Below, piece by piece: positions 1 through 64,000 of a stretch of DNA of 64,000 nucleotides. The notes beneath the pieces are model-generated. The model searched no databases. It was not told the origin of the DNA and saw nothing but the letters and a program-made list of their open reading frames with translations. The stretch spans positions 1 through 64,000 of the forward strand of contig CAKZXA010000028.1 of NCBI GenBank assembly GCA_937922045.1. Direction: 5' to 3'. Source of the DNA: an uncultured Acidimicrobiales bacterium (GTDB lineage Bacteria; Actinomycetota; Acidimicrobiia; Acidimicrobiales; SZUA-35). Numbering within the stretch: position 1 is the stretch's first letter; each line of letters opens with the position of its first letter. The translations under genes were made by a program, and so were the position numbers.

Positions 1-189
1 GCCGAGCTGTACATCGATGACCTTCACATCGATCGCGTGTACACCCGGCGCCGCAAGGCCGAGGTGTGGGGCCAGGAGACGGCGGCTCGCCTTCAGGCCG
101 AGATCATCTCACTCGACCCCGGATCGAACGATGTTGCACCCGCTCACCGGGCCGAGGTACGCAACTGGACGTGGGACTGGACGCTCTAG
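1..189 (+). CDS. C-terminal fragment of an unidentified protein
   Basis: Frame 1 is open from the first base of the window to a TAG at 187-189, giving the last 62 residues of a gene whose start lies outside. The tail is mixed and charged (VYTRRRKAEVWGQETAAR) and ends in a Trp-rich stretch (NWTWDWTL). It shows no transmembrane segment and no motif I recognise. It converges with the LacI-type regulator, whose stop is 14 bp away. It might belong functionally to the sugar-uptake locus next door, but nothing in these residues proves that. Confidence 0.55.
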   Translation, partial: AELYIDDLHIDRVYTRRRKAEVWGQETAARLQAEIISLDPGSNDVAPAHRAEVRNWTWDWTL

Positions 190-202
190 GGCCCCGTACG
201 TG

Positions 203-1303
203 TCAGTGCGGTTTTGGTGGCGGAGCGGTTGACTCTCGAATCACCAGCGCCGGTCGGACGGTGACCTCGCCATTGGCCGTTGGTTCGTCGAGAGCACCGA
301 GGAGTTGGCGGACGAGATGGTGGCCGATTTCGGTTGCCGAATACCTCATGCTGGTAAGGGCTGGCTTGAGAAACCGGGATGCCATGACGTCGTCGACGCC
401 GACGATGCTCATATCGTCAGGAACGGAACGTCCGTGGTCTTTTGCCGCCTGTAGCGCGCCGAAAGCGAGGAGATCGTTGAAGGCCATGATCGCGGTTGGT
501 GGTTCCTCGGAGGCAAAGATGCGGTTCGCTACCTCATAACCGACCTCCTCATGGAACCCGGCGCCTCCGACATGCTCGGGCTTGGCCTCAAGGCCATGGG
601 CGGCGAGTGCCCGATGGAACGACCGCAAGCGATGGTCGCTGATGCCGTAGCCCAGCGGAACATAGATGCACCCGATCGAGCTATGTCCAAGTTCGACGAG
701 GTGGTCGATGGCCGGTTGAAAACAATCGTCGGTCTCGCGAACCACGGGGTAGGGGTGGGCGTCGTCGATGCAGCCGAAGGTGACGAGCGGAATCGAATGC
801 TCGACGAGAAACCGGAGCCGAGGATCGTCGTTTGTCACCCGTAGCACGATGAACCCATCGACGCGCTTCTGCTTGATGGCCTGCTTGTATGCGTCGACCA
901 CATCATCGCCCCCGCTGGGAGCGGACAGTTGGAGCTCGAACCCATTCGCCGAGGCCTCTTCGACGATAGCGGTGAGTAGATCGCCGAGGAAGGGGTCGGA
1001 AAATCGCTGGCTGGAAGTGTCGAGTACGAGGCCGATCGATTGGGTTCGAGCATCCGGCATCTTAAGGCGGCGGGCTGCGAGGTTCGGCGTGTAGCCGAGA
1101 CGGTCTGCTGCTTCGACCGCTCGTCGCTTGGTTTGTTTCGCTACATCGCTGTGATCGTTGAGCGCGCGCGATGTCTGGGTCACCGACAAGCCCGCTTCTC
1201 GGGCTACATCCCGCAGCGTTGGGCGAGAGGGCGGCTTTTTCTCCGCTTTCTTCAGTCGTTGATTCTGGGTCTGATTTTCTGTCGGTTTTTCGGTCGGCGT
1301 CAT
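203..1303 (-). CDS. LacI-family transcriptional regulator
   Basis: 366-residue LacI/GalR repressor. A lysine/glutamine-rich N-terminal tail is followed by a classic LacI helix-turn-helix and hinge (TLRDVAREAG, then VTQTSRALNDHSDV and YTPNLAARRL, about residues 28-75) and a periplasmic-binding-protein-like effector domain (about 85-350, with IGLVLDT, DGFIVLR and SIVGVDD). The ATG at 1303 is preferred; the frame stays open to a TTG at 1354, but the extra 17 residues look non-coding. It is divergent from the ABC operon at 1435. A perfect 14-bp LacI-type palindrome lies at 1380-1393, just downstream of that operon's start of transcription, so this protein is probably the operon's sugar-responsive repressor. 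The ligand is inferred only from the operon content (see the GH63-like gene). Confidence 0.93.
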   Translation of the reverse strand: MTPTEKPTENQTQNQRLKKAEKKPPSRPTLRDVAREAGLSVTQTSRALNDHSDVAKQTKRRAVEAADRLGYTPNLAARRLKMPDARTQSIGLVLDTSSQRFSDPFLGDLLTAIVEEASANGFELQLSAPSGGDDVVDAYKQAIKQKRVDGFIVLRVTNDDPRLRFLVEHSIPLVTFGCIDDAHPYPVVRETDDCFQPAIDHLVELGHSSIGCIYVPLGYGISDHRLRSFHRALAAHGLEAKPEHVGGAGFHEEVGYEVANRIFASEEPPTAIMAFNDLLAFGALQAAKDHGRSVPDDMSIVGVDDVMASRFLKPALTSMRYSATEIGHHLVRQLLGALDEPTANGEVTVRPALVIRESTAPPPKPH

Positions 1304-1335
1304 GCTCGATCTTGATCGTGGTGTGAGGACGTCGG

Positions 1336-1364
1336 TTGACACCCATAGGGCCAAAGACTAGCGT
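1336..1364 (+). promoter_or_regulatory. Sigma-70 promoter of the ABC sugar operon
   Basis: TTGACA (1336-1341), a 17-bp spacer and TAGCGT (1359-1364) form a near-ideal housekeeping promoter reading toward the solute-binding protein. Transcription should begin near 1371, placing the operator at 1380-1393 at about +10 to +23. Confidence 0.75.
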
Positions 1365-1379
1365 AGGGATGTCGAGCAC

Positions 1380-1393
1380 CCGAAACGTTTCGG
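1380..1393. promoter_or_regulatory. LacI-family operator palindrome
   Basis: CCGAAACGTTTCGG is a perfect 14-bp palindrome with the central CG of LacI/GalR operators. It lies between the divergent regulator and the ABC operon, just downstream of the predicted operon start point, a position suited to repression. Confidence 0.8.
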
Positions 1394-1434
1394 AGATGTT
1401 CGAATCATCAAATCAAACAGTTTGGGGAGAACAA

Positions 1435-2871
1435 ATGACACGATCACCTTCATGGTCGTTCCTTCGGCTTGTGGGAATACTCACCGCCTTCCTGCTCGTT
1501 GTGGCCGCTTGCGGCGCCGACGACGTCGTAGAGGACGCCGCTGAAACCGTGACCGACGAAGTCGCCGATGCAGCAGATGCAGCAGAAGAAATGGTCGACG
1601 AGGCAACAGGCGACGACGAAGCGATGGAGGACGACGCAGAGGACGATGCAATGGCCGAAGACGCCATGGGCGACGCCTCGGCGGCGTCCTTCGTCAGCCT
1701 TCAGTTCGCACCCGTCGAAGAAGCAGAGAAGTTCCGCAAGATCCTGGCCCCCGGCCAGATCGACGTAACCATCGGTGAAGAAGGGCCAACCCTGGACCAG
1801 ATCCTTGCCGGTGCCGGTGAGATCGACGTGGTAGGCGCCCTTCACGGCACCTTCCCCGCTCTGGCCGACGAGTCCGCCTTGACCAACATGGCCGACGTGC
1901 TCGACGACCTCAGCGCCGATCGTTCCTTTGCCCAGTCCTTCGTCGACGCCGGTCTGCTCGGCACCGACGACAACCTGGCCTACATTCCATGGGCCCAGGC
2001 CACCTACATCATGGCTGCTAACACGGCTGCTCTCGACTACCTGCCAGAAGGCGCCGACGTCGACAATCTGACGTGGCCACTGCTGGCCGAATGGTGCCAG
2101 GCCATCGCCGATGGTGAGGGCGTCAACAAGTGTGGCCTGCCCAAGGCTGGCCTGTTCCACCGCTTCCTCGAGGGCTACATGTGGCCGTCGTACACCGGTG
2201 GCATGGTGAGCGAATTCCGCAGCTCCGAAGCCGAAGACATGATGACCTTCCTGCGCGATGACCTCTGGCCGACAATGAATCCTGAGTCGATCACCTATGA
2301 GTTCATGCAGGAGCCTCTGCTCTCCGGCGATGTGTGGGTTGCTTTTGATCACGTCGCTCGACTCATCGAGGCGTTCACCGCCGAGCCCGACACCTTCGTG
2401 GCTTTCCCCACGCCTTCGGGTCCTGCTGGTCGTGGCTTCATGCCGGTCATCGTTGGTTTGGGTATCCCAGCCGACTCGCCAAACCCTGAAGCAGCTGCTG
2501 CCGTGATCGACTACCTGACCACTCCTGAGGTGCAAGCCCAGGTGCTGGCAGATCTCGCCTTCTTCCCCGTCATCGAAGGTGTCGATGTTTCATCGCTGCC
2601 CGAGGGCGTACAGATCGAGGCCGAAGCAGTCGACAAGCTGGCCAACTCGGCCGATGCTCTTCCGGCCCTGCTGCCGGTTGGTCTCGGCGACCGTGGTGGC
2701 GACATCAACCAGATCTTCCGTGATGCGTTCGACCGCGTCGTGGTCGACGGGGAAGAGATCGCCACCGTGCTCACCGAAGAAGGCGACAAGCTCCAAACCT
2801 TGATGGACGAGACCGGCGCCCCATGCTGGGCTCCCGATCCCGCAAGCGACGGACCCTGCCCGGTCAACTAG
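1435..2871 (+). CDS. ABC transporter extracellular solute-binding lipoprotein (family 1)
   Basis: 478-residue sugar-type solute-binding protein. The N-terminus is a lipoprotein signal peptide with lipobox VAAC (Cys26), so the mature protein should be anchored outside the membrane. Residues about 27-78 form a very acidic Asp/Glu/Ala linker before the binding fold begins (SFVSLQFAPVEEAEKF). The ATG at 1435 is chosen because GGGGAGA sits 4-11 bp upstream and the signal peptide starts there; the upstream in-frame extension covers the promoter and operator. It is first in an operon with two permeases, an ATPase and a glycosidase. A strong hairpin after the stop may give it higher expression than the downstream genes. 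Confidence 0.92.
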   Translation: MTRSPSWSFLRLVGILTAFLLVVAACGADDVVEDAAETVTDEVADAADAAEEMVDEATGDDEAMEDDAEDDAMAEDAMGDASAASFVSLQFAPVEEAEKFRKILAPGQIDVTIGEEGPTLDQILAGAGEIDVVGALHGTFPALADESALTNMADVLDDLSADRSFAQSFVDAGLLGTDDNLAYIPWAQATYIMAANTAALDYLPEGADVDNLTWPLLAEWCQAIADGEGVNKCGLPKAGLFHRFLEGYMWPSYTGGMVSEFRSSEAEDMMTFLRDDLWPTMNPESITYEFMQEPLLSGDVWVAFDHVARLIEAFTAEPDTFVAFPTPSGPAGRGFMPVIVGLGIPADSPNPEAAAAVIDYLTTPEVQAQVLADLAFFPVIEGVDVSSLPEGVQIEAEAVDKLANSADALPALLPVGLGDRGGDINQIFRDAFDRVVVDGEEIATVLTEEGDKLQTLMDETGAPCWAPDPASDGPCPVN

Positions 2872-2898
2872 CGTTGGCTAGGACATAACGTACTTGTT

Positions 2899-2930
2899 GC
2901 GGGGGTGAGGTAGGAATACCTCACCCCCGC
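2899..2930 (+). terminator. Intercistronic hairpin after the solute-binding-protein gene
   Basis: Two perfect 14-bp arms (2899-2912 and 2917-2930) around a GGAA tetraloop, followed by only a modestly T-rich stretch. It lies between the binding protein and the first permease, the usual place for a partial terminator or mRNA-stabilising hairpin that raises binding-protein levels over the membrane components. Confidence 0.75.
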
Positions 2931-2975
2931 CTCGTCTCCGTCTTTGTCCCCTGCTGCTTTCCTCTTGACCTTCCT

Positions 2976-4358
2976 ATGAAAAGCCGGCGTCGAAGTCTCG
3001 TTCCCTACTTCTTGATCGCTCCCGCCCTGCTCTACTTGGCGGCGTTCTTCGCCTATCCGATGTTCCAGGGCCTGCTGCTGGCCGTCTACGACGACGAGGC
3101 AACGCTTCCCCTGCTCGATGGGCCCACGGTCGATGGGGCCGAGGTTGGAAGGCTTTCGCAGGGGAGTGGCATCACGATCAGCGACCGCCAAGGTAATCGC
3201 CTCGCCGATGCCGACGTTGTCGACAACGATGAGTTCGCCACCGGCCTCCTCACCGAGCAATGGTTTCAGGTCTCCGGTGAAGGAATCGAGGGCGACGAAG
3301 TTTCGGGGTGGATGCCGGAGTCTCGCCTGAGAGTCCGCGATGAGGCCGCCGATGGCACGGTGCTCGGTGGCACGATCCGTCCCCGCCTGGGCCAGAGCGG
3401 CGACCCGTCGACGGCGTTGCGAGCCGAACCCAACGAATCAGCAGCTGAGATCGGTCGTATCGGCGAACGGGTTGCGGTTACCGTCGACGAAACGGCTGTG
3501 CTCGAGGTCTGGTTCCAGGTTGTCGATGCCGAAACGGGGCTTGAAGGTTGGGCTCCCTCGCGTTTCGTCGAAGTGTTCAGCGACGACGAGACCGGCCGCA
3601 TCGATCGCGGTACCGCCGGCGAGTTCACCACCAAGTTCATTCGCAAGATGGTCGACGATCGAAAGTTCAGCTCGGCCTGGCGGACCACCCTGATGCTGAT
3701 CGGGATGATCCTGCCTCTCCAGTTTGTGTTGGCCATGGCCATGGCCCTCGTGATCGACGCCCGCTTGCGTTTCGGGTCCGGCTTTCTCTATGTGTTCGCC
3801 TTGCCCATGGGGATGTCCGACCTGGCCGTCGGTATCCTCTTCTTCTCGATCTTCTCCGGCAACGGGCTGCTCAACAGCTTCCTTGAAGCGATCGGCGTTA
3901 TCGACGCCCAGAAGCTCTTCCTCACCGCCGACACCCAAGGTTGGATCCTGTTCGCCATCGTGTTGGCCGAACTCTGGCGAGCAACCTCGATCGTGATGGT
4001 GATCCTCGTGTCGGGACTCCAGGCCATTCCCCGCGAGACATTGGAAGCCGCTGAGCTGTTCGGTGCCTCCTACTGGCAGCGGGTGCGCCACATCGTGCTG
4101 CCTCTGCTGAAGCCAAGCATCCAGGTGGCCTTGATCCTGCGCACCATTCTTGCTTTCCAGGTGTTTGCTGTGGTCATCGCCCTCAGCGGTGGTGACGTGG
4201 TGACCGTGTTGGCCAACGAGACCTTCCGCCAATACTTCAGCCTTCGGAACAACAACGTGGCTTCGGCCTACGCGGTGTTCATCCTGCTGTTGTCGATCGC
4301 CAGCGCCGTGTTCTACCTTCGAGCGGTTCGAGCCCAAGAGGAGGTGCGACCGTCATGA
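2976..4358 (+). CDS. ABC sugar permease (MalF-type) with SH3-like domain insert in the first outside loop
   Basis: 460-residue inner-membrane permease. TM1 is at about 9-29 (YFLIAPALLYLAAFFAYP) and the remaining helices start at about 235. The EAA loop that contacts the ATPase is at about 357-376 (EAAELFGASYWQRVRHIVLP). Unusually, about 190 residues sit between TM1 and TM2. They contain two segments with the look of bacterial SH3 domains: about 53-121 (WFQV ... GWMPESRLRV) and 148-200 (LRAEPNESAAEIGRI ... WFQV ... GWAPSRFVEV). Typical family members are about 290-320 residues and lack this. The loop should face outside, where it could touch the cell wall or the binding protein. No Shine-Dalgarno sequence is obvious at the ATG. 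Confidence 0.9.
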   Translation: MKSRRRSLVPYFLIAPALLYLAAFFAYPMFQGLLLAVYDDEATLPLLDGPTVDGAEVGRLSQGSGITISDRQGNRLADADVVDNDEFATGLLTEQWFQVSGEGIEGDEVSGWMPESRLRVRDEAADGTVLGGTIRPRLGQSGDPSTALRAEPNESAAEIGRIGERVAVTVDETAVLEVWFQVVDAETGLEGWAPSRFVEVFSDDETGRIDRGTAGEFTTKFIRKMVDDRKFSSAWRTTLMLIGMILPLQFVLAMAMALVIDARLRFGSGFLYVFALPMGMSDLAVGILFFSIFSGNGLLNSFLEAIGVIDAQKLFLTADTQGWILFAIVLAELWRATSIVMVILVSGLQAIPRETLEAAELFGASYWQRVRHIVLPLLKPSIQVALILRTILAFQVFAVVIALSGGDVVTVLANETFRQYFSLRNNNVASAYAVFILLLSIASAVFYLRAVRAQEEVRPS

Positions 4359-5293
4359 GCACCCCTGCGAAGTCCTCCGCGAAATCCCCTAGGGAAACGT
4401 CTTCAGGGACCAGTAGAGAAACGGCGGTGCTACCCCCGCTCGATGATCCTTCGGTCGTGGCCGAGCATCGTCGGATGAAGCGGCGAGCCAACCGTGGCCG
4501 CTCCTTCACCTACGTTGCGGCCATCGCGATTGCTCTCTGGATTATCATCCCGATCTTCTTCGTGTTCTCGATGGCCTTCACCACCGAGGAGACGGTGAGG
4601 TCCTATCCCAAGAACTTCCTGCCGTTCGTGCCGTTCTCCACCGAGACGATGCGGTTCTTTCTCGGCTCCGAGGGTGTTCTCAAAGGCTTGCTCAACAGCG
4701 TTTTGGTGGCCCTGATCACACTTGTGCTCTCTACAATTATCGCCGTTCCCGCTGGTTACGCCATCTCCCGCTACGTGTTTCCCGGCCGTGAACTGTTCAG
4801 GATCTCGGTGCTTGCGGTACGGGCCTTCCCGATCGTGGTGCTGTCGATCCCGCTGGCCGTGCTCTTCATCCGCACCGGCTTGTTCGATTCGATCTGGAGT
4901 CTGTCGTTGATGCACACCGCTCTGGCCTTGCCCACCACGATCCTGGTGGTGTCGAGCGTGTTCGCCAGCGTTCCCTACGAACTCGAAGAGGCCGGCCAGG
5001 TCTTCGGAGCAACACCGGTGCAGTCGTTTCGCCACATCGTTGTGCCACTCGTACTTCCCGGCATCGCTGCCTCCGGCCTGTTCACCTTCGTACTCTCGTG
5101 GAACGAGGTTTTCGCCGCCAGCGTCTTGACGCTCGACAACAGAACGCTGCCCGCACTCGTTTTGACCTCGCTGGCCAACGCCTCACCGGCTTTTCAATTC
5201 GCCGGTGGGTTCTTCCTGATGGTGCCATCGATCATCTTCACCTTCTTTATTCGCAAGTACCTCTTCAACATGTGGGGCCAGGTATCCAAATGA
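4355..5293 (+). CDS. ABC sugar permease (MalG-type)
   Basis: 312-residue partner permease, starting in an ATGA overlap with the previous gene, which implies translational coupling. A long hydrophilic Ser/Thr-rich N-terminus (about 50 residues) precedes TM1 (FTYVAAIAIALWIIIPIFFVF). The EAA loop is near residue 212 (EEAGQVFGATPVQSFRHIVV). Together with the upstream permease it should form the membrane channel of a carbohydrate importer of the MalFG/UgpAE superfamily. Confidence 0.93.
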   Translation: MSTPAKSSAKSPRETSSGTSRETAVLPPLDDPSVVAEHRRMKRRANRGRSFTYVAAIAIALWIIIPIFFVFSMAFTTEETVRSYPKNFLPFVPFSTETMRFFLGSEGVLKGLLNSVLVALITLVLSTIIAVPAGYAISRYVFPGRELFRISVLAVRAFPIVVLSIPLAVLFIRTGLFDSIWSLSLMHTALALPTTILVVSSVFASVPYELEEAGQVFGATPVQSFRHIVVPLVLPGIAASGLFTFVLSWNEVFAASVLTLDNRTLPALVLTSLANASPAFQFAGGFFLMVPSIIFTFFIRKYLFNMWGQVSK

Positions 5294-5317
5294 TCAACCC
5301 CAGAACGGGATCTAGGC

Positions 5318-6412
5318 ATGGCTGAGATTCGCATCGAGTCGGTGACGAAGGCGTTCGGCGACAAGGTCGCCGTCGACGACGTGAGCCTGACGGTTCACGA
5401 CCGCGAATTCCTCGTGCTCCTCGGGCCTTCCGGGTGTGGCAAGACCACGCTGTTGCGAACCATCGCTGGCCTCGGAATGGCCGATAGCGGCCGCATCAGC
5501 ATTGGAGGCCGTGACGTCACCTATCTGCCGCCTGGTGAGCGTCAGCTGTCGATGGTGTTTCAGAGCTATGCGATCTTTCCTCACATGACGGTGCGGGACA
5601 ACATCGGGTTTGGTCTCAAGATGCACGGCGAAGACGAGGCCGCCATTGCTCGCAGTGTCGACGAAGCGGCCGAGCTGCTCCACATCGAAGAGCTGCTCGA
5701 ACGACGCCCGGCCGACATGAGCGGTGGGCAACGCCAGCGGGTTGCCGTAGCCAGAGCCCTCGCGATGAAGGCCGAGGTCGTGTTGATGGACGAGCCTCTG
5801 TCCAACCTCGACGCCCTCCTGCGCCTTGAGATGCGCGCTGAGCTCAAACGACTGCTGGCCGATATCGGGGCAACAACCGTCTATGTAACCCACGACCAGA
5901 TCGAGGCCTTGAGCATGGGGGACAGGGTCGCCGTCATGCGGGATGGCAAGGTTCAGCAGATCGACGAACCCAACGTTGTTTACGATTCGCCGGCGAACCG
6001 ATTCGTCGGAAGCTTCATTGGCAACCCGCCGATGAACTTCATCGATGCCACGATCGATCTGGCCGCCGATGGTTCGGCACGTGCCCTCGTTGGCGAACAC
6101 GAGATCGTGGCTGGCGCTGCGCTGAGCGACCACGTGACCGCGGCGGCAACCGACCGGTTGGTGGTTGGCGTGCGAGCAGAGAACATGCACGTCACCGTGG
6201 AGCACAGCGAAGGCGCTCTTCCGGCGACTGTGCAGGTAGTGGAACCGCTTGGCTCGCAGAACCTGCTCACCGTGCTGGTCGGCGATAGCCGTCTCAAAGT
6301 ATCGACTCACCCAACCTTCCCCGCCAAGCCTGATCAAGAGCTGTGGCTACGATTTCCCCCGGAACAACTTCGTTGGATCGACCCTGCGACCGAAAGAGTT
6401 ATCTATGGATAA
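5318..6412 (+). CDS. ABC transporter ATPase, MalK/UgpC type
   Basis: 364-residue nucleotide-binding subunit. Walker A is GPSGCGKTT (about 36-44), the Q-loop is VFQSYAIFPH, the ABC signature MSGGQRQRV (about 134) and Walker B VVLMDEPLSNLD (about 154-165), with the H-loop in YVTHDQIEA. A C-terminal MOI/TOBE region follows (about 235-364). It belongs to the CUT1 carbohydrate group, whose ATPases can energise more than one importer. The second importer in this window (46338-49945) has no ATPase gene, so sharing is possible. The stop overlaps the start of the next gene by 8 bp. Confidence 0.95.
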   Translation: MAEIRIESVTKAFGDKVAVDDVSLTVHDREFLVLLGPSGCGKTTLLRTIAGLGMADSGRISIGGRDVTYLPPGERQLSMVFQSYAIFPHMTVRDNIGFGLKMHGEDEAAIARSVDEAAELLHIEELLERRPADMSGGQRQRVAVARALAMKAEVVLMDEPLSNLDALLRLEMRAELKRLLADIGATTVYVTHDQIEALSMGDRVAVMRDGKVQQIDEPNVVYDSPANRFVGSFIGNPPMNFIDATIDLAADGSARALVGEHEIVAGAALSDHVTAAATDRLVVGVRAENMHVTVEHSEGALPATVQVVEPLGSQNLLTVLVGDSRLKVSTHPTFPAKPDQELWLRFPPEQLRWIDPATERVIYG

Positions 6413-7655
6413 TGAACGTGACCTCGGGCTGAAGGCACGCTCGATCTTGCTCGACAACGATCGTGGCGACTACACCGTGCCTACAGCGGATCTCTACCCC
6501 TTCCAGTGGAATTGGGACTCTGCCTTCGTGGCTCTCGGGTGGGCCGAGTTCGACAACGACCGAGCATGGCGCGAAATCGAGGTGCTCTTCGATGCCCAGT
6601 GGCCATCGGGCATGGTCCCTCACATCGTTTTCTGGACCGACGCGGCCACCTATTTCCCTGGCCCCGATGTGTGGCAGGCCGGTCAGTCGCCGGCCAGCTC
6701 CGGGATCTCCCAACCTCCGGTTGTGGCCACGATCGTCCGTCATCTCGCCTCGACCGACCCGGAACGAGCGGCAGCGCTCATCAAGCCGCTCGACCAGTGG
6801 CACCAGTGGTGGCATTCGGCTCGTGATGCCTACGACCTTGGGGTGATTGCAATCGCCCACCCGTGGGAATCGGGCCGAGACAATCTGCCGGACTGGGATC
6901 CCGCTCTCGCCGGGCTCGACACCTCTCGCGTCGGCACCTACCAGAGGCGCGATACCGATCTCGTCGATGCTGGTATGCGACCTCACAAGGCCGACTACGA
7001 CCGTTATCTGGCGCTCGTTCAATTCGGTGTCGATAACCGTTGGGACGATGAGTTGATCGGCCGCAACAATCCTTTCCTCGTGGCCGATCCCGCTATCTCG
7101 GCCGTGCTCCTGCGAGCCGAGCGAGATCTTGCCGCCCTTATGCACGACAACGGCCTGGACACCGGTCCCGTCGAAGCCCGCATCGCTCGACTAGCCGAGG
7201 GCTACGAGCGCTTCTGGAACCCTGATGTGGGGGCCTACTGCGCCTTCGACGTGCGCTCTGGTGTTCACGCTGATGCTGCCACATCGGCCTCGTTTCTCGC
7301 TCCCTACGGTGGGGTGACCAACCATTTGGACGAGACCGTTGACCTGCTTCGAGCCTGGGCCGAAAAGACCCGCTTTCTCGTGCCGAGTTTCGACCCGCGC
7401 GATGATCGCTACGAACCCGACCGCTACTGGCGCGGCCCGATCTGGGCGGTGGTCAACTACATGATCGCCACCGGTCTTGCTGATCAGGGGGCAGGCGACT
7501 GGGCCGAACGAATCCGAATCTCTACCCGTGACCTGATCGCCACCGGTGGTTTCGCCGAAAGCTTCAACCCAGAGGTTGGCTCCGGCACCGGTGGTAAATC
7601 GTTCTCCTGGACCGCCGCAATGTGGCTGTCCTGGGCTGGAGCAAACGCCGCCTAG
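6405..7655 (+). CDS. GH63-like glycoside hydrolase, possible glucosylglycerate/mannosylglycerate hydrolase
   Basis: 416-residue protein with no signal peptide, so probably cytosolic. It has the (alpha/alpha)6-barrel signatures of the short bacterial GH63 enzymes: FQWNWDSAFVALGW, WPSGMVPHIVFW, then WESGRDNLPDWD (about 154-165, likely holding the general acid Asp) and GFAESFNPEVG near residue 380 (likely holding the general base Glu). Known short members hydrolyse mannosylglycerate or glucosylglycerate, which are compatible solutes. Its place as last gene of the LacI/ABC operon suggests it cleaves the imported compound. ATG 6405 overlaps the ATPase stop; the frame extends further upstream only inside the ATPase gene. 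Other GH15/GH63-like specificities cannot be excluded. Confidence 0.8.
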   Translation: MDNERDLGLKARSILLDNDRGDYTVPTADLYPFQWNWDSAFVALGWAEFDNDRAWREIEVLFDAQWPSGMVPHIVFWTDAATYFPGPDVWQAGQSPASSGISQPPVVATIVRHLASTDPERAAALIKPLDQWHQWWHSARDAYDLGVIAIAHPWESGRDNLPDWDPALAGLDTSRVGTYQRRDTDLVDAGMRPHKADYDRYLALVQFGVDNRWDDELIGRNNPFLVADPAISAVLLRAERDLAALMHDNGLDTGPVEARIARLAEGYERFWNPDVGAYCAFDVRSGVHADAATSASFLAPYGGVTNHLDETVDLLRAWAEKTRFLVPSFDPRDDRYEPDRYWRGPIWAVVNYMIATGLADQGAGDWAERIRISTRDLIATGGFAESFNPEVGSGTGGKSFSWTAAMWLSWAGANAA

Positions 7656-7693
7656 CTGCTGCTGGCGTTGGCGGTCGGGAGATGGTTCGGCGC

Positions 7694-7699
7694 TACCCT
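7694..7699 (+). promoter_or_regulatory. -10 hexamer TACCCT, leaderless start at 7707
   Basis: TACCCT is separated by 7 nt from the ATG at 7707, placing the predicted transcript start at or next to the start codon. Confidence 0.6.
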
Positions 7700-7706
7700 C
7701 GATCAC

Positions 7707-8129
7707 ATGCTGGCGCAGGACATCGGTGAGGGCGTACTCGACAACATCATCATCAGCTCAGCCGTGCATCGGAGCTGGGGCGCTTTCACGGTTTTCGTGT
7801 TGTTCGTCACCCTCGTGTTGCTCACCAAGGATGTGGCTCAGTCGAACCCGGCTTCTCGCCTCACCCGCTGGAGTTTCGTCGTAGCCCAGGTGGCGCTCGT
7901 CGTGCAGGCCTTGCTTGGTATCAAGCTACTCGATCAGGGCCAGGGGATCCGTCAGCTCTACATCCATTATGTCGGTGGCTTGATCCCGCTCGGCGTGTTT
8001 CTCGTCGGTGGCTGGGTGGCTCGGGGCGACAGCAAACGTTCGGCCCGTATTCTGCTCGTCTTGCTGGCGGTTGGGTTTGGTTCAGCGTTGATGGCGTTCG
8101 TCATCGGCCAGGCCTACGTCAACCGCTAG
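7707..8129 (+). CDS. Small integral membrane protein, unknown function
   Basis: 140-residue protein with four hydrophobic segments: about 25-40 (WGAFTVFVLFVTLVLL), 54-73 (SFVVAQVALVVQALLGIKLL), 86-104 (YVGGLIPLGVFLVGGWV) and 113-131 (ILLVLLAVGFGSALMAFVIG). ATG 7707 is chosen because TACCCT lies 7 nt upstream; an in-frame TTG at 7668 would add 13 residues. The His and Gly residues within the segments recall small haem- or quinone-linked membrane proteins, but I do not recognise a family. It has its own promoter and is probably not part of the preceding operon. Confidence 0.75.
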   Translation: MLAQDIGEGVLDNIIISSAVHRSWGAFTVFVLFVTLVLLTKDVAQSNPASRLTRWSFVVAQVALVVQALLGIKLLDQGQGIRQLYIHYVGGLIPLGVFLVGGWVARGDSKRSARILLVLLAVGFGSALMAFVIGQAYVNR

Positions 8130-8132
8130 CAC

Positions 8133-9059
8133 TTAGAGCGCTTCCCAGCGGGCGGTTGGAGCCAGGTCGGCAACCAGGGTGTGAATGGTGTCGCGCACAA
8201 CATTCATCAGGTGGGTAGGTCGACGGTTGGCGGGCAGTGCGGTGGAAAGGGTTCGTTCGATAGGAGGATCATCGATGGGGCGGGCGACGAGCAGGCCGCG
8301 CGAGACGTGGCGAACGACCCCGGCGAAGCTCATGATCGACATCGCCCGGCCTGAGCTGATGAGCTCGATGAGCGCGTCCTCAGCGTCCACCTCCAACACC
8401 ACGTTGGTTCGCAGCTGGCGTTGGCCGAAGGCGGCCTCGATGATGGCGCGCAAGCCGGGCTGGATGGCAGGGAGCACGAGCGGTTGCCTGGCGACGAAGC
8501 CGAGCGGCGCTGGCTGGGACGAGTCGCCAGGGAGCTTGCCGGGGGCGCCAACCAGGTGCAGCCGTTCAGTAACAAGGGGCTGGCGTGGCATGTCGCCCTG
8601 GCGGTGAGCGCTTGAGACGATGCCAACATCGGCGTCGCCGCTCCGCAGGGCGAGGGGCACGCCGTTGGGGTGCGAGGTCATTACTCGAACCTCGACACCG
8701 GGGTGCTGTTCGGTGAAGTGATCGATGAGTGGGATGAGGAGAGAGTGGGCCGTGGTGTCGGGCATGGCGACACACACCTTGCCAACCAGTCGTCCGTCCA
8801 ACGATCGGATGGCGTCGGTCGTCTCATCGAGCGCCCGCAGAATCTCTTGGGCACGGGTGACGAGAAGGGTTCCGGCCTCGGTTGGGACAACACCACTGGC
8901 CTCCCGAACGAAGAGTTGGGTGTCGAGCGATTCCTCGATGCGAGACAACATCCGGCTGACCGTCGGTTGTGTCAGCGACAGCTCTACTGCGGCGTGCGAA
9001 ATATTCTGGCGTTCTGCGATCGTTACGATCGCCTCCAGCTGTCGCCTGGTCCAGTCCAT
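8133..9059 (-). CDS. LysR-family transcriptional regulator
   Basis: 308-residue LysR regulator. The N-terminal winged HTH (about 1-60) shows MDWTRRQLEAIVTIAE, SHAAVELSLTQPTVSRML and LFVRE; the effector domain (about 90-295) follows. The start at 9059 is fixed by TACTGT 6 nt upstream (leaderless) and by the usual position of the HTH at the extreme N-terminus; a longer in-frame version from 9113 is unlikely. It is divergent from the FAD/GcvT-MttB cluster with a 112-bp intergenic region, the classic LysR arrangement, so it probably activates that cluster in response to a methylated amine. Confidence 0.93.
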   Translation of the reverse strand: MDWTRRQLEAIVTIAERQNISHAAVELSLTQPTVSRMLSRIEESLDTQLFVREASGVVPTEAGTLLVTRAQEILRALDETTDAIRSLDGRLVGKVCVAMPDTTAHSLLIPLIDHFTEQHPGVEVRVMTSHPNGVPLALRSGDADVGIVSSAHRQGDMPRQPLVTERLHLVGAPGKLPGDSSQPAPLGFVARQPLVLPAIQPGLRAIIEAAFGQRQLRTNVVLEVDAEDALIELISSGRAMSIMSFAGVVRHVSRGLLVARPIDDPPIERTLSTALPANRRPTHLMNVVRDTIHTLVADLAPTARWEAL

Positions 9060-9065
9060 AGGCCG

Positions 9066-9071
9066 ACAGTA
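9066..9071 (-). promoter_or_regulatory. -10 hexamer TACTGT of the LysR gene (leaderless)
   Basis: On the minus strand TACTGT is followed after 6 nt by the ATG at 9059. Confidence 0.6.
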
Positions 9072-9157
9072 CCTGTTGTGGCGAAAGGGCGCCATACGTA
9101 GAACGCATGCCACCTATACATTCCATGCCTTCTCTTCTATGTCGGTGTGACCCGTGT

Positions 9158-9163
9158 TACCCT
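9158..9163 (+). promoter_or_regulatory. -10 hexamer TACCCT of the FAD/GcvT cluster (leaderless)
   Basis: TACCCT is followed after 8 nt by the ATG at 9172. This supports that start over the in-frame codon at 9154. Confidence 0.6.
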
Positions 9164-9171
9164 CGGGCTTT

Positions 9172-11676
9172 ATGCCAACGGAGGCCCAGACCACGCCAGC
9201 TCAGCGACCAGCGCAGAAGGCTCTGCCCGACCGAGCTGAGGTGGTGATCGTGGGCGGCGGCATCGTCGGCTGCTCGATCGCTTATCATCTGGCTCGGCGC
9301 GGTGTCACCGATGTGCTCTTACTCGAACAGGGCCAGCTAACCTCCGGCACGACCTGGCATGCGGCCGGGCTTGTGTCGCTACTCAAGTCGTCCTACAGCC
9401 TGACCAAGCTGGCCTGCTACTCGGCCGAACTCTTCGCCGACCTCGAAGCCGAGACTGGCCAGGCCACCGGCTTTCGCGCCCCTGGCTCGGTATCGGTAGC
9501 CTCCGATACGGAACGGTGGGAAGAGCTGCTTCGCGGTGTGTCGATGGCATCAACCGTCGGCGTCGATATCAGTATCATCGACCTTGATGAGGCCAAAGAG
9601 CGGGTGCCTCTGCTGCGCACCGACGATCTCGTCGGCGCGCTCTACATTCCCGGCGATGCCATCACCTCACCGGTCGACACTACGATGTCTTTGGCCAAGG
9701 GAGCCAAAAACCGCGGTGTTCGCATCGTCGAAGGGGTTGCCGTCACCGACCTGACGGTGGAGAACGACCGAGTCACCGGGGTCAACACCGAAGCCGGCTA
9801 CGTCGAGGCCGAAACCGTTGTGATGGCCGGCGGCATGTGGACTCGACAGCTGGCCGCTACGGCAGGCATCAGCATTCCTCTCCAGGCGTGCGAGCACTTC
9901 TATATCGTTACCGAACCTATCGACGATGTACTGCCCAATATGCCGACGGTGCGCGACCCGACGAACTACACCTACTTCAAAGAGGAGACCGGCAAGATCA
10001 TGGCCGGCTTCTTCGAGCCCCGAGGCAAGATATGGAACCTGGACGGGATCCCTCGCGATTTCTGCTTCGGCACCCTGGGCGAGGACTGGGACCATGTTGG
10101 CCCAATCTTCGAACGAGCTATTCATCGGATGCCTCAACTGGGCGAGGTTGGCCTGCAACTGTTCTTCAATGGCCCCGAGTCCTTCACCCCTGATGGTGTC
10201 TACTACTTGGGCGAATCGCCCGAGGTCGATCGGTGCTTCGTGGCCGCTGGGTTCAACTCGGTCGGCATTCAGAGCGCTGGCGGTGTGGGGTGGGCCCTCG
10301 CCGACTGGATCATCGACGGACATCCCCCAATGGACCTGTCGCCGGTCGATATCCGTCGGTCCTTCCCCTTCCAGTCCGACCCTGCCTACCTCGATGCTCG
10401 GATCTCCGAGAGCCTCGGCTTGCTCTACGCAATGCATTGGCCCTTCCGCCAGTATGAAAGCGCCCGAGACGTCATCCGTTCACCCCTGCATGATCGGTTT
10501 GACGCTGCGGGCGCCGTTTTTGGTGAGGTCGCTGGCTGGGAACGTCCGAACTGGATGGCCACCGAGGGCGAGGAACGGGTCTATGAGTACTCATGGGGGA
10601 AGCAGAACTGGTTCGACGCTTCGGGCCGTGAGTGTCATGCTGTGCGCAACGCGGTTGGCCTCTTCGACCAGTCGAGCTTCGTCAAGATTGACGTGGCCGG
10701 GCCTGATGCGTTGAAGGTGCTCAACTGGATGAGCGGTAATGAGATCGACGCTCCGATTGGCAAGTGTGTCTACACCCAGTGGCTGAATGATCAGGGTGGG
10801 ATCGAAGCCGATCTCACGGTAACTCGTTTGGGTGACGAGCATTTCCTGGTGGTGACGGCTCCGGCCGCTGGCACCCGGGATTCGACCTGGCTGCGGCGCT
10901 CTGCCCGCGGCCACGATGTCACCATCACCGATGTCACCGATCAGATGCCCATGATCGGGCTCATGGGCCCTCACGCCCGTGAGGTGCTGGGCGCCTTGAC
11001 CGACGCCGACCTTTCCAACGAGGGCTTCCCCTTCGCCACCGCCCAAACGATCATGGTGGCTGGCATCGAGGTGTTCGCAGCCAGGCTCACCTATGTGGGT
11101 GAGCTGGGTTGGGAACTGTATGTTCGTGCGGAGAATTCCGATGAGTCGGTGCTGGCTCTCCATGACGCCCTGGTCGAGGCTGGGGCTAGCCATGGCATCG
11201 TCCACGCTGGCTATCACGCGATGAACACCTTGCGACTGGAAGCCGGGTATCGGCACTGGGGCCACGATATTACCGATGAGGACACACCGCTCGAAGGTGG
11301 ACTCGGTTTCGCTGTGGCCTGGGACAAGGAGGGCGGTTTCAGGGGTCGCGAAGCCCTCCTGGCTCAGAAGGGCCAGCCTCGCTCGAAGCGACTCATCCAG
11401 TTCCGGCTCGAAGACCCCGACCAGCTTCTGCACCACGATGAGCCGATCTTCCGCAACGGCGAGATGGTGGGACGTACCACCGGCGGCATGTGGAGCTACA
11501 CCGAAAACCGTTGCCTGGCCATGGGCTATGTCACTACCGGCGATGAAACCGTCGGTGCCGATCAGGCCTGGCTCGATGACGGCACTTTTGAAATCGAGGT
11601 GGCAACGGTCAAGATTCCGGCCACGCCGTCGATCCGATCTTTCTACGACCCGAAGAACCAGCGCGTCCGCCTCTAG
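9172..11676 (+). CDS. FAD-dependent dehydrogenase/GcvT fusion (dimethylglycine/sarcosine dehydrogenase-like)
   Basis: 834-residue two-domain flavoprotein. The N-terminal half (about 20-430) is a DAO-type FAD domain with VVIVGGGIVGCSIAYHL and SGTTWHAAGL; the His of WHAAG corresponds to the covalent FAD attachment residue known in dimethylglycine dehydrogenases. The C-terminal half (about 440-830) is a GcvT/aminomethyltransferase fold (TYVGELGWELYV, MNTLRLEAGYRHWG) that in the family passes the removed methyl group to tetrahydrofolate. It likely oxidatively demethylates an N-methyl amino acid such as dimethylglycine or sarcosine. It is the first gene of a cluster with a paralogue and an MttB homologue. 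The exact substrate is not readable from sequence. Confidence 0.9.
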   Translation: MPTEAQTTPAQRPAQKALPDRAEVVIVGGGIVGCSIAYHLARRGVTDVLLLEQGQLTSGTTWHAAGLVSLLKSSYSLTKLACYSAELFADLEAETGQATGFRAPGSVSVASDTERWEELLRGVSMASTVGVDISIIDLDEAKERVPLLRTDDLVGALYIPGDAITSPVDTTMSLAKGAKNRGVRIVEGVAVTDLTVENDRVTGVNTEAGYVEAETVVMAGGMWTRQLAATAGISIPLQACEHFYIVTEPIDDVLPNMPTVRDPTNYTYFKEETGKIMAGFFEPRGKIWNLDGIPRDFCFGTLGEDWDHVGPIFERAIHRMPQLGEVGLQLFFNGPESFTPDGVYYLGESPEVDRCFVAAGFNSVGIQSAGGVGWALADWIIDGHPPMDLSPVDIRRSFPFQSDPAYLDARISESLGLLYAMHWPFRQYESARDVIRSPLHDRFDAAGAVFGEVAGWERPNWMATEGEERVYEYSWGKQNWFDASGRECHAVRNAVGLFDQSSFVKIDVAGPDALKVLNWMSGNEIDAPIGKCVYTQWLNDQGGIEADLTVTRLGDEHFLVVTAPAAGTRDSTWLRRSARGHDVTITDVTDQMPMIGLMGPHAREVLGALTDADLSNEGFPFATAQTIMVAGIEVFAARLTYVGELGWELYVRAENSDESVLALHDALVEAGASHGIVHAGYHAMNTLRLEAGYRHWGHDITDEDTPLEGGLGFAVAWDKEGGFRGREALLAQKGQPRSKRLIQFRLEDPDQLLHHDEPIFRNGEMVGRTTGGMWSYTENRCLAMGYVTTGDETVGADQAWLDDGTFEIEVATVKIPATPSIRSFYDPKNQRVRL

Positions 11677-11733
11677 CGGCAGCGCAGCGAATGTAACGGT
11701 AAACAAGACTGCACTCAGGAGTTTCTGGTACTC

Positions 11734-14220
11734 ATGCGCGAAGAAGCAAAAGTAGTGATCATCGGGGGTGGCGCCATGGGTGCTGGCCTCTTCTACTTCC
11801 TGGCCCACGAGGGTTGGACCGACACGGTGCTCATCGAGAAGGGCGAACTGTCTTCGGGGTCGACCTGGCACGCGGCCGGGTTGATTCCGCACTTCAACGG
11901 CAGCCTGAATATGGCCAAATGCCACGCTGAAGCGCCCAAGCTTTACGCCAAGATCGAAGAGGAAACGGGCCAGCACGCCGGTTGGCACAACACCGGCGCC
12001 ATCCGCCTCGCCATTACCGACGACCATGTCGACTGGTTCCACTACGTGAAGGGGATGTTGGATCTGGTCGGGGTGCGCAGCGAGCTGATCCCGCCCGAAC
12101 AGATCCTCGACCACTGGCCGTTCATGGACGTCTCCGATGTGAAGCTCGGTTTCTATACCCCCGACGATGGGTGGGCCGATCCTTCGAGCGTGACCGCGGC
12201 CATGGTCAAGGGCGGGCGCCAGCTCGGCGCCGAACTGATGCGCTACACCCTGGTTACCGCCACCAACAAGCTGCCGGACGGTCGCTGGGAGGTTCTCACC
12301 GAGGAGTACACCGAGAAGGGGCCAAAGAAGGACGGTAAGAAGGGTCGCATCGTATGCGAGCATCTGGTGAACGCCGCCGGTTGCTATGCCCCGCAGCTGG
12401 GAGCGATGGCTGGCATCGAAGTGCCGATCGTTTCGGTTATTCACCAGTATCTGATCACCGAGCCACTCGATGAGATCAAGGCTCTTGATTACGATCTGCC
12501 GGTGGTGCGAGACCCGCGGGTGTCTTCCTACTATCGCCGCGAGATCGATGGGCTGTTGGTCGGTCCCTACGAGACGGAGAATGCGCAGCCCTATGGGGTC
12601 GATGGCATCGAGTGGGACAAGCATTTCTACCTCACACCGCCCGACCTGGATCAGATCATGCCTCACCTGATCGATGCTGGCGAGCGTATTCCGGCCTTCC
12701 AGTCGGCTGGTATCAAGAAGGTGATTTCCGGGCCGATCACCCACACCCCCGACTCGGGGTATCTGATGGGTCCGGTTGCTGGCCACGACAACTACTGGCT
12801 CTGCTCGGGCGCTTCGATCGGTGTGACTCAAGGGCCGGGTGCAGGCAAGTTCCTGGCCCAATGGATGGTGCACGGCCAGACCGAGATCAATGTGGCCGAG
12901 ATGGACCCTCGCCGGTTCGGCGACCATTGTGGGCCGAACGGACGCTACGCCTATGACAAAGCCATCGACGAGTATCACGAAATGTATGCGACGCGCCTGC
13001 CGGGCGAGCAGCGGTTCGCCGGCCGCCCCCAAAAGACCGATCCGATCTATGAGCGGCTCGACGCTCGTGGCGCTCAATGGCAGGAAATCTTTGGGTGGGA
13101 GCGACCTCAGTACTTCGCTTCGCCGGAGATGCCTGGGGGCACACCTGAAGCCCATTCGTTCCGTCGTTCGAATGCCTTTGATGTGGTGGCGGCTGAATGT
13201 GTAGGGGTTCGTGAGCGAGCAGGCTTGGTCGACCTGACCGCCTTCTCCAAGTTCGAGGTGACCGGCGCCGACGCCGGCGCTTTCTTGGAGCGGATGGCGG
13301 CCAACAAGGTGCCGGCCAAGGACGGCGGCATGCGCCTGGTGCACATGCTGACCGACAAGGGTGGCATCGAGACGGAGATGACGATTACCCGGCTGGCCGT
13401 CGACCGCTTCTACCTCAACTCGGGCATCACCATGCAGTTCCACGACCGGGACTGGCTCGTGCATCATGTTGCTGAGGGCGAAGACGTAACCGTCACCGAC
13501 GTGACCGAAGACAAGGCGATCCTTGGCTTGTCTGGGCCACGAGCTCGAGAGATTCTGTCGAGCCTCACCGACGCAGACCTGACCAACGAGAGCTTCCGCT
13601 GGCTCACCGGCCAGGAAATCACGATCGCCGGGGTGCCCTGCATTGCGCTTCGGGTGAGCTATGTCGGCGAGCTCGGCTGGGAACTGCATCACCCGATGGA
13701 CCGAATGACTGAGCTCTATGATGCGATCGTGGCTGCGGGCGAACCGCACGGCATGGTGCATTACGGCGCCTACGCCATGAACGTGATGCGCATCGAAAAG
13801 GCCTACAAAGCGATGGGCACGGAACTGACGACGGAGATTACGCCTGTTGAGGCTGATCTCGGCCGTTTCGTCGACTACTCCACCGAGTTCATCGGCAAGG
13901 CCGCAACCGAGGAACGTCTCGCTCTGGGCGATGACATCGAAATGATCTGCGTGTACTGCGAGGTCGCCCCTGCGGTTGATGGTGCCGACAATGATTGCCG
14001 AGGCAACGAGCCGATCTATGCTGGCGACGAGCTGATAGGTCTGACGACATCGGGGACCTATGGCCACACCGTGGGCAAGAGTCTCGCCTTCGCCTATGTG
14101 CAGCCGGGCTACAAGGCGCCGGGCACTACGTTCGATATCCAAATGATGGGTGAGAGACGGCAGGCCACCGTGTTGGCTGACGCCGCCTATGACCCTGAGA
14201 ACAAGGCACCGAGGTCCTAA
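11734..14220 (+). CDS. Second FAD-dependent dehydrogenase/GcvT fusion (dimethylglycine dehydrogenase-like)
   Basis: 828-residue paralogue of the preceding gene with the same order of domains: a FAD domain (VVIIGGGAMGAGLFYFL, then GSTWHAAGLIPHFNGSLN with the flavinylation-type His) and a C-terminal GcvT fold (SYVGELGWELHHP, MNVMRIEKAYKAMGTEL). Active-site surroundings differ from the first copy, suggesting a successive or alternative methylated substrate. It starts 57 bp after the first gene and ends 3 bp before the MttB homologue, so co-transcription is likely. The pair could act stepwise on dimethylglycine and sarcosine, which is inference. Confidence 0.9.
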   Translation: MREEAKVVIIGGGAMGAGLFYFLAHEGWTDTVLIEKGELSSGSTWHAAGLIPHFNGSLNMAKCHAEAPKLYAKIEEETGQHAGWHNTGAIRLAITDDHVDWFHYVKGMLDLVGVRSELIPPEQILDHWPFMDVSDVKLGFYTPDDGWADPSSVTAAMVKGGRQLGAELMRYTLVTATNKLPDGRWEVLTEEYTEKGPKKDGKKGRIVCEHLVNAAGCYAPQLGAMAGIEVPIVSVIHQYLITEPLDEIKALDYDLPVVRDPRVSSYYRREIDGLLVGPYETENAQPYGVDGIEWDKHFYLTPPDLDQIMPHLIDAGERIPAFQSAGIKKVISGPITHTPDSGYLMGPVAGHDNYWLCSGASIGVTQGPGAGKFLAQWMVHGQTEINVAEMDPRRFGDHCGPNGRYAYDKAIDEYHEMYATRLPGEQRFAGRPQKTDPIYERLDARGAQWQEIFGWERPQYFASPEMPGGTPEAHSFRRSNAFDVVAAECVGVRERAGLVDLTAFSKFEVTGADAGAFLERMAANKVPAKDGGMRLVHMLTDKGGIETEMTITRLAVDRFYLNSGITMQFHDRDWLVHHVAEGEDVTVTDVTEDKAILGLSGPRAREILSSLTDADLTNESFRWLTGQEITIAGVPCIALRVSYVGELGWELHHPMDRMTELYDAIVAAGEPHGMVHYGAYAMNVMRIEKAYKAMGTELTTEITPVEADLGRFVDYSTEFIGKAATEERLALGDDIEMICVYCEVAPAVDGADNDCRGNEPIYAGDELIGLTTSGTYGHTVGKSLAFAYVQPGYKAPGTTFDIQMMGERRQATVLADAAYDPENKAPRS

Positions 14221-14223
14221 ATC

Positions 14224-15753
14224 ATGGCTCGTCGATCTGGTGGGCGATCCGCCCGTGTTGCAATGCGTTCGGCCCCGCTGGCCGAGGATGCTCGGGCTGT
14301 TCGCCCGGGTATGAGCGGTGGGCGTTTCAAGCCCCTGTCCGATGCTGATCTGGCCACCGTGTATGAGACGGCCCTCCATCTTTTGGAGGAGTTTGGGATG
14401 GGCCAGGCCACGCCTGAGTTCATCGAGCTGGTAACAAATGCCGGCGGCCGCTACGACGAGCGCGAGCGCCTGCTGTTTCCTCGTTCGGTGGTGGAGGCTG
14501 CGATCGACGTTGCGGCCAAGGAGTTCACGCTCTATAACTTCGCTGGCGACGGTGGTATCGAGCTCGGCGGTGATCGGGTTCACTTCGCTACCGCCGGGGC
14601 CGCGGTAATGGTGCCCGATCGAGACAAGGGTGGTTTCCGCCATTCCACGTTGAACGACTTGTACGACTTCGCCCGCCTGGCCGACACACTCGACAACATC
14701 CACATGTTTGTGCGGACGGTGGTTGCCCGCGATCTTGAAACCTCTCGTGATGTTGATTTGAACACTGCCTTTGCCTCGATGGTTGGCACCTCGAAACCGA
14801 TCGGCACCTCGATGTTCCAGCCGGAACAGGTGCACGAGGTGGCGGCCATGTTCGACCTGGCCCTCGGCGGTGAGGGCGAGTTTCGCAAGCGGCCATTTTG
14901 CAAGGCCAACAACACCTTTGTGGTGCCGCCTCTGCGGTTCGCTGAGGACTCGGCGTTGTGCATGGCCGAGCAGGTTCGGGTTGGCATGCCGATCAACTTG
15001 CTCTCCGCTGGCCAGGCTGGCGCAACGTCGCCGGCCACCCTGGCCGGTTCGCTGGCCCAGGCCCTGGCTGAGTGTCTCGCCGCCTTGACCTGTGTAAATC
15101 TGATGGCTCCTGGTCATCCCTGCATCATGGGTTTGTGGCCCTTCGTCTCGGATCTGCGTACTGGCGCGATGTCTGGTGGTAGTGGTGAAGAGGGTGTGTT
15201 GAATGCGGCAGCTGCCCAGGTTGTCAACTATCTGAACCTCCCGTCGGGTGTTGCTGCCGGTATGGCTGACTCCAAGGTGCCCGACGCCCAGGCCGGCCAC
15301 GAAAAGGGACTCACCGTGACGCTCGCCGCTCAGGCCGGAGCCAATCTGATCTACGAGTCGGCTGGAATGTTGGGCAGCCTTATGATCTGCTCGCCCGAGA
15401 TGATGGTGATCGACAACGATCTTCTGGGCTCGGCCAATCGCACTGTGAGGGGTATCGAGATAACAACCGAAAGCCTGGCGGTTGAAGTGACCAACAATGT
15501 GGTGCACGGTGTTGGCCACTTCCTGGGTCAGGATCAAACGCTGGCGGTGATGCAGACCGAATACATCTATCCGGAGGTCGGGGATCGCCAGAGCCCCGAC
15601 GATTGGAAGGACGCAGGCAGCAAGGATGCTGAGGCCCGGGCCCGTGAATACGTCGACAAGACGCTTGCAACCCACTTCCCCGACCACGTACCCGCCGACC
15701 GGATCGCCAAGATCCGCGACGCCTTCCCTATCGCTTTGCCTGAACAGGCCTAG
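14224..15753 (+). CDS. MttB-family (trimethylamine methyltransferase-like) corrinoid methyltransferase, non-pyrrolysine
   Basis: 509-residue TIM-barrel methyltransferase of the MttB superfamily (FKPLSDADLATVYETALHLL, DRVHFATAGAAV, PINLLSAGQAGATSPATLAG, GAMSGGSGEEGVLNAAAAQV). The frame runs uninterrupted with no in-frame amber codon, so it is a pyrrolysine-free member. Characterised members of that subgroup demethylate glycine betaine or related quaternary amines and pass the methyl group to a corrinoid protein. Sitting directly after two dimethylglycine-dehydrogenase-like genes, it may catalyse the first step, quaternary amine to dimethyl amine. No cognate corrinoid protein or reactivase gene is present in the window. 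Confidence 0.88.
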   Translation: MARRSGGRSARVAMRSAPLAEDARAVRPGMSGGRFKPLSDADLATVYETALHLLEEFGMGQATPEFIELVTNAGGRYDERERLLFPRSVVEAAIDVAAKEFTLYNFAGDGGIELGGDRVHFATAGAAVMVPDRDKGGFRHSTLNDLYDFARLADTLDNIHMFVRTVVARDLETSRDVDLNTAFASMVGTSKPIGTSMFQPEQVHEVAAMFDLALGGEGEFRKRPFCKANNTFVVPPLRFAEDSALCMAEQVRVGMPINLLSAGQAGATSPATLAGSLAQALAECLAALTCVNLMAPGHPCIMGLWPFVSDLRTGAMSGGSGEEGVLNAAAAQVVNYLNLPSGVAAGMADSKVPDAQAGHEKGLTVTLAAQAGANLIYESAGMLGSLMICSPEMMVIDNDLLGSANRTVRGIEITTESLAVEVTNNVVHGVGHFLGQDQTLAVMQTEYIYPEVGDRQSPDDWKDAGSKDAEARAREYVDKTLATHFPDHVPADRIAKIRDAFPIALPEQA

Positions 15754-15771
15754 AACCAACCCACCCATCCG

Positions 15772-16992
15772 CTACTCCAGCTTGGGCCTGTTTCGGCCCG
15801 GTTGGACGACGATGGCGTGAAGCTCACCGTCGGGTCGGTAAATCTTCAGCGTTCGATCGGCTAACAGCTTCACCCGCCACTGCCCTTCGTGCACATGATG
15901 GTGATGGACCGAGCAGAGGGGTATGAGGTTGTCGAGGTCGGTGGGTCCACCGTGCTCCCATTCCAGAATGTGGTGGAGCTGACACCAGGTGATCGGTCGC
16001 TCGCATCCATCCCAGGCACAGGTTTCATGCAGCGTCTTGATGGCGGCCCACTGGGCATCAGTCGCTGTTCGGTAGCGGCGCCCAACCCTGAGAGGCACAC
16101 CTTGTTCGTCGAGCTGAACTCGCCGCAAAACAGCGTCGCAACACAACCGAGCAACCGATTCTGGTGGGAGGTCATGACCGAGCACGGTCTGCCCAATCGT
16201 GTGGTCGTGATAGCCAGACTTCAAGGTCTGGACGTCGACGACGAAACCGACGGAACTCGCCACCCGACCCGTACCTCCGCTGGTGGCCAGTTCGAAGAGC
16301 GCTGACGCCGCGAGGTTGGCATTCTTCACGACTGGTTCCGATGATGCCCCTGCGAGCCGGGTGGTGTGGGCCTCGATCGCGGCGACGAAGCCTTCGTAGC
16401 GTTCAGGGTCGAACGAACCCGAGTAGCGGCCCATGCCTTGTCGGGCGTCGAACCAGTGTCGAAACGCCGATGCCGCCTGCTTCGCGGTGGTGTCGCCGAG
16501 ACCGTGATCGGCCTTGGCTTTATCGACGGTTCGTTTGACGAGAGCGTCGAAGGTGTCGGCCGGCAACTCGGTGGCCCGCTTGGTGAGCTGGTCGAAGTCG
16601 ACCGATGAGCGTTGCTGCTCGGTGAGCGAACGGGTGCGTTGTGCGATGGCGTCGGCGTGGTCACCCGACACCGCCCCTGACGCCATCGCCTCAGCCAGGC
16701 CGGGCATCTCAGCGGCCAGTGCAGCACGAGCAGCTTCACGACGAGCGGTCGATCCTCGAACGGTGCCTTCAGCACTCAACACGGAGGCCGCTCCACCGGA
16801 ACTTCCACTCTCGGCGAGCCGGTTGGCTTGCACGCCAACACGAGTAATCAATCCGTCGATGCAAGACTGAGCCCTACGAAGACGAGTCGTCAGTTCCCGC
16901 AGCCCAGCATCGTCGCAGTCGCTCACTTCCAGACGAGGTGTCTGCCCGATGAGGAGGGCCAACAATTCGAGATAGTCAGAGGGAACAGTCAC
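15772..16992 (-). CDS. DUF222/13E12-type HNH endonuclease
   Basis: 406-residue protein of the actinobacterial 13E12 repeat family. An alpha-helical DUF222 region (about 20-300) is followed by an HNH nuclease motif near the C-terminus (CAWDGCERPITWCQLHHI, then HGGPTDLDNLIPLCSVHHHHVHEG) with paired Cys and His metal ligands. The start is a GTG at 16992; no better start is visible upstream in frame. A LexA-like box and a TAGAGT -10 hexamer lie about 80 bp upstream, consistent with the known SOS control of several mycobacterial homologues. It converges with the MttB gene. The cellular role of this family is unsettled. Confidence 0.9.
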   Translation of the reverse strand: MTVPSDYLELLALLIGQTPRLEVSDCDDAGLRELTTRLRRAQSCIDGLITRVGVQANRLAESGSSGGAASVLSAEGTVRGSTARREAARAALAAEMPGLAEAMASGAVSGDHADAIAQRTRSLTEQQRSSVDFDQLTKRATELPADTFDALVKRTVDKAKADHGLGDTTAKQAASAFRHWFDARQGMGRYSGSFDPERYEGFVAAIEAHTTRLAGASSEPVVKNANLAASALFELATSGGTGRVASSVGFVVDVQTLKSGYHDHTIGQTVLGHDLPPESVARLCCDAVLRRVQLDEQGVPLRVGRRYRTATDAQWAAIKTLHETCAWDGCERPITWCQLHHILEWEHGGPTDLDNLIPLCSVHHHHVHEGQWRVKLLADRTLKIYRPDGELHAIVVQPGRNRPKLE

Positions 16993-17074
16993 ATCAACAC
17001 CAACGAAGCCGGAGAACCGACAAGAGAAACGAGTTGTGATGTGAGCCGTAGCTCAATGGGCACAGATCACTCTA

Positions 17075-17090
17075 GCAAACGAATGTTCGA
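17075..17090 (-). promoter_or_regulatory. LexA (SOS) box upstream of the HNH gene
   Basis: On the minus strand the site reads TCGAACATTCGTTTGC, matching the actinobacterial SOS consensus CGAAC-N4-GTTCG with one change (T for C). It abuts a TAGAGT -10 hexamer (17074 down to 17069), so LexA would block the promoter of the DUF222/HNH gene. Confidence 0.65.
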
Positions 17091-17153
17091 TCACAAACCC
17101 CAACGAGGATTTCATGGGGTTGTGACCGGCGGCACCGCATTACCCTTTCGGGT

Positions 17154-17633
17154 TTACCCCGTTGGACGTTGGAATGCTTCGATGTCGGTCCAACTGCCGA
17201 TGTCGGCCGGATGTGAACGAACCTCATCGATGCCGATCTTGAGGGTGCGAAGCGAGAGCGGATCGCTGTCATCGGCTGGTTCGATGCTGCCGCGGCCGGT
17301 GAGTTGCACCACCCGACCGGTTATGAAGTCCACGACGAGCAAGCCGACCCGGTCGTCGATTAGCAGGTTTCCAAGGGTTTGAAACATGCCGTTGCCGGCG
17401 TAGTCGGGCATGACGATCGTGCGGTCGTCGACGACGGAGATGAACCCAGGCGGCCCGCCGCGGTGGGTGCCATCGGTGCCAAATGCTTCGCTTCTGCTCC
17501 CGAGGAAGGCCGTGTCGGCCGCTTTGAGTTGGGCCATATCGGTGTCGGATAGGGCCGGGCCACCGCCGGGTTCGATCGTGTTCGGTGTGGCCCCAGCTGC
17601 AGGGGTCGAAGCCGAAGGCGCGAACCTTGTCAT
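17154..17633 (-). CDS. Pyridoxamine 5'-phosphate oxidase-fold (PPOX) flavin-binding protein
   Basis: 159-residue protein with the split beta-barrel signature of PPOX-class proteins: LKAADTAFLGSRSEAFG, GGPPGFISVVDDRTIVMPDYAGNGMFQTLGNLLIDDRVGLLVVDF and VVQLTGRGSI. Such proteins bind FMN or F420 and reduce various substrates; this subgroup is mostly uncharacterised. The ATG at 17633 is used; an in-frame TTG lies one codon earlier. The gene follows a perfect 16-bp tandem duplication in its upstream region. The neighbours (HNH gene, P450) give no functional hint. Confidence 0.8.
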   Translation of the reverse strand: MTRFAPSASTPAAGATPNTIEPGGGPALSDTDMAQLKAADTAFLGSRSEAFGTDGTHRGGPPGFISVVDDRTIVMPDYAGNGMFQTLGNLLIDDRVGLLVVDFITGRVVQLTGRGSIEPADDSDPLSLRTLKIGIDEVRSHPADIGSWTDIEAFQRPTG

Positions 17634-17660
17634 CAACGGTGGCGCCGACGACGTCTGGTT

Positions 17661-17692
17661 CGAACCCTGAATCGGGCGAACCCTGAATCGGG
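17661..17692 (+). repeat. Perfect 16-bp tandem duplication
   Basis: CGAACCCTGAATCGGG occurs twice back to back (17661-17676 and 17677-17692) in the spacer between the PPOX gene and the P450 gene. Confidence 0.95.
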
Positions 17693-17697
17693 CCTAG

Positions 17698-18912
17698 CTA
17701 GAAGCGCACCCGGACTCGACGAGGACCGCGTACCTGCCCACCGGCCCACGTGACATCCTCAGGGTCGATGATCTCGAACTCGGGGATGCGTTCCATCCAG
17801 GTGCTGATGGCAACGTCCATCTCCAGCCGGGCCAGGTTTGACCCGGCGCAGCGATGGATGCCCGACCCGAAAGCGATGTGGCGGTTGCGGGCCCGGTCGA
17901 TGATGAAGCGCTCAGGTTCCTCGAATGCCTCAGGATCGTGGTTGGCGCCTGGGAAGTTCATGATCACCTTGTCGCCAGGGCACATCTTCACCCCGTTGTA
18001 CTCAACCTCTTCGGTCAGCACGCGAGCCATCGTCACCGGCGAGTAGAACCGTAGGAACTCTTCCAAAGCGGTTGGCATCAGGTCGGGCTCAGCGGCCAGC
18101 CGGTGGCGATCATCGGGATGGGTGGCCAGGTGCCACAGAGCCGAACCGATCGAACTCCACGTTGTGTCGATCCCGGCCACCAACTGGAGGTTGCACATGC
18201 CAACCACGGTCTCAGGCTTGATCGGGTTGCCATCGGGATCGGTGGCGGCCAGAAGATGGGAGATAAGATCGTCGCGGGGATTCTCCTGGCGATCAGCCAC
18301 CTCGGCTCGGAAGAAATCGCGGATCACGTCGCGGTACTTCACGCGAAGCTCGGGCTCGGACAAGCCGAACTCCAGGACGTTGCGAACCCAGAAGGTGAAC
18401 TCGTCGACCCTGGTCTCGTCGACACCGAGAAGGTTGGCGATGACGGCGGCTGGAATCTGTTGGGCGTAGTCGCCGGCAGCGTCGCCCTCACCGTCGTCGA
18501 TGAAGCGGTCGATGAGGTCGTTACATCGACGTTCGGTGAAATCGCGGTGGGCGTCGATCACCTTGGGTGAAAAGTGGGGGAGGAGCAGGCGGCGCGTCCA
18601 GGTGTGGTCAGGCGGATCAGACGTGATCGGAGGGCTGTTGGCTCCGTACTCCTGAAAGACCGGATCGTTGCGCACCGCCTCCGGTAGTGGCACGACAAGA
18701 GGATCGGCCGACGACAGCTCAGGCACCATCTTGGCCAACGCCTGAACATCTTCATAGCGAGTCGGGAGGAAGGAGCTCTGCCGACGTTCGGTGTGAGCGA
18801 TTGGACAGCGCTCCCTCAGCTCGCCCCACACCGCGGTTGGGTCGGTGATGTAGTCGGCATCGAAAATGTCGTAATCGGTTGCCCAGTCGTCCACCGGTTG
18901 CGTGTCGCTCAT
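17698..18912 (-). CDS. Cytochrome P450
   Basis: 404-residue soluble bacterial P450. The I-helix oxygen-binding motif is AGIDTT, the K-helix ExxR is in ALEEFLRFYSP, and the haem loop is FGSGIHRCAGSNLARLE with the thiolate Cys. The general shape resembles steroid- and fatty-acid-type actinobacterial P450s, but the substrate is unknown. ATG 18912 is chosen because TACTAT ends 7 nt upstream (leaderless); other in-frame ATGs at 18921 and 18993 would overlap the promoter or the upstream gene. It lies 47 bp after the SRPBCC-SDR gene, so it may also be read through from the lipid operon. Ferredoxin partners are not nearby. Confidence 0.92.
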   Translation of the reverse strand: MSDTQPVDDWATDYDIFDADYITDPTAVWGELRERCPIAHTERRQSSFLPTRYEDVQALAKMVPELSSADPLVVPLPEAVRNDPVFQEYGANSPPITSDPPDHTWTRRLLLPHFSPKVIDAHRDFTERRCNDLIDRFIDDGEGDAAGDYAQQIPAAVIANLLGVDETRVDEFTFWVRNVLEFGLSEPELRVKYRDVIRDFFRAEVADRQENPRDDLISHLLAATDPDGNPIKPETVVGMCNLQLVAGIDTTWSSIGSALWHLATHPDDRHRLAAEPDLMPTALEEFLRFYSPVTMARVLTEEVEYNGVKMCPGDKVIMNFPGANHDPEAFEEPERFIIDRARNRHIAFGSGIHRCAGSNLARLEMDVAISTWMERIPEFEIIDPEDVTWAGGQVRGPRRVRVRF

Positions 18913-18919
18913 GTCGTAC

Positions 18920-18925
18920 ATAGTA
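18920..18925 (-). promoter_or_regulatory. -10 hexamer TACTAT of the P450 gene (leaderless)
   Basis: On the minus strand TACTAT is followed after 7 nt by the ATG at 18912. Confidence 0.6.
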
Positions 18926-18959
18926 AAGGAGCGCGCTGGTTGGCGACCAATTGGGCGAA

Positions 18960-20399
18960 TTAGAGGCCTGAACGTTCGGTGACCCAGCGCCATAAACGTT
19001 CACGCCGTTCGGGTGTATCGGTGCGGCGGGTTGTCGGCAGCTTGTGGATCGATCGCGGCCGACGGTCGTGCCAGAAGACGCCGCTTGAGGTCAAAGGATT
19101 CGGATCGGCCGCCAGCCACACGAGCGTGTCGGCCCCCTGTTCTGGCGTGCGAAGTAGCGGCCCCATGATGGCGGCGAAGGTGGGTAGAGCGGCGTCGACG
19201 CCGGGGGTGTCGGCCCAGCCCGGATGTACGGCGTGGAACACGATGTCGAGGTCGGGGAATCGCCTTGCCCACATCTCGTTGAGAGTCGCCTGTGCTCGTT
19301 TAGCCCGAGCGTACTGTTCGGTGCCGTTGTAGTCGGCGGGAGCCATCTCAAGTTTGTCGACCGAGAGCGGTGCGCCGTACATGCCACCGGAAGACATGGT
19401 TATGACGCGACCCGAGCCGGAAGCCGATAGTCGATCGAGTAGCAGGCTGGTCAGAAGGAAGGGTCCAACGACCTGGCTAGCGACGGTTGCTTCGGTGCCG
19501 TCGGCGATCTCCGACCGTTCCACGCTCAGGGCCCCGGCGTTGTGTATGAGCACGTCGAGACGATCATGGTCGGCGAGCACCCGTGCGGCCAAGGCCCGGA
19601 CCTGGTCGTAGTCGCCCATGTCGGCCGCCACCTCGCTGATCGACCGGTTCCCCGTCTCGGCCACGATCTCGTCCACAACCTTGGTGTTGCGTTGCTCCGA
19701 CCGGCCGACGAGAATCAGGGTCGCCCCGCAGCGGGCCAATTGTGTTGCCGCCGCCCGGCCCAACCCCGACGTCGCTCCGGTGACCACAACGACCTTGCCT
19801 TCCAGGTCATAGCCATCGAGCGAGGTCCACGATTCGAGCCGCTTCCGCACGTCGTAGCCGACGCGCGTGAAGCTCGGCACGATCGGGGTTTCGACGATCT
19901 TGTCGACGAGATTTGCAACCACACCCGAATCCGCCGCTGCACCGTTCTTTCCGACGGTAGCGACGAGCTCGCCATCGAGGGCGGTCGCGAGTCCGGCGGC
20001 TGCCTTGTCGCCGATGCGGTCGAAGAAGGGCGCTAGAAATGGGTCGGCTATGCCCAGTGGACCGTTCAACGCCAGTTCGGCCTCGTAGGTCACGAGCGCC
20101 CCGGTGTCGGTCGCTTCGACCGTCACGACGTCATAGGACATGAGCATCCGACTCTCCGCCCGTACCGCGAAACGTTCGCGGTCGACATACTCAACTATGG
20201 TGTATCGCAGCGTAAGCTCTCCCTTGAGAGAGTCGACGCCGACCTCGTATTCAGCGCCGACACCAGGGCCAGAACCAGCCACCTGTTCGGCGGATCGCAC
20301 CCCTGGGTCCCAGGAGGCAACGTTGGCGAAATCGGCTAGGTAGCCGAAGGCTTGCTCGGCCGAGAGGGGAGTGCGGACCTGGGCGCGATAGGTGGTCAT
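18960..20399 (-). CDS. SRPBCC-SDR fusion dehydrogenase
   Basis: 479-residue fusion. Residues about 1-150 form an SRPBCC/polyketide-cyclase-like lipid-binding fold (MTTYRAQVRTPLSAEQAFGYLADF, WDPGVRSAE). After a linker, residues about 185-470 are a short-chain dehydrogenase with the nucleotide motif TGATSGLG, the NAG motif, SSGGMYG and the catalytic YARAK (YxxxK). The SDR part resembles DHRS12-like enzymes. The start overlaps the CFA-synthase stop in ATGA, so the two are translationally coupled. The SRPBCC domain could present a lipid intermediate to the dehydrogenase; the reaction is inferred only from the operon. Confidence 0.88.
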   Translation of the reverse strand: MTTYRAQVRTPLSAEQAFGYLADFANVASWDPGVRSAEQVAGSGPGVGAEYEVGVDSLKGELTLRYTIVEYVDRERFAVRAESRMLMSYDVVTVEATDTGALVTYEAELALNGPLGIADPFLAPFFDRIGDKAAAGLATALDGELVATVGKNGAAADSGVVANLVDKIVETPIVPSFTRVGYDVRKRLESWTSLDGYDLEGKVVVVTGATSGLGRAAATQLARCGATLILVGRSEQRNTKVVDEIVAETGNRSISEVAADMGDYDQVRALAARVLADHDRLDVLIHNAGALSVERSEIADGTEATVASQVVGPFLLTSLLLDRLSASGSGRVITMSSGGMYGAPLSVDKLEMAPADYNGTEQYARAKRAQATLNEMWARRFPDLDIVFHAVHPGWADTPGVDAALPTFAAIMGPLLRTPEQGADTLVWLAADPNPLTSSGVFWHDRRPRSIHKLPTTRRTDTPERRERLWRWVTERSGL

Positions 20400-21790
20400 G
20401 GTGCTCCAGAAACGTAGGGATGCGATGGGCGGAGATTGACGGTGCGGCTTGGGGTGAGACCATCGGGTCGCCAATCGGGCCCGGCGATGATGATCTGATT
20501 GAGGGTGCAAGCGCGTTCGGTGAATCCAGCCTCACAGTAGGCCAGGTAGAAGTGCCACAACCGACAGAAGCGATCATCGAGCCCGAGCTGGTTCATCTTG
20601 CCCGGATCTGAGGCGACGTTTTCTTCAAACCGTCGCCGCCACCGCCGCAATGTCTCGGCGTAGTGGGCTGACAGATCTTCTACGTCGATGATCTGGAGGT
20701 TGGTGGCGCGGGCCAGCGACGATGAGATGGCTCCGATCGAGGGAAGTTGACCGCCGGGAAACACGAACCTCCGAATGAAATCTTCGGTGTTCTTGACCCG
20801 CTCGAACCGCTTGTCTGGAACGCAGATTGCTTGAAGTCCTACGAGGCCGTCTGGTTGTAGGCACCGTTCGATCGTGGCGAAGAAGCGATCGTAGTCGCGC
20901 CAGTTCACGGCCTCAATCATCTCGACCGAAACCATCCGGTCGAACGAGCCCGACAGGTCACGCCAATCATGGTCGAGAAGTTGAACCCGATCATCGAGAC
21001 CGGCGGTTCGCACCCGCTGCTTGGCCTCTGCCAGCTGTGCGGCCGAGATGGTGGTTGTGGCAATGCTGCACCCGGTTTGGGAAGCTGCCCGGATCGCCAT
21101 CCCACCCCAACCCGTGCCGATCTCCAACAGCTTGTGCCCGGCCTCGACCCCGAGCTTGGCCAGCAGGCGATCGTATTTGGCCAGGCTTGCGTCGAACAAT
21201 GACATGCCGGGTCGTTCGAAAACCGCAGAGGAGTAGGTCATGGTCTCGTCGAGAAAAGAGGCGAAGAACTCGTTGCCCAGGTCGTAGTGAGAGGCAATGT
21301 CGTCGCGATTGCGGCGGCGGCCGCGGCGAGGCATCAGACGGCGTAGCTGGTTGGTGACGGGACCGTACAGGTTTCTCGCCCGATTGCGTAGATCATCGAG
21401 CGGGCCAAGGTTACGGCTGATGATGCGTACGATCGTGGTTGGGTCGTCGCTGAACCACCAACCTTCGATAAAGCCACGGCCTAGGCCGATCGATCCCTCC
21501 ACCACCAAGGCCGTCCACGCCCTGGCATCCACGATGGTTAGATCACCTTCTAATGGCTTGTCTCCCGCCACCCCGCTGATGGACGGACCAAACCGACGCG
21601 ACCAGGGTGCGGCACCGGGAAGGCGCTCGTTGATGACCAGGGTGTCGCTCGACATCTTTTCCAGCGCTGCCATGACGAGGCGGCGGGCCGCGTCGGGTGG
21701 AAATCTATCGACACGAGCATTGCCGCGACGGCTTACGTCGAGCAGGCGCGGCTGTCCTTGGTCGTTGCGGCTTGAAAGGTGGTCGGTCAT
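20396..21790 (-). CDS. Cyclopropane-fatty-acyl-phospholipid synthase-family SAM methyltransferase
   Basis: 464-residue CFA synthase. The N-terminal domain carries LVVEGSIGLGRGFIEGWW and the catalytic C-terminal domain has DIASHYDLGNEFFASFLDETMTYSSA, the SAM motif LLEIGTGWGGMAIRAA, and VSVEMIEAVNWRDYD. It transfers a methyl(ene) group from SAM to an unsaturated acyl chain of membrane phospholipid. It is coupled by ATGA overlaps to both DUF1365 upstream and SRPBCC-SDR downstream. FAD-oxidase/DUF1365/CFA-type sets occur in several phyla; in Rhodobacter, related genes belong to the singlet-oxygen response and affect furan or trans fatty acids. The actual product here is unknown. Confidence 0.93.
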   Translation of the reverse strand: MTDHLSSRNDQGQPRLLDVSRRGNARVDRFPPDAARRLVMAALEKMSSDTLVINERLPGAAPWSRRFGPSISGVAGDKPLEGDLTIVDARAWTALVVEGSIGLGRGFIEGWWFSDDPTTIVRIISRNLGPLDDLRNRARNLYGPVTNQLRRLMPRRGRRRNRDDIASHYDLGNEFFASFLDETMTYSSAVFERPGMSLFDASLAKYDRLLAKLGVEAGHKLLEIGTGWGGMAIRAASQTGCSIATTTISAAQLAEAKQRVRTAGLDDRVQLLDHDWRDLSGSFDRMVSVEMIEAVNWRDYDRFFATIERCLQPDGLVGLQAICVPDKRFERVKNTEDFIRRFVFPGGQLPSIGAISSSLARATNLQIIDVEDLSAHYAETLRRWRRRFEENVASDPGKMNQLGLDDRFCRLWHFYLAYCEAGFTERACTLNQIIIAGPDWRPDGLTPSRTVNLRPSHPYVSGAP

Positions 21791-22632
21791 GGAAGGTCGC
21801 TCCTGTCTCGCTCATGGTGGGGTTGTTCTGGTCTGGGTGGTTTTGGCTCGCGCTTTGGGTGCGGACGGAACCGCACGCGCTTCGCTGTCAGGCGGGCGGC
21901 CTGTCCATGAATCCCAGCACTCACACGATGGGTTGAGAGCCCTGCCGATCGAAGGGAATGGCCAAGCGTTTGACGGCTGGCCGGCGACCTGGTCAACCGA
22001 AGACGGGTGTGCAAGATCGGCGAGGTCGGTTGACTACCTCTGGCCTGGGCACCTCCGGCTGGCGAAGGGACGACGTCGAGGGTGATATCGAGATGGCCGT
22101 CCAAACTTTTGACGCCAAGGTCATAGGAGTAATCCATCTCAAGAAAAGGGGAGACGTGAAGCGTCTTCTCGAAGCTGGTGCACAGCCAATCGCCGTCCCG
22201 AACCAGTGCCAACGCGTACCAGGTGCGCTCTTTCCAGGGGGTGTTCGTAACCTCAAGCACCGTGGCTACGGGGTCGTCCTGACCCTTGTCCCAGATGAAG
22301 TAGACGGTGATGGGATTGAAGAGCCATCCCCACCGACGTGGCTGGCTGAGCATGCGCACCGGGCCTGACGGCCGGTAGCCGAGCACGGGAGTTAACGCAG
22401 CGCAGGCCTGATCGTTCAACGAACCCTCGGCGGTAAGCCCGTAGTCGCCCCGGACGAACCGAACAGCTGCTGGTCGGTTTGCCGACCAGGCCGGATGATG
22501 GCTGAACACGTCGTTGGGACGGTCGGGGTCGAGCCAGACGTGGGACACGTCGTAGGTGAAGCTGTGCTGCTTCGGTCGTGTGCGTCGGTGCACGACGATC
22601 CCTTCGGCAAGGCCGACCGGGTCCGGATTCAC
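21787..22632 (-). CDS. DUF1365 family protein
   Basis: 281-residue DUF1365 protein (VVHRRTRPKQHSFTYDVSHVWLD, YRPSGPVRMLSQPRRWGWLFNPITVYFIWD, FHVSPFL-like segment FEKTLHVSPFLEMDYSY). It starts with an ATG that overlaps the FAD-oxidase stop by 4 bp and ends overlapping the CFA-synthase start. The family almost always accompanies CFA-type methyltransferases and FAD amine-oxidase-like proteins, so it should act in the same lipid modification. Its reaction is not established. The C-terminal ~70 residues are Pro/Arg-rich and probably disordered. Confidence 0.9.
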   Translation of the reverse strand: MNPDPVGLAEGIVVHRRTRPKQHSFTYDVSHVWLDPDRPNDVFSHHPAWSANRPAAVRFVRGDYGLTAEGSLNDQACAALTPVLGYRPSGPVRMLSQPRRWGWLFNPITVYFIWDKGQDDPVATVLEVTNTPWKERTWYALALVRDGDWLCTSFEKTLHVSPFLEMDYSYDLGVKSLDGHLDITLDVVPSPAGGAQARGSQPTSPILHTRLRLTRSPASRQTLGHSLRSAGLSTHRVSAGIHGQAARLTAKRVRFRPHPKREPKPPRPEQPHHERDRSDLP

Positions 22633-23936
22633 CAGTCGCTCCCGAGTTTGCGAGCGACCCGGATGGCGGAGACGAAGCCGTCCTCGTGGAAGCCGTAGCC
22701 CCAGTAGGCGCCGCAGAAGTGTGTGTTGTCGTGCCCATCGATTTCGTCGAATCGCCGCTGGGCTGCGATGGCTTGGGGCGTGAAGACAGGGTGGGCGTAG
22801 TCGATCCGAGGATGGAGCGGGTGCCCGACCTGGTCGTGGCTATTGAGGCTCACGAGGTAACGGGCCGATCCGGGCAGACGCTGAAGGGTGGTGAGATCGT
22901 AGGTCAAGGTGGCGCCGTCGCCATCCTGGCCGGGAGGTTGGCACGTATAGTTCCACGCAGCCCACGCTCGCCGTTTCGGCGACAATATCGAGGTGTCGCT
23001 GTGCAAGGTTGCGGTGTTGGGCTGGTAGCCGATGGCGCCGAGGATCTCGGTTTCGGTTGGCGAAGGGTCGGCCAGCAGAGCGAGGGCTTGGTCGCTATGG
23101 CAGGCGAAGACTACCCGGTCGAACTGTTGGCGGCCGGGGTTTGCGCCTCCGAAGGTGATGCTTACCGCACCGCTTGGGTTGGTATCACTGTTGGGGCCTC
23201 GCTCCACACGCAGCACCGGGGTAGCGGAGCGGAGCTCGCCCTTGAGGCGCTTTCTTATCGCTTCGACATAGACGCGGCTACCGCCGGGGATAGAGCGCCA
23301 TTGGGGCCGATCGTTGATGCCGAGCAGCCCGTGGTTGGCTAGGAAACGAAAGAGGCTGGTAGCGGGGAAGGCGTCGAACGTTTCGGGATCCGCCGACCAT
23401 ACGGAGGCTCCCATGGGGATGAGGTGGTGGTTGATGAAAGGCGATGAGTACCGGCCAGCGACGAGAAATTCGGCCAGGGTAGTGTCGTCTTCCTCGGTGT
23501 TGCCGGTCGTAGCTTCTAGGTGTGCGTTGGCATTCCGGTAGAACCGCACGATGTCGAACACCATGCGCCACATGGCGGGTCGTACGACGTTGACCGGGTC
23601 GGCCAGCAGGGTTGCCAGGCTGGTGGCGCGGTAGGTGAAGAGACGGTTCGAGCCACCGAAGTTGCGGTCGGTAACAGCGAAGCTCATTTCCGTGTCCTGC
23701 GTCGGCACATCCAACTCGTCGAAGAGCCTGGTCAGGTTCGGGTAGTTCCGGTCGTTGTGGACGATAAAGCCGGTGTCGATAGCGAGGCTGCCTGCGGCCT
23801 CATCCTCCACATCGATCGTGTTGGAATGGCCGCCAAACCGATCGTCAGCCTCGAAGACGACAACATCGTGGAGCGCGTCAAGAAGATAGGCGGTTCCCAA
23901 TCCGGCAATACCAGATCCGACGACGGCGATCCTCAC
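22629..23936 (-). CDS. FAD-dependent amine-oxidase-like oxidoreductase of the lipid-modification operon
   Basis: 435-residue flavoprotein with an N-terminal dinucleotide motif (IAVVGSGIAGLGTAYLL), FEADDRFGGHSNT and IDTGFIVHNDRNYPNL, and a C-terminal FAD contact (FCGAYWGYGFHEDGFVSAIRVA). This matches the amine-oxidase-like proteins paired with DUF1365 and CFA synthase. They are thought to dehydrogenate or oxidise acyl chains of membrane lipids. The start is a GTG at 23936. The promoter lies in the 33-bp gap to the divergent PhyH gene. It heads a tightly overlapping operon of four genes running to 18960. Confidence 0.9.
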   Translation of the reverse strand: MRIAVVGSGIAGLGTAYLLDALHDVVVFEADDRFGGHSNTIDVEDEAAGSLAIDTGFIVHNDRNYPNLTRLFDELDVPTQDTEMSFAVTDRNFGGSNRLFTYRATSLATLLADPVNVVRPAMWRMVFDIVRFYRNANAHLEATTGNTEEDDTTLAEFLVAGRYSSPFINHHLIPMGASVWSADPETFDAFPATSLFRFLANHGLLGINDRPQWRSIPGGSRVYVEAIRKRLKGELRSATPVLRVERGPNSDTNPSGAVSITFGGANPGRQQFDRVVFACHSDQALALLADPSPTETEILGAIGYQPNTATLHSDTSILSPKRRAWAAWNYTCQPPGQDGDGATLTYDLTTLQRLPGSARYLVSLNSHDQVGHPLHPRIDYAHPVFTPQAIAAQRRFDEIDGHDNTHFCGAYWGYGFHEDGFVSAIRVARKLGSDW

Positions 23937-23969
23937 ATCTCTCTACTACGTTAACGGTGTGCCCTACGG

Positions 23970-24860
23970 ATGCGAAGTCACGTAATGAGCTCGACTTTAG
24001 AGATCGGCGACGAAGACCGGGAGCGGTTCGACCGTGACGGTTTCTTGATTGTTGAGGGACTGCTCGGCACCGACCGTCTGCCCGAGCTCCACGCGGCCTT
24101 CGACGATCTCTTCAATGGGGTATTCGAGACCGGTATTCGGCCCGACGAGGTCAACTGGCAGACCGCCACCGGTGATCCTTCGCTGACCCGCCAGATCTGC
24201 AATGGTTGGAAGGCCAACCGGGCCATCGAGCGCGTTGTCCTCGATCGAGCCTATGGCCGTGCCATCGGTGCGTTGAGCGGATGGTCATCGGTGCGCGTCA
24301 TGATCGACAATGTGTTGTGGAAGCCGCCCGGTGCTCGTTCGTTGGGGTTCCATCAGGACAGCGCCTACCTCGACTGGTTCCGGCCCAACGATCTCGTCAC
24401 GCTCTGGATCGCGCTCGATGCAACGACGGCTCGTGGCGGCACACTCGAACTCGTGACTGGCTCGCACCGCTGGCACCGAGACGGCCGTACCGGTGACTTC
24501 CACGGACCCGAAGACTACCGCCAACCGATGCGAGAGACGGCGGCGGCGGAAGGCCTGGACGAGTCGAGCTTGAAGGCCAGTATCGTGCCGGTGCAGGTGA
24601 AGGCTGGCGGCGGTTCGTTCCACCACGGTTGGACATGGCACGGTTCGGGACCGAACGACGGTTCAGCGCCACGCCGAGCACTCGTGCTTCATGCCATGCG
24701 GGGCGACGTCGAGTATGTTCCGGAGCGTTTCGGAAGTGGCATCGGGCCGATCTATGGCCGCTATCGACGGCTCACCGACAACCTGCTCGACGAGAACCAC
24801 TTCCCGGTTCTTTGGAGCGAGAACGGCTATCGAAGTCCCGGTCTCGACCAACGAGACTAG
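23970..24860 (+). CDS. Phytanoyl-CoA dioxygenase (PhyH) family protein
   Basis: 296-residue Fe(II)/2-oxoglutarate oxygenase. It shows the HxD iron ligands in LGFHQDSAYLDWF (about residue 120), the distal His in SFHHGWTWHGSGPN and a nearby Arg for 2-oxoglutarate. Typical substrates are branched acyl-CoAs or small metabolites; this one is unassigned. ATG 23970 is used; an alternative ATG at 23985 (MSSTLEIG) is equally plausible. It is divergent from the lipid operon with only about 33 bp between starts, so it may share regulation with those genes. Confidence 0.88.
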   Translation: MRSHVMSSTLEIGDEDRERFDRDGFLIVEGLLGTDRLPELHAAFDDLFNGVFETGIRPDEVNWQTATGDPSLTRQICNGWKANRAIERVVLDRAYGRAIGALSGWSSVRVMIDNVLWKPPGARSLGFHQDSAYLDWFRPNDLVTLWIALDATTARGGTLELVTGSHRWHRDGRTGDFHGPEDYRQPMRETAAAEGLDESSLKASIVPVQVKAGGGSFHHGWTWHGSGPNDGSAPRRALVLHAMRGDVEYVPERFGSGIGPIYGRYRRLTDNLLDENHFPVLWSENGYRSPGLDQRD

Positions 24861-25062
24861 ATCAGCGTCTTGCGGAGGCGGGTCCCCCGAGACACGGCTT
24901 GGATGCAGACCGTGTCCGGGGGTGTGCTCGCCTACCGGCAGGCACTGCGATCCAGAATGTCCGACGCTCGAAGAGCGACGGAACACTAGTGAATCGCCGC
25001 ACCCCTAAAACGTCGCTTTCGTCTGCGATTCGACGGCCACGAAAGAAAAAGCTGCGTTGCCC

Positions 25063-26175
25063 TCAGTCGATGGTGAGCTGGCTCGGATGAGTAGATGTTC
25101 CATAGGCCAGCCACACATCGGTCGTCGCCAGCGAATCAGGGGCCACAACCCGTAGTCGTAGCGTTCCATCGTCTTTCAGCTTTCTGTTGATCGAACCGAG
25201 ATCGACGACGGCGGATGTGAAATCTGACGTCGCCGTGCCGCTCCACGAGCCCGTACCGAGCACGGTGCACCGTCGATCACAGACCGCCAGCTCCACCGAA
25301 ATACCGATGGTCTCGCCCGCCTTCATGTCTTTCGCCGCCACGCTAAGGCTCAGCTGCACCTGGCGAAGCCTCCGTTCACCGATGTCATCGTCATCGAAGG
25401 GCCAGACCCAATCCTGGTGCGTCGTTGGATCATCTCCGGAGAGCCCATCGGCATCCCTGGCCAGCAGCAGGCCAGGAGCGTCATCGCGGTCGGTGTCGTA
25501 GTTGGCCAGAGTTTCAGATCGGCCCACTCGGGACTTGAGCGGCAGCTCCGAAGAGGAAGCCTGGTCACCGGAGCCCCTGGAGCGAAGGTAGAGCGTATGT
25601 CTCGCAGGCTCGGCGACAACCGTTGTGGTCGAACCCTCGGTTTTCTCGGTCGGCCGGTCGTTTGGCGTGCTGGCTGAGGTTGTGCTCGACGAAGGGTCGC
25701 TGATCGACGTCGATCCTGGTGCCAACGATGCATCTGGGGAATCATCGAAGCCCACCGCGCCGGTCGTGCTGACGACGAGCACCCCTGCTGTGCTGCTCGT
25801 TGCTGTGTCGTTTGCAGGCTTGGTGATGGTCGGATTCAAGCTCGTGGTGGTATTCGCTGGCCCCTTGAAGCCTGCGGCGTTTTCGGCGCTGAGCTCGGCT
25901 GTGGTCGGGGTGCTGGCCGCACCGACGAGCGGTGAGGCGGCGGTGATCTCGTGGCGATCGTTGGTGGCCAGCATGGAAGCGCCGAGGGCGCCGCCAACCA
26001 AGAGCGTTGCTCCGACGAGCCATCGTCGGTTTACCGTCGCTGATCGGCCGATCCGCATGGCTCGCGGGCCAAGAGCGCTATCGAGCTCAACGATGTGAGT
26101 GTCGCGAGCTTCACTGCGCACCTGCAGGCCACGGTTCGTTGCGTTCAGCCGCTCAGCTAGCTCCTCATCGTTCAT
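25063..26175 (-). CDS. Putative membrane anti-sigma factor with large extracytoplasmic domain
   Basis: 370-residue protein encoded right after the ECF sigma gene with an 11-bp overlap. Residues about 1-50 are cytoplasmic (MNDEELAERLNATNRG), one TM helix follows (RRWLVGATLLVGGALGASMLA, about 52-72), then about 130 residues rich in Ser/Thr/Ala/Pro and a C-terminal domain of about 140 residues. That domain looks like a secreted beta-sandwich (LSLSVAAKDMKAGETIGISVEL, two Cys in CDRRC, then LRLRVVAPDSLATTDVWLAYG). No classical zinc-binding anti-sigma motif (HxxxCxxC) is visible. The anti-sigma role is inferred from gene order and topology. Start 26175 is chosen because the longer open frame to 26775 is antisense-style noise inside the sigma gene. 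Confidence 0.75.
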   Translation of the reverse strand: MNDEELAERLNATNRGLQVRSEARDTHIVELDSALGPRAMRIGRSATVNRRWLVGATLLVGGALGASMLATNDRHEITAASPLVGAASTPTTAELSAENAAGFKGPANTTTSLNPTITKPANDTATSSTAGVLVVSTTGAVGFDDSPDASLAPGSTSISDPSSSTTSASTPNDRPTEKTEGSTTTVVAEPARHTLYLRSRGSGDQASSSELPLKSRVGRSETLANYDTDRDDAPGLLLARDADGLSGDDPTTHQDWVWPFDDDDIGERRLRQVQLSLSVAAKDMKAGETIGISVELAVCDRRCTVLGTGSWSGTATSDFTSAVVDLGSINRKLKDDGTLRLRVVAPDSLATTDVWLAYGTSTHPSQLTID

Positions 26176-26800
26176 GGTGACCCTTCGCTGAAGCGTCACC
26201 GTCGCGACGCTGGGATTCGAGAGGAGACAGCTCGAGGTCGAGCTGTTCCAACCGACGCCGAAGGGTTCGCTCGGCTCTGGCCGCAGCGGCGTAGACCGCC
26301 ACTCGGTTCGAGCCGACGACAGCGGCAATGGTGTTCCCGTCGAGTTGCTCCACATATTTGAGGTGGACGATGAGTGCCTGGAGCGGTGTGAGCTCGGCGA
26401 GCGCTCGTTCGACGACGGGCTCATATCCAGCCCACCGGGCCTTGCTGAGATCGATCTGATCGTCGAAGCGGTCGGTGGGTATCGCCGGCTGACGTTTTCT
26501 GCGTCGGAACTCGTCTCCACAACGAAATCTGATGTTGGTGAACAACCACGCTTCGAGAGCGGGGCCGTTCGTCGGCGGGCAGCCTCTGGCCACAAGTTGG
26601 AGGAACGATTCCTGCACGACGTCTTCAGCGGCGAGGCGGTCGCGAAGCATGCGGTAGGCGGCGCGGAACAGGCGATCGGCCATAAGGCTGTAGAGCGTTC
26701 GGTAGGCGGCGGTATCACCTGCTTGCAGATCGGGGATGAGGAAGTCGAGTCGATCGGCAGAGGTGGGCGCGGCACTGTTGGTCCCTTGGTCAGCAGACAT
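26165..26800 (-). CDS. ECF-type RNA polymerase sigma factor
   Basis: 211-residue extracytoplasmic-function sigma factor. Region 2 lies at about 25-95 (AAYRTLYSLMADRLFRAAYRML, AEDVVQESFLQL, LEAWLFTNIRFRCGDEFRRR) and region 4 at about 130-190 (ALAELTPLQALIVHLKYVEQLDGNTIAAVVGSNRVAVYAAAARAERTLRRRL). It heads a two-gene operon with the membrane protein that overlaps its stop. It probably responds to an envelope signal sensed by that partner. Its targets are not identifiable here; the neighbouring lipid operon is a possibility only by proximity. Confidence 0.92.
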   Translation of the reverse strand: MSADQGTNSAAPTSADRLDFLIPDLQAGDTAAYRTLYSLMADRLFRAAYRMLRDRLAAEDVVQESFLQLVARGCPPTNGPALEAWLFTNIRFRCGDEFRRRKRQPAIPTDRFDDQIDLSKARWAGYEPVVERALAELTPLQALIVHLKYVEQLDGNTIAAVVGSNRVAVYAAAARAERTLRRRLEQLDLELSPLESQRRDGDASAKGHHER

Positions 26801-27108
26801 GAATGGCTCTAACCCCCGTTCGGCCGAATCATGTTGATCAAGGTAACTCGATCATCATGAGACACCACCAAAATGGGTGATCCTGCCGTCCTGTCGAGAG
26901 AGTGGGATCGCAGTCGTTTTGCCCCCTTTCCTGCGTTGCGTGACGGCCGCCGTCCACTAAGCTAAGACCGCCTCGAAAGAGGTCGGCGGACTGTCGCCAA
27001 CGGGAACCAACAAAGCCCTTGCTTGTTGGTTGTGGGCGATGGTTGTACCGGCGGAATTCCAAACTCCTGATTTGGCGATTTTGCCATGCCGACCCGAAGA
27101 GAGCGTAC
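26801..27108. other. Intergenic region between sigma gene and c-di-GMP gene
   Basis: About 308 bp between divergent genes. It should hold the promoters of both. The clearest element is a hairpin at 27005-27031 (listed separately). GAAGAGAG upstream of the GTG at 27109 is a plausible ribosome-binding site. I see no RNA gene or further ORF. Confidence 0.6.
27005..27031 (+). other. Hairpin in the leader of the GGDEF-EAL gene
   Basis: AACCAACAA (27005-27013) and TTGTTGGTT (27023-27031) are perfect 9-bp arms around a 9-nt loop. It has no T-run, so it is not a typical terminator. It lies in the probable 5' leader of the gene starting at 27109 and could affect its mRNA. It does not resemble a c-di-GMP riboswitch. 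Confidence 0.55.
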
Positions 27109-29568
27109 GTGACAGACCTCAACACCCTGGCACTCGACGACGAGTCGATCTTTCGTGTGCCACTTGTTGGCCCCCAGCTTGGAGAGCCGACCGGACGGTT
27201 GGCCCCCTCGGTCGACGGGGTTGCCATCTATCTCGTTGACCCTCGTGACAGCACGCCACATATAGTGTTCGTGAACGAAGGCCTTCAGGAGTTGACGGGT
27301 CGCCGGGTCGATCAGCTATTGGGCCAGCCGGCCACAACGCTTTATTGCGAAGATGTGGGCCCCATCGAATGGTCTGAGGTGCGCTCTGCCTTGCTCGGTG
27401 GGCACGTGCACGTGCACCCAGAGCAGACGCCGGGCCTACCCGAAGCAGAGCCTGGTCCTTCCTCAGCGATCGATGGTTCCACGATCACCCATATCGACCT
27501 GAGCGGATCGGCCGACGAAGAGGCTCGTTTCGCCGCCTACCTCGACGCGGCGAACATGGCCGATAGCCGATCCGACCGGCGCGCCCACGGCCCCTTGCGC
27601 GCCCCCCTCTCCGACGCCACCGAAGAGTACAGCTCGTTCGTGAGCCTCTCCTGTGCCAACCGAACGCTGTTGCCGGTGCATGCCTGCTACACGGTGGTTC
27701 CGTCGGCAACCCCGGGCGCCCCCTATGTCGTCGCCCAGTTTCGGGACATGGCCAAGCAATCCACTGAACGGCTGCTGGCCGACAAGGCCACGATTGTTGG
27801 TTCGCTCGACCGAGGACATGAACTCGGTCGGCTCTGTCATCAGATCTGTTCACAGGTGGAGACGGCGCTCGGCAACGACGTGCGCTGTGCGTTGGCTCTC
27901 ACCGCTTCGACCGACCGGTTGGAGACTGTTGTATCCGGAGGCATGTCGGTCGAGGTGGCCGACCAAGTCTTTGCCACCATGATCGCTACCGGCAAGGAAC
28001 TCATCGGCCGAGTGGTAAAGGTCGAAACACTGGATGAGCCACTGGCCGCCCGCTACGAGGCCTCAGGAGCCACATCCCTCTGGTTCGTGCCGCTCATCAG
28101 CCTGGGGGCAACCCTCCGAGGCGCTGTGCTGGTGGCCAGCCCCGCTACCGGCCCCGATACAACCGCAACCCGGATCCTCGACCATCACGTTGATCTTCTC
28201 ACCGCAGCGATCGAACATTCCAGAGCTGAGTCGGCGATTGCTCATCACGCTCTGCACGATTCGCTCACCCATCTGCCAAATCGAGCCCTCATCGTGGATC
28301 GACTGGGTCAGGCCCTGGCCCGCATGGAACGCGATGGGGTAGCGATGTCGGCGCTGCTGGTGGATATCGACCGCTTCCGTTCGGTGAACGACTCTCGAGG
28401 TGTCGAGGCTGGCGACCAGGTGTTGGTCGAGGTTGCGAACCGTCTCCTCTCCGCCGTACGGGTTGGCGACACCGTTGGCCGGGTCAGCAGTGATCAATAC
28501 CTTGTTATTTGTGTGGCCACGAATGGCGAGATTGACGCGGCTGGGGTGGCCAAACGGGTGCTGCGACTCCTCGACAATCCCGTTCAGGTAGCAGGAGGCG
28601 ATCCGATCCGAATCACCGCCTCGATCGGTGCGGTCGTTGTGGACGAACCCGGCCAGTCGCCGACGGCGGTCATCAGTAAGGCTGAGACGGCGTTGGCGCA
28701 GGCCACCGCCGAGGGGCGCGGGCAGTTTGCCATGTACGAGGATCGTCATCGCCAGACCGTTGTCGCTCGCCATGAGCTTGAGCAGGCGTTGAGCAAGGCG
28801 ATCGAGAACGATGAACTTACCGTCCACTACCAGCCAATTGTGGAGACCCGTTCAGGGTTCATGACCGCAGCCGAGGCCCTGCTGCGATGGGACCGCCCCG
28901 GTCACGGACTCATCGGTCCGGGCGCCTTCATCCCGGTGGCCGAAGAATGCGAGCTGGTCGTGCCCATGGGGGAGTGGGTTATCGACAAGGTCTGTGAAGA
29001 TATGGCCGAGTGGCCCAAGTCGCGAGGTCGTTCGCCAATGGTTTCGATCAACCTGGCCGCTCGACACCTCGAACTGGACACGCTGGTGCCGACCGTGATC
29101 AGCGCTCTCCAAAGAAACGGTTTGGAGCCACCCCGGCTCGGGTTCGAGATTACCGAGTCGATGCGGATTGGCAATCTGGCCGCGGCCACGGTCAACCTAC
29201 GGCGCCTCTCCCAGCTTGGCTGTCGGATCGCCATCGACGACTTCGGTATCGGTCATGCCACGCTCGACTATCTGCGGCGTTTTTCCATGGCCGATGTTTT
29301 GAAGATCGACCGTTCCTTCATTGCAGGGCTTGGCAAGTCTCGCGAGGACACAGCCATCGTGAATGCCTCGATTGCTCTGGCCAGCTCGCTGAAGATGCAG
29401 GTGATCGCCGAAGGGGTGGAGTACGGGTCGCAGCTCGAGGCCTTACGTGAGCTTGGGTGTCGTTACGCCCAGGGCTTCGCCTTCGCTCGCGCTGTGCCTT
29501 TTGATGAGATTCTGGTTCTTTGGGATCAGCTGCGTCTGGCTGACCCGGCGTCTCCAGAGATCGAGTGA
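27109..29568 (+). CDS. PAS-GAF-GGDEF(degenerate)-EAL c-di-GMP phosphodiesterase
   Basis: 819-residue signalling protein with no TM segment. A PAS-like domain (about 25-110: IYLVDPRDSTPHIVFVNEGLQELTG) is followed by a GAF-like domain (about 215-360), a GGDEF domain (about 385-545) and an EAL domain (about 555-805). The GGDEF loop reads VEAGD instead of GGDEF, so diguanylate cyclase activity is probably lost. The EAL domain keeps EALLRW, the Asn of NLAARHL, EITES, DDFGIGHATLDYL, KIDRSF, AEGVE and YAQGF, so c-di-GMP hydrolysis is likely. The GTG at 27109 with upstream GAAGAGAG is preferred; the frame extends to 27019, but the added residues look non-coding and include the leader hairpin. Confidence 0.9.
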   Translation: MTDLNTLALDDESIFRVPLVGPQLGEPTGRLAPSVDGVAIYLVDPRDSTPHIVFVNEGLQELTGRRVDQLLGQPATTLYCEDVGPIEWSEVRSALLGGHVHVHPEQTPGLPEAEPGPSSAIDGSTITHIDLSGSADEEARFAAYLDAANMADSRSDRRAHGPLRAPLSDATEEYSSFVSLSCANRTLLPVHACYTVVPSATPGAPYVVAQFRDMAKQSTERLLADKATIVGSLDRGHELGRLCHQICSQVETALGNDVRCALALTASTDRLETVVSGGMSVEVADQVFATMIATGKELIGRVVKVETLDEPLAARYEASGATSLWFVPLISLGATLRGAVLVASPATGPDTTATRILDHHVDLLTAAIEHSRAESAIAHHALHDSLTHLPNRALIVDRLGQALARMERDGVAMSALLVDIDRFRSVNDSRGVEAGDQVLVEVANRLLSAVRVGDTVGRVSSDQYLVICVATNGEIDAAGVAKRVLRLLDNPVQVAGGDPIRITASIGAVVVDEPGQSPTAVISKAETALAQATAEGRGQFAMYEDRHRQTVVARHELEQALSKAIENDELTVHYQPIVETRSGFMTAAEALLRWDRPGHGLIGPGAFIPVAEECELVVPMGEWVIDKVCEDMAEWPKSRGRSPMVSINLAARHLELDTLVPTVISALQRNGLEPPRLGFEITESMRIGNLAAATVNLRRLSQLGCRIAIDDFGIGHATLDYLRRFSMADVLKIDRSFIAGLGKSREDTAIVNASIALASSLKMQVIAEGVEYGSQLEALRELGCRYAQGFAFARAVPFDEILVLWDQLRLADPASPEIE

Positions 29569-29593
29569 GGTCACCGGCAGTGGCCCGGCACCG

Positions 29594-30013
29594 CTAGGAG
29601 CCGAGTGTTTGACGGCGGAGGTGACCATAGAGACTTGTGAACAGTTCGCCTGTGAGGAGACGAACCTCTTCATCGTCGTGGTCGACGCCGAGAGCGCGGA
29701 TGAGTGTGTCGAGCCCGGCTGCCTCCGGAGCGTCGTAGCGGTCATCTTCAACGTCGGCTTGGTGCACGATACGAGCGAGCTGCCAGAGGATCGGATCGCT
29801 CAGATCGTAGCGCCGCAGAATTGTTTCAAAGGTAACGTCGCTGCCGACATGGGTGAGCTCACAACCACGCATATCGAAGGGGGTCGTACCCTCCGGTACC
29901 TCGCTGATCTCGTCGACGTAGATGAACTCGGCTTCGTCGTCGAGGTAGGTGGTGATGAGCCAGGCCGATGCGGCCCGGTCGATGTGGATGCCTTGCCGAG
30001 TCGCCCACCTCAT
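29594..30013 (-). CDS. chrB2: Chromate resistance protein, ChrB C-terminal domain
   Basis: 139-residue protein matching the C-terminal half of ChrB (MRWATRQGIHIDRAASAWLI, AEFIYVDEISEVPEGTTPFDMRGCELTHVGSDVTFETILRRYDL). In many bacteria ChrB is one protein of about 300 residues; here the two halves are separate genes coupled by an ATGA overlap at 30010-30013. The ATG at 30013 matches the usual domain start. This half likely has a chromate-related enzymatic or sensor role. The symbol is descriptive. Confidence 0.85.
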   Translation of the reverse strand: MRWATRQGIHIDRAASAWLITTYLDDEAEFIYVDEISEVPEGTTPFDMRGCELTHVGSDVTFETILRRYDLSDPILWQLARIVHQADVEDDRYDAPEAAGLDTLIRALGVDHDDEEVRLLTGELFTSLYGHLRRQTLGS

Positions 30014-30621
30014 GCGTCGATCCCCGCGGCATGATCTTGCGATGAACCACGAGGCACTGCACCGGAGGTTGGGGTACCGCCGGATGCCGACCATTCGGCG
30101 ATGTTCTCGATGGCGGCTCTCGCTTGCTCCTTGCCGTCGGCTTCGAAATAGTCACGCCGCTCGATCAGCCGCCACTCGCGCCGCCAGCGAGCGATCGTTC
30201 GCTGGTCGAGGTTTGGTCTCTTGGCACTGTCGCTCTTGGCACTGTTCATCTGGGCGCCCTCGATTTCGTTGAGCAAGGCTCGGTACTCTGCGGTCCTGGC
30301 TTGTTGAAGTTGGTCGATGAGTTGTTCTGTGTCGGCCAGGGTGGTGGGTGTTGCCGCCCACACCACCGCTTCGCCGTCAGCCTCGATCACCTGGATGGCA
30401 ACCCATTCGAGGTGTTCCCGGGTGCGGTCGTTGTTTGGAAGGCCGACGAGGCCATCACCGATCTTGGCGACGCCGATCTTCTTGAGCCGCCGCCACACCG
30501 CGATCCGTGGTGTCGACGGATCGCGAGGAAGACGGTAGCTGAGCAGAGCCCACTCGACCTTGCCGCGCTCGATCCTCGCCTTTCCAGCACTTGTTTCGCC
30601 AGATTTTGGTTGCGCAACCAT
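30010..30621 (-). CDS. chrB1: Chromate resistance regulator, ChrB N-terminal domain
   Basis: 203-residue protein matching the N-terminal, DNA-binding half of ChrB (WALLSYRLPRDPSTPRIAVWRRLKKIGVAKIGDGLVGLPNNDRTREHLEWVAIQVIEADGEAVVW). It probably represses the chromate genes. The ATG at 30621 is supported by TATGGT 7 nt upstream (leaderless); in-frame ATGs at 30633 and 30648 would lie in the divergent promoter region. A short in-frame tandem duplication encodes NSAKS-DSAKR. It is divergent from chrA, with the two start codons facing outward and only 25 bp between them. Confidence 0.87.
   Translation of the reverse strand: MVAQPKSGETSAGKARIERGKVEWALLSYRLPRDPSTPRIAVWRRLKKIGVAKIGDGLVGLPNNDRTREHLEWVAIQVIEADGEAVVWAATPTTLADTEQLIDQLQQARTAEYRALLNEIEGAQMNSAKSDSAKRPNLDQRTIARWRREWRLIERRDYFEADGKEQARAAIENIAEWSASGGTPTSGAVPRGSSQDHAAGIDA
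30218..30247. repeat. 15-bp tandem duplication (in frame) inside chrB1
   Basis: CTCTTGGCACTGTCG (30218-30232) is followed immediately by CTCTTGGCACTGTTC (30233-30247), 13 of 15 positions identical. It duplicates five codons of chrB1. Confidence 0.85.
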
Positions 30622-30662
30622 GGTTACCACCATATCCTCAAGATGCATGCAACCACGGTTAC
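30614..30662. promoter_or_regulatory. Overlapping divergent chr promoters flanked by two operator-like repeats
   Basis: GCAACCATGGTTAC (30614-30627) and GCAACCACGGTTAC (30649-30662) are direct repeats (13/14 identical), each centred on an AACCAYGGTT dyad, 35 bp apart. Between them lie the chrA -10 TATCCT (30633-30638, plus strand) and the chrB1 -10 TATGGT (30634 down to 30629, minus strand), which share two base pairs. The first repeat covers the chrB1 start codon; the second begins at the last base of the chrA start codon. A ChrB-type repressor bound here would block both leaderless genes. Confidence 0.65.
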
Positions 30663-32035
30663 AGGATACAACGCAGGGGTCAGAACAGGGCACGTCGATA
30701 CCTCGCGGTGAGTGGATCCGTGCCTGGACGAAGGTTGCTGCCAACAGCTTCGGCGGTCCCGCTGGTCAGATCGCGGTAATGCATGAGGAGATCGTGACCC
30801 GTCGACGTTGGGTAGGGGAACGACGTTTCCTGCACGCCTTGAACTATTGCATGCTCCTGCCCGGGCCAGAGGCCCAACAGATGGCCACCTACCTAGGGTG
30901 GCTGCTTCGCGGGCCCGCCGGCGGCCTGTTCGCCGGAGCCATCTTCATCCTCCCCGGCTTCATATCAATCATGGCCCTCAGCGTGTTGTTCGCCATGTAC
31001 GGCGACGTTCAATGGGTCACGGGCATGTTCTTCGGCATCACCGCAGCGGTGATCGCCATCGTGGCCAGCGCCGTGTTGCGCATCGGTCGACGGGTAATCA
31101 AGAACCCCACGATGCTGCTGATCGCTTTCGCGTCGTTCCTCGCCGTCTTCACCTTCGAGGTGCCCTTCCCCATCATCGTTGCTGTGTCAGCCGCGATTGG
31201 GCTTATCGCCGGCAGTCGCTGGCCCGACACATTCAACCTGGTACGCGGTCACGATGACGGCGGAGACGATGATGAGGATGTGTTGATCGGCGACGCCGAC
31301 ATCGCGTTAGGGCGACCAACCTTAGGTCGCGCCCTGCGGGTTCTAACGATCGGTCTCGTCCTGTGGTTTGGGCCGATTGCTGTGCTGGTAGCGGTGGCCG
31401 GATCCGAGTCGGTGTTCGTCGACGTTGCCTGGTTCTTCTCCAGCGCTGCTGTGCTTACGTTCGGGGGTGCTTACAGCGTGCTGGCCTATATCTCCCAAGA
31501 AGCGGTGAACAGTTTCGGCTGGCTCCTTCCGGGCGAGATGATAAGCGGCCTCGGTATGGCCGAGACAACCCCCGGTCCACTGATCCAGGTGGTGCAGTTC
31601 GTCGGCTTTATGGGCCCCTATCGTCAGCCCGGTACCCTCTCGCCGCTTCAGGCTGGCGTTGCTGGCGCGGTGGTAGCCACCTGGGTGACCTTCATACCTT
31701 CGTTTCTCTGGATCTTTCTCGGGGCCCCCTTTGTCGAACAGTTGAGGGGCCGTGAGTCGCTGACTTCAGCACTGTCGACCGTGACCGCTGCCGTTGTTGG
31801 TGTGGTGCTGAACCTCGCCGTCTGGTTCACCCTCTACACCCTGTTTGGCACCGTGACCGAACGCCGGGGCGGCGGCGCCGTCTTCTACCAGCCCGATCTC
31901 GGCACCATCGACTGGGCTGCCGCCGCCATCGCCACGGTCTCAGCCATCGCCGTGTTTCGATTCAAGCGGCCCTCGCTCCATGTCGTGACCGCAGCCGCCG
32001 TCCTCGGCATCGCCTACCAGCTGTTCGTTCGCTAG
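30647..32035 (+). CDS. chrA: Chromate transporter ChrA
   Basis: 462-residue CHR-family membrane transporter. The first CHR domain has FGGPAGQIAVMHEEIVTRRRW and LNYCMLLPGPEAQQMATYLGW; the second has TFGGAYSVLAYISQEAV and GMAETTPGPLIQVVQFVGF. About 10-12 TM helices in two halves are expected. It should export chromate in symport with or driven by the proton gradient. ATG 30647 is chosen because TATCCT lies 8 nt upstream (leaderless). The acidic segment HDDGGDDDEDVLIGDAD joins the halves. It is followed by an LMW-phosphatase-like gene in the same direction. Confidence 0.93.
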   Translation: MQPRLQDTTQGSEQGTSIPRGEWIRAWTKVAANSFGGPAGQIAVMHEEIVTRRRWVGERRFLHALNYCMLLPGPEAQQMATYLGWLLRGPAGGLFAGAIFILPGFISIMALSVLFAMYGDVQWVTGMFFGITAAVIAIVASAVLRIGRRVIKNPTMLLIAFASFLAVFTFEVPFPIIVAVSAAIGLIAGSRWPDTFNLVRGHDDGGDDDEDVLIGDADIALGRPTLGRALRVLTIGLVLWFGPIAVLVAVAGSESVFVDVAWFFSSAAVLTFGGAYSVLAYISQEAVNSFGWLLPGEMISGLGMAETTPGPLIQVVQFVGFMGPYRQPGTLSPLQAGVAGAVVATWVTFIPSFLWIFLGAPFVEQLRGRESLTSALSTVTAAVVGVVLNLAVWFTLYTLFGTVTERRGGGAVFYQPDLGTIDWAAAAIATVSAIAVFRFKRPSLHVVTAAAVLGIAYQLFVR

Positions 32036-32071
32036 CGCCTACTCAACGTCCACAACCTCAAGGAGTTTGAC

Positions 32072-32455
32072 ATGACCAAGAACGTTCTCTTTCTCTGCCC
32101 TCATTCGGCCGGCAAAAGCCTGATGGCCGCCACCTACTTCAAGGCCGCTGCCGCCCGGATCGGCCTGGATGTTGCTGTCGATGTGGCCGGACCTGATCCC
32201 GACGCCGAGAACATGCCGAACGTGGTCGATGCCTTGACAGCCCAGGGTTACGCCATTGGCTGGGAGCCGAAGCTCGTCTCGTCGGCCGACACCGAAACCG
32301 CTGATCTGATCGTCAGCATCGGATGCGACCTCCCGTCGATCCCGGCGACGAAACCGATCCTGGAATGGGATGTGCCGATGCTGAGCGAAGATTTCAACGG
32401 CGCAATGACAGCCATCCATGCCAACGCCGAGGCTTTCGCCGCTGAACTCGGCTAG
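32072..32455 (+). CDS. Low-molecular-weight phosphatase/arsenate-reductase-like protein with altered P-loop
   Basis: 127-residue protein of the LMW protein-tyrosine-phosphatase/ArsC fold (MTKNVLFLCPHSAGKSLMAATYF at the N-terminus). The P-loop reads CPHSAGKS: the nucleophilic Cys is present, but the Arg of CX5R is replaced by Lys. Classical phosphatase or arsenate reductase activity may therefore be weakened or changed. It follows chrA by 36 bp with AAGGAG before the ATG, so it probably belongs to the chromate operon, perhaps in oxyanion handling. That role is inferred from position. Confidence 0.8.
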   Translation: MTKNVLFLCPHSAGKSLMAATYFKAAAARIGLDVAVDVAGPDPDAENMPNVVDALTAQGYAIGWEPKLVSSADTETADLIVSIGCDLPSIPATKPILEWDVPMLSEDFNGAMTAIHANAEAFAAELG

Positions 32456-32694
32456 CCGAGCTCGCCTCGTAGCCGGGCGGCGACGGAGGCCACGACGGCG
32501 AGCGAGGCGAGCATGGTGACCGCGGCGAGCGGCACCCACCACCGATGCGGCAAGGCTCCACCGTCATCGAGTACGCCTGCCAGCCCGATCAGCATCAGGC
32601 AGATGCCGATGCCAAGCGGTAGATGTTGGAGCGATTGATCGGCGGTTGAGCGATCTTCAGCGAGCAGGTCGTGGGATTCTTCGGGGGTGTTCAT
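32452..32694 (-). CDS. Small two-TM membrane protein, unknown
   Basis: 80-residue protein with two hydrophobic helices (LGIGICLMLIGLAGVL and WVPLAAVTMLASLAVVASVAA). Its ATG overlaps the stop of the PspC-domain gene upstream (ATGA), so the two are coupled. Its end overlaps the convergent phosphatase-like gene by 4 bp. It probably assists the PspC/envelope-stress module; no family is recognised. Confidence 0.7.
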   Translation of the reverse strand: MNTPEESHDLLAEDRSTADQSLQHLPLGIGICLMLIGLAGVLDDGGALPHRWWVPLAAVTMLASLAVVASVAARLRGELG

Positions 32695-34082
32695 CAGCCG
32701 TTCTCTCCGTCGTGTGGGTGCCGAATATCGACTGAACTCACACCGGCGTCGATATCGAAGATAATGGTTGGTGCGTCTTCATCACAGATGGGGCCTCCGT
32801 CTCGCCAGGGGGAACAATCGGGGCCGGCGCCTCTGCGAATACGACTGTTGGCGTGGATGCCTTCGTTCCATGAACTCACCGTGTGGATCGAACCGAGGCG
32901 TACCTTGGCCGATCCCGCGATGGCCATGTCGTCGGGATACACGATGTGGACGCGGCCGCCGGTCTGACGCACCCTGACCGTGATCTCTGATCGCTCAGGA
33001 AGTTCGAGATTCGACAGGTCGATATCGAGATCGCCGTAGCCGCTGGCGAACGTCAGCGTGTCACCTGGTTCAACGGATTGAGGAGTATGCCGTTGAAGGC
33101 CATCGACCCGGTAGCGGTGCACGTCGTCGACCGAGAAGATCAGCCACCCGAACCCGAGCGGAATGAGCAGCAGCCAGGTCAAGAGCCCGGCCCGCCCCCG
33201 CCAGGCGCTCAGAGCGATCACCGCCCCGACGATGATGATGGCGCCGTTCACGATCACACCGGGAGCGATGCCGGGATCGACCAATTGGTCGAGGCTGATT
33301 GTGGCCACGACCCACACGACCAGAGCGGCGAGGGTGAGAGGCCAGAGGGCAGGCTGGCGTCGTGGCCGCCTGGTGGTCGGGGTGAAAATACTGGAGGAAC
33401 CAGGTTCGAGGTAGCGGCGCAGCAGGGGCGGAAGATGCTCGACGGCCTCGTCGGATCCGTCGCTGGCTACCGGAGTGCCCGTTTCAGGCCTGAGCGTGGG
33501 CTCGGCCCGCCTGGCTCTGAACGAGCGGCCCCAGCGGGCGGCGACCGTTGCACGCTCGCCCGGACTCGTTGCTTGTCGAGCCTCTGTCGCTTCATCATCG
33601 AGGTTGACGGTGGCAGCGGTGGCGCCGCTGGGTTTGCCGGCGGATCTACTGAGGAGGACGTCGGCCAACAGCAGGCCAGCGATCACGAGAAAGACGGTGA
33701 GCCAGGTGTCATCGCCGCTGAGAACGCCGATGACGAGGATGGCCAGTAGTACCGCAGCTGCGATCTCTTGAGCCCCTGCTCGGGTGAAGAGCCGGGCCAG
33801 CAGCGGCCGTTCCAAGGTGGTGGGAAGCAGAAGCCAGGCTCCAAGATAGAGGAGCGGTACGAGTGCTTGGACCGAGGTCGCGAGAGCGATCGTTGCGCCA
33901 ACGAGCACGCCCCGGATGAGGGTGGGCTCGAAGCCGAGACGATGGCCGACACCACCGGCTACACCGGCGAGATAACGATCCGTGCTCGATCGAGTAGGCA
34001 GCAATCGACCCGGTGGAGGTGCGGACGGCGGTGGTGTTGGCCCCGCTGATGGTGGCGGAAGCGTTTCCGTCTCGTCGGTCAT
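32694..34082 (-). CDS. PspC-domain membrane protein with LiaF-like C-terminal domain
   Basis: 462-residue membrane protein. A Pro-rich N-terminus precedes a PspC domain (DRYLAGVAGGVGHRLGFEPTLIRGVLV, about 35-100), several TM helices, and an extracytoplasmic C-terminal domain with the repetitive beta pattern of LiaF/toastrack-type proteins (LTFASGYGDLDIDLSNLEL, VHIVYPDDMAIAGSAKVRLG). It is divergent from the PspC-containing histidine kinase and response regulator, which resembles the LiaFSR envelope-stress arrangement; it may restrain the kinase. ATG 34082 is preferred because AGAGGA lies 7 nt upstream; the frame is open to 34127. Confidence 0.8.
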   Translation of the reverse strand: MTDETETLPPPSAGPTPPPSAPPPGRLLPTRSSTDRYLAGVAGGVGHRLGFEPTLIRGVLVGATIALATSVQALVPLLYLGAWLLLPTTLERPLLARLFTRAGAQEIAAAVLLAILVIGVLSGDDTWLTVFLVIAGLLLADVLLSRSAGKPSGATAATVNLDDEATEARQATSPGERATVAARWGRSFRARRAEPTLRPETGTPVASDGSDEAVEHLPPLLRRYLEPGSSSIFTPTTRRPRRQPALWPLTLAALVVWVVATISLDQLVDPGIAPGVIVNGAIIIVGAVIALSAWRGRAGLLTWLLLIPLGFGWLIFSVDDVHRYRVDGLQRHTPQSVEPGDTLTFASGYGDLDIDLSNLELPERSEITVRVRQTGGRVHIVYPDDMAIAGSAKVRLGSIHTVSSWNEGIHANSRIRRGAGPDCSPWRDGGPICDEDAPTIIFDIDAGVSSVDIRHPHDGENG

Positions 34083-34215
34083 AGGTTCATCCTCTATCAC
34101 CTGTCGGCTTTTGCCTAGTCGGATCATCCCGGATAGTGGGCCTTGAGGTGTCGGAGAATCTCCGGGTCATCCCTGATTCGCTTCCACCCCATGGTCTGGA
34201 ACAATAGAGGAAGTA

Positions 34216-35385
34216 ATGATTCCCGATCCGCGCTCACTTCTGGCCTCCTCGTCCTCAGAGTTCCCTGGCCTGGTCCGTCTGCAAACGTCAACGCCGTTGA
34301 TGGCTGGCGTTGCGGCGCGTACGGCAGCCCGGCTCGGCGCCGACCCCCTCGTGGTGCGGGTGGCGTTTCTGGTGCTCGCATCGGCCCTTGGCTTCGGTGT
34401 ACTTGTTTACGGCATCATTTGGTTGTTGAGCGTGGGGCGTCCTGAACCTCAGGCTCGCATCCCGTCGACACGCCACAACCTGGCGATCATGGTGCTCACC
34501 CTGGCTGGTCTCACATGGGTCTCGGGCGAGGCTGCCCTGCCGGTGGCGGTTGTCGTAGCGGTCGCGGTGGTGCTCTTTGGTCTGACTCTGGCCGGCGACC
34601 GGGCCGCAGACCTGTTGGGTTCGGCGGCCATCCGGAGCTCGATCGGGGCTCTGCTCATCGTCGTCGGCCTGGCCACGACGGTTGAAGAAGGGTTCTTTCG
34701 TATCGAGCGCTCCGAGCTGATGCGGCTTGTCATCGCCCTGGTGGTGATCGTGGCTGGTGCTGTGCTCATGGCCTTGCCCTTTGTGCTCGACTTTGCTCGT
34801 TCGGCTCGAGACGATCGGCGAGCCAGGATCCGGGCCGAAGAGAGAGCCGACGTTGCCGCCCACCTTCACGATTCGGTCTTGCAAACGTTGACCCTCATCC
34901 AGAATCGGGCCGATGATCCCAAAGTGATCGCGGCGCTGGCTCATCAGCAGGAACGCGAATTGCGAGACTGGCTTTATGGCGGCCCCGGCGACGAAGGTCC
35001 GCCGAGTACCTTTCGGGCCGCCCTCGTTCAAGCCGCCGCCGAGGTCGAAGACCAGTATCTTCGAGCGATCGAGTGTGTGGTCGTGGGCAACTGTGAACTT
35101 TCGGAGCAAGCCTCGAACGCCGTGGCCGCGGCTCGAGAAGCCATGATCAACGCGGCGAAGTTCGCCGATGTACCTCTTATCTCGGTCTACGCCGAGGTGT
35201 CCGACGAGCAGCTTCGGTGCTTTGTTCGAGATCGTGGCGTTGGCTTCGAACCCGATGCCGTGCCGGCCGATCGTCGCGGCATCACCGATTCGATTCAGGG
35301 TCGAGTGGAGCGTTCGGGCGGCACCGCTCTGATCAAGGCCAAGCTAGGGGAGGGCACCGAGGTGCGTATCGAGGTACCGAGGTGA
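34216..35385 (+). CDS. PspC-domain sensor histidine kinase (LiaS/NarL-type)
   Basis: 389-residue membrane histidine kinase. An N-terminal PspC domain (about 25-75: PLMAGVAARTAARLGADPLVVRVAFLVL) is followed by several TM helices and a HisKA_3-type dimerisation domain with the phospho-acceptor in AAHLHDSVLQTL (about residue 217). The ATPase domain follows (N box AAREAMINAAKF, G box RDRGVGFEP). It probably senses envelope stress and phosphorylates the response regulator encoded next to it. Start 34216 is preceded by AGAGGA at 5 nt spacing. Confidence 0.9.
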   Translation: MIPDPRSLLASSSSEFPGLVRLQTSTPLMAGVAARTAARLGADPLVVRVAFLVLASALGFGVLVYGIIWLLSVGRPEPQARIPSTRHNLAIMVLTLAGLTWVSGEAALPVAVVVAVAVVLFGLTLAGDRAADLLGSAAIRSSIGALLIVVGLATTVEEGFFRIERSELMRLVIALVVIVAGAVLMALPFVLDFARSARDDRRARIRAEERADVAAHLHDSVLQTLTLIQNRADDPKVIAALAHQQERELRDWLYGGPGDEGPPSTFRAALVQAAAEVEDQYLRAIECVVVGNCELSEQASNAVAAAREAMINAAKFADVPLISVYAEVSDEQLRCFVRDRGVGFEPDAVPADRRGITDSIQGRVERSGGTALIKAKLGEGTEVRIEVPR

Positions 35386-35390
35386 GCGCG

Positions 35391-36074
35391 ATGCTTCGCA
35401 CCGTTGTTGTCGACGATCATCAACTCTTTCGCCAGGGCGTCATCTCCGCCATCGCTGACTGTTGTGAGGTGGTCGGCGAGGCCGACGATGTGGCAAGCGC
35501 TGTAGCCATAATCGAACGCGTGCGTCCGGCCGTGGTGTTGCTAGACGTGCACCTCCCGTCGGGTTCGGGAGCTGATGTCATCGCTCGTTTCGATCTCACG
35601 GCAGATGCTGCGCCTCAGTTTCTTGCGCTGTCGGTGTCGGACGCGGCCGAAGACGTGATCGGCCTTGTGCTCGCTGGCGCCCGAGGGTACGTAACGAAGC
35701 GCATCGATGCGGCCGATTTGTGCGAGGCTCTTCGCCAGGTGGCGGCCGGGAATGCGGTCTTCTCACCCAAGCTCGCTGGCTACGTGCTCGACGCCTTTCG
35801 ATCCACGTCGTCCGGTGCTGATGCCGGTGGAGGCGGCGAAACTGGCGACGACGAGTTGAGCGACGACGAGGCCGCTGCCGTCGACACGCTAACCCGCCGA
35901 GAGCGTGAGGTCATGGAGCACCTGGCTCGTGGCTACACGTATAAGGAGATAGCAGCCGAACTCTACATTTCGGATCGCACCGTCGAGAGCCACGCCTCGG
36001 CAGTACTGCGCAAACTGCAGTTGTCGAACCGTCACGAGCTTGCCCATTGGGCCACCCGCAACCGTCTGGTCTGA
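35391..36074 (+). CDS. NarL/LuxR-family response regulator
   Basis: 227-residue response regulator. The receiver domain has acidic residues VVDDH, phospho-acceptor Asp52 in VVLLDVHLP and the conserved Lys in YVTKRI. An acidic linker (about 140-160) leads to a LuxR HTH (LTRREREVMEHLARGYTYKEIAAELYISDRTVESH). It partners the adjacent kinase. GAGGTG stands 6 nt before ATG 35391; an in-frame GTG at 35382 overlapping the kinase stop is an alternative. It likely controls envelope-stress genes, possibly including the divergent PspC gene. Confidence 0.92.
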   Translation: MLRTVVVDDHQLFRQGVISAIADCCEVVGEADDVASAVAIIERVRPAVVLLDVHLPSGSGADVIARFDLTADAAPQFLALSVSDAAEDVIGLVLAGARGYVTKRIDAADLCEALRQVAAGNAVFSPKLAGYVLDAFRSTSSGADAGGGGETGDDELSDDEAAAVDTLTRREREVMEHLARGYTYKEIAAELYISDRTVESHASAVLRKLQLSNRHELAHWATRNRLV

Positions 36075-36150
36075 AACGCTGTTGCTGGGTTCAGAACTTC
36101 GGAACTCTAAGGGACAAGAAGTGCTGTATCTCGGTTGATGCTCGCCGGGC

Positions 36151-36156
36151 TAGCCT
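36151..36156 (+). promoter_or_regulatory. -10 hexamer TAGCCT, leaderless start at 36165
   Basis: TAGCCT is followed after 8 nt by ATG 36165. Confidence 0.6.
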
Positions 36157-36164
36157 TCGGGGGC

Positions 36165-37121
36165 ATGAGTGAGATCACGATCCTCGATGGGGGTATGGGC
36201 AAGGAACTGAGGCGGATCGGTGCCCCGTTTCGCCAGCCGGAATGGTCGGCGCTGGCCCTGCTGGAAAGCCCAGATCACGTAGCCGAAGCTCACCGCAACT
36301 TCATCAACGCTGGGGCCCAGGTCATCATCACCAACACCTACAGCGTGGTGCCCTACCACCTCGGTGCCGAGCGCTTCGACGAGCGAGGTCGGGAACTGGC
36401 CGAGCTGGCAGCCCGCACCGCTCGAGCCGAGGCCGCCGCGGTCCCCCATCCGGTGCAGGTTGCCGGGTCGCTACCACCGCTCTTCGGCTCCTACGAGCCA
36501 GAGGCTTTCCAACCCGATGCCGCCCCTGCCCTCTGGCGAACCCTGATCGAAGCCCAGGCCGATCACGTCGACTTCTGGGTGGGCGAAACGATCTCCAGCA
36601 CCGAAGAACTGGCAACGCTGATGGCGACCTTGGCCGAGACCGCCGAAACGAGCCGAGGATCGGGTCCGGCCCCAGTCGTCTGGGCATCGTTCACACTGGG
36701 CGACCATCTCGTCGACGGAAAGGCCGAGCTGCGCTCGGGCCAGTCGATGACAACGATGTGGGAAGCGCTCGTCAACCTTCCAGCGGTCGCCGACCAGCAG
36801 CTCGACCTTCAAGCGGTGCTCTTCAACTGTGCCCAGCCCGAGGTCATCACCGAAGCCCTGCGAGAGCTGGTCTCCGTCGACGGGGTTGCATCCAGCGGGA
36901 TCCGCCTAGGGGCCTATGCCAACGCCTTCACCGTCGCCGCCCTCGGCGACCCCGACTACGCCTCCAACACCGTGATCAATGAGCGGCGCACCGATCTGAC
37001 CACCGACCGCTACGCCGAGCTGGTCGGCGAGTGGATCGACGCCGGCGCAACCATCGTCGGCGGTTGCTGCGACATCTACGCCGACGACATCGCCGAACTG
37101 GTCCAACGCTTCGGTTCCTGA
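36165..37121 (+). CDS. Homocysteine S-methyltransferase family protein
   Basis: 318-residue TIM-barrel methyltransferase with zinc ligands in LFNCAQPEV and VGGCCDIY, and N-terminal DGGMGKELRR. Members move a methyl group from S-methylmethionine, SAM or betaine-like donors to homocysteine to make methionine; which donor is used here is unknown. It could relate to the one-carbon chemistry of the FAD/GcvT-MttB cluster, but it is 20 kb away. The start is fixed by TAGCCT 8 nt upstream. Confidence 0.9.
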   Translation: MSEITILDGGMGKELRRIGAPFRQPEWSALALLESPDHVAEAHRNFINAGAQVIITNTYSVVPYHLGAERFDERGRELAELAARTARAEAAAVPHPVQVAGSLPPLFGSYEPEAFQPDAAPALWRTLIEAQADHVDFWVGETISSTEELATLMATLAETAETSRGSGPAPVVWASFTLGDHLVDGKAELRSGQSMTTMWEALVNLPAVADQQLDLQAVLFNCAQPEVITEALRELVSVDGVASSGIRLGAYANAFTVAALGDPDYASNTVINERRTDLTTDRYAELVGEWIDAGATIVGGCCDIYADDIAELVQRFGS

Positions 37122-37157
37122 ACGCAGCCGATCAAGCGGTTGATCAGCCCCGAGCCC

Positions 37158-37163
37158 TAGAGT
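37158..37163 (+). promoter_or_regulatory. -10 hexamer TAGAGT, leaderless start at 37170
   Basis: TAGAGT is followed after 6 nt by ATG 37170. Confidence 0.65.
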
Positions 37164-37169
37164 GGCTCG

Positions 37170-37535
37170 ATGGCAGCTGACCAGATCAAGCGGATCAAGA
37201 CGACGGAGCGCTCAAGCGCCATCGTCATCAACAATGGCATCGTCTATCTCTCAGGCCAGGTGGCCGAAGATCCTGATGCCGACATTCAAGAGCAAACCCG
37301 TTCGACGTTGGCTCGGGTCGATGCCTTGCTGGCCGAAGCCGGTTCGGATCGTTCACACCTGCTGTCGGCCACCATCTATCTGCGCGACATCGACAACCAC
37401 TTCGCCCTGATGAACGAGGTGTGGAACGACTGGGTGCCAACCGGCCACGGCCCGGCCCGAGCGTGTGTGCAAGCTCACCTGGGTCGAACAGCACTTCTGG
37501 TCGAGGTATGCGTTATCGCTGCCCTTGCCGAGTGA
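37170..37535 (+). CDS. RidA/YjgF/Rid family protein
   Basis: 121-residue Rid-family protein (NNGIVYLSGQVAEDPDADI, LLAEAGSDRSHLLSATIYLRDI, GHGPARACVQAHL with the conserved Arg of the substrate pocket). RidA proteins hydrolyse reactive enamine/imine intermediates formed by PLP enzymes; other Rid subgroups act in catabolic pathways. It is monocistronic with its own leaderless promoter and converges with the flavin monooxygenase-like gene. Confidence 0.9.
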   Translation: MAADQIKRIKTTERSSAIVINNGIVYLSGQVAEDPDADIQEQTRSTLARVDALLAEAGSDRSHLLSATIYLRDIDNHFALMNEVWNDWVPTGHGPARACVQAHLGRTALLVEVCVIAALAE

Positions 37536-37572
37536 CTGGCTGGCGATGCCGCGGCCGCCGTTCCGGACCCAC

Positions 37573-38769
37573 TTAGAAAGGCTCGAGGTCTTCGCCGAGC
37601 ACGAAGCGCCCAAGTTGGTGATGGACCCGGTCTTGGTGAGCGTTGATGTGGAGTGGCATGGCCTGGAAATCACGCCATCGACGGTTGAAATCGCCGCTCT
37701 CTCGCAGCCCGTTTCCACCTAGGGAGCGCAGCACGAGCCCGAGGGCGTCGCCGAGCTGGCTTAGCGCTGAGGAGGCCAGCACCATCTGTCGGAGATAGTC
37801 GGCTTCGTCGGGGATGATCTCGGCGTCGATGCGAGCATCGACCTCTCGACAAGCGGTTGTCATGGTGGCTTCAGCGGCGGCGACGAGGGCGGCAGCGTGG
37901 CCGAGGTTGACCTGGATGGTTGGCCTCGTCGCCATCACCTTCCCCATGATCGAGCGACGATCGCGGATGGATTCGATCGCATCTTGAACCGCGGCTCGAA
38001 CGACCCCGACGCCCATCCAGCCGAGCCAGATATCGGATAACCCAACCCAGTCTTCGCGGTAGCGAGGTGAGACGACCGGCACCGCCCGAAGCGATTCGGC
38101 TCGGTTGGCCCCGAACCATTGAACGCAGCGGTCGAGCGGCACCACCACATCGGTGTAATGAATGTCGTCGGTGGCGGATGCCCGCACCGCGTTGCCATCC
38201 CACGTTGGTGGGATCTCAACCCCCTGCTGATCGATGGCCACCACCGTGAAGCGAATGTCCATCGGTTCAAGGCGATTGCCCTCGGGATCGCAGAGGACAA
38301 ACGCGGTGCCAGCCCAATCGGCGTAGCGTCCGCCGGAGCTGAAGGCGCCCCGACCGTTGAGTCGCACCTTGTCGCCCTCGATGATGCCCCGAACCCCTGA
38401 ACCAGCGCCAGCGGGGAAACAGACCCATTCCCGATTGCCGACGATGGTGGCGAGAAGATCGTGATGGTCGGGGCCGAGGGTTCCGACGAAGAGATGGAAG
38501 ACGGCCAGGTGGTTCCACAGCGTCCACGCGGTGCTGGTGCAGTTGGCGGCCACCGCTTCAAGCTCGCGTCCGATCTGCAGGATCGGGGCTTCGGTGCCTC
38601 CGATGGCTGCGGTCGCGTTCAACGTCATCACGTCTGATGCCTTGATTGCCTCGATCAGCCTCGGGTCGAGATGTCTGGATTCGTCGGCCTTGGCGGCCTG
38701 GTCGGCCATCATCGTCAACAACGGATCGACGGTCCGGGCCGGACCCGGCGGAAAGAAGGCCGAGGACAT
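37573..38769 (-). CDS. Acyl-CoA dehydrogenase-fold flavin monooxygenase (HsaA/DszC-like)
   Basis: 398-residue protein with the acyl-CoA dehydrogenase fold but the features of the group D flavin monooxygenases: LNATAAIGGTEAPILQIGRELEAVAANCTSTAW and FPAGAGSGVRGIIEGDKVRLNGRGAFSSGG, and a C-terminal helical domain ending in SLGGNGLRESGDFNRRWRDFQAMPLHINAHQD. It probably hydroxylates an aromatic or heterocyclic substrate using reduced flavin from a separate reductase, which is not encoded nearby. Start 38769 is supported by TAGTGT 6 nt upstream. It is divergent from the broken questin-oxidase-like gene. Confidence 0.85.
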   Translation of the reverse strand: MSSAFFPPGPARTVDPLLTMMADQAAKADESRHLDPRLIEAIKASDVMTLNATAAIGGTEAPILQIGRELEAVAANCTSTAWTLWNHLAVFHLFVGTLGPDHHDLLATIVGNREWVCFPAGAGSGVRGIIEGDKVRLNGRGAFSSGGRYADWAGTAFVLCDPEGNRLEPMDIRFTVVAIDQQGVEIPPTWDGNAVRASATDDIHYTDVVVPLDRCVQWFGANRAESLRAVPVVSPRYREDWVGLSDIWLGWMGVGVVRAAVQDAIESIRDRRSIMGKVMATRPTIQVNLGHAAALVAAAEATMTTACREVDARIDAEIIPDEADYLRQMVLASSALSQLGDALGLVLRSLGGNGLRESGDFNRRWRDFQAMPLHINAHQDRVHHQLGRFVLGEDLEPF

Positions 38770-38775
38770 GAATCG

Positions 38776-38781
38776 ACACTA
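38776..38781 (-). promoter_or_regulatory. -10 hexamer TAGTGT, leaderless start at 38769
   Basis: On the minus strand TAGTGT is followed after 6 nt by the ATG at 38769. Confidence 0.6.
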
Positions 38782-38854
38782 CCGCTCAGCCCGAATTCGG
38801 CCCAGTCCAGAAAGCGCTTGACCTCAAGTGAACTTAAGATTGCATGATTGACTC

Positions 38855-39867
38855 ATGAAAGAAACCGTGAAACAAGCCGTGAAAGAATCAGGAGCAATGA
38901 CCGAGGTGGATGTGGCCCTCACCCGGCTACTGGCGTTCAGGCCCGAGTTTGGTGGCGGACTGTCGAACCACGGGCCGATGGCGCTCGAAGCTCTGGAGTC
39001 GCTCGGCGCCCACTGGCTCGTCGAGGATTTCGTCGTACCTTATATACAGCGGCTCGAAATATACAGCGGCTCGAACCAACCGATCAGCCATACCTCGCGT
39101 TTGCCACCGCCGACGATTGGGCCGAGCGCCTCGCTGACGCCGTCGGCCCAGACCTGGCCAAGGTCGGCGGCGCTGCGGGCCACAAGCTCCTTCGGCTCGC
39201 CCACGCTGTGCGCTCGGTCGGCCGGTCGCCAAGCGAGCCTCGCCGCCGAGAGCTGACCGCAGCCATCAACTATCTGGCCGCCGGTCGTGGTCTCCCTGGG
39301 CCGAGCGCCCTTTCGGGCACCAGCTCACTCTCGGAGGTGCTCGAAGGTCTGCCGCGGCTTGAACCGCACCAGCGCCGTGAGGGCCTACTCACCTTCAACT
39401 TGCATGCTGCGGCCACGCTCGCTGCCTTCGACGAGGCGATGACGTCATTGGCGCCAGCGCCCGCCGGATCGATCGGCGATCGCTTTGATCAGCTCGCCCT
39501 GGTCGCCGGAGCGGCGATGCTGCGCAACCTTGGCAACGGACTCGATGCCTTTACGATGCTGCACGGCGTCACGGTTTCGACGATGGCATCGGAACTGCTG
39601 CCGTACCTTCCCGAGGATGGGAGGCGCCAACTCGAAGCCGCCGTTGTCGGCTTTGTGGTAGCCGCCATCATCGGCTTCGATATGAACCCGCTCGACACCG
39701 TTTCCTACGAACCGACAACCACCGAACCGATCGTCGAGCTGGCGATGCGAGTGGCGTCCTCGCTCGACGACCACGACATCAAGTTTGCTGCCGTGTGCCG
39801 AGAGCTGGCCGAGCGCAGGCCGGAGGCATTGGTCCAGATCAGGGCCATGCTGGAGAGCCAGATCTGA
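38855..39867 (+). pseudogene. Questin-oxidase-like (DUF4243) gene broken by a 17-bp tandem duplication
   Basis: The N-terminal part (MTEVDVALTRLLAFRPEFGG ... VEDFVVPYIQRLE) is in one frame and the remainder (PTDQPYLAFATADDWAERLADAVGP ... RAMLESQI) is in another. The switch coincides with an exact 17-bp tandem duplication at 39042-39075. Removing one copy joins the halves as PYIQRLE-PTDQPYLAF with no other change, giving one protein of about 331 residues. The restored product resembles the questin oxidase-like family of presumed Baeyer-Villiger-type or cofactor-poor oxygenases. As written the product would stop shortly after the frameshift, or the gene would yield two fragments. The rest of the gene is otherwise clean, so the lesion is recent or a sequencing/assembly error. 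Confidence 0.85.
39042..39075 (+). repeat. 17-bp exact tandem duplication causing a frameshift
   Basis: ATATACAGCGGCTCGAA occurs twice without gap (39042-39058 and 39059-39075). 17 is not a multiple of three, so reading shifts to the frame that encodes the rest of the protein only after the duplication. Confidence 0.95.
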
Positions 39868-39893
39868 ACTCCTCAGTGCACGCCCGGTGGGGC

Positions 39894-39899
39894 TAGGGT
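39894..39899 (+). promoter_or_regulatory. -10 hexamer TAGGGT, leaderless start at 39908
   Basis: TAGGGT is followed after 8 nt by ATG 39908. Confidence 0.6.
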
Positions 39900-39907
39900 T
39901 GTGGCCT

Positions 39908-42196
39908 ATGAGCATTCTGGGAACGCGTGTAATTCGAGTTGAAGACCCCGATCTGCTGACCGTGGGTGGTATGTATGTGGAAGATCTGGCACCGGCCGAT
40001 TCCCTCTTCGCCACCTTCGTTCGCTCGACGATGGCTCACGCCAAGATCTCGGTAGACACCTCTGGCGCCGCTTCGGAGCCTGGTGTTGTGGCCGTCTACA
40101 CCGCAGCAGATCTCGACCTCAGCCCTGTCGCCCCCTCGGTCGGCATGCTCAACCAGGAGATGAAGCAGGCATGGCTCGCCTCCGAGCGAGTTCGATACGT
40201 GGGCCAACCGATAGCGATCGTGGTAACGACCTCCCGTGACGCCGGCTACGACGCGGTCGAGATGGTCGACGTCGACTACGATCCCTTGCCCGCAGTGGTA
40301 GCGATGAGCGAGGCCGAGGCGTCGGAAACCATCCTCTACCCCGAGGCCGGAACCAACGTCTGTTTCAGCATGCCTTCGAGCCTGGCTGACGAGGCCGCCG
40401 AGGCTGCGATGTTCGCCGACTGCGAGGTGACCGTCACGATGAACTTCCGTAACCAGCGAGTCGCCGCCTGTGCCATCGAACCTCGCGCCGCAGTGGCCAA
40501 GTGGGGCACCACCGACGATGGGCGCGAACATCTCACCCAGTGGTCGACCACCCAGAACGCCCATGGCACCCGAGATGCATTGGCTGCTGCGCTTGGCCTG
40601 GAGAACGATCAGATTCGGGTGATCTGCCCCGATGTCGGCGGCGGATTTGGCGCCAAGAACGGACGCTACCCCGAACACATCGTCACCTCGGTGGCCGCCC
40701 GCAAGCTGGGCCAGCCGGTGCGTTGGATCGAAACCCGCTCCGACTCGATGCTCGGTCTCGCCCACGGCCGGGCCTGTGAATTCACGGCCACGATCGGCGG
40801 CACCAAAGACGGCCGGATCCTGGCCTACAAGGTCCACATGTTGCAGGATGGTGGCGCCTTCCCCGAGATCGGCGCCCTGCTGCCCTTCATCACCAAGACG
40901 GTGACGTCTGGCCCCTACGACATCGCTAAGGTCGATTTCTCCTCGACGTCGGTGGTTACCAACACGGTGCCCGTCGGTGCCTATCGAGGAGCCGGGCGGC
41001 CGGAAGCCACCGCTGCCGTCGAGCGCATGGTCGACCGCTTTGCCGCCGAGGTCGAGCTCGACCCGATCGCGGTGCGTCGCATGAACCTCATCGCTCCCGA
41101 GGCCTTTCCCCATAAGACCCCGACCGGGGCCGACATGGATTCCGGCGAGTACAACAAGGCGATCGACGCCGTGCTGGACCACGTCGACTACGACGCCCTG
41201 CGCGCCGATCAGGCTGCCCGCCGCAACGACCCGACCAAGCCTCTTCTCGGCCTGGGTTGGTGTGTCTACATCGAGATCGCCAACCCGATGGGCAACGGCG
41301 AATTTGGATCGATCGAGGTGCGCCCCGACGGCACAGCCTTGGTGCTGACCGGTTCGTCGGCGCACGGCCAGGGACACCACACAGCTTTCGCCCAGGTGGC
41401 CGCCGACATGACCGGCATCCCGTTTGAGAAGATCGAGGTTCGACACGGCGACACCGACGAGGTCGAGCGTGGCGGTGGAACGGGTGGTTCCAAGTCGCTC
41501 CAGGTCGGCGGGTCGGCTGTCTACCAGGCCAGCGAAGCGCTGGTAGAAAAGGCGAAGGACATCGCCGCCTCGCTGCTCGAAGCCAACCCTGACGACATCA
41601 CCCTCGACGTGACCTCCGGCAGTTTCCATGTGGCTGGCACCCCCGCCATCGCCACCGGCTGGGCCGACGTGGCCGCCCAAGCCACCGCCGAGTCCGACGA
41701 CCCGTTCTTGGCCACCGCCGATTTCAAGCCCCCAGCTGCCACCTATCCCTTTGGCGCCCACCTGTCGGTGGTCGAGGTAGACCGTGATACGGGCGAGGTC
41801 ACGGTGATTCGTCACGTGAGTTGCGACGACTGTGGCGTGATCGCCAACCCCCTGATCGTCGATGGCCAGGTGCACGGTGGCGTAGCCTCTGGCATCGCCC
41901 AGGCATTGATGGAGGAGTTCCACTACGACGCCGACGGCAACCCGCTTACGGCCAACTTCATGAACTACGGCCTGGTCTCGGCCGCCGAGCTGCCAAGCTT
42001 CGAGCGCATCGAGATGGAGACGCCGACCGACAGGAACCCGCTCGGAGCCAAAGGCATCGGTGAATCGGGCACGATCGGTGCCACGCCAGCGGTGCAGCAC
42101 GCGGTGATCGATGCGCTCTCCCACCTCGGGGTGCGCCACGTCGACATCCCCGTGACCGCCGAACGAGTGTGGCGAACCATGCAAGACCACCGCTAG
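39908..42196 (+). CDS. Molybdenum hydroxylase large subunit (xanthine dehydrogenase/CoxL form II-like)
   Basis: 762-residue catalytic subunit of the xanthine oxidase family. It shows the N-terminal a/b hammerhead domain (VEDLAPADSLFATFVRSTMAHAKI, VRYVGQPIAIVV), molybdopterin-binding segments (DVGGGFGAKNGRYPEH, SSAHGQGHH) and the active-site Glu in AKGIGESGTIG. The signature loop reads GAYRGAGRP, not the AYRCSFR of true (form I) CO dehydrogenase, so it is a form II-type enzyme that probably hydroxylates an N-heterocycle or aldehyde. The FAD (medium) and iron-sulphur (small) subunits are not adjacent. Start 39908 follows TAGGGT by 8 nt. Confidence 0.88.
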   Translation: MSILGTRVIRVEDPDLLTVGGMYVEDLAPADSLFATFVRSTMAHAKISVDTSGAASEPGVVAVYTAADLDLSPVAPSVGMLNQEMKQAWLASERVRYVGQPIAIVVTTSRDAGYDAVEMVDVDYDPLPAVVAMSEAEASETILYPEAGTNVCFSMPSSLADEAAEAAMFADCEVTVTMNFRNQRVAACAIEPRAAVAKWGTTDDGREHLTQWSTTQNAHGTRDALAAALGLENDQIRVICPDVGGGFGAKNGRYPEHIVTSVAARKLGQPVRWIETRSDSMLGLAHGRACEFTATIGGTKDGRILAYKVHMLQDGGAFPEIGALLPFITKTVTSGPYDIAKVDFSSTSVVTNTVPVGAYRGAGRPEATAAVERMVDRFAAEVELDPIAVRRMNLIAPEAFPHKTPTGADMDSGEYNKAIDAVLDHVDYDALRADQAARRNDPTKPLLGLGWCVYIEIANPMGNGEFGSIEVRPDGTALVLTGSSAHGQGHHTAFAQVAADMTGIPFEKIEVRHGDTDEVERGGGTGGSKSLQVGGSAVYQASEALVEKAKDIAASLLEANPDDITLDVTSGSFHVAGTPAIATGWADVAAQATAESDDPFLATADFKPPAATYPFGAHLSVVEVDRDTGEVTVIRHVSCDDCGVIANPLIVDGQVHGGVASGIAQALMEEFHYDADGNPLTANFMNYGLVSAAELPSFERIEMETPTDRNPLGAKGIGESGTIGATPAVQHAVIDALSHLGVRHVDIPVTAERVWRTMQDHR

Positions 42197-42283
42197 CCTG
42201 CGCTTGAGCCGACGGTTGTTGGGCATGGACTTGAAGAGGCGGCTCTTGGTCAGCTCGGCTCATCGGTGATTTGGTGCACGGCG

Positions 42284-42571
42284 ATGAATGTCGCCTATCT
42301 GCGAAACCACGGGCCTGAAGATGTGGTGGACCCGGGGAGTGGCTGCATCGATCTCGTCGTCGACGTGAACCCGTCGAACCAGACGATGAGCGTCGCCTTT
42401 GAAGGCAACGATCTGCTCCGATTTACGTCCACCGGTGAAACGAGTTGGCGCGTGGTTGAGACCACGCTCCCACCGCGGCCGCTTGGCGCCGACCTCGGCG
42501 CTTCGCTGGTAGCCGTCGCCGAGCTGCTCGACCCTTTCTGCCGAGATCTCGTCGTGCTGCGCCCTAGCTAG
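42284..42571 (+). CDS. Small hypothetical protein
   Basis: 95-residue frame with good third-position GC (MNVAYLRNHGPEDVVDPGSG ... LLDPFCRDLVVLRPS). There is no TM segment and no recognised family; an alternate in-frame start at 42266 adds six residues. It fills the space between the molybdenum hydroxylase gene and the 42593 inverted repeat, which may act as its terminator. Coding status is plausible rather than certain. Confidence 0.5.
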   Translation: MNVAYLRNHGPEDVVDPGSGCIDLVVDVNPSNQTMSVAFEGNDLLRFTSTGETSWRVVETTLPPRPLGADLGASLVAVAELLDPFCRDLVVLRPS

Positions 42572-42592
42572 CGGTTTGTCGGGGCCGGATCT

Positions 42593-42646
42593 GCCGTTCT
42601 GTGCGCCCTGCGCCCCGCAAGCGGGGGCTGGAGCGCACAGAACGGC
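42593..42646. repeat. Strong nested inverted repeat upstream of the AbiEi/DUF559 gene
   Basis: Perfect 14-bp arms GCCGTTCTGTGCGC (42593-42606) and GCGCACAGAACGGC (42633-42646) enclose an inner stem CCCCGC/GCGGGG (42613-42618 and 42621-42626). There is no T-run. Most of the right half recurs at 43687-43711 on the other side of the gene. Confidence 0.9.
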
Positions 42647-42732
42647 GATAGTTGGAGATAGTCGGGGTTCGGGCGAGGGTTGGGCAGCGCCAGAATTTCG
42701 TGAGTGTCACAGCGGCTGGCGATCATGGGTCG

Positions 42733-43677
42733 ATGTCGTTGTCCAACTACCAACGAATCCTGAAAGTAGCTGCAGCCACGTCCGGGGTATGCACTCGAAA
42801 CACGTTGCTCGACGCCGGCGTGAGCCCTACGACGATCGATCGTCACACCAATGCGGGCTCGTTAGAACGAGTCCGGTCCGGCGTGTATGTCGTCGCCGAA
42901 TTGGTCGACGCACGCACCCCCTACCACCTAGGTCTGGCGCGACTCGACGGGGCCGCCATCTCCCACATCAGCGCCGGTCGTCTTCACGAACTTCCGGTTC
43001 CGGCTGGTGGGACGGCGGTCGTCGAAGTCACCGTGCCGGTCGAAAGCGGAGGCCGTCGCTTCGACGGGGTCACCGTCCACCGCACCCGGCTTCCGCTGGC
43101 TGTCGACATCGTGGATATGTGTGGAGCGCTGCCGGTCACGTCGCTTGCCCGCACGGTGTTCGATCTGGCTTCGTGCTTGAAGGTTCACCGGCTGCGACAT
43201 GTGGTCCAGACCGCCATCATTCATCGAGGCCTGGGAACCGATGACTTCTGGGCTTGTTACCAGCCGCTGGCTCGACGAGGAGTGCGCGGCCTCGGCCCGC
43301 TCAGGCGTGTGATGTGTGAGATGTTGGATGACGAACCGGTGCCTCAGTCTGTTCTGGAACAGCGGCTGGCGAGGCTGTTGCGGGATGAAGGCTTGACCGG
43401 GTTCCGAAGGCAGTACCGCCCCCCATGGTTTGATGGGGTGCGGGGAACGGTGGATTTCGCCGATCCGAACGTTCGGGTCGTGCTCGAAGCCGACGGCCGA
43501 TCCTGGCATGCGACAACGCAGGCTATGGCTGAGGATCGACGTCGAGACAGGGCGGCTGCCGCCCACGGGTGGACGGTGCTGCGAGTGGTGGCCAGCGAAC
43601 TCTCGGTCCGGCCCGACGCCACGATCGGCGAGATCAAGGCTGTGGTGGCCTCCCGAAGCCTGAACCGTGCGGCCTAG
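42733..43677 (+). CDS. AbiEi-type winged-HTH protein with C-terminal DUF559 nuclease-like domain
   Basis: 314-residue protein. The N-terminus resembles the AbiEi antitoxin winged helix (YQRILKVAAATSGVCTRNTLL, SPTTIDRHTNAGSLERVRSGVYVV) and the centre an AbiEi-like body. The C-terminus matches DUF559, a Vsr/restriction-nuclease-like fold (LEQRLARLLRDEGLTGFRRQY, VDFADPNVRVVLEADGRSWH, RRDRAAAAHGWTVLRV) with Asp/Glu residues suited to metal binding. No AbiEii toxin gene is adjacent, so a true toxin-antitoxin role is doubtful. The gene is flanked by related 27-bp repeats. ATG 42733 is used; the open frame runs to 42652. Confidence 0.82.
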   Translation: MSLSNYQRILKVAAATSGVCTRNTLLDAGVSPTTIDRHTNAGSLERVRSGVYVVAELVDARTPYHLGLARLDGAAISHISAGRLHELPVPAGGTAVVEVTVPVESGGRRFDGVTVHRTRLPLAVDIVDMCGALPVTSLARTVFDLASCLKVHRLRHVVQTAIIHRGLGTDDFWACYQPLARRGVRGLGPLRRVMCEMLDDEPVPQSVLEQRLARLLRDEGLTGFRRQYRPPWFDGVRGTVDFADPNVRVVLEADGRSWHATTQAMAEDRRRDRAAAAHGWTVLRVVASELSVRPDATIGEIKAVVASRSLNRAA

Positions 43678-43711
43678 CCCCCAGAAGCGGGGCGTGAGGC
43701 GCACAGAACGG
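43677..43711. repeat. Second copy of the flanking repeat with terminator-like hairpin
   Basis: A GCCCC (43677-43681)/GGGGC (43689-43693) hairpin is followed by GCGCACAGAACGG (43699-43711), which matches the right arm of the inverted repeat at 42593-42646. About 23 of 27 bases starting AAGCGGGG agree between the two sites. Confidence 0.75.
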
Positions 43712-43750
43712 AGGTTGGTGAGTCGTTTGGCTGGATTGGCCGGTGAAATC

Positions 43751-43756
43751 TACAGT
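43751..43756 (+). promoter_or_regulatory. -10 hexamer TACAGT, leaderless start at 43763
   Basis: TACAGT is followed after 6 nt by ATG 43763. Confidence 0.6.
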
Positions 43757-43762
43757 TGGCTC

Positions 43763-45469
43763 ATGGCCAGCGATTCCAGCACGTCGACTCAAGATTCCAC
43801 CACCGTCGTTGGTGCCGATGCAGATGTAGATGTGGCTGTAGATGTAACTGTAGATGTCGACGTCATTGTCATCGGTGCGGGGGTTTGCGGCATCTACCAG
43901 CTTTACCGGCTGCTGGAGATGGATCTCAGCGTCACCGTGCTCGAAGCGGGCGATGCCCCCGGCGGCACTTGGTATTGGAACCGCTATCCCGGCGCTCGGT
44001 TCGATTCTGAGAGCTACACCTACGGTTTCTCGTTCTCAAAGGAGCTGCTCGACGAGTGGGATTGGAGCGAGCACTTCTCGCCCCAACCCGAGACGCTGCG
44101 CTACCTCAACTATGTGGTCGACAAGTTCGACCTTGCCCAACACATGCAGTTCGGCTGGCGTGTCGAGCGGGCTACCTGGGATGAGGGCTCGCGCACCTGG
44201 GAGGTCACCCGCGAGGATGGCACGTCGCTCACCTGCCGGTACCTGCTGACCGCCCTCGGTCTCCTATCGGTCCCAGCGCTCCCCAACTACGACGGCATGG
44301 ACAGCTTCACCGGCCAGTCATTCCACACTTTTCATTGGCCCAAAGACCCCGTCAATCTTGAAGGCAAGCGGGTGGCCGTCATCGGCACCGGCGCCACCGC
44401 AGTGCAGCTCATCCCCGAGCTGGCCAAATCGGCGGGATCGCTTACCGTGTTTCAACGCCGCCCTAACTGGTGCGCCCCGTTGCACAATGGTCCGATCAGC
44501 CCCGACGAGATGGCCGAGATCCGCGCCCGCTACGACGAGATCTTCGAGCGATGCGCCAACACGCCCGGCGGCTTCATCCATGGACCCGACCCTCGCTCGT
44601 TCCATGAGGTCAGCCCCGAGGAACGCCATGCGTTCTGGCAAGAGCTTTACGAGGAAGGCCGAGGCTTCGGTATCTGGTTGGCTAACTTCCGTGAAGTTCT
44701 TATGGATGAGGAATGCAACGCCGAGTTCACCGAGTTCATCGCCAACAAGATTCGAGACCGGGTTGATGATCCGGTCGTGGCGGACAAGCTGATTCCAAAA
44801 GATCACGGGTTCGGGATCCAGCGGGTGCCGATGGAGACGAACTATTACGAGGCCTACAACCGCCCGAATGTGCACCTCGTCGATCTCAACGAAACCCCTA
44901 TCGAAACGATCACGTCGAAGGGAGTCCGGACCGCCGACACCGACAGCTTCCAAGGCACCGAGCACGAGTTCGACATCATCGTGTACGCCACAGGCTTCGA
45001 CGCCATCACCGGCGCTTTCGACAAGATTGATTTCATCGGGGTCGATGGCCAAAAGCTTCGAGACAAATGGGTCGACTCACCGATCACGTTCATGGGCGCT
45101 CTCGTCAACGGCTTCCCCAACCTGATCACTCTGGCTGGACCGACGGCCGGTTCGGTATCGACCAACTTCCCGCGCGGTATTGAGATAGCGGTCGACTGGG
45201 CCTCCGACCTGCTGACCCACATGCTGAACAACGGCCAGACCCGGGTTGAAGCGTCGGCCGAGGCTGAGCGAGCCTGGACCGATCATGTCCGTGAGATGTA
45301 TGGATTCCTTCTCCTGCGCAAAGCCAAGTCGTGGTTCACGGGCTATAACGCCAACCTCGACCGGCCTCAAAAACCTCGCTACATGATTTACACCGGCGGC
45401 AATCCTCGCTACCGCAAGAAGTTGAACGAGGCTGCGGCCGCTGGCTACGAAGGCGTCGACCTCGACTGA
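43763..45469 (+). CDS. Type I Baeyer-Villiger/flavin-containing monooxygenase
   Basis: 568-residue FAD/NADPH monooxygenase. The first dinucleotide motif is VIVIGAGVCGIYQLY (about 34-48), the Baeyer-Villiger fingerprint is FTGQSFHTFHWP and the second Rossmann motif is VAVIGTGATAVQLIPE. Members insert oxygen into ketones such as cyclohexanone or cyclopentadecanone. The N-terminal 30 residues contain a Val-Asp repeat (DVDVAVDVTVDVDV) encoded by a 12-bp tandem repeat, a feature not expected in the family. It is followed 19 bp later by a HAD hydrolase. Confidence 0.92.
   Translation: MASDSSTSTQDSTTVVGADADVDVAVDVTVDVDVIVIGAGVCGIYQLYRLLEMDLSVTVLEAGDAPGGTWYWNRYPGARFDSESYTYGFSFSKELLDEWDWSEHFSPQPETLRYLNYVVDKFDLAQHMQFGWRVERATWDEGSRTWEVTREDGTSLTCRYLLTALGLLSVPALPNYDGMDSFTGQSFHTFHWPKDPVNLEGKRVAVIGTGATAVQLIPELAKSAGSLTVFQRRPNWCAPLHNGPISPDEMAEIRARYDEIFERCANTPGGFIHGPDPRSFHEVSPEERHAFWQELYEEGRGFGIWLANFREVLMDEECNAEFTEFIANKIRDRVDDPVVADKLIPKDHGFGIQRVPMETNYYEAYNRPNVHLVDLNETPIETITSKGVRTADTDSFQGTEHEFDIIVYATGFDAITGAFDKIDFIGVDGQKLRDKWVDSPITFMGALVNGFPNLITLAGPTAGSVSTNFPRGIEIAVDWASDLLTHMLNNGQTRVEASAEAERAWTDHVREMYGFLLLRKAKSWFTGYNANLDRPQKPRYMIYTGGNPRYRKKLNEAAAAGYEGVDLD
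43826..43861 (+). repeat. Three 12-bp tandem repeats encoding Val-Asp-Val-X
   Basis: GTAGATGTNNCT-like units start at 43826, 43838 and 43850 (a further partial unit precedes them). Being a multiple of three, the array keeps the monooxygenase in frame and encodes VDVA-VDVT-VDVD. Confidence 0.9.
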
Positions 45470-45488
45470 TGCTGAGCCTGCCCAGCCT

Positions 45489-46232
45489 ATGAACCTGCCG
45501 GTCGCTGTGAAGCGCTTGGTCGATCGCCGCGAACTTCTCGCTCCGATTCGAGGCATCGTGTTCGACAAGGACGGGACGCTGGCCGACCTCAGCGCGCGCT
45601 GGTTTCCTCTCTTCGTCCACATCGTGAACGAGCTGTGCGACGATCTTGACGACCGGATCGCACTGTCTGTGGTGTTGGGTGTTCGCGATGATCATTTGGT
45701 GGCCGATGGCCCCGCTGCGGTTAAGAGTGAGGCTGAGGTGAAGTCTCTGGCCGTCGCCTATCTCGTCGACCGTGGTTGGCAGGCCGAACGGGCCAGCAGG
45801 CGCTACGACGCCGCATGCGTTACAGCTCCCTTTGGCCCCCTGACGCCGATCGGCGACGTGGCCGGCACCATGCGATCGCTGGCGGCCGCCGGGTATCAAC
45901 TCGGGGTGGCAACCTCGGATAGTCGAGCCAACACGGTGGCCGAGCTCGACGAGCTTGGGATCGCAAACATCATCAGTGCCTTGCGCTGTGGTGATGACGA
46001 GACGATCAAGCCGTCGCCCCAGGTGCTGCTCGGGATTGGTGAAGCGTGGTCGCTGACGCCGCCCCAGATACTCTTCGTCGGCGACAGCCTTCAGGATGCG
46101 GAGACAGCGCGAGCCGCGGGCTGCCTTTTCGTGGCTCTGGTTGGTCCCGGTTCGTCGCCCGTGGCCGCCAACACCGTCGTGGTCGCGTCGGACGCGTGGA
46201 TCCAATCGATTGATGAACTGATCGAGACCTAA
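45489..46232 (+). CDS. HAD-superfamily hydrolase (phosphoglycolate-phosphatase-like)
   Basis: 247-residue HAD hydrolase. Motif I is VFDKDGTLADLS (nucleophile and acid/base Asp), motif II lies near GVATSDSRA, the Lys is in DDETIKPSPQ and motif IV is FVGDSLQDAETARAAG. An alpha-helical cap sits between motifs I and II. It probably dephosphorylates a small phosphorylated metabolite. It lies between a monooxygenase and the Ugp-like importer, so glycerol phosphates are one possible substrate, by context only. Confidence 0.88.
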   Translation: MNLPVAVKRLVDRRELLAPIRGIVFDKDGTLADLSARWFPLFVHIVNELCDDLDDRIALSVVLGVRDDHLVADGPAAVKSEAEVKSLAVAYLVDRGWQAERASRRYDAACVTAPFGPLTPIGDVAGTMRSLAAAGYQLGVATSDSRANTVAELDELGIANIISALRCGDDETIKPSPQVLLGIGEAWSLTPPQILFVGDSLQDAETARAAGCLFVALVGPGSSPVAANTVVVASDAWIQSIDELIET

Positions 46233-46297
46233 CGGTCTCAAGATTCGCAGCATGGTTCCAACTTGTCGTGGTGTTTCACGATGCTTCAGCAATGGTC

Positions 46298-46303
46298 TAG
46301 AGT
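46298..46303 (+). promoter_or_regulatory. -10 hexamer TAGAGT of the Ugp-like operon
   Basis: TAGAGT lies 17 bp after a weak -35 (TTCACG, 46275-46280). The predicted start near 46310 leaves a short leader with GGGGGAA before ATG 46338. Confidence 0.45.
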
Positions 46304-46337
46304 TATCACGGATCAACCACCACATCTGGGGGAAGCA

Positions 46338-47723
46338 ATGAAACGACTTTTAGGCCTTTTGGCAATTTTGGCGATGCTGGTCGCCGCCTGTTCCAGCGGG
46401 GATAGCGACGATGGTCCGGCGGCCACCGCCGAAGATCCAGCGACCATTCAGATGTGGATTGCGTTCACCGATGACGCCCGCCTCGGCTTCGCTGAGGATC
46501 GAGCCGCCGAGTTCAACACGAACCATCCCGAATACACCGTGGAAGTTACCGCGTTCGACTCGTACAACACGGTGTTCGAGCAGGCACAGCTCGCTATCGA
46601 CGAGGGCAACCCGCCCGAGATCATTCACTTCTTCGAGGCCGCAACCCAGGAGGCGCTCGACGCGGTCGATGCCGACGGCAACCCGATCTTCAAGTCGGTA
46701 ACCGAAGCTCTCGACGGCCGCACCGAGGTCTTGGGCGAACCCGTTGTACTCGACGATGTCGTGTCGGCGGCCACCAAGTACTACACGATCGATGATCAGC
46801 TCTACTCGATGCCGTGGAATACCTCGTCCACCACAATGTTCTCCAACATGGGCATTCTTGAGGCGGCTGGTATCAGCGAACCGCCTGCGACCTGGGCCGA
46901 GGTTGAGGCCGCGTGTGAGGCCATCATGGCTCTGCCCGATGCGCCATCGGAAGGCTGTATCACCTGGCCGAACCACGGCTGGTTCTACGAGCAGTCGCTG
47001 GGCCAGATGGGTGCCGACCTGGTCAACAACGGAAACGGACGCGATGCGCGGGCAACGGAAATCTTCCTCGACTCACCCGAAGCGCTGTCCTACATGCAGT
47101 GGTGGAGCGACCTCGAGCAGTCCGGACACTACGTCTACACCGGAACCCAGCGCGACTGGGACGGCTCCTCGGCTGCATTCCAGGCCCAGAACGTGGCCAT
47201 GCTCATCTTCTCGTCGTCGGATACGACGGCGCTGACCCAGGCCGGTGTCGACAACGGCTTTGATGTGCGTTCTTCGTACATGCCCTACAACCAAGACATG
47301 TCCTACGAGGGGAACCTGATCGGCGGCGCCACCTTGTGGATGTCGAACGGCCTGAACACGGCGGAAGAAGACGGGGCCCTCGGCTTCCTTAACTACTTCT
47401 CCAACCCGGACAATGCCGCATCGTGGCATCAGCTCACCGGCTACATCCCGATCACGAACGCTGCGGTTTCGCAGCTGGAAGGTGCGGGCTGGTACGACGA
47501 GAGCCCGAACTCGGCAGTCGCTTCGAACCAGTTGGACGATGCGGCCGACACGCCAGCCTCCACGGGTGCGTTCGTCGGAAACTTCGTCGCCATCCGTGAC
47601 GTCGTCACCGCCGCAGCCGAAGACATCCTCGTCAACGACGTCGACGTTAAGGAGCGGATGGGATCGGCCCAAACCGAAGCCCAGCAGCTGCTCGACGACT
47701 ACAACGAGTTGTACGGCGAATAA
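46338..47723 (+). CDS. ugpB: Solute-binding lipoprotein, UgpB-like (glycerol-3-phosphate/glycerophosphodiester type)
   Basis: 461-residue binding protein with a lipoprotein signal (lipobox VAAC, Cys18). By memory comparison it follows E. coli UgpB closely in several stretches: PWNTSSTTMFSNMGILEAAGI, the Trp-rich WPNHGWFYEQ region near the ligand site, IGGATLWMSNG, and NPDNAASWHQLTGYIPITNAA. UgpB-type proteins deliver glycerol-3-phosphate or glycerophosphocholine to a CUT1 importer. Start 46338 has GGGGGAA upstream and begins the signal peptide; an in-frame codon at 46263 precedes the promoter. The substrate assignment is moderately confident. Confidence 0.82.
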   Translation: MKRLLGLLAILAMLVAACSSGDSDDGPAATAEDPATIQMWIAFTDDARLGFAEDRAAEFNTNHPEYTVEVTAFDSYNTVFEQAQLAIDEGNPPEIIHFFEAATQEALDAVDADGNPIFKSVTEALDGRTEVLGEPVVLDDVVSAATKYYTIDDQLYSMPWNTSSTTMFSNMGILEAAGISEPPATWAEVEAACEAIMALPDAPSEGCITWPNHGWFYEQSLGQMGADLVNNGNGRDARATEIFLDSPEALSYMQWWSDLEQSGHYVYTGTQRDWDGSSAAFQAQNVAMLIFSSSDTTALTQAGVDNGFDVRSSYMPYNQDMSYEGNLIGGATLWMSNGLNTAEEDGALGFLNYFSNPDNAASWHQLTGYIPITNAAVSQLEGAGWYDESPNSAVASNQLDDAADTPASTGAFVGNFVAIRDVVTAAAEDILVNDVDVKERMGSAQTEAQQLLDDYNELYGE

Positions 47724-47739
47724 CGTTAAAGGGCTCTGA

Positions 47740-49098
47740 ATGGGGATCATTCTCAGCCTGCTGATCGCAGCCGTCGTCGGCGGCGTGTCGTTTGGGTATC
47801 GAACCCGACGGCACGCCGCCTTTGGCGCTGGGCTCGGGCTTCTCGGCGGCTCGGTCATTCTGGCCGCCATGGGTTTCTGCATGTTCGATGCCGAGGCCGA
47901 ATCAACCGAAGCGGTGCTCGGCGTAACCCTCGCCGCCGCCTTCGCCTGGATGTTCGGTGCTGGCAGCCGGGCCGTGCTCGATCAATCAGGCGACGGTAAA
48001 GCAGGAGGCGGATTCGGCGATAGTGAAATACGAACCGGTGCCTACCGTCTTGGTTGGTGGTGGCCCTGGTTGCTGTTGTCGCCCACCCTGATCATCCTCG
48101 TCTTCTTCCTGTATTGGCCAGCAATCCAGACCTTCCGGTTGTCGACCAAGCTGACCCGGCTCGGCGCGCCGCGCCAGGCTGAACGGTGCCTCGGCAACTT
48201 CTCCGAGCTGTTGGTGCCGAACCCGTTTCTGGTGGCCGCACTGCCGTTAGCCGCAATCGGCGTGATGTGGGGCATCGGGCTCTGGCACCGTCGAGCAAAC
48301 CCCGACACCTGGTCCTTCGGCGTCGCTCGCACCCTCCGCCCGTTCGGCATCGTGTTCCTCCTGTTGGCTCTGTACTTCATCTTCGAGAACGAAAACGGCG
48401 GCTACCGCCAGATCTATCTCAACACGCTCATCATCTCGGTGGGAACGGTGGCTCTCAGCATGATCTTCGGGCTCGGCCTGGCCTACCTCTCTTACCAACA
48501 TATTCGGGGGATCACGGTCTATCGAACCCTGTTGATCTGGCCCTATGCGATCTCGCCCCCGATCGCTGGCATCTTGTTCTTCATGATGTTCAACGCCACC
48601 GGAGGCGTGGTGGCAGCGGTGGCCAGCCGGTGGGGGATCGACCTGCCCGATTACACCCAGAATGCTTCGCTTGCTCGGTTCACGATCATCCTGGCTTCTG
48701 TGTGGAAGCTCTTGGGCTACAACCTCCTTTTCTTCTTGGCCGGCTTGCAAACGGTGCCGCGGGATCAGATCGAAGCGGCCGCACTCGACGGTGCCAACGC
48801 CTGGCAGCGTTTCCGCCGAATCGTGTTGCCTGCCCTTGGCCCGATCGGCTTCTTCCTGCTCATCACGAACCTCACGTACTCCTTCTTCGATGTCTACGGA
48901 ACGATCGACTTTCTCACCAAGGGAGCCCCGGCTGGCGCAACCTCGGTGGCGATCTACGAGCTGATCCGGGTTGGGGTCGACAATGGCGATCTGGGACGAG
49001 GAGCAGCCCAGTCCGTCGTGTTGTTCCTCGCCGTTATCGGCTTGACCGCCTGGCAGTTCAAACAGTCGGAAGGCAGGATCAACTATGGCGGAGCGTGA
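47740..49098 (+). CDS. ugpA: ABC permease, UgpA-like, with N-terminal two-helix extension
   Basis: 452-residue permease, far longer than the usual ~295 because of an extra ~100 N-terminal residues with two TM helices (IILSLLIAAVVGGVSFGY, FGAGLGLLGGSVILAAMGF) and a further ~70-residue extension of TM1-2. The core has the EAA loop EAAALDGANAWQRFRRIVLPALG and the usual TM pattern. It should pair with the next permease to import the UgpB ligand. It starts 16 bp after the binding-protein gene. Confidence 0.85.
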   Translation: MGIILSLLIAAVVGGVSFGYRTRRHAAFGAGLGLLGGSVILAAMGFCMFDAEAESTEAVLGVTLAAAFAWMFGAGSRAVLDQSGDGKAGGGFGDSEIRTGAYRLGWWWPWLLLSPTLIILVFFLYWPAIQTFRLSTKLTRLGAPRQAERCLGNFSELLVPNPFLVAALPLAAIGVMWGIGLWHRRANPDTWSFGVARTLRPFGIVFLLLALYFIFENENGGYRQIYLNTLIISVGTVALSMIFGLGLAYLSYQHIRGITVYRTLLIWPYAISPPIAGILFFMMFNATGGVVAAVASRWGIDLPDYTQNASLARFTIILASVWKLLGYNLLFFLAGLQTVPRDQIEAAALDGANAWQRFRRIVLPALGPIGFFLLITNLTYSFFDVYGTIDFLTKGAPAGATSVAIYELIRVGVDNGDLGRGAAQSVVLFLAVIGLTAWQFKQSEGRINYGGA

Positions 49099-49945
49099 GC
49101 AGAGTCTTTCTCTCAACGTTGGCAAGCCAGGGCTGATCAAGGGCAGGTCGTGGCCAATCCATCTCGCCCTCTGTCTAGCGATGATCATCATCTTGTTTCC
49201 CTTGGCCTATGCCGCCCTGATCTCCACCCAGACCAACGCCGAAGTGTTCCGCTTCCAGCTAACCCCTGGCACTGGTTTGAGCGACCATTTCGATCAGGTC
49301 TGGAACGAACGCAACATTGGCCGGTTCATGTGGAACTCGGTGGTGCAAGCGGTGCTGATCACCGTGGCCAAGACCGTCCTCTCCTTGCTAGCCGGATTGG
49401 CCTTCGTCTACTTCACCTTCCGAGGCAAGTGGATCGTGTTCTTCTTTGTGCTGATCACGCTCATGATGCCGACCGAGGTAATGATCTTGGCCCTGTTCCG
49501 GTTCGTATCAGACCTGGGATGGAAGGATTCGATGGCTGGGCTTGTCGTCCCGTTCGCAGCCTCGGCCACCGGTGCTTTTCTCTTCCGCCAGCATTTCGCC
49601 AACCTGCCGCGCGACTTGGCCGAGGCGTCTCAGATCGATGGGGCCACGCCCCTTCAATTCCTCTTTCGGATCCTGATTCCCCTGTCGTGGAATACCATCG
49701 GCGCCCTGGCCGTGATCCAGTTCGTGTTCGTTTGGAACATGTACCTGTGGCCTGTCTTGATCGTGTCCGATCAAGACAAGCAGGTTGTTCAGGTTGGCCT
49801 TCAGGGTCTGCAAGGGATCGAGACAGGGTTAACGTTCGGCCCCTTGATGCTGGCCGCTCTGTTGGTGTCGATTCCGCCGATACTCGTTTTCATTGCTCTG
49901 CAGAAGCCGTTCATGTCGGGCTTTGCTCTCGGGGCCGACAAGTAG
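49085..49945 (+). CDS. ugpE: ABC permease, UgpE-like
   Basis: 286-residue permease with six TM helices and the EAA loop EASQIDGATPLQFLFRILIP. It overlaps ugpA by 14 bp, so translation is coupled. No ATPase gene follows: the next gene is a CMD protein on the other strand. The importer must use an ATPase encoded elsewhere, such as the MalK-type gene at 5318. Its stop lies at the edge of an 11-bp tandem duplication. Confidence 0.88.
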   Translation: MAEREQSLSLNVGKPGLIKGRSWPIHLALCLAMIIILFPLAYAALISTQTNAEVFRFQLTPGTGLSDHFDQVWNERNIGRFMWNSVVQAVLITVAKTVLSLLAGLAFVYFTFRGKWIVFFFVLITLMMPTEVMILALFRFVSDLGWKDSMAGLVVPFAASATGAFLFRQHFANLPRDLAEASQIDGATPLQFLFRILIPLSWNTIGALAVIQFVFVWNMYLWPVLIVSDQDKQVVQVGLQGLQGIETGLTFGPLMLAALLVSIPPILVFIALQKPFMSGFALGADK

Positions 49946-49965
49946 ACCTAGGAGAGACCTAGGAG
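49944..49965. repeat. 11-bp exact tandem duplication
   Basis: AGACCTAGGAG occurs twice back to back (49944-49954, 49955-49965) at the 3' ends of ugpE and the convergent CMD gene, extending the CMD coding end. Confidence 0.9.
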
Positions 49966-50549
49966 GTGGGCCAGCTCGGAACGCCGTCGTCGAGGGGCAC
50001 GCCCATCGTGTTGAGAAACCCCGATACCAAGCGATAGAAGCCGGCGCAGATCACCAGCTCCACCAGCTCAGATGACGACCACCGTTGGCCCAGTCTGGCG
50101 AAGGTCGCGTCGCTCACGCAGTCGTCGTTACACAGCTCATCGGCGAGGTTGATCAGGTCGGTGTCATCAGCCGACCATGAGTGGCCAGCTAGATCGGCTG
50201 CGGCTAGGGAAGCGATTTCGATGTCGTCGAGACCGCTGTCGCGGCCGATAAGCGTGTGTTGCCCGAACTCGTAGACGGCATGAGCGTTGGCGCCGACCCG
50301 GAGGATGACGATTTCGCGCTCGCGGGCTGGCAGCAAGCCCTTGTTCAGCAGGAAGCCGCCCATGAGGTTGAACCGCTTCAGTAACTTGGGGTGGTGGCCG
50401 AGCATGGCGAAGATGTTGAGCGGTTTCCCGTCGATACTCATGGCGTTGCCGAGAATCTCGCCAAGCTCGGATTCAGGATCGATTTCTTCGAGCAGTGGCA
50501 GTCGTGGGGCTGATGGCCTAGAGGGTGCTTGGGTAGGTGTCGAATCCAT
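49959..50549 (-). CDS. Carboxymuconolactone-decarboxylase (CMD) family protein
   Basis: 196-residue all-helical CMD-family protein (IDGKPLNIFAMLGHHPKLLKRFNLMGGFLL, LPAREREIVILRVGANAHAVYEFGQHTLIG). The CxxC of AhpD-type peroxidases is absent (NAHAVYEFGQH in its place), so thiol peroxidase activity is unlikely; other CMD members act as lactone hydrolases or have unknown function. ATG 50549 is used; three more residues are possible from 50558. It converges with the Ugp-like operon. Confidence 0.82.
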   Translation of the reverse strand: MDSTPTQAPSRPSAPRLPLLEEIDPESELGEILGNAMSIDGKPLNIFAMLGHHPKLLKRFNLMGGFLLNKGLLPAREREIVILRVGANAHAVYEFGQHTLIGRDSGLDDIEIASLAAADLAGHSWSADDTDLINLADELCNDDCVSDATFARLGQRWSSSELVELVICAGFYRLVSGFLNTMGVPLDDGVPSWPTS

Positions 50550-50625
50550 AGAGAGCAACTATCGCTTTTCCGATAACGTTCAGCAATACTGAAGGCCTCC
50601 TTGGGGAAGGAACGCAGGGCGTCGG

Positions 50626-53271
50626 ATGACAGCTAGGTCAGCCAAGACAACGAGATCATCGACGAAGCCGATCCGCGGGCAGGCAAACGGCGTCACGTCG
50701 AAGGACGCTGGAACGTCGAACGGTGCCAACCTCAGCACCTTTGGCGGCGTCTTTACGCCGAGTGTGCTCACCATCCTTGGCCTCGTTCTTTTCTTGCGTC
50801 TCGGCTATGTAACCGGCACGGTTGGCCTGGGCGAAATGCTCTTGATTCTGCTGCTGTCGACGACGGTCTCGGTGCTGACGACCTTCTCGCTGGCCGCCCT
50901 CGCCACCAACCTCAAGGTGGGCGGAGGAGGCGTCTACTTCATCATCTCTCGCACCCTGGGCCCAGCCTTTGGTGGCGCGATTGGGCTTGTGCTCTATCTC
51001 GCCATGTCCATTTCGATAGCGTTCTACGCCATTGGTCTCGGCGAGGCTGTGGCCAGTGTTGTCGGCAACGAGACCGCCCTCTTCCCGCGGCTCGTCGCGG
51101 CGGGTGCTGTTCTTGTCCTCCTCGGCTTGGCCTGGCTTGGCGCCGACGTGGCCACCAAGTTCCAGTATGTGGTGATGGCGTGCCTAACCTTGGCCATCGT
51201 CGGCTACATGATCGGGGTGCTCGACGATCTTCAGCCCTCGCTTCTCGCGGAGAACTTCAGTCCTCCGGCTAACCGTCCAAGTACTGGTCGAGGTTTCTGG
51301 TTTGGCTTTGCCATCTTCTTCCCTGCAATCACCGGGTTCACCCAAGGTGTTGCGATGTCGGGTGATCTGAAGACACCATCTCGTTCGATCAGCGTCGGCA
51401 CGTTCGGCGCCATCGGTGTGTCGACCGTCGTCTACCTGGTTGTGATTCTGACGCTCGCCATGACGATGCCTCTCGGAGCTCTTCGGGATGACACGGCCAT
51501 CATGAGGGAGCTCTCGATCGCTCCTTGGCTGGTCGACGTTGGCGTGATCGCGGCCACCTTCTCCTCGGCTATCGCCTCGATCATGGGTGCTCCTCGCACC
51601 CTGCAGCGATTGGCGGCCGATCGCCTGGTCAAGCCGCTTGAGCCGTTCGCCGTCGGCACCGGCGCTGACGACAACCCTCGCCGAGGCGTCCTGCTCAGCG
51701 CAGCTATCGCCATGGCCGCAGTATTGCTCGGCGATCTCGACATGGTTGCGCCGGTGATTTCAATGTTCTTCCTGGCTAGCTACGGCCTTATCAACTACGC
51801 CACCTACTCTGAGGCCCGCGCTGCCAGCGCCTCGTTCCGGCCTCGCTTCAAGCTGTTCGACTGGCGTCTCAGCATGGCTGGAACGGCTGCTTGTTTGATC
51901 GCCATCGTGGCCATGAACCCCATCGCTGGGATCGTGGCTGGCGGAGCCTTGCTCTGGCTCTACCGCTATCTTGCTCGCACCGTGCAGCAGGTTCGCTGGG
52001 CCGACAGCACCTCGGGCTTCTACGCATCGAGCGTGCGAACCCATCTGCAAAACCTGAGCGACCATTCGGAAACGACGCGCGATTGGCGGCCTTGCACCGT
52101 TGCCTTCGCCCCACGCGATCCGGTGCGCAGAAATCGGCTTCGGCAGGTGGCTTGCTGGCTTGAAGGGGGCGTTGGTTTCACGACGGTGGCGCGCATCGTT
52201 GCCGGCAGAGGGCCGATGGCCCGCAAGATCGCGGGCCGGATCGACCTTGAGCTTCAGCGGGAATTGTCTGACGCTGATCGGGTGATCTATGGCCGTGTCA
52301 TGGCCGCTGAAACACTCGACGCCGGGGTTGGCACCATGCTGCAAGCTCATGGCATCGGCGCCCTGCGGGCCAACCTGGCCCTAACCAGCTGGTTTGACGT
52401 TGGAGCAGCCGACCGCGAGAACGCACCCAATCTCGAATCGATGGTGCAGACGGCGATACGTCATGGATGCAATGCCGGCATTGTCTATACGCCCGATGAC
52501 GGATGGGCCCGCATCCCTACGGGGGGCAAGGCGACGTCGTCCACCATCACCGTGTGGTGGTCGGATGATCACACCGGACAGCTGCTCACGATGCTGGCCT
52601 GGATGTGTACCCGCGATTCCCAGTGGCGCGGGGCGAAGATCGGTGTTTGGGTCGAAGAGAGCGACCGGAACGACCCGGCGGCGTCCCGGGAGCGGGTTGC
52701 TGCCCTCATCAGCGATGCACGTCTGCCGGCCACCGTTTTGGGAACGGTGCGGCCCGAAGACTTCACCAAGCGAAACGAGAAGGCTGGTCTTGTGCTGGCT
52801 CCAGTACGGATCCGTCACGACGTTGCGCTCGGCCCTGGCGACCGGCCCATCAGGGAGTTGCTCGATGGTCTCGGGGTTGCGATCTTCGCTCACGCCGCTT
52901 CACCGTTCGAGCTCGATGTTCAACCCGATGAGACCGATATAGCGGCTGTGGCTTCGGCTCATGATCGAGCGTCGGCTCTGACCGCTCGGGCCGATGAGTT
53001 GAGCCAGAAGGCTGCGACCTTGCTCGTGTCGGCTGAACTGTTGCACATCGATACGCAGGCTGGCTCTCCCATCGACCCTGAACATCTCAAGGTGGCGCAA
53101 AAGGAAGCGAGAGAGGCGCAGCGAACCTATGTCGATGCTCGCACTCGCGCTGATGAGGCGTGGCGGGTTGTGCGTGAGCTCGATCCGATGGCTGTGACCG
53201 AAACGGTAAGACCGCAGGATTGGATCGGCGAGCCGTCGGATCGGACGAACCTGTCGGTGCGTAGGCAGTAG
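50626..53271 (+). CDS. SLC12-like cation-chloride cotransporter / APC-superfamily permease with large cytoplasmic domain
   Basis: 881-residue transporter. The membrane domain (about 35-470, 12 TM helices) opens with LSTFGGVFTPSVLTILGLVLFLRLGYVTG, a hallmark of the SLC12/cation-chloride cotransporter group within the APC superfamily, and includes AITGFTQGVAMSGDLKTPSRS. A long soluble C-terminal domain (about 475-881) with mixed alpha/beta pattern and late coiled-coil-like helices (AHDRASALTARADELSQKAA) resembles the SLC12 cytosolic domain. It probably couples chloride to Na+ and/or K+, or carries amino acids or polyamines. The start has only a weak ribosome-binding site. It is monocistronic. 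Confidence 0.8.
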   Translation: MTARSAKTTRSSTKPIRGQANGVTSKDAGTSNGANLSTFGGVFTPSVLTILGLVLFLRLGYVTGTVGLGEMLLILLLSTTVSVLTTFSLAALATNLKVGGGGVYFIISRTLGPAFGGAIGLVLYLAMSISIAFYAIGLGEAVASVVGNETALFPRLVAAGAVLVLLGLAWLGADVATKFQYVVMACLTLAIVGYMIGVLDDLQPSLLAENFSPPANRPSTGRGFWFGFAIFFPAITGFTQGVAMSGDLKTPSRSISVGTFGAIGVSTVVYLVVILTLAMTMPLGALRDDTAIMRELSIAPWLVDVGVIAATFSSAIASIMGAPRTLQRLAADRLVKPLEPFAVGTGADDNPRRGVLLSAAIAMAAVLLGDLDMVAPVISMFFLASYGLINYATYSEARAASASFRPRFKLFDWRLSMAGTAACLIAIVAMNPIAGIVAGGALLWLYRYLARTVQQVRWADSTSGFYASSVRTHLQNLSDHSETTRDWRPCTVAFAPRDPVRRNRLRQVACWLEGGVGFTTVARIVAGRGPMARKIAGRIDLELQRELSDADRVIYGRVMAAETLDAGVGTMLQAHGIGALRANLALTSWFDVGAADRENAPNLESMVQTAIRHGCNAGIVYTPDDGWARIPTGGKATSSTITVWWSDDHTGQLLTMLAWMCTRDSQWRGAKIGVWVEESDRNDPAASRERVAALISDARLPATVLGTVRPEDFTKRNEKAGLVLAPVRIRHDVALGPGDRPIRELLDGLGVAIFAHAASPFELDVQPDETDIAAVASAHDRASALTARADELSQKAATLLVSAELLHIDTQAGSPIDPEHLKVAQKEAREAQRTYVDARTRADEAWRVVRELDPMAVTETVRPQDWIGEPSDRTNLSVRRQ

Positions 53272-53316
53272 CCGAGAACGCTACCTCTGGCCGGGTCGGG
53301 CGTGACACACGGCTCA

Positions 53317-53345
53317 TTGCTTACATATCGTAAGTCACTTATGAT
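53317..53345 (+). promoter_or_regulatory. Promoter of the azoreductase gene (leaderless)
   Basis: TTGCTT (53317-53322), a 17-bp spacer and TATGAT (53340-53345) precede ATG 53354 by 8 nt. The promoter is almost entirely covered by the operator at 53320-53352. Confidence 0.75.
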
Positions 53346-53352
53346 ATGTAAG
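53320..53352. promoter_or_regulatory. Double dyad operator over the azoreductase promoter
   Basis: 33-bp near-perfect palindrome centred at 53336 with a single mismatched pair. It also reads as two 15-bp dyads, CTTACATATCGTAAG (53320-53334) and CTTATGATATGTAAG (53338-53352), separated by 3 bp. It spans the -35 to the start point, as expected for a repressor site. The HxlR-type regulator encoded just downstream is the likely binder. Confidence 0.75.
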
Positions 53353-53353
53353 T

Positions 53354-53953
53354 ATGACTTCACTGCTACGAATTGATGCCAGCGCTCGCTATGACGATTC
53401 TGTCGGCCGCCAGCTGGCCGACAGCCTTATTCAACGGATCACCGCCGCCCAACCGGCACATGTCGTTTCCAGAGATCTCGGCAAGGGTGTTTCCCTGCTC
53501 GACGAGGCCACGGTGAACGCTGTGTTCACGCCCGCCGAGCAGCGCAACGATGAACAGCTCTCATATCTGGCCGAGGGCCACCAACTGATCGAGGAACTCA
53601 ACGCCGCCGATCTGCTGGTGATCGCCATGCCCATCTACAACTTCGGTCCCCCGGCCAGCCTGAAGGCCTGGGCTGACCTTGTCGCCCGAGCCGGCCAGAC
53701 CTTCCGCTACTCCGAGGCTGGCCCCGAGGGCCTCCTCGCCGACCGACCTGTCTATTTGATCGTGACCTCTGGCGGTGTTCCGCTCGAATCGCCGATGGAC
53801 TTCGCCACCGGCTGGATCCGAACCTTCCTAGGCTTTCTCGGCCTGAAGAATGTGACCATCATCGAGGCGACAGGCCTGAATACCGACCCCGAATCTGCGC
53901 TGGCTGCAGCACGGCAAGCCGTGGTGTCGGCGCCGTTGCCTGCCGTCGGCTAG
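53354..53953 (+). CDS. azoR: FMN-dependent NADH-azoreductase / quinone reductase (AzoR-like)
   Basis: 199-residue flavodoxin-fold reductase. It shows the N-terminal IDASARYDDSVGRQLADSL, the FMN loop AMPIYNFGPPASLKAWADLV and YLIVTSGGVP. AzoR enzymes reduce quinones, azo compounds and other electrophiles using NADH. The upstream double operator and the HxlR gene 48 bp downstream suggest induction by electrophile or redox stress, as known for YodB/AzoR in Bacillus. The start is fixed by the promoter. Confidence 0.92.
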   Translation: MTSLLRIDASARYDDSVGRQLADSLIQRITAAQPAHVVSRDLGKGVSLLDEATVNAVFTPAEQRNDEQLSYLAEGHQLIEELNAADLLVIAMPIYNFGPPASLKAWADLVARAGQTFRYSEAGPEGLLADRPVYLIVTSGGVPLESPMDFATGWIRTFLGFLGLKNVTIIEATGLNTDPESALAAARQAVVSAPLPAVG

Positions 53954-53989
53954 AGCGGCTGAAACAGGGCGATGAGCCCCGAACCGCTC

Positions 53990-53995
53990 TACCAT
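53990..53995 (+). promoter_or_regulatory. -10 hexamer TACCAT, leaderless start at 54002
   Basis: TACCAT is followed after 6 nt by ATG 54002, supporting this start over the in-frame ATG at 53972. Confidence 0.6.
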
Positions 53996-54001
53996 GGCTG
54001 C

Positions 54002-54349
54002 ATGGCCGAAAGCGGAGCGACGTCGGACGGCGATCTCTCTTACTGCCCACGTTTCCACTCGGCGATCGAGATGATCGGTCGTCGGTGGACGGGGGCGATC
54101 CTGCTGGCCCTGTTCGCGGATGTTCATCACTTCAGCGAGATCAAGGCTGCGGTTCCTGGGCTATCCGATCGCCTTTTGTCTGAACGGCTGAAAGAACTCG
54201 AAGCGGCATGTATCATTACTCGCTGCACCGAAGGGCGCACCGTTTCCTACTGCTTAACCGAGCGCGGCCACTCCTTGCGCACCGTGATCGATGCGGTCTT
54301 CGAGTGGGTCGACGAAGCGAGCCCCACCGAGTTCGCCGAGCTGGGTTAG
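54002..54349 (+). CDS. HxlR-family transcriptional regulator
   Basis: 115-residue HxlR winged-HTH regulator (CPRFHSAIEMIGRRWTGAILLALFADVHHFSEIKAAVPGLSDRLLSERLKELEAACII). The Cys just before the first helix (SYCPRF) is where redox-sensing HxlR members such as YodB use a thiol. A second Cys lies in IITRC and a third in SYCLTE. It probably represses the upstream azoreductase through the double operator, acting as a thiol redox switch. The longer version from 53972 is less likely because of the -10 hexamer inside it. Confidence 0.9.
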   Translation: MAESGATSDGDLSYCPRFHSAIEMIGRRWTGAILLALFADVHHFSEIKAAVPGLSDRLLSERLKELEAACIITRCTEGRTVSYCLTERGHSLRTVIDAVFEWVDEASPTEFAELG

Positions 54350-54390
54350 CGAGCCGGGTTGGCGTGATGTCCAACCCAGCGCGCTGAAGA

Positions 54391-55755
54391 TCAGGCGTTC
54401 TTAGCCGCGGCCACTTCTTGTGCATGGCGGTGGAAGCGGGTGATCTTGTCCTCACCGATGCGTTCGCGCTTCTCTGGATCGGTGATGCCGAGCCCCTCGC
54501 TGGGAGCCAAGCACAGTACGCCGATCTTGCCCTCGTGCTGGTTGGTGTGCACCTTGTAGGCGGCCTCGCCCACGTCGGTCAGCGGGTAGATGTCGGACAG
54601 GATCGGCTGGATCTTGCCCTCGTCGATCAGGCGGTTCATGTTCCAGGCTTCGCCGTAGTTGGCGAAGTGGCTGGACACGATCTGCTTCAACTTCATCCAG
54701 AGGTGGCGATTGTCGTACTCGATCATGTAGCCGGAGGTGGCGGCACAGGTCACGATCATGCCGCCACGTTTCGCGGTGAACACCGAGGCGCCCATGGTTT
54801 GACGGCCGGGGTGCTCGAACACGATGTCGGGATCGTCACCAACCAGCTCGCGCACTCGCTTGCCGAACCGCCGCCATTCGGTCTCATCCTGGTTGTTCTC
54901 GTCGGCCCAGAACTGGTAGCCCTCGGCCTTGCGGTCGATGACGGCTTCACAACCCAGCTCTTTCAGCAGTTGTGCCTTCTCCGGCGAAGAAACGACCCCG
55001 ATCGGGGTTCCACCACCGTTCAGCACCAGCTGAACCGCATACCCGCCAAGACCACCGGTCGCTCCCCAGATAAGCACCTTGTCGCCCTGCTTCATCGCCG
55101 CCGCGTTGTTCGACACGAGCATGCGGTAGCTGGTCGATGCGCACAGAGCGTTTACGGCTGATTCTTCCCAGCTGAGATGGGTCGGCTTCGGCATCAACTG
55201 GTTGGCTTTGACCACCGTGAGGTCGGCCAGGCCGCCGAAGTTGGTTTCGAAACCCCAGATGCGCTGATTGGCCGCCTTCATTGAATCATTGTGGGAAGAG
55301 GGGTCTTGGTCGTCTACATAGTTGCAATGCATCACGACCGAATCGCCCGGTCGCCAGTTGCGCACCGCGGAGCCAACTTTGAGCACAACGCCTGATCCGT
55401 CCGACCCGATCACGTGGTTGTCGAGTGCGTGACGGGCTCCCCAGCTGCTCTCGCGGCCAAGCCGGTCGAGGAAGCCAAAGGTGGAGAGCGGTTCGAAGAT
55501 GGAGGTCCATACCGTGTTGAAGTTGATGGCGCTGGCCATCACGGCCACGTAGGCTTCGTCCGGCGCTAACTCGGGGGTAGCAACATCGCCGATCTGGATC
55601 GACTGTCGTGGATCCTTCTTCCAGGATTCCATACCGTCGAACATCGAGGTGTCCGAGCGTCGCACGTAGGCGGCCCGGTAGGACTCTGGAATGGGAAGGG
55701 CGGCGAGGTCTTCAGCGCTGGCGCCCGAGGTGATGGCATCGAGAATCTCCTGCAT
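54391..55755 (-). CDS. ccr: Crotonyl-CoA carboxylase/reductase
   Basis: 454-residue medium-chain dehydrogenase of the Ccr family. It shows ASAINFNTVWTSIFEP, HVIGSDGSGVVLKVGS, RIWGFETNFGGLADL and the nucleotide loop IWGATGGLGGYAVQL. Residues matching the CO2-binding site known in Ccr are present: Asn in NFNTVW, Phe-Glu in GFETNFG and His in IVSSHFANY. It reductively carboxylates crotonyl-CoA to ethylmalonyl-CoA with NADPH, the key step of the ethylmalonyl-CoA pathway and a source of extender units. The start is supported by TACCGT 7 nt upstream. A thiolase gene lies 2.3 kb away. Confidence 0.94.
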   Translation of the reverse strand: MQEILDAITSGASAEDLAALPIPESYRAAYVRRSDTSMFDGMESWKKDPRQSIQIGDVATPELAPDEAYVAVMASAINFNTVWTSIFEPLSTFGFLDRLGRESSWGARHALDNHVIGSDGSGVVLKVGSAVRNWRPGDSVVMHCNYVDDQDPSSHNDSMKAANQRIWGFETNFGGLADLTVVKANQLMPKPTHLSWEESAVNALCASTSYRMLVSNNAAAMKQGDKVLIWGATGGLGGYAVQLVLNGGGTPIGVVSSPEKAQLLKELGCEAVIDRKAEGYQFWADENNQDETEWRRFGKRVRELVGDDPDIVFEHPGRQTMGASVFTAKRGGMIVTCAATSGYMIEYDNRHLWMKLKQIVSSHFANYGEAWNMNRLIDEGKIQPILSDIYPLTDVGEAAYKVHTNQHEGKIGVLCLAPSEGLGITDPEKRERIGEDKITRFHRHAQEVAAAKNA

Positions 55756-55762
55756 ACCTAGA

Positions 55763-55768
55763 ACGGTA
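55763..55768 (-). promoter_or_regulatory. -10 hexamer TACCGT of ccr (leaderless)
   Basis: On the minus strand TACCGT is followed after 7 nt by the ATG at 55755. Confidence 0.6.
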
Positions 55769-56009
55769 ACACTGAGCTACTCGGCTGAAAGAACCAGGAT
55801 CGAAGGGCTTCCGCCAACGGGGTCTATTGCCCGATGAAAGGCTTGAACGACCTATTTCCCGTTGGTTCCACTAGTACCTGCGCCTCAGTTTGGGTAGGGT
55901 GATGAATGCCTGTTGTGAAGCAGGTGGAAGTCTTCCAAACTTAAGAGGGCGGATACCGCGCCACCTTGACCTACAAGCGAGCCTCGGTGCGGCAGAACGA
56001 GGAGACCCG

Positions 56010-57917
56010 GTGGGAATCACACCTGAAGATATTGAAGTCCAAGACTTCGAGCGGACCCGCAAGGGATACGACCCCGATTCGGTACGGCGGTACTTGCAAC
56101 AGATCGGGCGACACGTCCGCGAGTTGCATTCCGAAGTCGCCGAAGCTCGACGCAAGGCAGCAGCAGCGGAGGCACAGGCCAAGACGGCCTCTTCCGGCTC
56201 GCAGCCCGGCGTAGAGGCCGACCAGTTCGGTGCGCTTGGCGGTCGAGTAGCCGAGATGCTTCGGCTCGCTCAGGAATCTGGAGCGGAGATTCGCTCAGCG
56301 GCGGAGGCGGAAGCCGATGCCTTGCTCACGAGCGCCCGTCTCGAAGCAGAGTCCAAGACGGTCGAGGCCGACAGCCTCCTGAGTTCCTCCAAGGCAGAGT
56401 CGACATCGATGGTCGAAACAGCTCGGGCCGAAGCGGAGAACCTTCGCGTCGAGTCTCGCATCGAGTCTGAGACCTTGCTCTCAAACGCCGAGGCCGAGGC
56501 CAACGCCCTGCTGGTAAGCTCCCGCTCTGAGTCGGATGCTCTACGCAGCTCGGCTACCGCCGAGGCGGAGAAGATCCTGACCACCGCCGAGTCGGCGGCC
56601 AACGATCTTCGGGTCCAGGCCAATAGTGTTCTGGCCGATTCCAAGTCTCGGGCCGACGACATGTGGAATTCGGCTGAAACCGAGGCCTTCCGTCTACGTG
56701 AAGACGGCCGTCTCGAAGCCGAGCAGATCCGTCAGACGTCGATCGACCAGGCCAGCGAATACCGCGAGTCGGTCGAAGCTGAGGTGGCCCAACACAAGGC
56801 ATCGGTAGAAGCTGAGGTTGCTTCACTACTCGATTCGACCAAGGCCGATTGTGAGCTGCAGCTGCAGGAGGCGAAGGCCGAGGCCGACGCCCTGCACGCA
56901 GAGGCCGAGAAAACGCTCGCCGATCACCGAAGCCAGGCCGAGCAGGTGCAGGCCGAGGCCAACCGCAACGCCGAGCAGATTCAGCTCGATGCGGTCGAAG
57001 AGGGCAATCGCATTCGGGCCGCCGGCGAAGCCGATGCCGAACAGATGCGACTCGAGGCCGAAGAGGCCATCGCTCTGCGCATGTCGGATGCCGAGTCCTA
57101 CGTCGTTTCGAAGCACGTCGAAGGCGATGATTACCTCGCTTCAAAGTCGACCGAAGCCGACGCCTACGTGATGCTCAAGCACAAGGAGGCCGACGACTAC
57201 GTCGCCGCCCGTCAAGGCGAGGTCTACAAGAACGCCGAAGAAGCTGAGCGTGAGCGTGATAAGGCGCTGGCCCAGATCAGCGAGGCCCGTGCCCAGGTCG
57301 CCGACCTGCTCCAGCAGGCTCAGGCCCAGTCCGAGTTCATTCGCCTCGAAGCTGAGGAGAAGATTCGGGAGAAGGTGCGTGCTCACATCGATCAAGCCGA
57401 GCGCAGGATCGCCCGTCTCCGTATCACCGAGCAGGCGTCCCGCGAGCGCATCATTGCCGCTCAGAGCGAGCTCAACTCAGCCATTACCCGTCTCGACTCT
57501 GAGCCAATCCAGGAGCTGGGTGACGGAACCCCCGATCAGGTGCTGACCGAAGCCCGCAACCGCGTGTTGAGCGCTGGTGGAGGCGACACCGGGTTGCTGC
57601 AGATGCCGGAAGAGGACGACGAGATTGTCATCGACCTCGAAAGCGAGACACAGGCAGCAACCACGTCGATGGATACGTATGTGAGCGCCAAATCGGTTCA
57701 GAGCGAAGGCGAAACGATGAACATCGCCGACGTCGACGGTATCTCCGACACCGTCGACATGCCTGCCGGCGACGACCTCATCGATATCACCGATTCTGAA
57801 ATCGATACCGATGAACCGGTGCTTGAACAGCAAAACGAAGATGCGCTGTCTCGCCTAGTCCGAGAAGCGATGCAACGGGCGGTTGAGAGTGCACGCGGAT
57901 CTGGTGAGCAGGGCTAA
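56010..57917 (+). CDS. DivIVA-domain giant coiled-coil protein
   Basis: 635-residue protein. The first ~40 residues are a DivIVA-type N-terminal domain (GITPEDIEVQDFERTRKGYDPDSVRRYLQQI). Residues about 75-490 form an almost unbroken Ala/Glu-rich coiled coil with repeating EAEADALL-xSSRxES segments of roughly 18-residue spacing. A second helical stretch follows (EADAYVMLKHKEADDYVAARQGEVYKN) and then an acidic C-terminal tail rich in Asp (EEDDEIVIDLES). DivIVA/Wag31-type proteins sense membrane curvature and organise polar growth; the long rod recalls Scy/FilP-like scaffolds. The GTG start at 56010 is preceded by GAGGAG; the frame extends to 55890, but those residues lack family features. A terminator follows. 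Confidence 0.85.
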   Translation: MGITPEDIEVQDFERTRKGYDPDSVRRYLQQIGRHVRELHSEVAEARRKAAAAEAQAKTASSGSQPGVEADQFGALGGRVAEMLRLAQESGAEIRSAAEAEADALLTSARLEAESKTVEADSLLSSSKAESTSMVETARAEAENLRVESRIESETLLSNAEAEANALLVSSRSESDALRSSATAEAEKILTTAESAANDLRVQANSVLADSKSRADDMWNSAETEAFRLREDGRLEAEQIRQTSIDQASEYRESVEAEVAQHKASVEAEVASLLDSTKADCELQLQEAKAEADALHAEAEKTLADHRSQAEQVQAEANRNAEQIQLDAVEEGNRIRAAGEADAEQMRLEAEEAIALRMSDAESYVVSKHVEGDDYLASKSTEADAYVMLKHKEADDYVAARQGEVYKNAEEAERERDKALAQISEARAQVADLLQQAQAQSEFIRLEAEEKIREKVRAHIDQAERRIARLRITEQASRERIIAAQSELNSAITRLDSEPIQELGDGTPDQVLTEARNRVLSAGGGDTGLLQMPEEDDEIVIDLESETQAATTSMDTYVSAKSVQSEGETMNIADVDGISDTVDMPAGDDLIDITDSEIDTDEPVLEQQNEDALSRLVREAMQRAVESARGSGEQG

Positions 57918-57983
57918 GCCCGCTCGCCAACAAAACTGAAATCGCCCGATGAGGCTTACCGCACTCAGCTAGGGCAACATGGA

Positions 57984-58015
57984 AGGAAAGGTCGACAGTA
58001 TGTTCGACCTTTCCT
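57984..58015 (+). terminator. Terminator after the DivIVA-domain gene
   Basis: 12-bp perfect arms (57984-57995 and 58004-58015) around an 8-nt loop, followed by ACTGTTTT. It lies between the DivIVA gene and the thiolase gene. Confidence 0.75.
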
Positions 58016-58058
58016 ACTGTTTTGGACCGCTCAGAATGCATAGTGCGAGGAGATTCTC

Positions 58059-59243
58059 ATGGTCAGTTCCTACATAGTGGCGGGCGCTCGCACGCCTATC
58101 GGAAAGCTCTCGGGCGGCCTGGCGAGCATGTCGGCGATGGAGCTGGGCGGCAAGGCGATCGCAGCAGCACTTGAGAAGGCCGGTGTCGCTGCTGAACTGG
58201 TCGACTATGTGTACATGGGCCATGTGTTGCAGGCGGGCGCAGGACAGATCACCGCTCGTCAGGCGGCCGTTCACGGTGGGATCCCCATGACCGTGCCGGC
58301 GACCACGATCAACAAGGTCTGCCTGTCGGGCCTTAACGCCATTCACTTGGGCGACATGTTGATCTCCACCGGTCAGGCCGATGTGGTCGTGGTGGGAGGC
58401 ATGGAATCTATGACCAATGCTCCCTACCTGTTGCCGGGTGCTCGCGCTGGCTATCGGGCGGGCGACAAGACCGTTGTCGACTCCATGATGTACGACGGGC
58501 TCTTCTGCGCCTTCGATGCCTGCGCGATGGGCGCAGGCACGGAGAAATACGCGGCCTCGGCCGGGCTCGATCGTGAGCCGCAGGATGCCCTGTCGGCCAT
58601 GTCGCATGAACGGGCTGCCGCTGCCCACAAGGAAGGCAGGTTGGCCGACGAGATTGTCCCGGTCGAGGTGCCGCAGCGCAAGGGTGATCCAGTTGTTGTC
58701 GATGCCGATGAGGGCGTGCGACCGGAGACCACGGCTGCATCGTTGGCCGGGCTACGACCCGCCTTCGATAAGTCTGGCAACATCACTGCGGGCAATGCCT
58801 CCCAGATCTCTGATGGAGCGTCAGCCATGGTGATGGTGAGCCCGGCAAAGGCCGCCGAACTCGGCCTTTCACCGCTCGGTGAGGTCGTCGGGTATGGACA
58901 GGTATCGGGCCCGGATGCGTCTCTGCTGACCCAGCCGTCGCGAGCGATCAACGACGCGCTGGCTCGAACGTCATTGTCGCTGGCCGACATCGACCTCTTC
59001 GAATTGAATGAGGCGTTTGCCGCCGTGGCCTTGGCCTCCATGGCCGACCTGGGCATCTCCGACGAGATCGTGAACGTGAACGGTGGAGCGATCGCTCTCG
59101 GTCACCCAATTGGGGCCAGCGGCAACCGTCTGGCCTTGACGCTTCTGCATGAGCTGCGCCGCCGGGGCGGGGGCATGGGCGCTGCTGCCCTCTGCGGTGG
59201 TGGTGGCCAGGGCGATGCGCTCCTGGTGAAGGCGTTGGCCTAG
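58059..59243 (+). CDS. Acetyl-CoA C-acetyltransferase (thiolase)
   Basis: 394-residue thiolase. The nucleophilic Cys is in TTINKVCLSGLNA (about 88), the catalytic His in NVNGGAIALGHPIGASG (about 348) and the second catalytic Cys in ALCGGGGQGDALLV (about 378). It condenses or cleaves acetoacetyl-CoA. With ccr nearby it fits the early part of the ethylmalonyl-CoA pathway or polyhydroxybutyrate/fatty acid turnover. GAGGAGA stands before the ATG. It is the first gene after the DivIVA terminator. Confidence 0.93.
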   Translation: MVSSYIVAGARTPIGKLSGGLASMSAMELGGKAIAAALEKAGVAAELVDYVYMGHVLQAGAGQITARQAAVHGGIPMTVPATTINKVCLSGLNAIHLGDMLISTGQADVVVVGGMESMTNAPYLLPGARAGYRAGDKTVVDSMMYDGLFCAFDACAMGAGTEKYAASAGLDREPQDALSAMSHERAAAAHKEGRLADEIVPVEVPQRKGDPVVVDADEGVRPETTAASLAGLRPAFDKSGNITAGNASQISDGASAMVMVSPAKAAELGLSPLGEVVGYGQVSGPDASLLTQPSRAINDALARTSLSLADIDLFELNEAFAAVALASMADLGISDEIVNVNGGAIALGHPIGASGNRLALTLLHELRRRGGGMGAAALCGGGGQGDALLVKALA

Positions 59244-59262
59244 CGCAAGCTGGGTTTGCGCC

Positions 59263-60648
59263 TCAGGGTCGCCATGCGGGGGTTGGGGTTGATCCCAGCT
59301 CGCTGGCCCCCGACTCCCATCGAAGGAGACCGTTGACGGGCGGGCGTGCTCGTCGCGCCATGCCCCAGCTCGTCGATTCAGGCTCCGGTTCGAGATCATC
59401 GCTTCCAAGGGGAGCCATCTCGGCCTGGAGTGGCCCGGCTGGTCCGGAGCACAGCAGCTCGGCGTGGGCGGCGAGCGAGCTGCGCCAGGTCGACCCGGCA
59501 TTGGTGATGAGGCGTTGCCGCCACCCCTCGATGGCGGCGGCCGCCAGGGTGTAGCCGGTGGCGTGATCGAGGGCTTGCACCGGCAGCGGTGTCGGCGAGG
59601 TGCTCTCGTAGGCGCTCTGGCCTTCGGCGGCGATGCCGCAGGCGATCTGCACGATCGAGTCGAACCCTCGCCGGTTCGCCCACGGGCCGCTATGGCCCCA
59701 TGCGTTGAGCGACACATCGACGAGACCGGGGTTGATGCTACGTCGTTGCTCAATCCCAAAGCCCAGTCCTTCGAGGGCGCCGGGCCGGTAGCCGTGCACG
59801 AGGATGTCGGCCGACTCAAGCAAGTAGGTGAATGTTTCACGACCCTCACCCTTCAGGTCGAGACGGGCGCACCGCTTCCCCAGGGTGACCTCGGGGATCA
59901 CGCCGGGCTCGTTCCAGGTCGGTGGGTCGATCCTCAGTACGTCGGCCCCGAGACCGGCGAGAAAGCGAGTGGCCACCGGGCCGGCAAGCACACGGGTGAG
60001 GTCGAGAACGCGAACCCCATCGAGGGGTCGTTCGGGATTGGCCGTTAGGGAACGCGTTGGCGTGCTGCTCGTTGGGTTGGTGGCGGTGTGCACGAGCGGT
60101 TCCTGAGCGAGCGCCTTGCCCTGCGGGTGCTCAGACCAGCTCTGGCGGTCGTTTAGCGCAACAGCAACACCGCCGCTGGCATAGACAGCTTCCTGAAGCT
60201 CGTGGGCGGACCAGGTGAGGGCCGCGTCGGTGACTGCGGAGCGCTCGTCGGCGCACCCCAGCACGTCGACTGCGGCTCGGCGATGGTGGGGGGCGTTGGT
60301 GTGGAGCCGGATGTGGCCGTCGCTGGTTTGGTAGATGCCGGCGATCTCGTCCCATGCGCTGTCCATCTGCCACTGCTGGGGCTGAATCGTCCAGCCAAAC
60401 CAGAGAGACGCCAGTCGGCGGTTGACGAGGATGGGAGAGGTCGAGGTGGCACCGAGTGTCTGTTGTAGTGCTCGCGTGGCCAGGGCTGCATTGGCAACGC
60501 TGTCGACAGCGAAGTCGGTGACGGCGTAGGCCGACGGAAGTTCGGAGGATGGTCCGTCGGCGTGCGGGCCGTCGTGCTCGATTGGAGCGTCGGCGTTGTG
60601 GCCGATTGCGGCGGTGAAGGTCGGGAGGAATGGGGTGCTGGCGGCCAT
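59263..60648 (-). CDS. CaiB/BaiF (class III) CoA-transferase family protein
   Basis: 461-residue protein with family signatures GVRVLDLTRVLAGPVATRFLAGLGADVLRID, KRCARLDLKGEGRETFTYLL, ADILVHGYRPGALEGLG, and the likely catalytic Asp in RRGFDSIVQIACGIA. An N-terminal segment of about 200 residues precedes the core, unusual for the family and partly similar to a second CaiB half. Members move CoA between organic acids. Start 60648 follows TACCCT by 7 nt. Confidence 0.85.
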   Translation of the reverse strand: MAASTPFLPTFTAAIGHNADAPIEHDGPHADGPSSELPSAYAVTDFAVDSVANAALATRALQQTLGATSTSPILVNRRLASLWFGWTIQPQQWQMDSAWDEIAGIYQTSDGHIRLHTNAPHHRRAAVDVLGCADERSAVTDAALTWSAHELQEAVYASGGVAVALNDRQSWSEHPQGKALAQEPLVHTATNPTSSTPTRSLTANPERPLDGVRVLDLTRVLAGPVATRFLAGLGADVLRIDPPTWNEPGVIPEVTLGKRCARLDLKGEGRETFTYLLESADILVHGYRPGALEGLGFGIEQRRSINPGLVDVSLNAWGHSGPWANRRGFDSIVQIACGIAAEGQSAYESTSPTPLPVQALDHATGYTLAAAAIEGWRQRLITNAGSTWRSSLAAHAELLCSGPAGPLQAEMAPLGSDDLEPEPESTSWGMARRARPPVNGLLRWESGASELGSTPTPAWRP

Positions 60649-60655
60649 AAGTCTA

Positions 60656-60661
60656 AGGGTA
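60656..60661 (-). promoter_or_regulatory. -10 hexamer TACCCT of the CoA-transferase gene (leaderless)
   Basis: On the minus strand TACCCT is followed after 7 nt by the ATG at 60648. Confidence 0.6.
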
Positions 60662-60726
60662 GGTTCATGCCTCGGAAGCGGCTGGCGTCAACGCCTTCAG
60701 AATCTCAAAAAGATGAAGAAAATGTC

Positions 60727-60755
60727 TTGCCTTTTCAAAAGGCTCGCTGTAACAT
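60727..60755 (+). promoter_or_regulatory. Sigma-70 promoter of the candidate ncRNA
   Basis: TTGCCT (60727-60732), exactly 17 bp, then TAACAT (60750-60755). Transcription would begin near 60762 and run to the terminator at 60900-60924. Confidence 0.6.
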
Positions 60756-60761
60756 AAAGGC

Positions 60762-60925
60762 AACATCGTTACGACGACTCAGTGGCCGGTTTACCCATAC
60801 CGCCCGCGCCACGGTCACTGGGTCGTTGTAGCGTGCAACTTCCGGGTCGGTGCACCCTCTCCCCGCCGGCCCGGTCGTCGCGTTAAAGAATCATTGACTA
60901 ACCCCACTCTTTAGTGGGGTTTTTC
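60762..60925 (+). ncRNA. Candidate structured intergenic RNA (~165 nt)
   Basis: Between its own promoter and a strong terminator lie two long hairpins. Stem 1 pairs 60767-60784 with 60816-60833 (18 pairs including a few G-U), closing a 31-nt C-rich loop. Stem 2 pairs 60842-60850 with 60866-60874 (9 pairs), closing a loop containing CCCTCTCCCC. The third hairpin is the terminator. No sizeable ORF of good quality runs through it, although a 54-codon frame begins at 60668, upstream of the promoter. Two C-rich loops before a terminator recall the actinobacterial 6C RNA, but I cannot confirm that family. It could also be an untranslated leader ending prematurely. Confidence 0.55.
60900..60924 (+). 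terminator. Rho-independent terminator of the candidate ncRNA
   Basis: AACCCCACT (60900-60908) and AGTGGGGTT (60913-60921) form a 9-bp stem with a 4-nt loop, followed by a T run (TTTTTCTT). The T run is downstream on the plus strand, so it ends a plus-strand transcript; no plus-strand gene lies upstream other than the candidate RNA. Confidence 0.85.
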
Positions 60926-61179
60926 TTCGCCCGGGCAGCCGATTGTAGGCGAAACAGCCTAGATGTCGCTGGTCTTCGGTGCTTGGTGTGTCCTGGGATG
61001 ACGGCTGATGCGAATGACAGACTTGTGTTTTGATGTGACGATTCAGGGTGTTGGGCCATTCACAACCATTGGGCCGACTTGCAACACTGAAACTCTCTTT
61101 TTGGTCACGATTTCGTAATATAAGCAGCGACATGCATCAACAAGCAGATAGTTGAGACACCATGGTTTGAGGGAGGTGG

Positions 61180-62916
61180 CTAGCGATTGATCCAGCGGAA
61201 GAACTTGGATGAGGCCCAGGAGTTGATCACCAACTCCTTTGGCGCCCAGCCCCGCTGAGCGGTGAGCACGCCGTACTCCATGCGCCCCAGTTCTGAGACG
61301 TGGTGTGAGTCGGTGTTGATCACAAGTTTGACCTCTCGATCAACGGCACGGCGTACGACGTCGGAGGCCGCGTCGAGCCGTTGGAGTGCTCCATTGATCT
61401 CGAGAGCGACGTCGTTGGCTACAAGGGCGTCGAGCACCTTGTCTATGTCGAGCTCGATGCCGGGGCGGCGCCCGATGTATCGCCCCGTGAGGTGGCCAAT
61501 GGAGTTCACCGTTGGATCTTCGATAGCGGTGATCAGCCGGCGGGTTTGTTCTTCAACCGATTGGTCGAAATGGGAATGGACCGAAGCCACGGTGTAGTCG
61601 AACAGGGCACGAAAGTCGTCCTCGTAGTCGAGTCCGCCGTCGGGGCCGATGTTTAGTTCGCAGCCCCACAGCACCGTCATGTCCGGGTACGACTTCTGCA
61701 CCTCGGCGATCACGTCGCGGTGTTCGAGCATTTCCTCGGCGCTGGAGCCGTTGATGGCGAGGTCTTCGCCGTGGTCGGTGATGGCGAGGTATGCGTAGCC
61801 TTGGGCTGCGGCCTCGGCCACCATGTCGGCCACCGATGAACGACCGTCGCCCGAGCGATCGGTGTGATAGTGCAGATCACCCTTGATGTGCTTGCGTTGA
61901 ATCAGATCCGGTAGTTCTCCCTCGGTTTCGCCGCTGGCTTCGCGCAGAGGGGGAGGGATGTAGGGAAGATCGAGCGCCTTGTAGATGGACGCCTCAGATT
62001 TGGAGGCAACGACCTTGTCGGTCTCGGTGTCCATCAGGCCGTATTCGTTGAGTAGGAGGCCCCGGTCCATCGCCCGCTGCCGCAGGGCGATGTTGTGCGC
62101 TTTGGAGCCGGTGAAGTAGAGAGTGGCCGCACCGAACTGAGACGACTTCACCACCCTCACGTCTACCTGGAGCCCTGAGCGTGTGAGGAACGATGTCTTG
62201 GTATCGCCAGACACGACGATGTCGACTGCTTCGGGATGATTGCGCACCGCTTCCATCACCGGAATCGGCTTCGACGAGGCGACCGTGATGTCGATGTCGC
62301 CGATGGTCTCGGACATGCGTCGCAGGCTGCCACAGAAGGCCACCTTTGAAACCCCGGGCAGCGCTTCGAGATCGGCGACGAGCCGTTCGGCCAAGGGCAG
62401 AGCGTCTGCGATCGGAGTTCTTGTGTCTTTGCCGGTCAGGCCGAGTCGCTCGATGGCCTTGGCAATCTTGGCCTCGCTGGTAGCACCCATACGGGGCAGG
62501 GTGCGTAACTGTTCGGCCTCGATGGCGGCCTTGAGCTGCTCAACGTTTTCCACGCCGAGTTCGGCCCTCACCAGCTTCAGCGTTTTCGGCCCGAGCCCCG
62601 GGATCTTCGACAGCTGCACAAACTCGGGCGGGTACTTCTCTCGCAACCGATCGACCTTCTCGACCGAACCGGTTTCGATCAGCTCCCTGATCTTGGTGGC
62701 GGTGGCCTTGCCGACGCCATCGATCTTGGTGAGCTCGGCCGCCGACATGCCAGCGATAGCGCCGCTGTGAGCCTCCAACGCCAACTTGGCCTTCTCATAG
62801 GCTCGCACTTTGAAGGACTGAGGCGACTCCTCCTCCAGCGTGGTGAGCGTGATCAGCTCGCTCAACATGGCGTTGATATCAGCGGTGGTAACGGGTTTTG
62901 GATCTGGGGCAGCCAT
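61180..62916 (-). CDS. polX: PolX-family DNA polymerase with PHP exonuclease domain
   Basis: 578-residue PolX. Helix-hairpin-helix motifs (GVGKATATKI, IPGLGPKTLKLV) lie in the N-terminal third. The polymerase palm has the metal-binding Asp pair in ETIGDIDITVAS and a further Asp in LQVDVRVV. The C-terminal PHP domain (about 340-578) begins HIKGDLHYHTDRSGDG and contains AITDHGEDL, GCELNIG and INTDSHH, all metal ligands. It should act in base-excision or end repair. Start 62916 is supported by TAGACT 6 nt upstream; the frame has a TTG at 62922. Confidence 0.93.
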   Translation of the reverse strand: MAAPDPKPVTTADINAMLSELITLTTLEEESPQSFKVRAYEKAKLALEAHSGAIAGMSAAELTKIDGVGKATATKIRELIETGSVEKVDRLREKYPPEFVQLSKIPGLGPKTLKLVRAELGVENVEQLKAAIEAEQLRTLPRMGATSEAKIAKAIERLGLTGKDTRTPIADALPLAERLVADLEALPGVSKVAFCGSLRRMSETIGDIDITVASSKPIPVMEAVRNHPEAVDIVVSGDTKTSFLTRSGLQVDVRVVKSSQFGAATLYFTGSKAHNIALRQRAMDRGLLLNEYGLMDTETDKVVASKSEASIYKALDLPYIPPPLREASGETEGELPDLIQRKHIKGDLHYHTDRSGDGRSSVADMVAEAAAQGYAYLAITDHGEDLAINGSSAEEMLEHRDVIAEVQKSYPDMTVLWGCELNIGPDGGLDYEDDFRALFDYTVASVHSHFDQSVEEQTRRLITAIEDPTVNSIGHLTGRYIGRRPGIELDIDKVLDALVANDVALEINGALQRLDAASDVVRRAVDREVKLVINTDSHHVSELGRMEYGVLTAQRGWAPKELVINSWASSKFFRWINR

Positions 62917-62922
62917 GCCCAA

Positions 62923-62928
62923 AGTCTA
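62923..62928 (-). promoter_or_regulatory. -10 hexamer TAGACT of polX (leaderless)
   Basis: On the minus strand TAGACT is followed after 6 nt by the ATG at 62916. Confidence 0.6.
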
Positions 62929-63185
62929 GGACTCCACGCCGAGGCGATCGCACCAACCGAGAGGCCTTGCCGATTGACTTCAGATACAGGAACCCTGCAG
63001 CTATAAGAGTCGCCAACCAACGTCACAAATGTTGGCATAATGGACCAAATAGGACATTGAGATCTTGTTGTGGGGGACAGTTAAAGTGGGCTATATTCGA
63101 ACTTGCTAGTCAAGCCCAACGCTCTAACTATTGTGCAACTGATTAGAGTGCTAGGCCAATCCGCCGCCACCGTAAGAGAGTTATC

Positions 63186-63605
63186 ATGTCGCGCACTGCC
63201 AGTATTGGTGACCAGTTACGCCTGACCAACCTATTATTGGACGTTGAGCGGGTTCGCTCTGACGTTGTGAGTGTTCATTCCCCAGCATCGCAGCGCCGTT
63301 GGTCTGAGAAGACGGTTGCGCTGCTCGACTACCTTCAAGGTCGAGGTGCGGTTGGTGTTGGTTCTGGCCTCGGGCAGAGTCAGACCGCAGTAGCTACGAG
63401 TAGTCGTAGCACGACTGCGCGGTCAACTATTGACCTCTGCGATGGTCAGACTGATGAGCTTATTGCTAGTTTAACAAGGTTCAGTGATTCGGCCCAGCTC
63501 GACGAAAGCGATCTTGATCGACTTGAAAGCTTATTGGATGACCTTGCCTGGCGTATTTCCGCCGACTTGCGCCGGGCCGACGAGGACCTCTACCGCTCTC
63601 GATGA
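63186..63605 (+). CDS. Hypothetical protein, first of an overlapping pair
   Basis: 139-residue helical, charged protein (MSRTASIGDQLRLTNLLLDVERVRSDVVSVHS ... LESLLDDLAWRISADLRRADEDLYRSR) with a Ser/Thr-rich middle (VATSSRSTTARSTI). It has no signal peptide or TM segment. AAGAGAG precedes the ATG by about 8 nt. The codon usage and base composition are less GC-rich than the neighbours. Its stop overlaps the start of the next gene (ATGA). No family is recognised; it may be the small first gene of an accessory two-gene module. Confidence 0.7.
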   Translation: MSRTASIGDQLRLTNLLLDVERVRSDVVSVHSPASQRRWSEKTVALLDYLQGRGAVGVGSGLGQSQTAVATSSRSTTARSTIDLCDGQTDELIASLTRFSDSAQLDESDLDRLESLLDDLAWRISADLRRADEDLYRSR

Positions 63606-64000
63606 TCGATGGCGCGCATAGATCCGCTGGTGAACGGCTGCGGGCGGAACCCAGTGGTTCCCTTGACCGCCTGAAGCATCAGTATCAACTCCGGTTCACA
63701 GAGATCTACGATCGTGTCTCGTCGACCCGCAGTTCGCTGACCGAGGGTTGCCGAGATCTCGCCGGAGTTCTCAGGCTCGTAGAAATCTTCCTTGAAGGTA
63801 TTCGGCTGGCATCCTTCGAGGGATTGGCCAAGGACCCGACGGATAGGCTGGCTCGACTTGAGCTGTGGAAACTCCGCCAGGTGGCCGAGTACATTGATAC
63901 TGAGTTCCTTAACCTCGCGAGTGTGGCCCCTCCAGCCTGGTTGCGTGATCTTGTCTGGGACGAAGCCGAGGGCATCGGGATGCCAGCTGTCCCTCTTCTT
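63602..64000 (+). CDS. Hypothetical protein, N-terminal part, continues past the window
   Basis: Begins in an ATGA overlap with the preceding gene and stays open for 133 codons to the end of the window. The visible sequence is helical and charged (LDRLKHQYQLRFTEIYDRVSS, LARLELWKLRQVAEYIDTEFLNL) with no signal peptide. Base composition matches the preceding gene more than the rest of the window. Function not recognised. Confidence 0.7.
   Translation, partial: MIDGAHRSAGERLRAEPSGSLDRLKHQYQLRFTEIYDRVSSTRSSLTEGCRDLAGVLRLVEIFLEGIRLASFEGLAKDPTDRLARLELWKLRQVAEYIDTEFLNLASVAPPAWLRDLVWDEAEGIGMPAVPLL

Follow-up and report, generated by a model that had tools for sequence, protein, structure and literature searches.

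A predicted small RNA with C-rich loops, conserved among Acidimicrobiales and lying outside the searched Rfam families

The window analyzed here, a 64,000-nucleotide stretch of DNA from an uncultured Acidimicrobiales bacterium (contig CAKZXA010000028.1, positions 1 to 64,000), very probably encodes, as judged by comparison with related genomes, a conserved small RNA that belongs to none of the Rfam families searched. Compensatory changes in two stems, a conserved promoter, and occurrence in 16 families together argue strongly for an independent RNA of about 165-170 nt, and so support the RNA of ~165 nt proposed in the first-pass annotation of this DNA. The parts of the locus, in window coordinates, are as follows.

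58059..59243, plus strand: thiolase-like gene, which is also the upstream neighbor in a number of relatives
59263..60648, minus strand: CoA-transferase gene, between the thiolase-like gene and the RNA in the window genome
60727..60732, plus strand: -35 element TTGCCT; CTTGTCA at the same site in most aligned relatives
60748..60755, plus strand: extended -10 element TG-TAACAT, of which TAACAT itself is 60750-60755
60757..60926, plus strand: predicted RNA, its putative start placed from the -10 element and its end from the U-run
60760-60764, plus strand: conserved GCAAC, 3' of the -10 element
60767..60833, plus strand: hairpin 1, with a 22-bp stem (arms 60767-60788 and 60812-60833) and a 23-nt loop
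60793..60811, plus strand: loop 1 core ACCCATACCGCCCGCGCCA; the alignment rows were selected by the same motif
60842..60874, plus strand: hairpin 2, with an 11-bp stem (arms 60842-60852 and 60864-60874) and the 11-nt loop CACCCTCTCCC at 60853-60863
60875..60884, plus strand: conserved tail TCGTCGCGTT directly 3' of hairpin 2, of putative function
60900..60928, plus strand: intrinsic terminator, a 9-bp stem and U-run; not found at this site in most relatives
61180..62922, minus strand: PolX gene, convergent with the RNA

The gene at 58059..59243 is one that, from its sequence, we take to encode a thiolase, and the names CoA-transferase (59263..60648) and PolX (61180..62922) are carried over from the first-pass annotation. 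Both genes immediately flanking the RNA locus are on the minus strand. The recR gene lies 6.6 kb downstream of the RNA (67517-68116 of the contig, minus strand), such that the RNA is still directed toward recR, with PolX, a gene presumably related to rpe, and other frames between them.

The window promoter comprises TTGCCT and TAACAT separated by a 17-nt spacer, as had been claimed for the plus strand. By our own count it matches 8 of 12 consensus letters and was not listed by the promoter scan, for which the limit is 9; its support consequently derives from conservation, the -35 element reading CTTGTCA at an unchanged position in most relatives. Of 397 genomes of the order, 30 contain a strict promoter pattern (TTGTC-N16-19-GTAANRTRANNGCAA), each as a single copy, a count that is low because the window's own promoter misses the strict pattern. 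The reversed pattern has no match in the same 397 genomes, and the pattern itself has none in a phylum-wide sample of 396 genomes, of which 30 (own genome included) belong to the order. In 28 of the 30 strict matches the promoter points at recR, whose C-terminal motif is 114 to 675 nt away, the exceptions being a locus in genus g11 (L294) and L275, of which the latter is probably a chance match; a thiolase motif occurs within 700 nt upstream in 10 of the 30. When promoters were scored in 59 recR flanks, hand-picked at one to three per family, 12 reached 16 on the expected strand, a cut chosen after the scores were known, and none of the 59 did so on the opposite strand (maximum 12.9). The promoter finder missed two loci (L009 and L024) and mis-sited a third (L017), with promoters visible in all three, and gave none for L021 in the set used for loop folding, where a promoter is also readable.

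The region has a predicted fold energy of -88.3 kcal/mol, against -58.2 +/- 4.1 for shuffled sequences (z -7.3), and none of 200 shuffles equals it. The two hairpins described previously are present, but their stems measure 22 and 11 bp rather than the 18 and 9 bp first given. In the alignment of hairpin 1 (A1; 21 rows, 20 of them distinct), 98.4% of cells are paired with standard pairs and 11 of 22 pairs exhibit both-sided changes, values which none of 500 shuffles reach, and sliding the structure by one to three columns leaves 31.8-54.3% of cells paired. The hairpin 2 alignment (A2; 23 rows) has 97.6% of cells paired and both-sided changes in 4 of 11 pairs, again reached by none of 500 shuffles, with slid structures pairing 19.9-52.2%. 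A count of further standard pair types was no better than in shuffles, being reached by 133 of 500 for A1 and 129 of 500 for A2. From 16 loci, RNAalifold recovered exactly these two stems, with 33 pairs, 13 of them changed on both sides; this alignment (A3) was restricted to loci where hairpins 1 and 2 both have the usual form. As the rows of A1 were selected by the loop-1 pattern, and those of A2 by CTCTCCC, loop constancy within these alignments arises partly by construction. Three loci were left out of the alignments, namely L028, which looked coding by eye (E 8e-4), and L029 and L030, which are short matches from other families (E about 0.001). Comparison shows both predicted stems to be maintained by compensatory changes, and conservation of the stems in relatives, which the first-pass annotation had set in advance as a test of its proposal, was thereby confirmed. 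Whole stems have also been exchanged: at L014 the stem of hairpin 2 is replaced by one of 15 bp around ACTCTCCCAA, and in two genomes (G016 and G026) the stem of hairpin 1 is replaced and the loop contains CAGCCCGCCCGCGCC.

A search with 202 bases in 61 genomes (60 relatives and the window's own) matched 9 of the 11 other genomes of the genus at 86-93% identity, over query positions from ~18-22, in the -10 region, to 157-158, in the tail after hairpin 2, with the terminator falling outside. Matches in other genera of the family were weaker; at E<=10 every one of the 61 genomes lists something, and matches were followed only to about 2e-5 (L002-L027). Among 39 genomes of the family, the hairpin 1 model (R1) matched 24 and the hairpin 2 model (R2) 30, and with weak matches read individually, one or the other identifies solid copies in 34. 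Neither model found a solid copy in the remaining five (G003, G006, G020, G022, and G035), R2 matches in G003 (L089, coding-looking) and G006 (L090, with another loop) not being counted as copies. The promoter and hairpin 2 are kept, and hairpin 1 is different, in genera g2, g9, and g10 (L021, L022, L023, L025, and L027). Hairpin 2 is found in all five genomes of genus g11, where the promoter is readable at four loci (L084, L085, L087, and L088) and the contig of the fifth (L083) ends before it. At three of these (L084, L085, and L087), a dnaX-like gene of the same orientation, its start identified by eye against dnaX found elsewhere in the analysis, is located downstream of the promoter and hairpin 2, so that the RNA there might serve as a leader.

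Across the order, R1 matched 11 of 298 genomes and R2 42, many of the latter being weak and probably chance matches or other RNAs. One R1 match (L095) is without the loop and promoter; five other loci (L091-L094 and L099) combine the promoter with a long hairpin whose loop contains CCGCCCGC, and recR, which was located in 145 of 148 genomes of the order, adjoins each. Promoter and hairpin together occur in 16 families (f1, f3, f6, f7, f17, f23, f24, f26, f34, f35, f44, f52, f54, f57, f58, and f59) of the 61 family labels in the order samples, with f17 (L193) having the promoter without a clear C-rich loop. In most genomes of the order, no copy was detected with R1, R2, or the strict promoter pattern. 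The loop-1 pattern occurs in 60 stretches of named genome contigs, which by title comprise 19 from Acidimicrobiales, Acidimicrobiia, or Acidimicrobiaceae, one from an uncultured actinobacterium (L162), and 40 from other organisms. R1 matches exactly the first 20, all of them metagenome assemblies, at 75 bits or more; the 40 others are chance letter matches, as R1 gives them at most 21.8 bits. The RNA is found once per genome. A mobile element was considered and set aside, the loop-1 pattern having no matches in viral contigs.

Both predicted stem-loops of the window RNA carry C-rich loops. The longest run of C in either loop is three, or four in loop 2 with the first paired C included, and UCCC is present in the single-stranded predicted loop 2 (CACCCUCUCCC). 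Of 34 homologues tried, 33 yielded a promoter, and in 24 of these the minimum-energy fold of the first 190 nt includes a terminal loop of at least 7 nt with at least 50% C; base-shuffled sequences averaged 8.3 (maximum 15), a lenient control because shuffling destroys the stems too. Within 204 nt 3' of the promoter, 29 of the 30 strict matches contain CCGCCC (21) or a C-rich pyrimidine run (23), compared with a base-shuffled mean of 18.4 (maximum 24) and 7 on the opposite strand. Such segments occur in 28 of 30 within the first 130 nt downstream, and in 10 of 30 over an equal length upstream of the promoter; some of the 190-204-nt stretches underlying these loop and segment counts extend into recR.

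We consider the chances evenly balanced that this locus is a free-standing non-coding RNA gene, the C-rich loops of which pair with mRNAs to regulate them. The predicted RNA would be transcribed on the plus strand from its own housekeeping-type promoter, and its end would be set by hairpin 2 and the tail, or by a local U-run hairpin. The loops CCGCCCGCGCC (hairpin 1) and CCCUCUCCC (hairpin 2) may then serve as single-stranded, C-rich seeds for pairing with G-rich segments of mRNAs, above all near ribosome-binding sites, and the pairing would alter translation or stability, probably without Hfq. Such pairing is the most likely reading, and matches what accessible portions of published reports describe for 6C RNA, said there to interact with panD and dnaB mRNAs (PMC8628891), and for UCCC-motif RNAs, including LhrC, whose UCCC sites bind a ribosome-binding site (PMC4132741). 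A near-fixed loop of 19 nt, however, exceeds what a seed requires.

Potential targets were sought in 396 kb of the window's own genome, across 256 crude start regions defined by the longest frames and their best Shine-Dalgarno-like start. Loop 1 exhibited no preference for these start regions, with 39 of 60 shuffled loops performing equally or better. The difference between start regions and gene interiors for loop 2 exceeded that of 57 of 60 shuffled loops (matched by 3), an outcome that any anti-Shine-Dalgarno-like sequence might give. Mean binding of loop 2 to start regions was weaker than that of shuffles (-8.83 vs -9.35 kcal/mol), and its strong sites at -10 kcal/mol numbered 94, fewer than the shuffled mean of 103. 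Pairing by loop 1 is thus unsupported by the target statistics, and pairing by loop 2 is supported weakly at best. The best single candidate (L263:7450-7480), complementary to both loops, is at the start of a proV-like gene, which we take to encode a glycine-betaine-type ABC transporter. This candidate was rejected, as the site is absent from the best other match in the genus (L268, 69% identity) and from four more distant sequences, perhaps paralogues; the gene itself has an E<=1e-100 match in 4 of 12 genomes of the genus, own included.

It is possible, though less likely, that the RNA instead binds or sequesters a protein which prefers C-rich single strands, the stems merely presenting the loops; a cold-shock-domain protein, Rho, or RNA polymerase would presumably be candidate partners. 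The near-constancy of loop 1 makes protein binding a serious rival: 18 of 19 letters are constant across all 21 rows of A1, selected by that motif, and of the 24 genomes that R1 matched, 22 carry the core ACCCATACCGCCCGCGCCA (a variant is found in G016 and G026). The core CCGCCCGC moreover recurs in other families on unrelated stems, and the negative or weak target statistics also favor this explanation. Loops 1 and 2 are, however, unlike in sequence, and those C-rich RNAs of tested role pair with mRNAs, according to the available parts of the reports (PMC8628891, PMC4132741). More speculatively, and with considerable doubt, we suggest that this may be a regulatory RNA of the Acidimicrobiales long tied to a dnaX-recR replication and repair locus, in which stems have been swapped freely and the apical loop CCGCCCGCGCC kept because it docks onto a single dedicated partner, either a protein or one universal RNA, instead of assorted mRNAs, and which would form a class of its own standing in for 6C.

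At gathering level, Rfam 15 gave no match at the site within the 64-kb window, and relaxed hits there (mir-2072, Xcc1, Hrs1, Trp_leader, and others) were discarded as far below their cut-offs. In two sets of homologous or related loci, numbering 14 and 15, no Rfam family matched at E<=0.1. The sole Rfam match within the window, PYLIS_3 (69.1 bits, 15262-15361, plus strand), is inside a gene (14224-15864) that we take to be MttB-like; it looks like coding similarity rather than a pyrrolysine site, as the frame, when translated with TAG as a residue, has a single TAG, close to its 3' end and beyond the match, and no tRNA gene was found in the 64-kb window. The 6C model (RF01066) had no hit at E<=10 in a 501-base region around the site (60600-61100), and none in 41 genomes, own included. 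By covariance model the window RNA is not 6C, and it is 6C-like in plan only: of the earlier suggestion that it might be related to 6C or be new, the former fails by this measure and the latter stands, no Rfam family matching. We regard the predicted RNA as a new family, 6C-like in plan, with its transcription and function inferred.

The likeness to 6C RNA (RF01066; B11 in mycobacteria) lies in an actinobacterial, intergenic RNA of two stem-loops with C-rich loops, and in a U-run that follows the second hairpin at two 6C loci (L240 and L241), much as the terminator follows in the window RNA. In the accessible sections of the 6C literature, the RNA is defined by about six consecutive C in each loop (PMC4046766), a feature lacking in the window RNA; is expressed, at about 93-100 nt (PMC8628891, PMC4046766); and is located near the Ms1 gene in mycobacteria and Streptomyces coelicolor (PMC6582537). 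The window RNA is by contrast placed next to the thiolase gene and, 6.6 kb away, recR, and with respect to an Ms1 neighborhood, PYLIS_3 is the one Rfam match in the window. The same body of work, as far as its available text goes, reports 6C to be higher in stationary phase in Mycobacterium mucogenicum, to increase about two-fold in Corynebacterium glutamicum on mitomycin C (another study finding no change under its stresses), and to inhibit growth when overmade (among PMC6582537, PMC6789036, PMC8628891, PMC4046766, and PMC4132741). The UCCC-motif sRNAs LhrC, RsaE, and FsrA (PMC4132741, in the parts available) likewise have UCCC in a single-stranded loop, here loop 2, but they belong to another phylum, LhrC is multi-copy and the window RNA single, and the two are likened by description only.

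That the window RNA is a diverged but true 6C orthologue, invisible to the Rfam model, is unlikely. In its favor are the two hairpins with C-rich loops in an actinobacterium, the second alike in layout to that of 6C loci, together with the weakness of the RF01066 miss as evidence: the model rings rarely, with matches in 7 of 119 genomes of the phylum sample (4 above the cut-off), and even Corynebacterium glutamicum, where 6C is known, falls below the cut-off. The absence of any RF01066 hit at the site or in the 41 genomes, and of a run of six C, nevertheless weighs against orthology. When folded, 6C loci from across the phylum have 7-13 bp in the first hairpin, whose loops of 8-10 nt include GACCCCCCG, and about 13-14 bp in the second, where TCCTCCCCCCCT is among the loops, whereas hairpin 1 of the window RNA has 22 bp and a 23-nt loop. 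Further, five loci elsewhere in the order read as separate, 6C-like RNAs with loops of C6 to C9 and a TCGCGTC tail (L101, L106, L107, L112, and L115, around position 1501; families f31, f16, and f50). Four of these loci were folded, with the second hairpin present in all and the first clear in L106 and L115, and none of the five has an Rfam match at E<=0.1. These candidate RNAs, which surfaced only as weak R2 matches, share the C-rich loops and a tail like the window's TCGTCGCGTT, but differ in their longer C runs and other places, and none was seen with the recR-type promoter.

The strong terminator ascribed to the RNA is present in the window (9 bp and a U-run) but is not a general feature, a scan having found a U-run terminator at 5 of 27 family loci (L001, which is the window, L012, L015, L020, and L024). 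Three of these (L015, L020, and L024) are without the usual hairpin 2, and in L014, with its altered hairpin 2, CTTTTGTTTT directly follows that hairpin; together these patterns suggest that elsewhere hairpin 2 with the tail TCGTCGCGT ends the RNA, the tail TCGTCGCGTT being a possible RNA end in relatives that lack the U-run. Counting against such an end, neither hairpin 2 nor a terminator was found at L016. Strong hairpins with TCGCGT or GCGCGT close behind them were also observed at L098, L102, L103, L104, and L109 (matches at 1501) and at L091 (minus strand near 1260), and perhaps represent a type of terminator without a U-run in these bacteria. Mean energy upstream of TCGCGT (-15.8) is below that of each of 25 control hexamers (lowest -14.5), a result biased because many loci were picked via hairpin 2.

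These elements could be read as mere transcription terminators between convergent genes, given that at 28 of 30 loci they face recR at its 3' end and that, in the biased set above, strong hairpins precede TCGCGT elsewhere too. We consider this very improbable, since the element has its own conserved promoter in this order, found in none of the 396 phylum genomes, hairpin 1 lacks a U-run and carries a near-fixed loop of 19 nt that would be superfluous for a terminator, and at three g11 loci the element stands before a dnaX-like gene. A short protein gene or chance palindrome, as an 89-aa plus-strand frame overlapping hairpin 1 in the window and one frame stop-free in 12 of 16 relatives might suggest, we take to be refuted by the fold energy and compensatory changes, by stops in all six frames, each frame being interrupted in 4 to 15 of the 16 relatives (the best plus-strand frame is open over only about 110 nt), and by segment lengths that vary by single bases (65-68 and 106-113 nt). 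With no frame kept in these relatives and both adjoining genes on the minus strand, the earlier statement that no plus-strand protein gene accounts for the terminator holds.

No description of a small RNA or of 6C in Acidimicrobi was found among the top-ranked entries of an open-access library, to which the search was confined; hence small RNAs may so far have gone undescribed in this order. The promoter, structure, and loops are clear enough for an Rfam family and for annotation across the order. Moreover, the predicted RNA would provide a second actinobacterial RNA with C-rich loops for comparison with 6C, the role of which, in the accessible parts of the literature, is still unsettled.
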